A stretch of 33,606 nt of DNA, taken from assembly GCA_947490265.1 (NCBI GenBank), contig CANLGQ010000010.1:1-33606 (forward strand). The letters run 5' to 3'. The notes under the pieces were generated by a model. It saw only the letters and a program-made list of their open reading frames with translations, did no database searches and was not told the DNA's origin. The DNA comes from Pseudomonadota bacterium. GTDB taxonomy: Bacteria; Myxococcota_A; UBA796; GCA-2862545. Both the position numbers and the translations under genes were made by a program. Numbering within the stretch: the first letter of the stretch is position 1; each line of letters starts with the position of its first letter. Below, piece by piece: positions 1 through 33,606 of the stretch.

Positions 1-717
1 AACGCGATGGACGCGGTCGCGAGCCGAGACCACGCGCTCGAGGCGGCGTCGGGGTGCGCGATCCTCGCGACCCACCTCTCCCGGCTGGCGGAAGACCTCG
101 TGCTCTGGTCGAGCGAGGAGTTCGGCTTCGTGCGCCTGTCCGACGGATATGCCACCGGAAGCTCCATCATGCCCCAGAAGCGGAACCCCGACGCCGCGGA
201 GCTCGTTCGGGGGAAGTCGGCGCGGGTGATCGGCGACGCGGTGACCCTGTTCGCCCTGGTGAAGGGGTTGCCGATGGCCTACAACCGGGATCTCCAGGAA
301 GATCGGCGGGCCCTGTTCGACGCCGTGGAGACCACGCGCGGGTGTGTCCGGATCCTGTCCGGGGCCCTCGCCAGTGCCTCGTTTCGCGAAGATCGCTTCG
401 AAGCCGATCTCCAAGGCAGTTTTTCCCTCGCAACCGAGATCGCCGACTGGCTCGTGACTCTGGGCGTGCCGTTCCGCGAGGCGCACCACGCCGCCGGCCA
501 GACCGTGGCCTGGTGCGAGGCGAATCACACCGATTTGCGCGGCGTGCCCGCCAGCCAGTGGCCGGCGTTCCATCCTCGGCTCGACGAGCGCGTCACGACG
601 TGGCTCGATCCGCGCTCGGCGATCGCCCGGCGCACGAGCCTCGGAGGCACCGCCCCGGAACAGGTCGCCGCTCAGGTCGAGGCGCTGAAGGGCTGGTTGG
701 ACGCCACGTGCGACTGA
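1..717 (+). CDS. argH: Argininosuccinate lyase, C-terminal part (5' end outside window)
   Basis: Argininosuccinate lyase cleaves argininosuccinate to arginine and fumarate, the last step of arginine synthesis in the cytoplasm. The reading frame is open from base 1, so the N-terminal half of the protein (usually about 450-470 residues) lies outside the window. The fumarase/aspartase superfamily signature GSSIMPQKRNPD, which carries the catalytic serine loop, is complete and matches the argH form. It is followed by the conserved block KGLPMAYNRDLQEDR. The remaining 200 or so residues have the expected helical C-terminal composition and no frame break. The stop codon overlaps the next gene by 10 bases, which suggests co-translation. 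Confidence 0.95.
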   Translation, partial: NAMDAVASRDHALEAASGCAILATHLSRLAEDLVLWSSEEFGFVRLSDGYATGSSIMPQKRNPDAAELVRGKSARVIGDAVTLFALVKGLPMAYNRDLQEDRRALFDAVETTRGCVRILSGALASASFREDRFEADLQGSFSLATEIADWLVTLGVPFREAHHAAGQTVAWCEANHTDLRGVPASQWPAFHPRLDERVTTWLDPRSAIARRTSLGGTAPEQVAAQVEALKGWLDATCD

Positions 718-1448
718 TCACCATCCCGATCTCCCACTATTGCGAGCGCGCCCGCTGGGCGCTCGAGCACTGCCGGATCCCGTTCGTCGAAGAGCAGCAC
801 CTGCAGGTCTTCTCGGGGCGGCGCACCAAGGCGCTGGGGGCCCGTCGTTTCGTCCCGGTGCTGGTCGGCGACGGACTGCTGCTCAAGGACTCGGCCGACA
901 TCCTCGACTGGGCGGATCGAGGAGCGGCGGCGGATCGCAAGCTCTATCCGACGGATCCTGAAGCCCGCGCTGAAGTCTCGGCGTTTGAAAGTCCTTTGGC
1001 GGCGGTGTTCGGGGTCGAAGCGCGTCGCATCGCTTACGACACGCTCCTCCCTCACCCGTCCCTCCTCCTGAAGTACAACGCCGGGCAAGCGCCGCTCCAC
1101 GAGCGGTTCCTGGTCCGGCTCGGCTTCCCCTGGATGGCGCACAAGATCCGCGATCATCTCCACATTCACCCGGAAGAGGTCGCCACGGCGCACCGCCTCC
1201 TCGACGACGCGTTCGACCGCGTCGCCCGCCAGCTCGACGGTCGGCGTTACCTCTTCGGCGACACCTTCACCGCCGCGGATCTGACCTTCTCGGCGCTCGC
1301 GGCCATCCTGATCTGGCCGCCCGAGTACGGCGTCCCGGTCCCGACCCTCGACGAGATGCCGGACGCAGTTCGCGCCCCGGTCCTCCGCTGGCGGGCCCAC
1401 CCAGCCGGGCAACACGCGCTACGCATGTTCGCAGAACATCGCCGCTAG
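708..1448 (+). CDS. Glutathione S-transferase-like protein with N-terminal Cys
   Basis: A 246-residue protein with a thioredoxin-fold GST N-domain (about residues 1-75) and an all-helical C-domain. The N-terminus reads ITIPISHYCERARWALE, placing a Cys (residue 12) where Ser- or Tyr-type GSTs have their glutathione-activating residue. The later block RRFVPVLVGDGLLLKDSADI resembles the cis-Pro/glutathione-binding segment (usually PVL...ES). Cys-type GSTs (omega, lambda, beta) often act as thiol transferases rather than conjugating enzymes, so a reductase role is plausible but inferred. The GTG start was chosen because the GST fold begins right after it and it overlaps the argH end by 10 bases. 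No strong ribosome site is visible, which fits translational coupling. The stop shares the tetramer CTAG with the convergent gene. Confidence 0.85.
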   Translation: MRLITIPISHYCERARWALEHCRIPFVEEQHLQVFSGRRTKALGARRFVPVLVGDGLLLKDSADILDWADRGAAADRKLYPTDPEARAEVSAFESPLAAVFGVEARRIAYDTLLPHPSLLLKYNAGQAPLHERFLVRLGFPWMAHKIRDHLHIHPEEVATAHRLLDDAFDRVARQLDGRRYLFGDTFTAADLTFSALAAILIWPPEYGVPVPTLDEMPDAVRAPVLRWRAHPAGQHALRMFAEHRR

Positions 1449-2581
1449 TCGGCCTTCCGCTTGCCGCCCTTCCCCGGTCGCCCCTCGGGCCGGCCGTGGC
1501 GCGGTTCCCTCGCTCGCCCTTCGCCGGCGCCCGGACGCTTTCCCCGCTCGCCGCGCTCCTCGGGGACCGCCAAGTCTGCCGGCCACAGGAAGGCCGGCGC
1601 ATCGTCGTCGTGACCCCAGGTCTGGCTCCCGTCGCGGCGCGAGACGAGTCGACTGTCTCCGTCGTCCGAGTCGTACAGCAGCCAATCGGGTGCCAGGGAG
1701 AACACCAGCCCCGGCCTCCGCGTGTCCTCGATCGGCTTCCATGCGCCGTTCAACCACAGGGCAACCGGTCCTTCCGAGGTGAACGCCTGACCGACCCAAA
1801 CGCCGCGCACCGCGACCGTTCGGGTCGGGTCGACCCACCAGCTCCCGCCGGCGATCTGCGACAGGTGCCCGTCATCGCTCGGGTACGCCGTCGTCCAGTC
1901 CGCCGCATTCCAACGCGGCTCGCCCGGGTCGAGCCGGCTGCCCCCCGGCCACCCGGGCAGAGCGGTGCACGCCGCGTCCGACATCTCAGGAAACACCGGG
2001 ACCACCCCCACGGCCTCGTCGACCCACTTCGGATCGGCCCACACGTAGCGCCGGGCCAGCGCGTAGTCCGAGGCACCCTCGACCTGGTCCGCCTCGAACC
2101 GTTTCCCACCGGAGGTGAAGGTCACCTTGCCGTCGCGCTCGACCCAATTCTCGTCACCCGAACCGCAGACCACGAGCTGCGTGCCCCGAAGGGCGATCGC
2201 GGAGCTGTGCTCCGGAGCGGGCAGGACGGTCGCCTCGCGCTGGTGGATCCGCATGGGCACCCCATCCGCCAGGAGCACCAGCTGCTCCTTGTCCCACGCG
2301 AGCTCGAACCAGCCGGGGCACTCGCCGGCGAGGCGGGCGACCGGCGCCAGCTGCTCCCCCGGCACGAGCGCCACGTAGAAGTGACAGCCTTTCTCGCTCT
2401 GTTCCAGCACGCCGAGGCTCACCGGGTCGATGGCGCCGGTGCGCTCCGACCGTGTCGGATCGGCCGGCACCGGAGGCGGCGCGGGGGCTGGCGGCTCCGG
2501 CGGGGGTGCGAACGGATTGGCGCAGGCGAGGACCCCACCCAACACGCCAACAACTGCAACAAGCGCCGTTCGCTGCATCAT
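1445..2581 (-). CDS. Putative lipoprotein of unknown function with basic C-terminal tail
   Basis: A 378-residue protein starting with a lipoprotein signal peptide (hydrophobic VAVVGVLGGVLAC, lipid Cys about residue 20), followed by a Pro/Ala-rich linker to about residue 45. The middle part is rich in Trp and Asp and has short beta-like blocks, but I recognise no family. The last 40 or so residues are low-complexity and rich in Arg, Gly, Lys, Glu and Pro, unlike the acidic, ordered region before them. The start is Met-Met; either could initiate. The gene is divergent from the LysM lipoprotein (67-base gap) and convergent with the GST gene, with which it shares 4 bases at the stop codons. Confidence 0.75.
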   Translation of the reverse strand: MMQRTALVAVVGVLGGVLACANPFAPPPEPPAPAPPPVPADPTRSERTGAIDPVSLGVLEQSEKGCHFYVALVPGEQLAPVARLAGECPGWFELAWDKEQLVLLADGVPMRIHQREATVLPAPEHSSAIALRGTQLVVCGSGDENWVERDGKVTFTSGGKRFEADQVEGASDYALARRYVWADPKWVDEAVGVVPVFPEMSDAACTALPGWPGGSRLDPGEPRWNAADWTTAYPSDDGHLSQIAGGSWWVDPTRTVAVRGVWVGQAFTSEGPVALWLNGAWKPIEDTRRPGLVFSLAPDWLLYDSDDGDSRLVSRRDGSQTWGHDDDAPAFLWPADLAVPEERGERGKRPGAGEGRAREPRHGRPEGRPGKGGKRKAD

Positions 2582-2648
2582 CCCGCCTCCGCGTCGCAGA
2601 TGCTACCTCGCGCGCCGCAGTGCCGGGTTACCAAACGATAGGGTGTCG

Positions 2649-3587
2649 ATGGACCTCCGGTCGGTTTTCACGTTTGGAACGGCGCTCGCGCTGGGCGGAG
2701 CGTGCGCGACCCCGTCGCCGCCGGAGCGCGATCCGCAGGCGCCGCGGGTCTACCGCGTCCTTCGCGGCGAAACCCTCGCCACGATCGCCTCGAAGCGGAG
2801 CTCGACCGCTGAACAGCTCCGCGCGTGGAACGACCTGCCGCCCGGCGAGCCGCCCCCGGGGACGATCCTGTTGATTTACCCCCGTGGAACTGTTGTTCCG
2901 GCGGCCCAAGTCGGCACACCCGGGCGACCGATGGTGATCAACGACCCGGAGCCGATCGGCCCCGCACCGGAGCCGAGCCCAAGGCCCCCAGATCGGGTCG
3001 CCGTAACAGTCCCCGAGCGCGGGCCTCCAGGCCTGCTGGGCGCCGACGTCACCGCTCCTGCCCTCCCGACGGGAGGCGCGAACGGCCCGGTCCACAAGGG
3101 ACACCGTCCAGGGACGATCTCGCTCGGTCCGCGGGCGAGTCTGGCGACCGGCCCGGAGGCCGATCACACCGCAGCCGAGCTCGGCCGGAGCCCGCTGCCA
3201 GCCCCGGCGAACTGGCGCGTCGGCGTCCCCGGCGCGCTATCGCCGCCACCCGCCCGCCCGTGCCTTCCGCCCCCGACCGATGCGGCGGAAGGAGAAGTGG
3301 TCACCGCCCGCGGCCTCACGAAACCCCAAATCAAGGCTGGGATGCGTCCGGTGGTCGTCGCCGCGGGCGGCTGCCTCGCCGGCGACGGAGCGGGGGCCTA
3401 CCAGGTCACGCTCGAGGTGGTAGCCGGCTGCGACGGGCGCGCGGCCCAAGTGACGGTGGCCGACGACGGGGGACTGCCGGGGGCGATCACTGCCTGCATC
3501 GCCGGCGTAGCCCGCAACGCCGGGTTCGACCCGCACGATGACGTCGGCGGGACGGTCTTCCTATACCCCATTCGGTTCGAGCGTTAG
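2649..3587 (+). CDS. LysM-domain lipoprotein with AgmX/PglI-like C-terminal domain
   Basis: A 312-residue protein. Residues 1-19 form a lipoprotein signal (TALALGGAC, lipid Cys 19). Residues about 34-78 match LysM (YRVLRGETLATIASK, then a WNDLPPG turn and TILLIYP), a peptidoglycan-binding fold. A long Pro/Gly-rich linker follows. The last 95 or so residues (LTKPQIKAGMRPVV, two conserved Cys, a GAITACIAGVARNAGFDP block, final YPIRFER) resemble the TonB-like C-terminal domain of myxobacterial AgmX/PglI proteins. It is therefore probably a lipid-anchored envelope protein that contacts the cell wall. An AGGG lies 5 bases before the ATG; a GTG two codons upstream is the alternative start. Confidence 0.8.
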   Translation: MDLRSVFTFGTALALGGACATPSPPERDPQAPRVYRVLRGETLATIASKRSSTAEQLRAWNDLPPGEPPPGTILLIYPRGTVVPAAQVGTPGRPMVINDPEPIGPAPEPSPRPPDRVAVTVPERGPPGLLGADVTAPALPTGGANGPVHKGHRPGTISLGPRASLATGPEADHTAAELGRSPLPAPANWRVGVPGALSPPPARPCLPPPTDAAEGEVVTARGLTKPQIKAGMRPVVVAAGGCLAGDGAGAYQVTLEVVAGCDGRAAQVTVADDGGLPGAITACIAGVARNAGFDPHDDVGGTVFLYPIRFER

Positions 3588-3628
3588 CTTCGACGTACCC
3601 GCCCTCGAGCGCGCGCGAACGGAGGAAG

Positions 3629-4591
3629 TCAGCCCGCGATCGGGCCGCCCACCGGCCAGTCCACCGGATGGGCGGGCACGTAGCCGAGCTCTTGCCGGGC
3701 ACGCGTCCCGTCGAGCACCAGGCCGAAGTGCATGCGCTTGCGATTGAGGCCGTAGCTGAACTCCCCGCCCCCGAGCCAGTGCCGGAGGTTGTACGCGCGG
3801 CGGATGAACGGCCCGGGAGCTGGAAACATCGGCGTGCCCCACAGGCGGGCACACTCCGAGAGCGGCAGCGTGTCGAAACCGGGGATGTTGAACACGCCCT
3901 CGCCCGAGCCGTGGGTCGCGAGCTCCATCGCCCGCACGATATCGGCGATGGTGGCCACGTTCACCATGGGGTCGAACCCGAGCGGGCGAAACGCGACCGG
4001 CGCATCGAGGAAGTCGAAGAGCTGGCTCCCCGTACCGGGACCGAGCGCTTCGGCGCAACGGAGCACGACGATCTCGCAGTCGGCCAAGCCCATCCGGGTG
4101 CAGGCGCTCAGGTCCGCCTCGACCCGGTCGCGGACGTACTGGGGGACATGCGGCGCGAGATCCAGCGGGTGGTCTTCGCTGACGCGCACCGGGAGGTCGA
4201 GCCCGACGCGGTAGACGACGGCAAAGCTGTGAACGACCACCCGGCGGATCGTGGGATGTCGATCCGAGAGGTCGAGGATCGAGCGGAGCGCCTCCACATT
4301 CCGGGCGTGGACCCCGCGACCGACGGCATAGGCGGAGCGCGACTGGGCGAGGTGGACGACGACCTCGACGCCGAGGTCGCGCGCCGGCCCGAACAGCAGC
4401 TCGTGCACCCGCCGCGACTTGGTGAGATCGACCGACGTGTAGGTGAGGCGATTGTTCGAGAACGGGAGCGCGCGATGGGTCGGCTGCTTGTCGACCGCGA
4501 GCACGTGGCGAACCCGGGTATCGGCGAGGAGCGACCGGACGAGCCGCTCGCCAATCGACGTGGTCGCACCGGTCACCAACACCGAAATCAT
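3629..4591 (-). CDS. NAD(P)-dependent epimerase/dehydratase-like extended SDR
   Basis: A 320-residue protein of the extended short-chain dehydrogenase/reductase family, with a Rossmann fold from the N-terminus. The dinucleotide loop reads TGATTSIG (residues 7-14), so the middle Gly of TGxxGxxG is Thr. An Asp at position 34, after strand 2, suggests NAD(H). Ser122 precedes the presumed active-site segment, and the YxxxK motif appears as YVRDR (Tyr152, Arg156 in place of Lys). It overlaps the acyltransferase gene upstream by 4 bases (ATGA), so it is probably the last gene of the operon driven by the ECF sigma gene. The substrate is unknown; a sugar or lipid intermediate is possible from the company it keeps. 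Confidence 0.88.
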   Translation of the reverse strand: MISVLVTGATTSIGERLVRSLLADTRVRHVLAVDKQPTHRALPFSNNRLTYTSVDLTKSRRVHELLFGPARDLGVEVVVHLAQSRSAYAVGRGVHARNVEALRSILDLSDRHPTIRRVVVHSFAVVYRVGLDLPVRVSEDHPLDLAPHVPQYVRDRVEADLSACTRMGLADCEIVVLRCAEALGPGTGSQLFDFLDAPVAFRPLGFDPMVNVATIADIVRAMELATHGSGEGVFNIPGFDTLPLSECARLWGTPMFPAPGPFIRRAYNLRHWLGGGEFSYGLNRKRMHFGLVLDGTRARQELGYVPAHPVDWPVGGPIAG

Positions 4592-5430
4592 TTGAAAATG
4601 CCCTTGCGCTCTTTCTTCCCACGGTCCAGCAGCGCCTGGACGGCCGCCTTCACGCGGGCCGCGGCGGCCCGGACCTTCTCCGGATCATCGGCGTCTTCGG
4701 GACGATAGTCGCGATCGAGGCGGATCGGCTCGCCGTACCAGATGTGATAGCGCACCGGCAGCGGCAGGGGCGTGGCGGTGATCGGAAGGTAGGGAATGGG
4801 GCTGAACGGCAGCGGCACTCGAGCGATCTGCGGCATCTGCTCCTCGGCGCCCACGATCCCCACCGGCACCACCGGCGCGCCGTGCCGGATCGCGAGTTCG
4901 CAGTGCCCCTGCCGCCATTCCTGGAGGCGGTAGCGCTGGGAAAAGTGCTTGCCGATTCCCGGCACCCCCTCGGGGAAGATCATCAGCAGTTCGCCGGCTT
5001 CGAGGAGCGCGCGCGCATTCCCGCGCGAGCCCCCGACCACCCCACACCGGGCGAAGAGGGTGGAGATCACCGGGAGCGTCGAGACGAAGTAATCGGCGAC
5101 TGGACGCGGGATCCGCGGGGGATCGGTCTGCCGGTAGACGTCGGTCCACAGCATCGCCCCGTCCACCGGGATGCTCCCGCTGTGGTTGGCCGCGAGCACC
5201 GCCGGGCCCGACTTGGGGATGTGCTCGGCGCCGTGCGAGACGACGCGGAAATACCGGTCGTACAACGGAGCCACGAGCGAGCTGCCCATCGCGACGAAGT
5301 CAGGGTGGAGCCCGAATTGGTCGAAGCCGTGGCCCGCGTCGGCAAAGGCCAGCCGATCGGCGCGCACCGAGGCGCCCGGACCCCCGAGCCAGGATGAGAT
5401 CACCCGCGCGATGTGAGGGGGAACCGGCAC
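4588..5430 (-). CDS. PlsC-type lysophospholipid/glycerol acyltransferase family protein
   Basis: A 280-residue protein of the PlsC/LPLAT superfamily, which transfers acyl chains to glycerophospholipid or related hydroxyl groups at the membrane. The catalytic His-Asp motif is visible as ANHSGSIPVDGAM (His83 and Asp90, the longer HX6D spacing seen in some branches). The FPEG block follows (LLMIFPEGVPGIGK, about 149-161), then a PVVPVGIVGAEEQ segment. The C-terminal 25 residues are charged and helical. The GTG start was chosen because the upstream frame is non-conserved in character, it follows a G-rich ribosome-site-like stretch, and it leaves a 23-base gap to the preceding gene. It shares an ATGA overlap with the SDR downstream. 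Confidence 0.88.
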   Translation of the reverse strand: MPVPPHIARVISSWLGGPGASVRADRLAFADAGHGFDQFGLHPDFVAMGSSLVAPLYDRYFRVVSHGAEHIPKSGPAVLAANHSGSIPVDGAMLWTDVYRQTDPPRIPRPVADYFVSTLPVISTLFARCGVVGGSRGNARALLEAGELLMIFPEGVPGIGKHFSQRYRLQEWRQGHCELAIRHGAPVVPVGIVGAEEQMPQIARVPLPFSPIPYLPITATPLPLPVRYHIWYGEPIRLDRDYRPEDADDPEKVRAAAARVKAAVQALLDRGKKERKGIFK

Positions 5431-5453
5431 CCCGCCCCCATAGCCGGCGCGGC

Positions 5454-6668
5454 CTAGCGCTGCTCGTCCGCCTCGTTCATCCGCTCCAGCCGATCGAGCT
5501 GCGGCGCCGCCGCCTCGGCTCGGGCGAGTCGCGCCAGAAGGGCGATTCGTTCCGGTGACTCCTCGGACGACAGGGCGAGTCCCTGCCGCGCGATGGCGGC
5601 CGCCGCATCGGGATCGCCGGCAGCCAACCAGTAATCTACCGCGAGCGCGGCGTGGTATTGGCCGGCCCGGGCCGGCGCGTGCACCACCGCCGACACGGTG
5701 GCGGCGGCCTCGGCAGGCCGGCCCTGCGCCGCCAGGGTCTGTGCCCTGCCGCGCGCCCGGTCGAACTCGGCCTGGCTCGCCGGATCGACCCCGGCCGACC
5801 AACCAAACTGCGCGGCCTGCCGCGCGGGCGGCGGCGGAGCCGCTGCGGGTTCGGCCTCCAGGGCGGGGGGCGTCTCGTCGCGGTCGTACTTCCGCTTGTC
5901 GCGGCTGGCGACCTCCTTGGAGGGCTGCGGTCCGCTGGCGGCGCCGAGGGTGACCCCCTGCTGCATCTCCGCCAACCCCGGATCCGGAGCGGCGTTTGCG
6001 TCGGCCCCCACCAGATCGTCCGCGGGGAGCGCCCGAGCGGCCCTCGGCTGGGACTCGGCAATTCCCTCGAGGCCCGCGTCACCGGTGCCCTGGGCCACGG
6101 GCAACGGCAGCTCGGCATTCGGAGCGAGCCGGGGAGCCCCACCCGTCATCGGCTTCTGGACAGGCATTTGCCGATCCGCGCCCTTTGCGTCGAGCGCGTT
6201 GTCGGGCAGGCGCTCGGAAGGGGGAGCGTACGCCGCAGGCGGTTCGACCGCGGCCGCCGGAGCTTGCGCCAGCTCGGCCACCCCGGGCGGAGGGGCGGGC
6301 GCCAGGGTCGCTGAGTCGATGCCGAATAGGTAGAGAACGCCGGCTGCGGCCAGGAGCAGGCCCACCCCGCTGGCGCCGCCCACCGACCGCCACCACCCGC
6401 GCGGTTCGGCGACCCCCGCGGCGTCGGGGAACGGGATCACCTGCGCCGGCGCCCCGGCGCCCGGGACGGCGAGCGGCCCGCCCTCCAACGACGCGAGAAG
6501 GTCGTCGGCGGTGAGTCGCGCGGGCGGCGCGCGGTCGGGCCGGATCGCGGCGACCGCCTCGCGCACGTCGTCGTCGAGATCGGTCGGCGCCTCGGGCGGA
6601 CTCCCCCGACGGTCGAGCGCGCGATCGACCCAACGGGCGAGCTCTGCGGCTTGTTTCTCCTCGTTCAT
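5454..6668 (-). CDS. Single-pass membrane protein with TPR-like C-terminus, probable anti-sigma factor
   Basis: A 404-residue protein overlapping the ECF sigma gene by 4 bases (ATGA), the usual position of an anti-sigma gene. Residues 1-95 would be cytoplasmic and helical, with no HxxxCxxC zinc motif. One hydrophobic segment at about 97-117 is the membrane anchor. A long Ala/Pro-rich, poorly conserved-looking region (120-300) follows. The last 100 residues (for example AEFDRARGRAQTLAAQGRPAEA) look like tetratricopeptide helices in the periplasm. The family is not recognised with certainty. The anti-sigma role is inferred from gene order and topology. Confidence 0.8.
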   Translation of the reverse strand: MNEEKQAAELARWVDRALDRRGSPPEAPTDLDDDVREAVAAIRPDRAPPARLTADDLLASLEGGPLAVPGAGAPAQVIPFPDAAGVAEPRGWWRSVGGASGVGLLLAAAGVLYLFGIDSATLAPAPPPGVAELAQAPAAAVEPPAAYAPPSERLPDNALDAKGADRQMPVQKPMTGGAPRLAPNAELPLPVAQGTGDAGLEGIAESQPRAARALPADDLVGADANAAPDPGLAEMQQGVTLGAASGPQPSKEVASRDKRKYDRDETPPALEAEPAAAPPPPARQAAQFGWSAGVDPASQAEFDRARGRAQTLAAQGRPAEAAATVSAVVHAPARAGQYHAALAVDYWLAAGDPDAAAAIARQGLALSSEESPERIALLARLARAEAAAPQLDRLERMNEADEQR

Positions 6669-7282
6669 GGCGGGTACACCGTTCGAAACGCCTTGGCGGC
6701 GCGATGGAGGATCACATCGAAGTTACCCACCGTGACCCCCAGCAGGGAGGCACACTCCTCCCGCGGCCGCTCGTCGAGCAGCCGCATGCGTAGCGCACTC
6801 GCGTAGCGCTCGTTCATCCGGCCGAGCGATGTCTCGACCATCCGCCGGGTATCGTCCACTTCGAGCTGGCGATCGGGAGCCGGCGGCATCTGCACCACGT
6901 CGGCCGGGTCCTCCGCGCGAACTGCGGACTCGAGGTTCAGGTCGCGCCGACGCCGACGGTGGACGTCGATCGCCTTGTTCACCGCGATCCGGTGGAGCCA
7001 GAAGAAGATGCTTCGCTCCTCGTCACGCCAGGTATCGATCTTCTCGAGCACGGTCTTGAACGTGTCGCGCAGGCAATCCTCGGCCAGCTCGGTGACGGGG
7101 AGCCGCGGTAAAATCGCCTGCCGAAAGAGGAGATCGCCATACCAGCCGTAGATGACGGCAACGGCGGATCGGTCTCCCTGCTGCAGCCTCCGGATCACCG
7201 CGCGTTCCTCCGCGAGCGGAACGAGATCGCCGCCGAGCCGCGACTCCCCTTCCTGTCTCGGTAGTTGTCCACGCTGGTCCAA
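6665..7282 (-). CDS. ECF-family RNA polymerase sigma factor
   Basis: A protein of about 205 residues. Region 2 spans about 40-112, with the recognisable block ERSIFFWLHRIAVNKAIDVHRR, and region 4 about 146-201 ends in a helix-turn-helix (ECASLLGVTVGNFDVILHRA). No region 3 is present, as in ECF (group IV) sigma factors. The start is uncertain: the TTG used here gives 205 residues, a GTG 9 bases upstream is in frame, and a start nearer the LAEERAVI segment is also possible. It heads the four-gene operon with the membrane partner, acyltransferase and SDR. It is divergent from the CoA transferase gene, so the promoter probably sits in or near bases 7283-7344. Confidence 0.92.
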   Translation of the reverse strand: MDQRGQLPRQEGESRLGGDLVPLAEERAVIRRLQQGDRSAVAVIYGWYGDLLFRQAILPRLPVTELAEDCLRDTFKTVLEKIDTWRDEERSIFFWLHRIAVNKAIDVHRRRRRDLNLESAVRAEDPADVVQMPPAPDRQLEVDDTRRMVETSLGRMNERYASALRMRLLDERPREECASLLGVTVGNFDVILHRAAKAFRTVYPP

Positions 7283-7332
7283 CGGTGCACCTTGCCGGAT
7301 CTTACATCCACCCGAATCGCGATAACCGGGGC

Positions 7333-7340
7333 GGAGGAGG
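7333..7340 (+). promoter_or_regulatory. Strong ribosome binding site for the CoA transferase gene
   Basis: GGAGGAGG lies 4 bases before the ATG at 7345. It fixes this start over the in-frame GTG at 7285, which has no such site and would overlap the divergent sigma gene's leader. Confidence 0.75.
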
Positions 7341-7344
7341 CGTG

Positions 7345-8493
7345 ATGCCGGCCGACGGACCCTTGACCGGAATCGAAGTGCTCGATCTCTCGCTTAACCT
7401 TCCGGGGCCGTATGCCACCTCCATCCTGCGGTCCCTCGGCGCCTCGGTCACGAAGATCGAACCCCCCCGGGGCGACCCGGCGCGCCACATGGGCGAGTTG
7501 TTCGACCTCGTCAACCGGGGAAAGAAGAGCGTGGTGCTCGACCTCAAGCGCGACCCGGATCAGGCCCACCTCCGCTCGTTGGTGGCCCGGGCCGACGTGC
7601 TCGTGGAGGGCTTCCGGCCCGGGGTGATGGCCCGGCTGGGCTGCGGAGCGGCGGAGGCCCTGGCCCAGAACCCGCGGCTGATCTGGTGTTCGATCAGCGC
7701 GTTCGGAGCCACCGGGCCGCGCTCCGGGGAGCCCGCCCACGACCTCAACACCCAGGCCCTCTCCGGTCTGTGCTGGCTCGAACGCGACGCCGCCGAGCGC
7801 CCCCGGCCGACGGTGCTCCCCACCGCCGACCTGGGCGTGGCCCTCGCGGCGGTCGCCGGCATCAACGCGGCGCTGCTCGGCCGGGCGCGCACCGGACGGG
7901 GGGCGATCCTCGACGCCGCGATGGTCGACCCGGCCGCGAGCTTCGCGGCGATCTGGTCGCGTGGCGTCGACCCGGGGGCCACCGCCCGCGCGCAGTTCCC
8001 GGCGAACGCCCGGCCGGTCGCCCGATCCTTCCTTCGCCGCCTCTCGCGCGAGCGCCTCTACGCGCTGCCGCACTACGGCTTGTTCCGCTGCCGCGACGGC
8101 GCGTGGCTGGCGATCGGCGTCGTCGACGAGGACCACTTCTGGCGCCGCCTGTGCGCGATGCTCGGGATTCCGGGCCTCGGACGCCTGAAGCTTCCCATGC
8201 GAATGGCCCTGGGAGGGATGATCCGTCCGCTTGTCGCGGCCCGCGTGCGCAGCGCGAACCGCGCCACCTGGCTCGCCCGCGCCGGCGAGGCCGACCTTCC
8301 GCTCACGCCCGTCCTCAGCCCGGACGAGGCGCGCCACGACCCGCAACTCGCGGCCCGGGGCGTATTTTCGTCCGATGGAACGCCGAGAGCCCCGGTTCCC
8401 GGTTCGAGCGCCATCGAAGACCCGGCCCCCGCACTCGGCGCTCACACGGCCGAGGTGCTCGGCGGCCTCTCGAGCCCGAACGCCGCCAGGTAG
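7345..8493 (+). CDS. CaiB/BaiF family (class III) CoA transferase or 2-methylacyl-CoA racemase-like
   Basis: A 382-residue protein of the family III CoA transferase superfamily. Visible landmarks are the N-terminal block GIEVLDLSLNLPGPYATSIL, LGASVTKIEPPRGD, GKKSVVLDLK, DVLVEGFRPGVM and SAFGATGPRS. The conserved AHDLNTQALSG places Asp133 at the catalytic Asp position of this superfamily. The length and the HD-x-N form fit the alpha-methylacyl-CoA racemase (AMACR) branch as well as true transferases, so the exact reaction is open. It probably acts on fatty acyl-CoA or related thioesters in the cytoplasm. Its last 52 bases overlap, antisense, the end of the YkgJ-type gene. Confidence 0.9.
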   Translation: MPADGPLTGIEVLDLSLNLPGPYATSILRSLGASVTKIEPPRGDPARHMGELFDLVNRGKKSVVLDLKRDPDQAHLRSLVARADVLVEGFRPGVMARLGCGAAEALAQNPRLIWCSISAFGATGPRSGEPAHDLNTQALSGLCWLERDAAERPRPTVLPTADLGVALAAVAGINAALLGRARTGRGAILDAAMVDPAASFAAIWSRGVDPGATARAQFPANARPVARSFLRRLSRERLYALPHYGLFRCRDGAWLAIGVVDEDHFWRRLCAMLGIPGLGRLKLPMRMALGGMIRPLVAARVRSANRATWLARAGEADLPLTPVLSPDEARHDPQLAARGVFSSDGTPRAPVPGSSAIEDPAPALGAHTAEVLGGLSSPNAAR

Positions 8494-8705
8494 CGGTCGA
8501 CCCGCTCCTCGAGCGTGGGGGCGTCGACCGCGAGGCACAGCTCGTCGGCCGGATAGTCGCGACAAACCTGGGGGCGGTCCGCGTAGATGGCGCACCGCAG
8601 ATCCGCGCGGAGATGGGGACAGGGAACCCCGATCGCCTTGCCGAGCGCCGCGATGTCCGGCGCCACGCAACACACGCCGCACCCGAAACAAGCGATCTTC
8701 GCCAC
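8442..8705 (-). CDS. YkgJ-family cysteine cluster protein
   Basis: An 87-residue protein with eight cysteines. The N-terminal CFGCGVCC (Cys 6, 9, 12, 13), a later PCPHL, RCAIYADRPQVCRDYP and a final Cys57 match the YkgJ/UPF0153 family, thought to bind zinc or an iron-sulfur centre; no reaction is established. The GTG start overlaps the upstream TAG by one base (TAGTG), so it is the last gene of a coupled run. Its 3' end lies within the convergent CoA transferase gene, with 52 bases of antisense overlap. Confidence 0.88.
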   Translation of the reverse strand: MAKIACFGCGVCCVAPDIAALGKAIGVPCPHLRADLRCAIYADRPQVCRDYPADELCLAVDAPTLEERVDRYLAAFGLERPPSTSAV

Positions 8706-8938
8706 TACAGCGCCAGGATCAGCGCGACCGCAGTCAGCACGGCGGCGACCACGGTCAGCAGCCCCAATCCGACCGCGATCTTCGCCAACGCCAACATCTT
8801 CCGCACGATCGCGAGGCCCATCCCGACCGAGATCAGCGCGACCGCGAGCACGGCGAGACCGACCGCGAGCGCGAGCCCCCCCGCTTCCCACGCGGTTGGG
8901 ATCTGGAGCAACAGAACCGAGGTCGCGAGGCCCGACAT
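8705..8938 (-). CDS. Small two-helix membrane protein, unknown function
   Basis: A 77-residue, almost wholly hydrophobic protein. Two long membrane segments (about residues 18-42 and 52-76) are joined by a short basic turn (VRKMLALAK). No family is recognised. It sits 9 bases after the preceding small gene and its stop overlaps the start of the YkgJ-type gene by one base, so translation is probably coupled. The consistent gene order supports it as a real gene despite its size. Confidence 0.65.
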   Translation of the reverse strand: MSGLATSVLLLQIPTAWEAGGLALAVGLAVLAVALISVGMGLAIVRKMLALAKIAVGLGLLTVVAAVLTAVALILAL

Positions 8939-8947
8939 CGGCGCCCC

Positions 8948-9190
8948 TTAACCCTGGGAGAGGGTCTTGCTCCATCCATCGTCGTACGAGACGACGAGGA
9001 ACGTCCCCGACCCGTGGCGAACGAGCTTGATGCGCGGGTTCGTGACCACCGGGGTGAGCCACCCGTCCCGCGCGATCGCCTCGAGGTCGGCGAGCGTGCG
9101 ACACGCGGATAGCCGAGCGATCTCCCGGGTGTGCCTTACCGGATCGAGCCCACACACCAGCTCGGCCACCCGGTCCTCGAAGCGCTTCAT
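8948..9190 (-). CDS. Small soluble protein, unknown function
   Basis: An 80-residue protein beginning MKRFEDRVAELVCGLDP. It has a helical first half and a beta-rich second half ending in a SYDDGWSKTL segment, with no signal peptide or membrane segment. I recognise no family. A very strong ribosome site precedes the ATG and overlaps the stop codon of the gene before it, so the three small genes are probably read as one unit. Confidence 0.7.
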   Translation of the reverse strand: MKRFEDRVAELVCGLDPVRHTREIARLSACRTLADLEAIARDGWLTPVVTNPRIKLVRHGSGTFLVVSYDDGWSKTLSQG

Positions 9191-9192
9191 TT

Positions 9193-9201
9193 CCCCCTCC
9201 T
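9193..9201 (-). promoter_or_regulatory. Strong ribosome binding site overlapping the upstream stop codon
   Basis: On the minus strand this reads AGGAGGGGG, just before the ATG at 9190. It supports the 80-residue gene as genuine and shows coupling to the 116-residue gene, whose TAG it overlaps. Confidence 0.7.
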
Positions 9202-9550
9202 ACCTGCCGGGCTGCCACCCGTGTCGGCGCCGAAACGCCCAGTCGCATCCCCGGACATAGGCATACCACGCGGTCCACGCGTCCACACCGCCCGCCAGGA
9301 AGGCCCGAAGGGCCGGAATGTCGGCCCGAGCCAGCGGAAGATCCGACGCGAGCTGAAGCAGGAGCTCCACCAGCGCCGCCGCCGGATCCGTGGTCGGCAG
9401 GTCGGGAAACACGACCTGATCCACGAGCGCCGCGGCCCACTCTCTCAGGTCGTCTCGCTCCAGGTCCCCCACCGACCACGCCGCGAGGCGCTGCTCCACG
9501 TCGCGCACCGAAGGGAGCGGGCGGACCTCGAGGATCGGCTCGTCGTGCAT
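9200..9550 (-). CDS. Hypothetical protein, 116 residues
   Basis: A soluble, mostly helical, acidic N-terminal part (RDVEQRLAAW, DLREWAAALVDQ) ends in an aromatic and basic tail (WAFRRRHGWQPGR). I recognise no family. The ATG start follows a G-rich ribosome site and lies 10 bases after the DUF5916 gene's stop, so it belongs to the same transcript. The ORF extends upstream in frame into the DUF5916 gene, but that extension is antifunctional in character and was left out. Confidence 0.65.
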   Translation of the reverse strand: MHDEPILEVRPLPSVRDVEQRLAAWSVGDLERDDLREWAAALVDQVVFPDLPTTDPAAALVELLLQLASDLPLARADIPALRAFLAGGVDAWTAWYAYVRGCDWAFRRRHGWQPGR

Positions 9551-9560
9551 CTCCCCCCCT

Positions 9561-11627
9561 TTATCGGCGCAGCACCCAGCTGGCTTTGGCGAACAGGCTC
9601 CAGGTGGGGTCGGCGCCCAACGTCCATTGGCGACTTCCACCGGCGTAGAAGGCCGACCCTGGCGACACTTCGTACGCCAACAGCGCCTCTCCGTTCGTGC
9701 GCTCGTCGAAGCTCGTCCGATCGACGACCAGCCGAGCCCACGCCTGGCGACTCCAGAAAAGCTCAAGCCGCGCACGCCCCACCCACCCGGCGTAAAACTC
9801 CGCCCCCTCGACGACCAGGCGCTCGTAGGTGCCGCTCACCGAACCCGTGACGGCCGCCACCGGCTGGAGGGCCAACTCGCCGGTTGCCTGGTCCTTCCAC
9901 CCGACCGCCGGGGCCGTGGGGTCGTACAGCGCGCCAGTGCCGGTCGAGCCGTCAATCTCGGCCCGGAGCCACTCCGTCCAGCTCCCGCCCATCCCAGCCT
10001 CCACGCGATCCGTCTCCAGGGTCGCGGTCTGGAAAACCTCGGATGCGCGTGTGTAGCCCGACCACCAGGACGCGCCGTTGCCGAGTTGGCCCACGACCTC
10101 GGGCCCGAAGTGGGCGAAGCGGAACTGACCGAGGTGATCAACCGTTACCCCACCTTGGACCGGAAGAATCTCGAATGTCGGCAGGACCTTTGACCGGGGG
10201 TACATCTGGACCCCAGCCCCCCCTTCGGCGGACGTCCGATCCGCCCCGGTCACGAAACCGTTCTCCGCACGGAAGTCGGGCGCGATGATTCGCAGGTTTG
10301 CCCAGGCGCTGACACTGCGTGAGCCGTAGGCGGCGAAGAGCGTGCCCGCCGGAGCCGGCCGCGATTCGACGCCAGCGCCCTCGGTTGCCGAAGCCAGGGC
10401 CGCCGCCTCGACCACGAGCCGATCCGAGACGCGGACTCGGGTGTCCACGCCGCCCAAGCGGTTGTAGAGCGGTGTCCCGAGGATCTCCTTGTCGGAGAAC
10501 AGCACGCCGGCGAACGAATCGGGACCGATGGATCTCCGCAGCCGGATCACCGTATCGAGCGCGTCCTTGTCGGCGAGTGCGAGCGCGTCCCACCCCCCGC
10601 CCTCGCTGACGGTCGGCAGCGGATCGCGATCGAGCACGTTCAAGGCGGCGACGGTCCACCCACCGAGTTCGCTGGTCGCCCGAGCGCCGTAGGCCGGAAC
10701 GGCCATGCTCCGGGTGAACACCAGGTTGTCGAACGGGTGGGTAAACGTCTCCTGACCCTCGAGGAAGAAGGGACGTCGTTCCTCGAAATATAGCGCGTAA
10801 CGCCGATTGAGGTCGATCTGCGAAGCGTCCGACTCGACCTGGGAAAAATCAGGATTTGCGGTGGCCAGTCCTTGGAAGGCAGCCGACGGGCTGTACCGGA
10901 CCGTGAGGCCCGGGCCAAAGCCCCCGACCTCGTATCGGCCCACCGGGTCGCCGATCTCGGTGCGGCCCCAGGTCAGCTCCGGCTGGACCTCCAGGCCGAG
11001 CGTCCGCGGAAGCTCCCCGGCCCCGCCGACGATCGCCTCTTGCACGAGCAGGCCGGCGACATCCGGATCCAGCCGCGGCCAGGACGAGGTCTCGCCGAAG
11101 CGCGGCACCGAGCGATACACGAACAGGCCCAGCTTGTCGTTGTCCCGCGGGTGGCGAATCGCGCGCCAGGGAACCCCGATCTCCACTTCGTAGCCCGCAG
11201 CGGTACGCTGAGCGGCGGCGAACCAGCGCGCGTCCCACGAGAGGTCCTCCGGGGCACCGGCGGCGTTGGTGCCATCGGTCTGCACCCCGAGCACGTTGCA
11301 GTTGAAATTGTAGGACCGCTGCACCGTACCCGCAGGGTCGACGTAGACCCCGACGAAGTCGTCGACGTGGCGGGTGTCGCGACGCCCCAAGCCCGCGCGG
11401 ATCTTGTCAGGCTCGGGATCATCGGCTCGAAAGTGGAACCACAGGCCCCGATCGTCGGCGATCACCCGGACCACCGTCTGGCCAACCGGGGCTTCGTCGG
11501 GCTTCGGGCGAAAGGCGACGAACTCGGGCAGGGTCAGGGCGTCGCGCCACCCGGGCTCGTCCGCGCGGCCATCGACCTGAATCGCGGCCTCCGACACGCG
11601 CGGCACGTCGAGGTCGAAGACCGGCAT
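9561..11627 (-). CDS. DUF5916 family protein with N-terminal CBM9-like domain
   Basis: A 688-residue protein. The first 200 or so residues resemble a family 9 carbohydrate-binding-like beta sandwich (IQVDGRADEPGWRDA, later GYEVEIGVPWRAIR). The block at 259-290 (NPDFSQVESDASQIDL, then FEERRPFFLEG) is the hallmark of DUF5916 proteins. The rest is repeated amphipathic beta strands of outer-membrane-barrel character. Family members usually carry a signal peptide. Here the ATG is followed directly by the mature-type sequence, and the in-frame upstream stretch reaches a stop without a hydrophobic segment. A G-run ribosome site precedes the ATG. It is 48 bases after glgC on the same strand. Its function is unknown. 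Confidence 0.85.
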   Translation of the reverse strand: MPVFDLDVPRVSEAAIQVDGRADEPGWRDALTLPEFVAFRPKPDEAPVGQTVVRVIADDRGLWFHFRADDPEPDKIRAGLGRRDTRHVDDFVGVYVDPAGTVQRSYNFNCNVLGVQTDGTNAAGAPEDLSWDARWFAAAQRTAAGYEVEIGVPWRAIRHPRDNDKLGLFVYRSVPRFGETSSWPRLDPDVAGLLVQEAIVGGAGELPRTLGLEVQPELTWGRTEIGDPVGRYEVGGFGPGLTVRYSPSAAFQGLATANPDFSQVESDASQIDLNRRYALYFEERRPFFLEGQETFTHPFDNLVFTRSMAVPAYGARATSELGGWTVAALNVLDRDPLPTVSEGGGWDALALADKDALDTVIRLRRSIGPDSFAGVLFSDKEILGTPLYNRLGGVDTRVRVSDRLVVEAAALASATEGAGVESRPAPAGTLFAAYGSRSVSAWANLRIIAPDFRAENGFVTGADRTSAEGGAGVQMYPRSKVLPTFEILPVQGGVTVDHLGQFRFAHFGPEVVGQLGNGASWWSGYTRASEVFQTATLETDRVEAGMGGSWTEWLRAEIDGSTGTGALYDPTAPAVGWKDQATGELALQPVAAVTGSVSGTYERLVVEGAEFYAGWVGRARLELFWSRQAWARLVVDRTSFDERTNGEALLAYEVSPGSAFYAGGSRQWTLGADPTWSLFAKASWVLRR

Positions 11628-11675
11628 GCCCCCCCTTCGCGCGCGGCGGATATCCCATCCGCCCCGCTCGTCCCA

Positions 11676-12959
11676 TCAGAGAACCGCGCCGGCCGGGATC
11701 GTCGCTCCTTTCGCCACGATGATGATCCCGTCGCGAACGACCCAGTCCGGGTGATCCTCGTCGGGTCGGTCGGGATGCCCGAGGATCTGAGCCCCCGCCC
11801 CGATCCGGGCATTCTTGTCGATGATCGCGCGCCGGATCATCGCGTTCGCGCCCACACCCACCGGGATCGTGCCCGAGGCCACCACCTGCGCCCGCTTCTT
11901 GTCCACCTCGTAGAAGTCCGCCCCCATCAGGATCACGTCCTCGAGGCGGGCGCCGGGGTCGATCCAGCTGCGCAAGCCGACGATCGAGTGCTGAATGCTC
12001 GCCCCGTGGATCACCGATCCCTCGGCGATCAAGCTCCGCGAGACCGTCCCGCCCACGAACACCGTCGGGGGAAGGAAGCGCGGTCGCGTGAAGATCGGGG
12101 CCTCGGGCACATAGAAGCGAAACGCCGGGTCCTCGTCGCACAACGCCAGATTCGCCTCGTAGAAGCTCCGGATCGTCCCGATGTCTTCCCAGTAGTCGTC
12201 GAACAGGTGGGCCGCCACCCGATGCGTTGTCAGCGCGGAGGGCAGGATGTCCTTCCCGAAGTCGCGGCCGCGACTCAGCAGCTCGGCCAGCGCCCGGATC
12301 GAGAAGACGTACACCCCCATGGAGGCAAGGAAACGCCGCTCGCCCATCCCCCACCGCTCCCGCAGCTCCGGGGGGGCCTCGAGCGCCGTCAGGTCTTCGT
12401 TGGCGGCCGGTTTTTCGCGGAAGCTCCGGATCATGCCCTGCGCGTCCACGCCGCTCACCCCGAAGCCGTGCAACTGCTCCCGGGCCACCGGGATACAGGC
12501 CACCGTCACGTCGGCACCGACCGCGTCGTGGTGGGCGATCATCGCCGAATAATCCATTCGGTAGAGGTGATCGCCCGAGAGGATCAGCACCCGCTCGGCG
12601 CCGTCCCTCTGCATCCGATGGAGCTGCTTGGCGACCGCGTCCGCGGTGCCGTGGTACCAATCGTCTTCGCCCCGATCGGTCTGCTCGGCGGCCAGAACCT
12701 CCACGAAACCGTTGCTGAACGAGTCGAACCGATAGGTGCGGGCGAGGTGGGCGTTCAGCGATGCCGACTGAAACTGGGTCAGGACGAAGATCTCGCGGAG
12801 ACCGCTGTTGATCGCGTTGCTGATCGGGATATCGATGAGGCGGTACTTGCCGCCGAGCGGGACCGCAGGCTTGGCCCGCATGGCCGTGAGGGGGAAGAGC
12901 CGCGTACCCTTTCCGCCGCCCAGCACCACCGTCATGACCCGACCACTCACCGTCGCCAT
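11676..12959 (-). CDS. glgC: Glucose-1-phosphate adenylyltransferase
   Basis: A 427-residue protein. GlgC makes ADP-glucose from glucose-1-phosphate and ATP, the committed step of glycogen synthesis. The nucleotidyltransferase signature (LGGGKGTRLFPLT, about residues 13-25), KPAVPLGGKYRLIDIPISNA, YHGTADAV and the sugar-phosphate block SGDHLYRMDY are all present. The C-terminal third is a left-handed beta-helix (VIHGASIQHSIVG and similar turns). Length is normal. The ATG at 12959 has a GGGAG ribosome site; an internal ATG (MTVVLGGG) is less supported. No glgA or glgB is nearby. The start codon bases are shared with the divergent FG-GAP gene. Confidence 0.96.
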   Translation of the reverse strand: MATVSGRVMTVVLGGGKGTRLFPLTAMRAKPAVPLGGKYRLIDIPISNAINSGLREIFVLTQFQSASLNAHLARTYRFDSFSNGFVEVLAAEQTDRGEDDWYHGTADAVAKQLHRMQRDGAERVLILSGDHLYRMDYSAMIAHHDAVGADVTVACIPVAREQLHGFGVSGVDAQGMIRSFREKPAANEDLTALEAPPELRERWGMGERRFLASMGVYVFSIRALAELLSRGRDFGKDILPSALTTHRVAAHLFDDYWEDIGTIRSFYEANLALCDEDPAFRFYVPEAPIFTRPRFLPPTVFVGGTVSRSLIAEGSVIHGASIQHSIVGLRSWIDPGARLEDVILMGADFYEVDKKRAQVVASGTIPVGVGANAMIRRAIIDKNARIGAGAQILGHPDRPDEDHPDWVVRDGIIIVAKGATIPAGAVL

Positions 12960-14304
12960 GCTCCGCTCCCTGCCTGCCGTAGCCTACCTCACGGGCTGCG
13001 GGGTCGTGTGCCGTGGCCCGGCCTGCGCCGAGGAATGGGACGTCGGGCGGGCGCTGATCCTCGCCGGCACGGCGGAACGGATCGCGACCGCCGACGCCGC
13101 CGATTCGGCCACACTGACCTGGACCGGCACCGAGGCCCAGGGCGCAGACTGGGCCTTGACCGCCGGGAATGGTGAACTGGTGATCGGAACCCCAGGGTCG
13201 TCCGAGGTGTGGATCCTCCCGAGCGACGGCGGCGGCCCGTTGGTGGGGCGGCCGTGGACCGACGGGACCACCTTCGGTTTCGGGGCGGCCATCGTGCGTG
13301 GAGCGGGCGCCACCTGGGTGGGCAACCCGGAGGCCGATCTGGCCGCCGGCGCACTGTACCGCGTCCCGCTGGGCTCCGACGAACCCGACCTCACGGTCCG
13401 GGGAACCAGCGCGGGCGACCGGCTCGGAGAGCGGATCTGGCTGTGCCCCGATCTCGACGGCGACGGCCTGGAGGAGGTCGCCGCGTCGGCCCCGTGGTTC
13501 GCGGCACCCGAGGACTTCCCCCTCGCCGATCCCACCGAGGTGGCGGCGCTCGGGGGCGCCGTCGTGCTCCTCCTCAGCGCGGAGCTCACTGCCGACCCAA
13601 ATCGGCCAATCTGGGAGCTCGGTCGCCTTTGGTGGGGGAGCGCACCTGGCGACGCGCTGGGCGCCGGGGCGACCTGCGAGCGCGACCTGGACGGCGACGC
13701 GGTCCCCGACCTCGCGCTCGGCGCCCCCTACGTCGGAACGGGCGACGACGGTGCGATCTACCTGCTCGGCGGATCCACGCTTCCCGCGAGCGGCGCGGTG
13801 TCCGCCCAGGCCGACGCGACCCTCCTGGGGAAAGGCGGCGAGTGGCTCGGCTTCGACCTCGGGACCTTCCGCGACCCGCGGACCGACGCCGTCCTGCTCG
13901 TGGCCGGGGCCCCCGGCGCCAACGCAGGGGCCGGAGCGGTACATACGCTGGCGGTGTCCGCCCGCAACGTCGCCACCCAGGCCACCTTCGAGGCCGACGC
14001 GACGGCCACCGGGTTTCACGTCGGCCGTGTCGTGACCCACGGCGACGTCGACGGCGACGGTCGGGAGGACCTGTTGATCGGCGCCCCCGACTGGAAGGAC
14101 GGTCGCAACGGCTACGACGCGGGGCGTGCGTTCGTGCTGTACGGGGGTCCGACTTGGTCCGGCGTCGCGGCCTTCGCGCCCGGAACGACCTGGACCGCAG
14201 CCCAGCCGTTCGCCCGGATCGGGAGGGGAATCCGTGCGTTCGACCTGGACCTCGACGGCGCCGACGAGCTGTTGCTCCCCGCGCGCACGGCGGTCCTGCC
14301 GTAG
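12958..14304 (+). CDS. FG-GAP repeat lipoprotein
   Basis: A 448-residue protein with a short lipoprotein signal (AVAYLTGC, lipid Cys about 14). At least four FG-GAP/integrin-alpha-like calcium loops follow: DLDGDGLEEV (about 165), DLDGDAVPDLALGAP (about 243), DVDGDGREDLLIGAP (about 363) and DLDLDGADELLLP (about 430). Such proteins form a beta-propeller and are usually exported and adhesive or binding; the ligand is unknown. No clear ribosome site precedes the ATG. An ATG 24 bases upstream (12934) would add an Arg and a better n-region but would lie further inside glgC. The two genes are therefore divergent with no gap. Confidence 0.83.
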   Translation: MLRSLPAVAYLTGCGVVCRGPACAEEWDVGRALILAGTAERIATADAADSATLTWTGTEAQGADWALTAGNGELVIGTPGSSEVWILPSDGGGPLVGRPWTDGTTFGFGAAIVRGAGATWVGNPEADLAAGALYRVPLGSDEPDLTVRGTSAGDRLGERIWLCPDLDGDGLEEVAASAPWFAAPEDFPLADPTEVAALGGAVVLLLSAELTADPNRPIWELGRLWWGSAPGDALGAGATCERDLDGDAVPDLALGAPYVGTGDDGAIYLLGGSTLPASGAVSAQADATLLGKGGEWLGFDLGTFRDPRTDAVLLVAGAPGANAGAGAVHTLAVSARNVATQATFEADATATGFHVGRVVTHGDVDGDGREDLLIGAPDWKDGRNGYDAGRAFVLYGGPTWSGVAAFAPGTTWTAAQPFARIGRGIRAFDLDLDGADELLLPARTAVLP

Positions 14305-14335
14305 CCGGCGCTGGCTGGATAGAGGGCGTCCGATT

Positions 14336-14343
14336 GGAGGGAG
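14336..14343 (+). promoter_or_regulatory. Ribosome binding site deciding the GTG start of the phosphatase gene
   Basis: GGAGGGAG ends 2 bases before the GTG at 14346, with its GGAGG core 5 bases away. It marks this GTG, rather than the long upstream frame that shadows the FG-GAP gene, as the start. Confidence 0.6.
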
Positions 14344-14345
14344 CG

Positions 14346-15125
14346 GTGTACGAGAAGGAGCTCGAGGTCGCGATCGAGGCTGCCCGGCGTGCGGGGGCGG
14401 CGATCGCGGAGATCTACGACGCCAAGGACACGTCGCACGTCGAGAAGAGCGACGATCGCGGACCGCTGACCGAGGCCGACACGCGGTCGAACACGATCCT
14501 GATCGAGGCGATCCAGTCCGCGTTTCCGACCGACGCGATCCTCTCGGAAGAGACGAAGGACACGCCGGAGCGCCTCGACAAGCGACGCGCCTGGATCCTC
14601 GATCCTCTCGATGGCACGCGCGAGTTCACCCTGCAGATCCCCGAGTTCGTCGTCTCGATCGGGTTCGTCGTCGATGGAGAGATCGCGGCGGGTGTCCTGT
14701 ACAACCCGGCCTCTCGGGAGTTGTTCACCGGCCTTGTCGGTGGAGAGGCCACCTGGAAGGGCTCCCCCTGCCGGGTGAGCGGTCACCAGGCCTTCGAGGG
14801 GGCTCGGTTCCTGGTGAGCCGGTCCGAGTACAAGAAGGGCTGGTTCGACAAGTACAAGGATCAGGTCGCGCTTACGCCGATGGGCTCCGTGGCCTACAAG
14901 TTCGGGTTGGTCGCCGCCGGGCAGGCGGAGGCCAGCTTCACGCCGGAGCCGCGGAACGAGTGGGACCTCGCAGGGGGCGTGGCGTGTGTGATCGCTGCCG
15001 GAGGGCTCGCGACCGATGGTCGGGGCGCGCCCTATCGATTCAACCGCCCGGATCCGCTCCACATCGGGGTCTGCGGGACGAATGGCTGGCTCCATGAGCG
15101 CGTTCTGGGCTTGATTCGCCGATGA
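14346..15125 (+). CDS. cysQ: 3'(2'),5'-bisphosphate nucleotidase / inositol monophosphatase family protein
   Basis: A 259-residue protein of the lithium-sensitive, Mg-dependent phosphatase family. Metal-ligand motifs are all visible: the acidic pair in LSEE (about 67-70), DPLDGTREF (86-94) and the C-terminal WDLAGG (about 205). The GT-R-EF form is closer to CysQ (GTKEF), which degrades 3'-phosphoadenosine 5'-phosphate from sulfate activation, than to classical IMPase (GTxNF). I therefore use the symbol cysQ with caution; inositol or other phosphates are possible substrates. The stop overlaps the MFS gene by 4 bases (ATGA). Confidence 0.82.
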   Translation: MYEKELEVAIEAARRAGAAIAEIYDAKDTSHVEKSDDRGPLTEADTRSNTILIEAIQSAFPTDAILSEETKDTPERLDKRRAWILDPLDGTREFTLQIPEFVVSIGFVVDGEIAAGVLYNPASRELFTGLVGGEATWKGSPCRVSGHQAFEGARFLVSRSEYKKGWFDKYKDQVALTPMGSVAYKFGLVAAGQAEASFTPEPRNEWDLAGGVACVIAAGGLATDGRGAPYRFNRPDPLHIGVCGTNGWLHERVLGLIRR

Positions 15126-16321
15126 GCCCGGGTCGGACCCCAGGCCTCGGCCCCGTGCTGCTGGCCGTGCTGGTGGACCTGCTGGGGTTCGGCCTCGTCA
15201 TCCCTTTGCTTACGTTCTACGCCGAGTCCTTCCACGCGAGCGCCATTCAGGTGACGCTCCTGGCCGCGGTCTACAGCCTCGCCCAGTTCGCCTTCGCACC
15301 GGTCTGGGGGCGGCTCTCAGATCAGGTTGGTCGGCGGCCGGTGATGCTCGTGTCGATCGCCGGAACGGCGGTCTTCCTCGCCGCCTTCGCCCTGGCGCCC
15401 TCGCTCCCCTGGCTCTTCGTCTGTCGCGCACTACACGGTGCCTTTGCGGCCAATATTTCCACCGCCCAGGCCTACGTCGCCGACGTGACCACCCCCGAGA
15501 ATCGCGCGCGCGGGATGGGCCTCATCGGCGCCTCGTTCGGGATCGGCTTCAGCTTGGGTCCGTGGGTCGGCGGAGAGCTCTCCCCGTATGGGCTCGCCGT
15601 CCCGATCTGGGCGGCGGCAGCCCTCTCGGCCCTCAACTTCGCCTGGGCGGTGGTCGCGCTGCCCGAGAGCCGACCGGCGGGCCAGCGGCAGGCCACCCAC
15701 CGTTCGCTCGATCCGCGTCACCTCGGGCGGGCGCTCCGCCACCCGGCGGTGGGGCCAGCGATCGGACTGGCCTTTACCGCTACCGCAGCCTTCGCCATGA
15801 TGGAGGCCACGTTTTCGCTGGTCGCCGAGCACTCCTGGCGCATGGATGCCCAGGGGGTCGGCCGCGTGTTCGCCCTGATCGGCGGGATCGGCATCCTCGT
15901 TCAGGGAGGCCTCCTCCATCGCCTCGTGCGCCGCTACGGCGAACCCTCGCTGGTGGTCGTGGGATACGCCGCGAACGCGGCCGGGCTGGCGACCCTCGCG
16001 TTCGCAGGACCGGGCGCCGCCCTCTGGGTCGGGTGCGCCGCGATCGCGGTGGGGTCTTCGCTCGCAAACCCCTCCCTCACCTCCCTGATCAGCCGAGGCG
16101 CGGGGAGCGATCAACAGGGCGCGGTGCTCGGGGTCAACCAGTCGCTGGGTGCGCTCGCCCGCGCCGCCGGACCGGCCGCCGGGGGCTTCCTCTATGCCCA
16201 CTGGTTCCGGGGAGGGGCGTTCCTCGTTGGAGCCATCCTCATGGCGACCAGCATGGCCGCGGCCTGGCCCATCGCCCGGCGTGCCGTCACCCCGATCCCG
16301 CGTCCGGCGCCTAACCCTTGA
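15122..16321 (+). CDS. MFS exporter, TetA-like (DHA1) family
   Basis: A 399-residue integral membrane protein with about 12 hydrophobic segments. It starts with the TetA-like GFGLVIPLLTFY helix, and motif A is clear in the loop between helices 2 and 3 (GRLSDQVGRRP, residues 63-73). The long central loop (about residue 185-205, charged and His-rich) separates the two halves. Proton-driven export of a small molecule is expected; the substrate cannot be read from sequence. The start overlaps the phosphatase stop (ATGA) and the hpt gene follows within 10 bases, so it is the middle gene of a three-gene operon. Confidence 0.92.
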   Translation: MSPGRTPGLGPVLLAVLVDLLGFGLVIPLLTFYAESFHASAIQVTLLAAVYSLAQFAFAPVWGRLSDQVGRRPVMLVSIAGTAVFLAAFALAPSLPWLFVCRALHGAFAANISTAQAYVADVTTPENRARGMGLIGASFGIGFSLGPWVGGELSPYGLAVPIWAAAALSALNFAWAVVALPESRPAGQRQATHRSLDPRHLGRALRHPAVGPAIGLAFTATAAFAMMEATFSLVAEHSWRMDAQGVGRVFALIGGIGILVQGGLLHRLVRRYGEPSLVVVGYAANAAGLATLAFAGPGAALWVGCAAIAVGSSLANPSLTSLISRGAGSDQQGAVLGVNQSLGALARAAGPAAGGFLYAHWFRGGAFLVGAILMATSMAAAWPIARRAVTPIPRPAPNP

Positions 16322-16331
16322 GGGAGAAATG

Positions 16332-16877
16332 ATGCCCCAACCACCCAAGCTCTCCACGTTGTACAGCCCGGCGGTCATCGCCAACCGCGTCGCGGCGATG
16401 GGACTCGAGATCCGGGCGCTTTATCCCCCGGACTCCGACGCCAACCCCACGCGCATCACCCTCATCGGCGTCCTGAAGGGGTCGTACGTGTTTCTGGCCG
16501 ACCTCGCGCGCGCCATCCCCGGTCCGGTCGAGATCGAATTCCTCGGCGTCTCCTCCTACAACGGCACCGAGTCCAGCGGGAACGTGCGGATTACCCATGA
16601 TCTCCGCGCGGACATCGCCGGGCGACACTGCCTGCTGGTCGAGGACATCGCCGACACCGGCCTGACGCTGGACTACCTCCGCCGCGCGCTCGAGGTCCGC
16701 GGCCCCGCCAGCCTGCGCGTCGCCGCGTTCCTCGACAAGCCGAGCCGGCGGATCGTCCCCGTCCAACTCGACTTCATCGGGTTTTCCATCCCCGATCACT
16801 TCGTGGTGGGGTATGGGCTCGACTACGACCAGCTCTACCGGAACCTCCCGGAGGTCGCGATCCTCGGCAAGGCGTGA
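16332..16877 (+). CDS. hpt: Hypoxanthine phosphoribosyltransferase
   Basis: A 181-residue purine salvage enzyme that makes IMP or GMP from hypoxanthine or guanine and PRPP. The PRPP loop LLVEDIADTGLTLDYL (about 101-116) is diagnostic, and GVLKGSYVFLADLAR (46-60) and the SSYNGTESSG flexible loop (74-83) agree. Two ATGs in a row occur at 16329 and 16332; the second has the better spacing (5 bases) from AGGGAG and is used. It follows the MFS gene closely. Confidence 0.95.
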   Translation: MPQPPKLSTLYSPAVIANRVAAMGLEIRALYPPDSDANPTRITLIGVLKGSYVFLADLARAIPGPVEIEFLGVSSYNGTESSGNVRITHDLRADIAGRHCLLVEDIADTGLTLDYLRRALEVRGPASLRVAAFLDKPSRRIVPVQLDFIGFSIPDHFVVGYGLDYDQLYRNLPEVAILGKA

Positions 16878-16890
16878 GAAGATCCACCCG

Positions 16891-16930
16891 CGACTTTGCC
16901 GAGTCGTGACAGCGGCCGGCGAGGCCCGGC
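16891..16930 (+). terminator. Possible pair of small hairpins after hpt
   Basis: Two 5-base-pair stems lie in the 85-base gap: CGACT/AGTCG around loop TTGCCG (16891-16906) and GCCGG/CCGGC around a 6-base loop (16915-16930). No T-run follows. They could end or attenuate transcription, but stems this short are common by chance at this GC content. Confidence 0.2.
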
Positions 16931-16962
16931 GCTAAACCCCCTGGGCAGATCGCGGAGGGGAA

Positions 16963-18525
16963 TTGCTCGTTCTACTCGCCACGTTGGCCCACGCCACGCC
17001 CGCAATGAACCCGCTGCAGCTCTCGCACGACGCGCTGTGGGGAGCCTACCTCCACCATTTCGAGCCACAGGCCGCCCCCGCCGACGCCCTCCCGCCGCTG
17101 TGCGCCACCGTGCTGGTCGAGACCCTGAAACAGCGGTGGAGCGAATTCAGCGAGGCCGAGCAGGCCCGAATCACGAGCCACGTGGCGCCGTTCCTCCCGT
17201 CGCTCACCGCGCCGCTCAAGCCCCGAGCCGCGGCGGCGGGGGCTCGCCAGCCGTGTTGGGGCGGATACCTCGACAACGAACGGCAGAGCGACCACTTCTC
17301 GGTCGAATGGGACAACGGGACGATCTCGTCGAGCGAGGTGGACGTTCTGCTGACCGAGCTGGAGTTCTCGTACCAGGTCGAGGTCGCAGACCTCGGATGG
17401 CGGGAGCCAGACGGTATGAACGCGTTCTTGCTCACCGTCTACGTCATCAACCAGGCCTCGGCCGCGGCGTACACCACGGTCTCGCAGTGTGGCAACGTGA
17501 ACATGCCCTATGTGGTCGCCAACGACGGCTCGTTCTTCAACGACGTCTGGTGGAAGGACATGGTCGCCCACGAGTTCAATCACGCCTCGCAGTTCGGCTA
17601 CGGCGACGACCTCGAGTTTTGGTTCTGGGAGGCCACCGCGACCTACGTGCAGGAGTCGGTGTACCCCGCCCACAACGAATGGGCGCCGTACATCACCGGC
17701 TACTCGGACCAGCCGTACATGGCGATGTCGGCCTCGGATCAAGCGGACGACGCGATCTTCTGGCACATGTACGGGATGGCGATCTGGAACTTCTGGCTCG
17801 ACGAAAACTACGGTGGCGTCGCCACGATTCAGGACATCTGGTCCTATAGCGACAGCATCGGCGACTCGTACTCGGTGACCCAACAGGAGGCGCTCGCCGG
17901 CATCGGCGTCGACTTCGCGGAGGCGTTCAAGGGCTTCACCGCAGCCAACACCGTGATGGACTACGCCGAGCATGCCTGGTTTCCGGTGATTCGCCCGCAG
18001 ATCGAGGTGGAGGACCTGCCGGCGGACGGGAGCACCTCCTCGTTCACCGAGCCCGAGGCCTATGGCTCCAACTACATCCGGTTCGACGTCGATCCCCCGA
18101 CGTGGGAGAAGACGGACCTGTTGTTCACGTTCGTCGGTGATGAACCAGCGAATTGGCTGGTCCAGATCGTCGGGGCGAACGACAACCACGTCGAGGTCGT
18201 CGTCGAGGTCGAACTCCTGGAGTCCGAAGGCGTGGGCCGGCTCGCGAACTATGGGGATTACGACCAGCTCTACGCGGTGGCTTCCCCGAGGAAGGACGCG
18301 CCCGGGACCTTCGGCTTCTCGTGGGCGGCCGAGGGCGCAATCCCGATTGGCGGCACCGAACCCGAGGAGGAAGAAACCCCCGAAGACGGCACAGGCCCAA
18401 TCACCGTCGAGGGCGAGTCCGGCGGCGGTCTGTTCGGCTGCGCGGCCACCGGCGGAACGACCGGCCTGCCCGGCCTCGGCGCCCTGCTCGCCCTCCTGGC
18501 CCTCCGGCGCCGGTCCGGCGGGTGA
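16963..18525 (+). CDS. Secreted zinc metallopeptidase with MYXO-CTERM-like sorting tail
   Basis: A 520-residue protein. A short hydrophobic N-terminus (VLLATLAHA) can serve as a signal peptide, though it lacks the usual positive residue. HEFNH (residues 203-207) in MVAHEFNHASQ is the HExxH zinc site, with Glu223 in FWEATATYVQE as the likely third ligand (gluzincin-like). After about residue 340 come beta-rich domains. The tail has an acidic linker, a Cys at about 493 in LFGCAATGG, a hydrophobic segment and a terminal RRR, typical of MYXO-CTERM sorting signals. The start is TTG behind GGAGGGG; no in-frame alternative exists before an upstream stop. The stop overlaps the next gene (GTGA). The target protein is unknown. 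Confidence 0.85.
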   Translation: MLVLLATLAHATPAMNPLQLSHDALWGAYLHHFEPQAAPADALPPLCATVLVETLKQRWSEFSEAEQARITSHVAPFLPSLTAPLKPRAAAAGARQPCWGGYLDNERQSDHFSVEWDNGTISSSEVDVLLTELEFSYQVEVADLGWREPDGMNAFLLTVYVINQASAAAYTTVSQCGNVNMPYVVANDGSFFNDVWWKDMVAHEFNHASQFGYGDDLEFWFWEATATYVQESVYPAHNEWAPYITGYSDQPYMAMSASDQADDAIFWHMYGMAIWNFWLDENYGGVATIQDIWSYSDSIGDSYSVTQQEALAGIGVDFAEAFKGFTAANTVMDYAEHAWFPVIRPQIEVEDLPADGSTSSFTEPEAYGSNYIRFDVDPPTWEKTDLLFTFVGDEPANWLVQIVGANDNHVEVVVEVELLESEGVGRLANYGDYDQLYAVASPRKDAPGTFGFSWAAEGAIPIGGTEPEEEETPEDGTGPITVEGESGGGLFGCAATGGTTGLPGLGALLALLALRRRSGG

Positions 18526-19493
18526 CGCTCACCCGCCGCGCGCTTCTCGGTTCGGGCACTGCGCTCGCGACCGGATGCGACGCGGTCGTGCTCGACCAGG
18601 AGCCCGTCCCGGAGACGATCGAACCGATCACCTCCAACGAGGACTTCTACGTCTATTCGTGCTGTTTCGGCGCTGATCCCGATCCCGCCACCTGGGCCTG
18701 CCCGATCACCGATCGCGGCGTGCCGATCGGCACCCTCGACGCCGCCTGGCTGGCCGCCCACGCGGCGACCCCCTTCGAGCACACGCTCCAGTGCATCGGC
18801 TCCACCCCAACAAACATCGCCATCTCCAACGCCATTTTTGGCGGAATTCGCCTGGTCGATGTCCTGGCCGAGTTCGGGGTCGCCGTCGATCCGTCGATCG
18901 TCCAGCTCTACCTGGTCGGAGTGGACGACTACGACGCTGGAATGCCCGCTTCCGACATCGAGAAGGCCTGGCTGGTGTGGGAGATGAACGGCGTGCCCCT
19001 GCCGGTGGCGCATGGGTTTCCCGCGCGCCTGATCATCCCGGGCCGCTACGGCGTCAAGAACGTAAAGTGGCTCGCCTCCATCGCGCTCCTCTCCGAGCCG
19101 ATCGTGGACTATTGGACGGAGCGCGGTTGGGACGCCGAGGCGCAATACCAGTGCAACGGCTTCATCGTCGCGCCCGTTCCCGGGTCCACGGTCCCCAACC
19201 ACCAGGCGCTCGCGTACTTCGGGATCGCCTATGCCGGCGAGGATCCGGTCACCTCGGTCGAGATCACCTTCGACGACTTCGCCACCACCGAGCGCGCCAC
19301 GCTGGACTATGCGCCCGGCGCAAACCGGTGGGTGCTCTGGTCCTTCGTGTGGACCCCGCGTCGAGAGGGCGTCGTCACGGCCCAGATCCGGGTCACGACC
19401 GCGAGCGGCGCGGTTTCGAGCGAGAACCCCGCTGGCACCAACTATCTCGCCGGCTATGACGGCGGAATGGCGGTCGAGATCACCGTCGCATGA
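18522..19493 (+). CDS. Tat-exported lipoprotein of the sulfite oxidase molybdopterin family
   Basis: A 323-residue protein with the N-terminus TRRALLG (twin Arg 5-6) followed by ATGC, a combined Tat signal and lipobox (lipid Cys 19). The sulfite-oxidase fold is shown by HTLQCIGS, where Cys91 would be the molybdenum ligand. FGGIRLVDVL and PGRYGVKNVKWLASI (about 173-187, the conserved PGRYG...KWL block) agree. The last 100 or so residues match the Ig-like Mo-co dimerisation domain (VTSVEITFDDF, SFVWTPRREGVVTAQIRV). The GN that usually follows the Cys is GS here. Substrates could be sulfite, methionine sulfoxide or something else; this cannot be decided. It is coupled to both neighbours (GTGA and ATGA). 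Confidence 0.88.
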   Translation: MTLTRRALLGSGTALATGCDAVVLDQEPVPETIEPITSNEDFYVYSCCFGADPDPATWACPITDRGVPIGTLDAAWLAAHAATPFEHTLQCIGSTPTNIAISNAIFGGIRLVDVLAEFGVAVDPSIVQLYLVGVDDYDAGMPASDIEKAWLVWEMNGVPLPVAHGFPARLIIPGRYGVKNVKWLASIALLSEPIVDYWTERGWDAEAQYQCNGFIVAPVPGSTVPNHQALAYFGIAYAGEDPVTSVEITFDDFATTERATLDYAPGANRWVLWSFVWTPRREGVVTAQIRVTTASGAVSSENPAGTNYLAGYDGGMAVEITVA

Positions 19494-20341
19494 TCGCCTG
19501 GATCGGCGGGCTCGCCCTGGCGGGTCCGTGGACCCGGTCCGCCGGCGAGTACTACGCAAAGTTGGCGGTCGACGCATATTCCGCGCCCGAATATCGCTCG
19601 CCGGTCACCGCGTTGCCCGGCGTCACCGAGTCGGGAACCACCGGCTTTCGCGGGGAGCAATTCAGCGCCTGGGTCGAGTTCGGGGCGTTGCCCGAGGGTG
19701 CCTGGCGCGCCCAGCTCGCCCTCTCGGTGCCGGTCACCGCGGGGCACACGGAATTCGATTTCGACAACGGCTTCGGCCGGGTGCGCGGCCACACCACCGT
19801 CGTCCGGGTCGGCGACGTCCGCCTCGTCCCGCAGGTCGCCCTCCATCCGACTGCGCCCATCGCCGCCGCGCTCGAGCTCAAGGTCCCCGCCTACCGAAAC
19901 GACAGTGTCTGCCGGGACAGTCCGTACCGGATCTACTGCCCGCGCCCCGGCGACGGACAGATCGACCTGACGCCCAGCGTGCTCGCCGGCGTGTCGAACC
20001 CGCACGGGTTCGCCGAGTTCTCCGCCGGCTGGCGCATCCGCACCGACTGGGTGCTCGGCGCGGAGGGCCCACCGCGCCCCCTCGGTGACGGGCCGGCGTT
20101 CGCGGCGGCCGGAGGGGGCCACCTGTCCAGCCTGCTCTTGATCGCCCGCGTCGAGGGCAATCTCGTGCTGAACCCCGACGACGCGATCACGCCGCAGGCG
20201 GTGCGCCTCGGCCCGGCGGCCCTCTGGACGGTGCACGAGGCGACCGGTACCGCCCTCGAAGCTAGGTTCATGGCCGACCTGTGGTCCAAGGGGACCGCGC
20301 GGGGCGTCGGCGGCGGGGTCGGGGTCTCGGCGCGCCGCTGA
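19490..20341 (+). CDS. Probable outer-membrane beta-barrel protein, unknown function
   Basis: A 283-residue protein beginning MIAWIGGLALAGPWT, a very short possible signal peptide. Alternating hydrophobic and polar strands follow (AWRAQLALSVPVTAG, VGDVRLVPQVALHP, HGFAEFSAGWRIRTDW), as in outer-membrane barrels. A cysteine pair in SVCRDSPYRIYC probably forms a disulfide in a loop. I do not recognise the family. The start overlaps the molybdoenzyme stop by 4 bases (ATGA), which ties it to the peptidase and molybdoenzyme genes. Confidence 0.7.
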   Translation: MIAWIGGLALAGPWTRSAGEYYAKLAVDAYSAPEYRSPVTALPGVTESGTTGFRGEQFSAWVEFGALPEGAWRAQLALSVPVTAGHTEFDFDNGFGRVRGHTTVVRVGDVRLVPQVALHPTAPIAAALELKVPAYRNDSVCRDSPYRIYCPRPGDGQIDLTPSVLAGVSNPHGFAEFSAGWRIRTDWVLGAEGPPRPLGDGPAFAAAGGGHLSSLLLIARVEGNLVLNPDDAITPQAVRLGPAALWTVHEATGTALEARFMADLWSKGTARGVGGGVGVSARR

Positions 20342-20371
20342 GGCGGTTATGCTGCCCGTTCGGGGGATGAA

Positions 20372-21733
20372 ATGGCGGAGTGGGACGTGGTGGTGGTGGG
20401 GGCGGGCCCAGGCGGGTACCCCGCGGCGATCCGCGCGGCACAGCTCGGGCTGAAGACCGCGTGCATCGAGCGGGAGAAGGCCGGCGGCGTGTGCCTGAAC
20501 TGGGGATGCATCCCAAGCAAGGCGCTCCTGAAGACGGCCGAGCTCGCCCAGAAGATCGAGCACGCCAAGGACTTCGGTCTCGAAGTGACCGGGTTCCAGG
20601 TCGACTACCCGGCGGTGATCGGGCGGTCGCGAAAGGTCGCGGAGCGCTTCGAGAAGGGCGTCCACGGCCTGTTCAAGAAGTACGGCGTCACCCTGATCCG
20701 CGGCGAGGCCCGGTTCCTGGGCGCCGGCCAGGTGGCGGTCGGGGAGGAACAACACACGGCCAAACACCTGATCCTCGCCACCGGCGCGCGGGCCAAGCTG
20801 TTTCCCGGATTGATCGTAGACGGGGAGCGGGTGGTGACGTACCGCGAAGCCATCGTGTCGACACTGCGGCCGAAGTCGGCCACCGTGCTCGGCTCCGGGG
20901 CGATCGGGATGGAGTTCGCGTGGTTCTGGCACGCGCTCGGCGCGGAGGTGACCGTGGTCGAGGCGCTTCCGGAGATCCTGCCCCGCGAGGATGCGGAGGC
21001 GAGCGCGGCGGTGCGCAAGGAGATGGCGAAGAACGGGATGAAGTTCCTGCTCGGGCGGAAGGCCACGGGGGCGGTGAAGGACGGCGACGGCACGCTCACC
21101 ACCCTCGACGACGGCACCGAGCTCCGCGCCGACGTCGCCCTCGTGGCGCTCGGCATCGCCCCGAACACGGCCGGCCTGGCGGAGCTGGGAATCCAGTTGG
21201 ACCGCGGCTTCGTGGCGATCGACGACGACTGCCGCACCAGCGTGCCGGGGATCTACGCGATCGGCGACATGACCACGAAGGGCGGGCTCGCCCACACCGC
21301 GATGGCGCAGGCGCACTCGTGTGTGGAGCGCATCGCTGGAAAGCACGCGCTACCCGTCGATTACAGCAGCATCCCGAGCTGCACCTACTGCCAGCCCCAG
21401 ATCGCGAGCGTCGGGCAGACCGAGGCCCAGCTCACCGCGGCGGGACGAAAGTACAAGGTCGGCCGATTCCCGTTCCTGGCCAACGGCAAAGCCCAGGGCG
21501 CCGGCTCCGCCGCCGGGTTCGTCAAGGTGCTGATCGACGAGAAATACGGGGAAATCCTCGGCGCGCACATCGTCGGCCACGAGGCGACCGAGCTCATCGG
21601 CGAGTTCACGCTCGCCCGCGTCGCGGAGGCCACCGCGGAGACGCTGCTGCACACCGTGCACGCCCACCCGACCTTCAGCGAGGCCTGCTTCGAGGCGGTG
21701 GCTGCGGCGATGGGCACCGGGGTCCACCTGTGA
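20372..21733 (+). CDS. lpdA: Dihydrolipoyl dehydrogenase (E3)
   Basis: A 453-residue flavoprotein. The FAD loop VVVGAGPGGYPAAI starts at residue 7, and the redox-active disulfide is GGVCLNWGCIPSK (Cys41, Cys46). The NAD-binding GSGAIGMEF and the C-terminal active-site HAHPTFSE (His432, Glu437) are intact. It reoxidises dihydrolipoyl groups of 2-oxoacid dehydrogenase or glycine-cleavage complexes with NAD. A GGGGGAT ribosome site precedes the ATG. An E2-type gene follows after 16 bases, but no E1 gene is in the window. Confidence 0.96.
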   Translation: MAEWDVVVVGAGPGGYPAAIRAAQLGLKTACIEREKAGGVCLNWGCIPSKALLKTAELAQKIEHAKDFGLEVTGFQVDYPAVIGRSRKVAERFEKGVHGLFKKYGVTLIRGEARFLGAGQVAVGEEQHTAKHLILATGARAKLFPGLIVDGERVVTYREAIVSTLRPKSATVLGSGAIGMEFAWFWHALGAEVTVVEALPEILPREDAEASAAVRKEMAKNGMKFLLGRKATGAVKDGDGTLTTLDDGTELRADVALVALGIAPNTAGLAELGIQLDRGFVAIDDDCRTSVPGIYAIGDMTTKGGLAHTAMAQAHSCVERIAGKHALPVDYSSIPSCTYCQPQIASVGQTEAQLTAAGRKYKVGRFPFLANGKAQGAGSAAGFVKVLIDEKYGEILGAHIVGHEATELIGEFTLARVAEATAETLLHTVHAHPTFSEACFEAVAAAMGTGVHL

Positions 21734-21749
21734 CCGGGGAGGGCCGGCC

Positions 21750-22610
21750 GTGCCCGCAGTAGACCTCATCCCGAAGCGCGACCTCTCCTCGTTCCGGAAG
21801 ATCGCGCTCGGCACCTGGAAAGACGCCAAGGACCCGAGCGTGTACGGGGCGCTGGTGGTCGAGGTCGACGCGGTGCTCGCGTACATCGAGGCGTTTCGCG
21901 AGGCGACCGGAAAACGGCTGACGCTCACCCACCTGATGGCCAAGGCCCTGGCGCTGGTGTACCGCGAGATCCCCGACGCCAACGCGCTCCTCCGCTGGGG
22001 CGGCATCTGGATGCGCAAGGAGATCGCCATTTTCTTTCAGGTTGCCCTGGAGGACCCGGTGACGGGCGAGATCGATCTGTCCGGAGTGACGATCCGGCGA
22101 CCCGACCAGAAGTCCACCCTCGACATCGTCGGCGAATTCGAGGCGGCGGCGGGCAAGGTGCGCGCCGGGAAGGACGAGGAGAAGGAGAGCACCCGCCAGA
22201 CGTTCAAGCGGCTGCCCGGGTGGCTCACCGGCTGGGTGCTCGATCTCATCTCGGTGCTCATCTATGGCCTGAACCTGGACCTGCGCTGGGCCGGGCTCCC
22301 GCGCGACCCGTTCGGCTCGGCGATGGTGACGAACATCGGCACGCTGGGGCTGGAGGAAGCCTATGTCCCCCTCGTCCCGTACAGCCGGGTGCCCCTCCTG
22401 ATCGCGGTGGGGGCCGTCAAACGCGAGTTCGTGCCCGACGCGGCCGGGAATCCGAAGCTGGTTCACACGTTGCGGCTGTGCGCCACCTTCGACCACCGGA
22501 TCCTCGACGGCGCGCACGCTGCGAAGATGGCCAAGGTAATCCGCCGGGCCTTCGCGGATCCGATCGCCGCCTTCGGGCCGATCCCACCGGGCCCCGGCGG
22601 GTCGCCGTGA
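21750..22610 (+). CDS. E2-type acyltransferase catalytic domain without lipoyl domain
   Basis: A 286-residue protein matching only the catalytic core of 2-oxoacid dehydrogenase E2 (the chloramphenicol-acetyltransferase fold). The catalytic block is TFDHRILDGAHAAK (His249, Asp253), and FGSAMVTNIGTLG (188-200) is typical of E2. No lipoyl domain and no peripheral-subunit-binding domain precede it; the protein starts directly with KRDLSSFRKIALGTW. An extra segment at about 125-185 is charged and then strongly hydrophobic (LPGWLTGWVLDLISVLIYGL), so it may bind a membrane. The GTG start follows GGGGAGGG. It is the partner gene of the E3 upstream, but how it would receive an acyl group without lipoate is unclear. 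Confidence 0.88.
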   Translation: MPAVDLIPKRDLSSFRKIALGTWKDAKDPSVYGALVVEVDAVLAYIEAFREATGKRLTLTHLMAKALALVYREIPDANALLRWGGIWMRKEIAIFFQVALEDPVTGEIDLSGVTIRRPDQKSTLDIVGEFEAAAGKVRAGKDEEKESTRQTFKRLPGWLTGWVLDLISVLIYGLNLDLRWAGLPRDPFGSAMVTNIGTLGLEEAYVPLVPYSRVPLLIAVGAVKREFVPDAAGNPKLVHTLRLCATFDHRILDGAHAAKMAKVIRRAFADPIAAFGPIPPGPGGSP

Positions 22611-22630
22611 CCGGGTGCTATGCTCGCGGG

Positions 22631-23614
<984 letters not shown>

Positions 23615-24583
23615 TCAGAGCAACGGGTTGTAGGTGATCTCGACGGTCGCCCCGCTGTCCGGGTAGTACTCGTCCAGATCGACCGTGTTCGTCTTGCTGT
23701 CGTAGTCGAGGCTGTCGTTCGGGAGGTCCACCTCGGTCCCGTCCGGCTCGACGACGTGCGCCGTGATCGAGGGCGCCCAGGGAGCCTCGGTGAGCACAAA
23801 GGCGTTGTTCCCTTGGATGGTGGCGGTAACGGCATCGAGCGCCGGACCGTAGGGCTCGTTGCTCACGCTCCACACCACTCCCCCGACCGCAACCGAGATG
23901 TCGTGAAAATCCTCAGTCGCCACGATGGTGTTGAAACCGCGGAGGTTGGGATCGGGCCGGAGCGCGAGCAGATAGTCGATGAACTGCTGAGTGCTGACCG
24001 GGTTGTCGTCGCTCTGGTCGACTTCGTCGCTGTGGAGGATGATCGCCAGGTCGGAGCCCGGGCGGAGGAAGCCGTCGTTTGCGAGACCGGGCCCCATCGC
24101 GGTCAGGGCCAGGTAGGTGCTCGTGCGCCCCTCCTCCTGGGTGCTGGGATCGGGGACGTCGTCGACCAGCTCGCGCAACAGCGAGCCTGGCGTGGGCGCG
24201 AGGGGATCCGACCACCTCCGGCCCCCGATCGAGAGCAACTGGCCCTGGATGTCGCTCTCGTCGATGTCCACCACCCCGGCGTGGAAGTCGATGTTGCGCG
24301 CCATCCAGGTATCGACCAGGCCCTCCAACGTACCGAGCAGCGACTCGGTGTACCCGATCATCGAGGTCGATGCGTCGATGATGAAGAGGACATCGGCAGG
24401 GGCGACCGCGTAGGGGAACGATTCGGTCACCGGATCGCCGACGGGGACGTGGCCCGAATCGCTCGCGGTCTCGGTCGTGCCTCCGGTGGTGTCGGTGTCG
24501 TGGGGCGTGCCGTCGCCGTCGCCCGTCGGCAACACCACGTTGGTCGAGCTGCACGCTCCGAGGACCAGCCAAGTCGCGATCAC
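23615..24583 (-). CDS. Von Willebrand factor A domain lipoprotein
   Basis: A 322-residue protein. A short lipoprotein signal (WLVLGAC, lipid Cys 11) is followed by a Gly/Asp/Thr-rich linker to about residue 48. The VWA domain begins at about 63, with VLFIIDASTSM carrying the MIDAS metal motif (Asp70, Ser72, Ser74). VWA domains bind proteins through a divalent metal. The C-terminal 65 or so residues form a small beta domain ending VEITYNPLL, which resembles the end of the second VWA lipoprotein in this window. The GTG start follows GGAAGG. The gene is divergent from the CPBP protease gene and its stop abuts the stop of the Cys-rich lipoprotein gene. Confidence 0.85.
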   Translation of the reverse strand: MIATWLVLGACSSTNVVLPTGDGDGTPHDTDTTGGTTETASDSGHVPVGDPVTESFPYAVAPADVLFIIDASTSMIGYTESLLGTLEGLVDTWMARNIDFHAGVVDIDESDIQGQLLSIGGRRWSDPLAPTPGSLLRELVDDVPDPSTQEEGRTSTYLALTAMGPGLANDGFLRPGSDLAIILHSDEVDQSDDNPVSTQQFIDYLLALRPDPNLRGFNTIVATEDFHDISVAVGGVVWSVSNEPYGPALDAVTATIQGNNAFVLTEAPWAPSITAHVVEPDGTEVDLPNDSLDYDSKTNTVDLDEYYPDSGATVEITYNPLL

Positions 24584-24671
24584 TCGTCACCTTCCCGCCA
24601 CGAGAATAACGCCGCGCGACGCGAGCCGCGCGAGCGAGTACGAGGTCCCCACGGCGGGGGAGGCTTCGGGC

Positions 24672-25421
24672 ATGGGACGGGGTGACGGGATCCCAGCATT
24701 CTTCGCCCTCGCGTGCGGGCTCACCTGGCTCCTCGACACGCCGCTCGTCTGGGCCTGGACGCATCACCGCGAGCCCGCTGCCTGGGCGCTCGCTCTCGCC
24801 GGGTTGAGCGCGTTCGGACCCACACTCGCCGCCGTGGCCCTCGCCGCCCCGCGGGGCGAACTCGGGCTGGTGTTCGGGCGCTGGCGAGCCAACCCACTTT
24901 GGGTCGTACTCGCGCTGTTTACCCCGATGTTCCTCCATTTTCCAGCCACTATGCTGGACGCGCTCCTCGGCGGCGAGCCGGCGCAATGGCTCTACCTCCC
25001 GGACAAGCCAGAGCGGATCCTCGCCCTGGTCTTTTTCTCGATCGGCGAGGAGTTTGGCTGGCGCGGTTTCGCCCAGCCCCGCATGGCCGCGCGCTTCGGG
25101 CCGGTGCGGGGCTCGCTGTTGCTGGGGATGGTCTGGGCGCTCTGGCACGCGATGATGGTGTTCACCCCCGCGGGCGCGATCGACTGGCAGGGCGCGGCCT
25201 TCCTCGTGATCACCCTGCCGCTGTGGTCGGTCGTGATGGCCTGGTTCCTCGCCCGCGGGGGCGGGAGCCTCGCGGTTGCGATCGCGCTGCACGCCGGCGG
25301 TCACCTCGACAACAACAGCCTGGCCCCGGCGTCGGCGGTGCAACTTCGCGTGCTGACGGTGCTCGTGCTGGCGGTGGCCAGCGGCCTCGCGGCCCGGTCG
25401 CTGGCGCGCGACCGGGGTTAG
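24672..25421 (+). CDS. CPBP family intramembrane metalloprotease
   Basis: A 249-residue membrane protein with about seven hydrophobic segments. The three CPBP (Abi, CAAX-protease-like) motifs are visible: EEFGWRGF (Glu126, Glu127, Arg131), WALWH (His159) and HLDNN (His211, Asn215). The family cleaves membrane substrates or processes peptides and prenylated proteins; the target here is unknown. The ATG was chosen because the upstream frame has no conserved character and a G-rich ribosome site lies before it, though the spacing is long. The next gene starts 10 bases downstream, suggesting one transcript. Confidence 0.9.
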   Translation: MGRGDGIPAFFALACGLTWLLDTPLVWAWTHHREPAAWALALAGLSAFGPTLAAVALAAPRGELGLVFGRWRANPLWVVLALFTPMFLHFPATMLDALLGGEPAQWLYLPDKPERILALVFFSIGEEFGWRGFAQPRMAARFGPVRGSLLLGMVWALWHAMMVFTPAGAIDWQGAAFLVITLPLWSVVMAWFLARGGGSLAVAIALHAGGHLDNNSLAPASAVQLRVLTVLVLAVASGLAARSLARDRG

Positions 25422-25431
25422 CTTCAGAAGC

Positions 25432-26793
25432 ATGCTCCTCGCCGTCGCCCTCGCCTGCGGGCGCCCGGACCCCGACCCCCCGCCGGCCACGCCCAGCCTG
25501 CAAGCGAGCTGCGCCTCCGACCCGGAGGATCCGACCCGCGCGACCTGCCAGGTGGCGCTCGACGCCCCGGGGCACGCCGAGGTCGAGCTGACCGATGGGA
25601 CCGAGACGGTGCGCTTCACGACCGATGCACCGGGTCGCGCCCACGCGATCCCGATCTGGGGTCTTCACGCCGACCGAGCGTGGAGCTGGGTCGCCCGCGC
25701 CGGCCCCGACTCGGCCTCCGGCGCCTTCACCCCGGGGTCGCTGCCCGACGCCCTGGCCGTCGAGGTGGCTGCGACCGGCGGTTCGGGGTCGACCCTCCGC
25801 GGCGTGATCGGCCCGATCGACTGCGGGGGAGGCGGATTCGCGACGGTGCTCGACGGCCGGGGGCGGGTGCGTTGGTACGCCGATACCCATCGCGACGACC
25901 TCGACATGGTCCAATTCACCGAGGCCTCGACGGTGCTGCTCGTCGCCGACAAGGCGGCGGTGATCGAGCTCGACCTCCTCGGAAACGTTTGGTTGAACCG
26001 AGACGATTACGGACTGCCGGTACACCACGACGTCTTCCGCAGGGGCGACGCGATCTACACGCTGTTGGCCGACGCCTACCCGGAGGCGAACGGCGAGACG
26101 TATGTCGAAGAGATCGTGGTGAAGCTCGACCTCGGGGGCAACGAGATCTGGCGTTGGGACGAGCACGACCACCTCGACGCCACCCGCGCCCGGCCCGGCG
26201 GGGGCGAATTCTGGGCCTGGCGGTTCCCCGGGGCGACCGACGCCTGGCACACGAACGCGCTCTACCCAACCGACGACGAACACGTGCTCCTCTCGCTGAA
26301 GCGGGAGAGCTCGATCCTCCGGATCGCCGAAGCGGACGGCTCGATCGCGTGGACGCTCGCCGGCGACGGGGTGGGACGGTCGCTCGGATCCGACTTCGCC
26401 TTTGCCGGCTCGGGCGACCCGACGTTCGGCGACGAGCACCACGTCGCCCTGGTCCCCGGCGGCAACCTGACGGTCTTCGACAACCGCAAGGCGCGGGGCC
26501 TCGCGCTTTCGCTCGACGAGACCGCGGGGACGGCGTCCTTCGTAGCGGACTGGCCGCTCGACCTGGTGTGCGGCATCCAGTCGTCGATCTTCCCGATGGG
26601 CGACGGACACTGGCTGGCAACCTGCGCCCCGGGACACGAGATCGCGGAGTTCGACGACAACGGTGCCGAGGTGCTGCGCCTGGCGCTGGCTTGCCCCGCG
26701 GGGCCCCCGATCACGCGCACGGCGCGGGGACAGCCGATCGATCTGTGGGGCGGGCACTCAGCCGGAGGCGTCACCGCGACCCGGATCCGGTGA
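25432..26793 (+). CDS. Arylsulfotransferase-like (ASST family) lipoprotein
   Basis: A 453-residue protein with a very short lipoprotein signal (MLLAVALAC, lipid Cys 9). The body has the six-bladed propeller character of arylsulfate sulfotransferase-type proteins. DAWHTNALYPTDDEHVLLSL is followed by a KRESSILRI block, and EHHVALVPGGNLTVFDN is the repeated His and propeller motif typical of that family. In true ASST a histidine carries the sulfuryl group; which His would do so here is not decided. The protein is probably periplasmic or surface-exposed and membrane-anchored. It follows the CPBP gene by 10 bases and overlaps the convergent isomerase gene by 23 bases at its end. Confidence 0.78.
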   Translation: MLLAVALACGRPDPDPPPATPSLQASCASDPEDPTRATCQVALDAPGHAEVELTDGTETVRFTTDAPGRAHAIPIWGLHADRAWSWVARAGPDSASGAFTPGSLPDALAVEVAATGGSGSTLRGVIGPIDCGGGGFATVLDGRGRVRWYADTHRDDLDMVQFTEASTVLLVADKAAVIELDLLGNVWLNRDDYGLPVHHDVFRRGDAIYTLLADAYPEANGETYVEEIVVKLDLGGNEIWRWDEHDHLDATRARPGGGEFWAWRFPGATDAWHTNALYPTDDEHVLLSLKRESSILRIAEADGSIAWTLAGDGVGRSLGSDFAFAGSGDPTFGDEHHVALVPGGNLTVFDNRKARGLALSLDETAGTASFVADWPLDLVCGIQSSIFPMGDGHWLATCAPGHEIAEFDDNGAEVLRLALACPAGPPITRTARGQPIDLWGGHSAGGVTATRIR

Positions 26794-27430
26794 CCGTCGG
26801 CGCTCCCGGCTGGTTCTCCGGCAGGGCGCCCGCCGCGTGCGGCGTCGCCAGCGCGGCGGCCTCCGCGGCCAGCACGCGCGGGAAGGGGCTCACATCCACC
26901 CCGAACCGGCGCGCGCTGTACACCTGCGGCACGAGGAAGAGGTCGGCCGCGCCCACGTCGCGCCCCCAACAGAAGGGGCCCGGTCGCTCGGCCTCCCAGC
27001 GCTCGAGCAGCCCCTCGAAGGCGGTGAGTCCCCGGCAATTGAAGTGGGCCGCCCAGCCGTTCCGGGCGACGTGATCGGTCTCGCTGACCCGATCGAGGAC
27101 CGCCAGGTTCTGGAGCGGCTGGATCCCGGTGTTGACGAGCTCGCAGAGCTGGCGAACCCGCGCGCGTCCCCAGGGATCGGCGGGGAACAGCGGGGGGACG
27201 GGGCAGGTCTCCTCGAGCCATTCGAGCACCGCCATGGACTCGCCGAGCAGGCGGCCCTCGACCTCGAGCACCGGGACGTGGCCGATCGGGTTCCGTCCCC
27301 GGTGGACGCCCTGGTGCTGCTCCTGTCCCATCAAGTCGACGATCACCGAGTCGAAGCGAACCCCCTTGATCGCGAGGGCCCACCGAACGCGCCAGGAAGC
27401 GCTCGAACGCCAGAAATGATAGAGCTTCAC
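26771..27430 (-). CDS. maiA: Maleylacetoacetate isomerase-like zeta-class GST
   Basis: A 219-residue protein. The N-terminal KLYHFWRSSASWRVRWAL carries the Ser-rich zeta-class motif (SSxxWRVR) used by maleylacetoacetate isomerase, which turns maleylacetoacetate into fumarylacetoacetate in tyrosine breakdown. NPIGHVPVLEVEG and LGESMAVLEWLEE match the glutathione site. The C-domain retains the NTGIQPLQNL block. The GTG start is 6 bases after GGAG; a GTG 30 bases upstream is less likely. No other tyrosine-pathway gene is near, so a general glutathione role is also possible. The 3' end overlaps the ASST-like gene by 23 bases. Confidence 0.85.
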   Translation of the reverse strand: MKLYHFWRSSASWRVRWALAIKGVRFDSVIVDLMGQEQHQGVHRGRNPIGHVPVLEVEGRLLGESMAVLEWLEETCPVPPLFPADPWGRARVRQLCELVNTGIQPLQNLAVLDRVSETDHVARNGWAAHFNCRGLTAFEGLLERWEAERPGPFCWGRDVGAADLFLVPQVYSARRFGVDVSPFPRVLAAEAAALATPHAAGALPENQPGAPTVTGSGSR

Positions 27431-27484
27431 GGTTGCTCCGGTCGGTTGGACGACCACCACGCTATCCTACCACCGGGAGGGCCG

Positions 27485-29197
27485 ATGACCGCCCCGCGCA
27501 CCGCAGCCGCCCTCGCGGTCTTGCTCCTCGCCTGCGAGCCGGCGCCGACCTCGCCGTCGACCTCGCCCGCACCCACCCCAGACCCGGCCCCCGAGCCGAG
27601 CGCGCCGCCCACCGTCGTCACCGAGACCGTGCCCGGGGCGCTCCCGCCCACCCTCGCCGCCGATCCCCCGCCGGGGATCGTCACCACCGACGTGAGCGTC
27701 GACCTCGTCCCCTCCGACCCCGACGCCACGATCGTCTACACCCTCGATGGCCGGCCCCCTGAAGTCGGTGTTTCCCCCGAATGGACCGGGCCGGTCCTCC
27801 TCGACCGGAGCGCATCCATCCGCGCGATCGCCACCAACGCCTACGGCTCGGTGGCCTGGGCCGGTACGTGGCTGCGGGCCGACCCGACGGTGGCGTCCTT
27901 TTCGTCGGACCTCCCGGTGGCGGTCCTGTGGTCCAACGAGGCCGCGCCGGTCGTGAAAACAGAGGTTTTCAGCCGATTTACGGTCTCCACCTTCGAGCCC
28001 GACTTTTCCGGACGGACCACATGGCCGGCGAACGCCGCGCTCTCCACGCGCGCGGGGTTGAAGATCCGCGGATCGAGCTCGGCCGGCTACCCGAAGCACC
28101 CCTACCGGCTCGAGACCTGGCGCGCCGACGCCGATCTCGACACCGACGTGGTGCTGCTCGGCATGCCGGAGGAGGCCGACTGGGTGCTCGGGGCGCCGCT
28201 CGACTTCGACCGGGCGTTGATGCGCGATCCGCTGATGTTCGCCCTCTCCAACGCCATCGGCCGAACCGCCTCGCGAACCGAGTTCGCCGAGCTCTTCGTC
28301 GCCGAGCTGGGCGAAACCGTCGGAATGGACGACTACGTCGGCGTGTATGTATTCACCGAACGGATCGAGCGCGACGCCGACCGGGTGGCGATCACCCCGC
28401 TACTTCCCACCGATCTCGCCGAGCCCGAGGTGACGGGCGGCTACATTTTCAAGGAAGATCGCCTCGGGCCGGGCGAGTCGGGTTTCACCGCCGGCACGGC
28501 GGGCGGTCGCCTCGACTTCCAGCAGCCCTTCGTGTTCGTCGATCCAAACGAAGACGAGCTGGCAGGCGAACAAAAAACCTATCTCAGCTCGGTTCTCGAT
28601 GATCTGGGGTGGGCGCTCGCCTCCCCCGACTTCACGAATCCCAACACCGGGCACCACTACGCGGACCTGATCGACGTCGATGCCTGGATCGATCACCACA
28701 TCCTAAACGTGCTCTCCAAGAACCCGGATTCGTTCCGTTTGAGCGGCTTCTTCACCAAGGACCGCGAGGGGCCGATCGCCGCGGGGCCGCTGTGGGACTT
28801 CGATCGGACGATGGGCTGCGCCAGCGATTCGCGCGCCGCCAACCCCACCTGGTGGGATGCGTCCAACGAGACAAGCGATTGCACCTATGTTTTCGACCAT
28901 GGCTTCTGGCGGGGCCTGTTTGCGGATCCTGCCTTCCGGGACGCCTATTTCGCCCGCTGGAGGGTGCTCCTGGACACCAGCCTCAGCGTGGCCACGATCG
29001 ACCTCGTAATCGACGGGATGGCCGCCCAGCTGACCGAGGCCGCGGTCCGCAACTATGCCGCCTGGCCTGCCTATCCTCCGCGCGGGCCGGATCACGCGGC
29101 CGAGGTGGCCACCCTAAAGACCTGGCTCCACACCCGGCATGCCTGGATCGACGGCTGCCTCGACCTCCCCGATCCGCGGGCCTGCCCGGGAAGCTGA
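27485..29197 (+). CDS. CotH-kinase family lipoprotein with chitobiase-like domain
   Basis: A 570-residue protein. Residues 1-17 are a lipoprotein signal (VLLLAC). A long Pro/Thr/Ser-rich linker follows, then a chitobiase C-terminal-like beta domain (about 62-125, with VYTLDGRPPE). The CotH atypical protein-kinase domain spans about 185-450: LKIRGSSSAGYPKHPYRLE, YVGVYVFTERIERD, GGYIFKED, and the metal-binding WDFDRTMG (Asp438, Asp440) after SKNPDSFRLSGFF. CotH phosphorylates spore-coat proteins in Bacillus; bacterial secreted relatives are mostly unstudied. A GGGAGGG ribosome site precedes the ATG. The gene is divergent from maiA across 54 bases. Confidence 0.88.
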   Translation: MTAPRTAAALAVLLLACEPAPTSPSTSPAPTPDPAPEPSAPPTVVTETVPGALPPTLAADPPPGIVTTDVSVDLVPSDPDATIVYTLDGRPPEVGVSPEWTGPVLLDRSASIRAIATNAYGSVAWAGTWLRADPTVASFSSDLPVAVLWSNEAAPVVKTEVFSRFTVSTFEPDFSGRTTWPANAALSTRAGLKIRGSSSAGYPKHPYRLETWRADADLDTDVVLLGMPEEADWVLGAPLDFDRALMRDPLMFALSNAIGRTASRTEFAELFVAELGETVGMDDYVGVYVFTERIERDADRVAITPLLPTDLAEPEVTGGYIFKEDRLGPGESGFTAGTAGGRLDFQQPFVFVDPNEDELAGEQKTYLSSVLDDLGWALASPDFTNPNTGHHYADLIDVDAWIDHHILNVLSKNPDSFRLSGFFTKDREGPIAAGPLWDFDRTMGCASDSRAANPTWWDASNETSDCTYVFDHGFWRGLFADPAFRDAYFARWRVLLDTSLSVATIDLVIDGMAAQLTEAAVRNYAAWPAYPPRGPDHAAEVATLKTWLHTRHAWIDGCLDLPDPRACPGS

Positions 29198-29210
29198 ACG
29201 TCCGCGCCGT

Positions 29211-29231
29211 GTCCGCGGCCCGTCCGCGGCC
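29211..29231 (+). repeat. Short direct repeat in the 119-base gap after the CotH gene
   Basis: Two copies of GTCCGCGGCC separated by one base. The region 29198-29316 otherwise holds no gene, clear promoter or terminator that I can see. Confidence 0.5.
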
Positions 29232-29305
29232 ACGACGGCCCGGCAGTCCATGGCCTTCGCCCGGGGTTTGTCCGGCACGTTTCCTGCACCTCTCCGGGTC
29301 ACGGC

Positions 29306-29310
29306 AGGAG
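29306..29310 (+). promoter_or_regulatory. Ribosome binding site deciding the GTG start of the second VWA gene
   Basis: AGGAG lies 6 bases before the GTG at 29317, the best spacing among the in-frame candidates (GTG 29311, GTG 29317, ATG 29332). Confidence 0.6.
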
Positions 29311-29316
29311 GTGTTC

Positions 29317-30210
29317 GTGTTCCAGCGCAGGATGTGGCTCGCGCTCGCGGGCGGAATCGGTTGCTCAGGCGAGTCCACCGATGGGTCGACCCGGGTCGAG
29401 CAGCGGTGGGTCGTTCAAGGCGACGTCGATATCCTCGTCTTCACCGATACCAGCGACTCCATGGCCGACCAGTTGGCGGCGTTGGCCGGCAACGTCGAGA
29501 TCCTGGTCTCGCGGCTCGAGGCGGTCGAGTCGAATTGGCACCTCATCGCGGTCACGGGGCCCGACGGGTGTGGACAGGGTGGAGTGCTCACGCGCGACAC
29601 CCCCGACTGGCCGGCGCTGTTCGCGGAGGGCATCGTCACCAAGCCGGGCGAGGATCTGGTCGACGAGTGGGGCCTGTACAACGCCCAGGAGGCCCTGGTA
29701 TCGTCCGCTACGGGAGGATGTAACGCTGGATTCCTCCGGCGCGAGGCGCACCTCAGTATCCTGTTCATCTCCGACGAAGACGACAACTCCCCGGGCTTCG
29801 ACGGCGGCGATCCGAACTACTGGCAGACCTACGTCGACGGGTACCAGGCGACGAAGGCCGAGCCGGAGCGGGTTCACCTCTCGGCGGTCGGCGGTCCCGA
29901 GCCGGAAGGGTGCAACAGCGCCGACTTCGCCCGCGGCTACTGGGAGGCCGTCTCCGCCACGAACGGGCAATTTCTCTCGATCTGCGGCAACTGGGAGTAC
30001 GAGATCGAGGCCCTCGCCGACTCCGCGGTGGTGCAGACGTCGTTCCCGCTGGCGGAGCCCTCGACCGGGGAGGGGATCCGCGTGTTCGTCGACGGCCTGG
30101 AGCGCCTCGATGGCTGGTCGTGGCTCGAGGCGAACAACGAGGTGACTTTCACCGCCCGGGCCCCGTTTGCCGGCCAGGAAGTGGAGATCGACTACCCGTC
30201 CGCCTACTGA
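29317..30210 (+). CDS. Von Willebrand factor A domain lipoprotein (second copy)
   Basis: A 297-residue protein with the signal FQRRMWLALAGGIGC (basic n-region, lipid Cys 16). The VWA domain starts at about residue 37 with DILVFTDTSDSM, whose Asp44, Ser46 and Ser48 form the MIDAS motif. Later blocks include LSILFISDEDDNSPG and a Cys pair near residues 200-225. The tail (VFVDGLERLDGWSW ... VEIDYPSAY) mirrors the end of the other VWA lipoprotein, so the two are probably related copies on opposite strands. The gene stands alone on its strand after a 119-base gap and is convergent with the second sigma operon, overlapping it by 7 bases. Confidence 0.84.
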   Translation: MFQRRMWLALAGGIGCSGESTDGSTRVEQRWVVQGDVDILVFTDTSDSMADQLAALAGNVEILVSRLEAVESNWHLIAVTGPDGCGQGGVLTRDTPDWPALFAEGIVTKPGEDLVDEWGLYNAQEALVSSATGGCNAGFLRREAHLSILFISDEDDNSPGFDGGDPNYWQTYVDGYQATKAEPERVHLSAVGGPEPEGCNSADFARGYWEAVSATNGQFLSICGNWEYEIEALADSAVVQTSFPLAEPSTGEGIRVFVDGLERLDGWSWLEANNEVTFTARAPFAGQEVEIDYPSAY

Positions 30211-30431
30211 ACGAACACCAGCAAGAAGGCCCACATCACCAGGGCCGCAGACCCGGCACCCGCCATCACCGGCTCCCATCGATCGATCCAGGCGCGCTCC
30301 AAACGCCCGAGCCCGGTCTGCGCGAACGGATCGGCCCACCGTCGGAGGATCCGCTGACCGCGACGGCGGATCCGCTCGGCCTCGGCAGCCGGGACGTCGA
30401 GCACGGGGAGGTCGAACCGATCAGGCGACAT
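30204..30431 (-). CDS. Small single-pass membrane protein, possible anti-sigma factor
   Basis: A 75-residue protein. A basic, helical N-terminal part (AERIRRRGQRILRRWADPF) is followed by one membrane segment at the C-terminus (about 55-74). It has no zinc-binding HxxxCxxC and is far shorter than known anti-sigma factors. It starts inside the last codons of the ECF sigma gene (11-base overlap), the classic anti-sigma position. The role is inferred from that alone. The end overlaps the convergent VWA gene by 7 bases. Confidence 0.62.
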   Translation of the reverse strand: MSPDRFDLPVLDVPAAEAERIRRRGQRILRRWADPFAQTGLGRLERAWIDRWEPVMAGAGSAALVMWAFLLVFVQ

Positions 30432-31002
30432 CGCGCACCTCCGCTTCCAGAAACGACCGAGCCCGCGACCAGCGCTGGCGCACGGCCTCGGGGGACAAAC
30501 CCAGGATCTCGCCGACCACGGAGAGCTCCATCCGCTCCACCGCAACCAGCAGGGCGACCTCGCGCAACGCCGGGGTCAGGGCCGCAATCGCCCGCTCGAG
30601 CCGACGGGCGGTCTCGACGGCGTCGGCGACCTCGCCCGGGGTGGGCGGCTGCCGGCCGACCCACCGGGTCGCCAGAAGCGCCAGCCGCTCCCCGTCGAGG
30701 ATCGACCACCGGGCCCAGCTCCGCCACAGGTTTCGGGCCACGGCGAAAAGCCACACGCCGAGCCGGGTCTCGGGGTCGAGCCGGCCGGCATGTCGGGCCA
30801 GGCGGAGGAAGGTCTCCTGCAGGAGCTCCTCGGCGACCTCGGGCCGCCGCGACATTCGAACGAGGAATCCGTAGACTCGTGGTCGATAATTTGCATACAC
30901 CACGTCGAAGGCCGCGGGATCGCCCTCCCGCAGCCGCCGCACCAGGATCGGGTCGGAGAGCTCCACGCCGAGACCAACGCTCCAGCGTCGGGAGTGTGAC
31001 AT
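30421..31002 (-). CDS. ECF-family RNA polymerase sigma factor (second)
   Basis: About 193 residues. Region 2 runs from about 20 to 100 (LVRRLREGDPAAFDVVYANYR, ELLQETFLRLARHA, VWLFAVARNLWRSW). Region 4 is at about 140-188 (LTPALREVALLVAVE, then VVGEILGLSPEAVRQRWSRA, the DNA-binding helix-turn-helix). The start is uncertain: ATG 31002 is used, without a visible ribosome site, and GTG 30966 just before ELSDPIL is an alternative that would give a more typical length. It is unlike the first sigma factor in this window in sequence. It is followed by a tiny membrane protein gene and is divergent from another small membrane protein gene. Confidence 0.92.
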   Translation of the reverse strand: MSHSRRWSVGLGVELSDPILVRRLREGDPAAFDVVYANYRPRVYGFLVRMSRRPEVAEELLQETFLRLARHAGRLDPETRLGVWLFAVARNLWRSWARWSILDGERLALLATRWVGRQPPTPGEVADAVETARRLERAIAALTPALREVALLVAVERMELSVVGEILGLSPEAVRQRWSRARSFLEAEVRDVA

Positions 31003-31028
31003 CGGCACACGCGAATTTGACGTGTCAC
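30996..31028. repeat. Inverted repeat between the second sigma gene and its divergent neighbour
   Basis: GTGACA (30996-31001) and TGTCAC (31023-31028) are exact inverted 6-base arms separated by 21 bases, covering the proposed sigma start and its upstream region. It could be an operator or part of divergent promoters. If the sigma start is GTG 30966, the whole repeat is intergenic. Chance occurrence is quite possible. Confidence 0.25.
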
Positions 31029-31090
31029 GTCTGGCCCGTTCGTTCGTTTCCTGGGTCGACTCCCCCCAGGGAGCAACCGAGGAGGTCGAG

Positions 31091-31453
31091 ATGTGGCTCA
31101 TTCTGGCGGGTGGAACCCCTGTGCTGTTCGTCATCGCGTTCGGACTGATCGGCGTCGCCACCGCCGCGCGGTACGCCTGGGCCCCAGGCGACGGCCGGAT
31201 CGGCCACGTGGTCGGTCTGGCCACCGCGGTGGTACTAGCGTCGATCGCCGGCTTTGCCGCCGACTTGATGGCGGTATCGGTGAACGTGACCGGAAACCCG
31301 GAGTGGGCGTCGAGCCCCGAGCTGCCCCTGATCGTGCTCGCCGGGGTCGGTGAGTCGATGTCGCCGCTGATCCTCGGCTTCTCCCTGGTCGCCGTCACCG
31401 CCCTCCTCACCGCGGTCGGCCTCCGACGCGCGCCCGGACCGGCACTCGGTTAG
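31091..31453 (+). CDS. Small three-helix membrane protein, unknown function
   Basis: A 120-residue protein with three hydrophobic segments (about 3-25, 42-63 and 83-108) and a basic C-terminal end (GLRRAPGPALG). The arrangement recalls a MotA/TolQ/ExbB-like core, but I cannot show homology. The ATG has GGAGG 5 bases upstream. The gene is divergent from the second ECF sigma gene across 88 bases and may be one of its targets. Confidence 0.72.
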   Translation: MWLILAGGTPVLFVIAFGLIGVATAARYAWAPGDGRIGHVVGLATAVVLASIAGFAADLMAVSVNVTGNPEWASSPELPLIVLAGVGESMSPLILGFSLVAVTALLTAVGLRRAPGPALG

Positions 31454-31514
31454 CGCGGTTCGATGAGCAAGTCGTTCGTCGCCACCGGCGCGAACACCGG
31501 GGGGCTAGCGCGAC

Positions 31515-31530
31515 CGCGCTTCAGAGCGCG
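31515..31530. terminator. Possible hairpin at the end of the TonB-dependent receptor gene
   Basis: CGCGCT and AGCGCG form a perfect 6-base stem with loop TCAG, spanning the receptor's stop codon. A second pairing (AGCGCG-AC-CGCGCT, 31507-31520) is mutually exclusive with it. They sit between two convergent genes, but no T-run follows on either strand. Confidence 0.25.
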
Positions 31531-33606
31531 CTCTTGACCCCGACCAGGATCTGCAGCGGCGCCGCCGGCCGCGCCCCGAACGGCTGCCACGACTCGAGCA
31601 CCACCGCATTCGTCAGGTTGGTGGCGGTTGCATAGGCGCTGACGCCGCGGCCGAGGTCCAAGTCGCCGGCGGCGTCGACCCCCACCGCGCCAGGGATGCC
31701 CGATTCGTCGGGGATCGCACCCTGCCCCGCCACGTCGCGCATGGGCCCGCGCGCGTTCACCCCGACGCCCAGGCTGGCCCGCTCCGCCACGGCGGTCAGC
31801 CGCACCGCCCCCTGGTGGACCGGAACGTAGGGCATCGCATCGCCCGGTTGCACAGAGCCGAACTGCGGAAACTCGGAGACGAAGCCGGTTCGGAAGCGCG
31901 CTTGGGTGAAGGTGTAGGAAACCTCGCCTTGCAGGCCCACGCTGCCCGGAAGGTGGACGGTGTGGGCGAGCAGCGACTCGACGCCGTACACCCACGCCGC
32001 CCCCGCATCGAATTGCTGGTCGACCTGCTCGGGGGCGCAGCCGCCGGAGAGCGTGCATTGTCCGGTGATGTTCGAGTAGTCACTCACGAAACCCACCGCC
32101 TCGGCGTGGGTTTCGCCGGGGGCGGCGCGGACGCCGAGCTCGTAGTTGAGGGCGAGCTCGGGAGCCGATCCCTCCGGAGATCCTGGCGGGACGGGTGAGA
32201 ATCCACGATGTGCCCCGACGAACACGTCGAGCCACTTCCGCGGCTGGATCAGCACGGCGCCACCGGGCAGCGGGACCAGCCAGGTCTGGGGATCGGCGAG
32301 ACCGGACTCGGGCGTGCCCGCAGCGGTTCGAATCGCCTCCAGTCGGAATCCGGGTAGCAGATGAACGACCTGAAAGCCGAGATCGTCGTGGATCCACGCC
32401 GCCAGAGCCCGCGCCTCGGTGACGCTGTCGAGGAGGGTCGCGGTCTCGCCGCCAGTCGGGACGAGCCGACCGGACCGCGCGTCGAACGGATCCTCGGTAT
32501 GGAGGCGGGCCACCTCGTCGACATGGCCACGCAGGCCGACTTCCAACCGATTGCGCAGGTCCTCCCCGCCGCTCGACACGCGCAGGGTGCTCTGCAGCCC
32601 GGCGTTGTGAAACGTCCGGTCGTTCGTGCCGATCTCGAGCACTTCATCGGGCGTGGCGCTGTCCGCCTCCCCCCGGAGGATCGCCAGGTACACGGCGGAT
32701 TGTCCCCCGGGCTCGGCCTGCAACAGGTCGTGGACGTCGGGGCCTCCCGCAAAGCGGTTGAACTTCGTCCACGAGCGGAACAGCGCGTGGTGGTAGAGCA
32801 CGGTCCGGATCTCGGCATTCGGCTTCGGCTTCACGGTCCACGCCAGCTCTTCGCCGAAGCGCTGCCAGCTCATCTCGTCCAGGGCACTCGCGGCGTAGCG
32901 CCGGTAGGGATCCGCGGCGAAGTCAGTCGCCGAAAGCCCGAGATACGTCTCATAGGAGCGCTCCCGGCCGTACTCGAGCTTGAGCTCGGCCCGATTGGAC
33001 ACCCGACCCACCCGGGCCTTCAGCATCAGGTCCTGGCGCTGAAAACCGGTCGGACCCCCGCTGTCGAGCTCCTTGAAGCCCTGGCTGGCCAGGTTGGCGC
33101 TCTCCAGGAGCAAGCCTGCGTTCCCGCCCGCCGTGCCTCCCCAGGCGTGGGCCTTCACCGTCCCGAACCCGCCGACACCGACGTCGACCCCTCCCTCCGG
33201 CTCGACCGGGATCGGCCGGGTGAGCAGGTTCACCGCCCCCCCGATGGTCTGCGGACCGTACCGGATCGCCGCCGGACCCTTGAAGACCTCTACGCCCACC
33301 ATCCGGGTGGTCATCGGGAAGTAGTAGGCAGCGGGCGCCGCATAGGGGGCGGGCGACATCAAGATGCCGTCTTCGAGGAGCACCACCTTGGCGCTGCGAT
33401 CGGCGTTTCCCCCCCGCATCCCGATGTTGGGCCGCAACCCGAAGCCATCCTCGCCGCGCACGTACACGCCGGGCACCTTGGCGAGCACGCGGTGGATGTC
33501 GTCGTACTCGTACCGCTCCAGTTCCTCCTGCCCGACGACATAGGCCGAGCCGGCCACCCGCGGGATGCCGCTCTCCGCCTCCACGATCACCTGGTAGGCC
33601 GGATCG
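31521..33606 (-). CDS. TonB-dependent outer-membrane receptor, FecA-like (N-terminus outside window)
   Basis: At least 690 residues; the frame is open through the end of the window, so the signal peptide and true start are missing. The plug domain is clear: LAKVPGVYVRGEDGFGLRP, NIGMRGGNADRSAKVVLLED, and VEVFKGPAAIRYGPQTIGGA, followed by NLLTRPIP. This pattern is closest to ferric-citrate-type (FecA/YncD-like) receptors. The remainder is a 22-strand-type barrel with many aromatic-rich strands and a short Cys pair (GQCTLSGGCAPEQ) in a loop. It imports a ligand with TonB energy; the ligand is unknown. No fec regulator pair is next to it, although an ECF sigma gene lies about 500 bases beyond its 3' end. 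Confidence 0.93.
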   Translation of the reverse strand, partial: DPAYQVIVEAESGIPRVAGSAYVVGQEELERYEYDDIHRVLAKVPGVYVRGEDGFGLRPNIGMRGGNADRSAKVVLLEDGILMSPAPYAAPAAYYFPMTTRMVGVEVFKGPAAIRYGPQTIGGAVNLLTRPIPVEPEGGVDVGVGGFGTVKAHAWGGTAGGNAGLLLESANLASQGFKELDSGGPTGFQRQDLMLKARVGRVSNRAELKLEYGRERSYETYLGLSATDFAADPYRRYAASALDEMSWQRFGEELAWTVKPKPNAEIRTVLYHHALFRSWTKFNRFAGGPDVHDLLQAEPGGQSAVYLAILRGEADSATPDEVLEIGTNDRTFHNAGLQSTLRVSSGGEDLRNRLEVGLRGHVDEVARLHTEDPFDARSGRLVPTGGETATLLDSVTEARALAAWIHDDLGFQVVHLLPGFRLEAIRTAAGTPESGLADPQTWLVPLPGGAVLIQPRKWLDVFVGAHRGFSPVPPGSPEGSAPELALNYELGVRAAPGETHAEAVGFVSDYSNITGQCTLSGGCAPEQVDQQFDAGAAWVYGVESLLAHTVHLPGSVGLQGEVSYTFTQARFRTGFVSEFPQFGSVQPGDAMPYVPVHQGAVRLTAVAERASLGVGVNARGPMRDVAGQGAIPDESGIPGAVGVDAAGDLDLGRGVSAYATATNLTNAVVLESWQPFGARPAAPLQILVGVKSAL

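Follow-up and report, generated by a model that had tools for sequence, protein, structure and literature searches.

A conserved gene pair for a sulfite-oxidase-family lipoprotein and a predicted outer-membrane barrel, next to a most likely unrelated metallopeptidase gene

Introduction

To our knowledge, the characterized bacterial enzymes of the sulfite oxidase (SUOX) family are periplasmic and work with haem partners. Two kinds of described system lie closest to the enzyme discussed here: SorA and SorT (PDB 2blf, 6y0k), and MsrP (YedY) with MsrQ, of which the Escherichia coli MsrP repairs envelope proteins (PMC7759655). Among outer-membrane proteins, the channels of COG4313 (such as Pput2725, PDB 4rl8) are 12-stranded and have been implicated in the uptake of hydrophobic molecules (PMC4493636). 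A further relevant system is protein sorting in Myxococcus xanthus, where myxosortase directs proteins with a MYXO-CTERM tail (a motif Cys, a hydrophobic helix, and an Arg-rich end) to the surface (PMC11980579).

Here, we describe a locus whose products bear resemblances to these systems. A preliminary description had read its three genes as a single coupled cassette. Two of the genes do form a conserved and coupled unit, present in 14/14 genomes with a close homologue of the barrel, and the third, a peptidase gene, falls outside it.

The locus and its gene calls

The window (the whole stretch of DNA analyzed, 33,606 nucleotides) is an entire contig of a 3.76 Mb assembly in 316 contigs that is 77.5% complete. 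Three genes on the forward strand, designated P, S, and B, span positions 16963–20341. P (16963–18525) starts with TTG and encodes 520 aa, S (18522–19493) starts with GTG and encodes 323 aa, and B (19490–20341) starts with ATG and encodes 283 aa. All three start codons are backed by orthologues; those of P share its start site, and GGAGGGG lies a short way 5′ of the TTG. The reported stop/start overlaps were confirmed as GTGA at 18522–18525 (P/S) and ATGA at 19490–19493 (S/B). Base composition shows no break across either junction, giving no hint of a chimeric contig, and a promoter and terminator scan gave no signal above shuffles.

Overlaps of this kind are ordinary here: 6 of the 22 co-directional neighbor pairs of called genes in the window overlap by 4 bases, as do 106/677 co-directional pairs in the related loci. 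A 4-base overlap alone is therefore not beyond chance, the GTGA at P/S proves little, and conservation of gene order must decide. More generally, a stop/start overlap seen in a single genome is weak evidence for a functional cassette in gene-dense, GC-rich genomes.

Conservation of the S–B pair

P, S, and B each served as a query against 63 genomes of the order, and genes in the retrieved neighborhoods were predicted using a codon model that had been trained on the window. Close B homologues, defined class-wide by an E-value below 1e-12, occur in 14 genomes. In all 14, S lies directly 5′ of B on the same strand, with an overlap of 4 bases in 11 genomes and of 1 base in the other 3. Ten of these genomes belong to family f1 (G000, G008, G009, G010, G012, G017, G018, G021, G022, and G024) and four to family f9 (G066–G069); more S–B loci are present in named genome records. 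The pair is old, since its members have diverged to about 35–59% identity with the window's S and B proteins. S–B is an anciently conserved pair, found in two families of the class. We are highly confident that S and B form a conserved, translationally coupled two-gene operon from which P is separate.

In a tree of S proteins, those linked to B cluster with a single change, a count as low as which was reached in 0/500 label shuffles; the single separating branch is weakly supported. S also occurs commonly without B (in families f4 and f13 and in genome G005), which argues that B is not always needed for S. The B-less loci examined have unrelated neighbors, namely polyphosphate kinase 2, an M50 peptidase, ApbA, and ribulose-phosphate epimerase. 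More distant relatives of B adjoin MurJ or DUF3179 genes, not S. Our literature searches for a pair resembling S–B found none.

The enzyme S

S matches PF00174 (Oxidored_molyb) with 91 bits against a cut-off of 24, placing it in the broad sulfite oxidase family, as had been proposed. Over both the Moco and the C-terminal domain, a profile built from 25 S members aligns with SorA, with the chicken sulfite oxidase, and with 6y0k. The putative Mo ligand, Cys91 (18792–18794), aligns with SorA Cys104 and is invariant (25/25); R169 and K182 are invariant as well, and correspond to cofactor-contacting positions of sulfite oxidases. The proposed combination of a Tat signal and a lipobox also holds. 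The Tat-type signal (TRR) and lipobox extend to Cys19 (18522–18578, ending in a TGC codon), with the lipobox Cys present in 25/25 homologues. The twin arginine that precedes it is found in 22/25 as called and just upstream of the called start in the other 3.

The active site differs from that of the described enzymes. Tyr45 (18654–18656) stands in the column of the catalytic Arg55 of SorA, which is occupied by Y, T, V, I, or N and by Arg in 0/25 members, and Trp203 (19128–19130) stands in the column of the catalytic Tyr236, where Trp is found in 24/25. SorA mutant chains listed in the PDB, which depart from the wild type at exactly these positions, fix the register of both columns. Against the curated equivalog models, S scores 72 bits for SorA (cut-off 600), 62.7 for SorT (cut-off 570), and 23 for MsrP (cut-off 207), and the SoxC model is likewise far from its cut-off. 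Neither these cut-offs nor the active-site residues support the sulfite oxidation or MsrP-like repair that the preliminary description had suggested for S, and none of the results speaks to the role in predation that it had also raised. Unlike SorA and SorT, with which it shares both domains and the Mo-ligand Cys, S is a lipoprotein and has no adjoining haem partner. As judged from sequence, S represents a lipoprotein branch of its own within the sulfite oxidase family.

The window's assembly (G000) contains TatC and MoaC. MoaA was not found there, yet it is matched in all nine f1 relatives with S–B (as a fragment in G008). Loss of Mo cofactor synthesis in G000 was considered and rejected, given the MoaC gene and the MoaA matches of these relatives; the missing MoaA probably reflects assembly incompleteness.

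The barrel B

B had been described as a barrel, which an AlphaFold2 model supports. The best model (pLDDT 76.7, pTM 0.76; two of five models were good) has 12–13 strands following a short signal sequence. Foldseek returned FapF (PDB 5o65) as the top match of this model, and the COG4313 channel Pput2725 was also matched, with a TM-score of 0.64/0.67 against 4rl8; identity in the FapF and COG4313 structural alignments is 9–12%. B is therefore predicted from its modeled fold to be a 12-stranded outer-membrane barrel nearest to the FapF and COG4313 channels. At the sequence level, none of 9 B members matched a Pfam barrel or channel family, so that membership of B in COG4313 or the FapF family is not claimed.

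The peptidase P and its relation to the pair

P is predicted to be a secreted HExxH metallopeptidase of the gluzincin type, based on its open reading frame and orthologue alignment, a family profile, and its modeled fold. The reported HEFNH motif was found at residues 203–207 (17569–17583), with H203, E204, and H207 invariant in 14/14 members of the P family. Glu223 (17629–17631), within the residues WEA, is invariant in the same 14 and is, by analogy to gluzincins, the probable third zinc ligand; Y270 is invariant too. A search of Pfam with P gave no match, as was the case for B, and a PDB search found no sequence relatives of either protein. The profile NF045524 (MXAN_6640 family putative metalloprotease) matches the HExxH domain over residues 124–348 with 71.9 bits, below the curated cut-off of 140. 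P shares with that family this domain and a C-terminal sorting tail, but is a distant relative whose close orthologues form a group in families f2–f6. Literature searches for MXAN_6640 found nothing. In the structure model of P (pLDDT 78.7), the HExxH domain matches the M30 gluzincin lugdulysin and M1 aminopeptidases, and the C-terminal domain matches sandwiches of the pre-peptidase and collagen-binding type.

The sorting tail attributed to P (18421–18513) comprises Cys493, a hydrophobic helix, and RRR, the tripartite architecture that defines MYXO-CTERM tails (PMC11980579). It scores just below the cut-offs of TIGR03382 (14.7 versus 15.85 bits) and TIGR03901 (14.4 versus 20), and Cys493 is invariant (14/14); the MYXO-CTERM model TIGR03901 is matched at E≤0.1 by 13 of the 14 family members. 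It is plausible that P is an active surface metallopeptidase.

The preliminary description had proposed to check whether the gene order of the triplet recurs in relatives, and had taken scattered genes, or a peptidase regularly found alone, as grounds for abandoning the cassette. Both were found. Among the relatives examined, the P–S–B order and the GTGA overlap occur in the window's genome only. In the one other genome of the same genus examined (G008), P and S–B are on separate contigs (C132 and C314, respectively), with a PP2C-type gene upstream of S. Most genomes of families f2–f6 carry P orthologues without S–B alongside, often beside genes for thymidylate kinase, lipB, and a second lipoamide dehydrogenase; these orthologues show 34–49% identity over most of the protein, the tail included. 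Conversely, of the eight f1 S–B genomes from other genera, five (G009, G010, G021, G022, and G024) gave no P match and three (G012, G017, and G018) hold distant paralogues only.

Wider searches gave the same picture. No P was found beside S in 79 loci from named genome records (flanks up to 7 kb) or in 237 genomes sampled evenly across the phylum, with the exception of G043. A six-frame HMM check of 124 stretches around S homologues detected P at two places only, the P locus of G008 itself and G043. In the latter genome, an S homologue is followed after 21 bases by a co-directional peptidase gene, in the order opposite to that of the window; the product of this gene, a distant paralogue, scores 138 bits where full-length P orthologues exceed 650. 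The window and G043 make two independent SUOX–peptidase adjacencies, where roughly 0.06 would be expected at random (a rough estimate from the P and S match counts, assuming about 5000 genes per genome). Taken by its gene neighborhoods, P is most likely an unrelated neighbor of S–B that holds this position in the window's genome only.

Orthologues of P in family f4 likewise adjoin a lipoamide dehydrogenase gene (lpd), which gave rise to the idea that S–B was inserted between P and lpd. This was rejected, as the f4 gene and the window's lpd are paralogues at 38% identity.

A candidate function for the pair and its alternatives

The explanation that accounts best for the whole locus, which we hold at somewhat less than even confidence, is that S–B is a unit, that P is separate, and that B serves in uptake and S in conversion of what is taken up. 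The mechanism itself is a tentative proposal. One small compound of hydrophobic or amphipathic character would cross the outer membrane via B. S would carry a mono-pyranopterin Mo cofactor, be exported folded via Tat, and be lipid-anchored with its active site facing the periplasm, where it would perform a two-electron oxo-transfer on the compound admitted by B, either as an oxidation or as a reduction. Electrons would pass to or from S via an unlinked partner. The substrate of S is probably uncharged or amphipathic, because the pocket has no anion-binding Arg.

The lipid anchor bears on this mechanism. In enteric bacteria, an Asp at position +2, directly after the lipobox Cys, keeps a lipoprotein in the inner membrane, a rule that may not hold in this lineage. 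Such an Asp is present in 8 of the 10 B-linked S members of family f1. By the enteric rule it would place S in the inner membrane, apart from B, which we count against the best explanation; the uptake-and-convert mechanism is itself compatible with S in either the outer or the inner membrane. Also weighing against that explanation are the S genes that lack B, the MurJ and DUF3179 neighbors of the more distant B relatives, the absence of a curated barrel family match for B, and the excess of SUOX–peptidase adjacencies over the random estimate.

Whether S–B is an undescribed envelope redox module, combining an altered pocket (Trp for Tyr, and no sulfite-site Arg) with a dedicated 12-stranded channel and a Mo reaction new to the family, is more doubtful. 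The conserved pairing of S with an outer-membrane channel would name a likely transport partner for an uncharacterized lipoprotein branch, and this can be tested.

Unlikely, and the strongest of the alternatives, is an MsrP-like role for S, as a methionine sulfoxide reductase acting on envelope proteins, with B or other outer-membrane proteins as its clients. MsrP and S are both Tat-exported SUOX-family catalytic proteins of the periplasmic side, weak similarity to the MsrP model is seen in 22/25 S members, and the role of the E. coli enzyme in envelope repair fits. The MsrP score of S is far weaker than its scores for SorA and SorT, however, and S differs from MsrP in its predicted lipid anchor and its pairing with a barrel. 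An MsrQ-type Ferric_reduct domain (PF01794) was not matched in the assembly (77% complete), and a repair enzyme would need no single dedicated barrel.

Less probable still is a role for B in export rather than uptake, in which it would act like FapF and carry S, or a product modified by S, to the cell surface. The top Foldseek rank of FapF, the lipoprotein nature of S, and the strict S–B coupling all speak for export. A folded cofactor protein would not fit through a 12-stranded barrel, though, and B, with nearly all of its 283 aa in strands, lacks the periplasmic domain of FapF and has no room for one.

We regard it as very improbable that P, S, and B form one surface system, in which peptidase and molybdoenzyme process or repair oxidized proteins and the barrel acts as exporter or anchor. 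The GTGA and ATGA overlaps, the paralogous peptidase directly 3′ of S in G043, and a MYXO-CTERM protein of another kind that precedes S in G022 would suit such a system. The first of these is common in these genomes, and the distribution of P described above, with its separate contig in G008, its absence from five f1 S–B genomes, and its wide occurrence without S–B, stands against the system; as a conserved arrangement, P–S–B is already refuted by synteny.

Least probable is a sulfite dehydrogenase function for S, with B as a porin for sulfite or sulfate: SorA and SorT give the best curated similarities of S, and sulfite oxidases are its nearest solved structures, but both equivalog cut-offs are missed, no cytochrome c gene adjoins, and essentially all 25 S members have other residues in place of the catalytic Arg and Tyr.

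Sulfite-oxidase-family genes with barrel or peptidase neighbours

The pairing of an outer-membrane barrel with a molybdoenzyme may extend beyond the clade in which the predicted barrel protein B and the lipid-anchored sulfite-oxidase-family (SUOX) enzyme S are encoded by overlapping genes. This is hinted at by weakly B-like proteins that adjoin more distant SUOX-family genes, in differing orientations, at three loci: L217 (G007:C2, 2324-4070), L106 (G010:C85, 5017-6903) and L197 (5785-7798). At L218 (G010:C43), L215 (G054:C140) and L219 (G059:C12), B relatives occur without S, and the gene beside them encodes either a DUF3179 protein or MurJ, the lipid II flippase.

Outside the window, S was seen adjacent to a peptidase gene at a single locus, L104 (G043:C134, 2806-5202), where a distant paralogue (138 bits) of the HEFNH metallopeptidase P lies 21 bases 3′ of the S homologue on the same strand. 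At L084 (G022:C2, 4385-5728), the gene 5′ of S also encodes a MYXO-CTERM-like C-terminal tail (GCSSSG...ARRRR), and its product is no P homologue. In families f2-f6 (L107, G034:C163, and similar loci), P orthologues recur in a distinct gene neighbourhood, consisting of thymidylate kinase and lipB genes divergent from P and a second lipoamide dehydrogenase gene convergent with it.

Several of the myxobacterial loci (L120, L123, L142, L152 and L153) come from public assemblies bearing Klebsiella pneumoniae or Bifidobacterium breve titles, which look wrong.

Other genes of the window

MYXO-CTERM proteins are sorted by enzymes of the CPBP-type intramembrane protease class. The window encodes a CPBP-type protease (24672-25421; CPBP_MmRce1, 40.7 bits), which scores 22.7 of 100 bits against the myxosortase core and is no clear-cut myxosortase. 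Further genes encode an arylsulfotransferase-family protein (25432-26793; PF05935, 82 bits) and a CotH-kinase domain protein with a chitobiase-type C-terminal domain (27044-29197; PF08757, 125 bits), the latter probably starting downstream of its called start. At 14346-16321, genes for a HisN/CysQ-like phosphatase and an MFS transporter resembling tetracycline-efflux proteins (196 of 475 bits) overlap by 4 bases, and a hypoxanthine phosphoribosyltransferase gene comes next.
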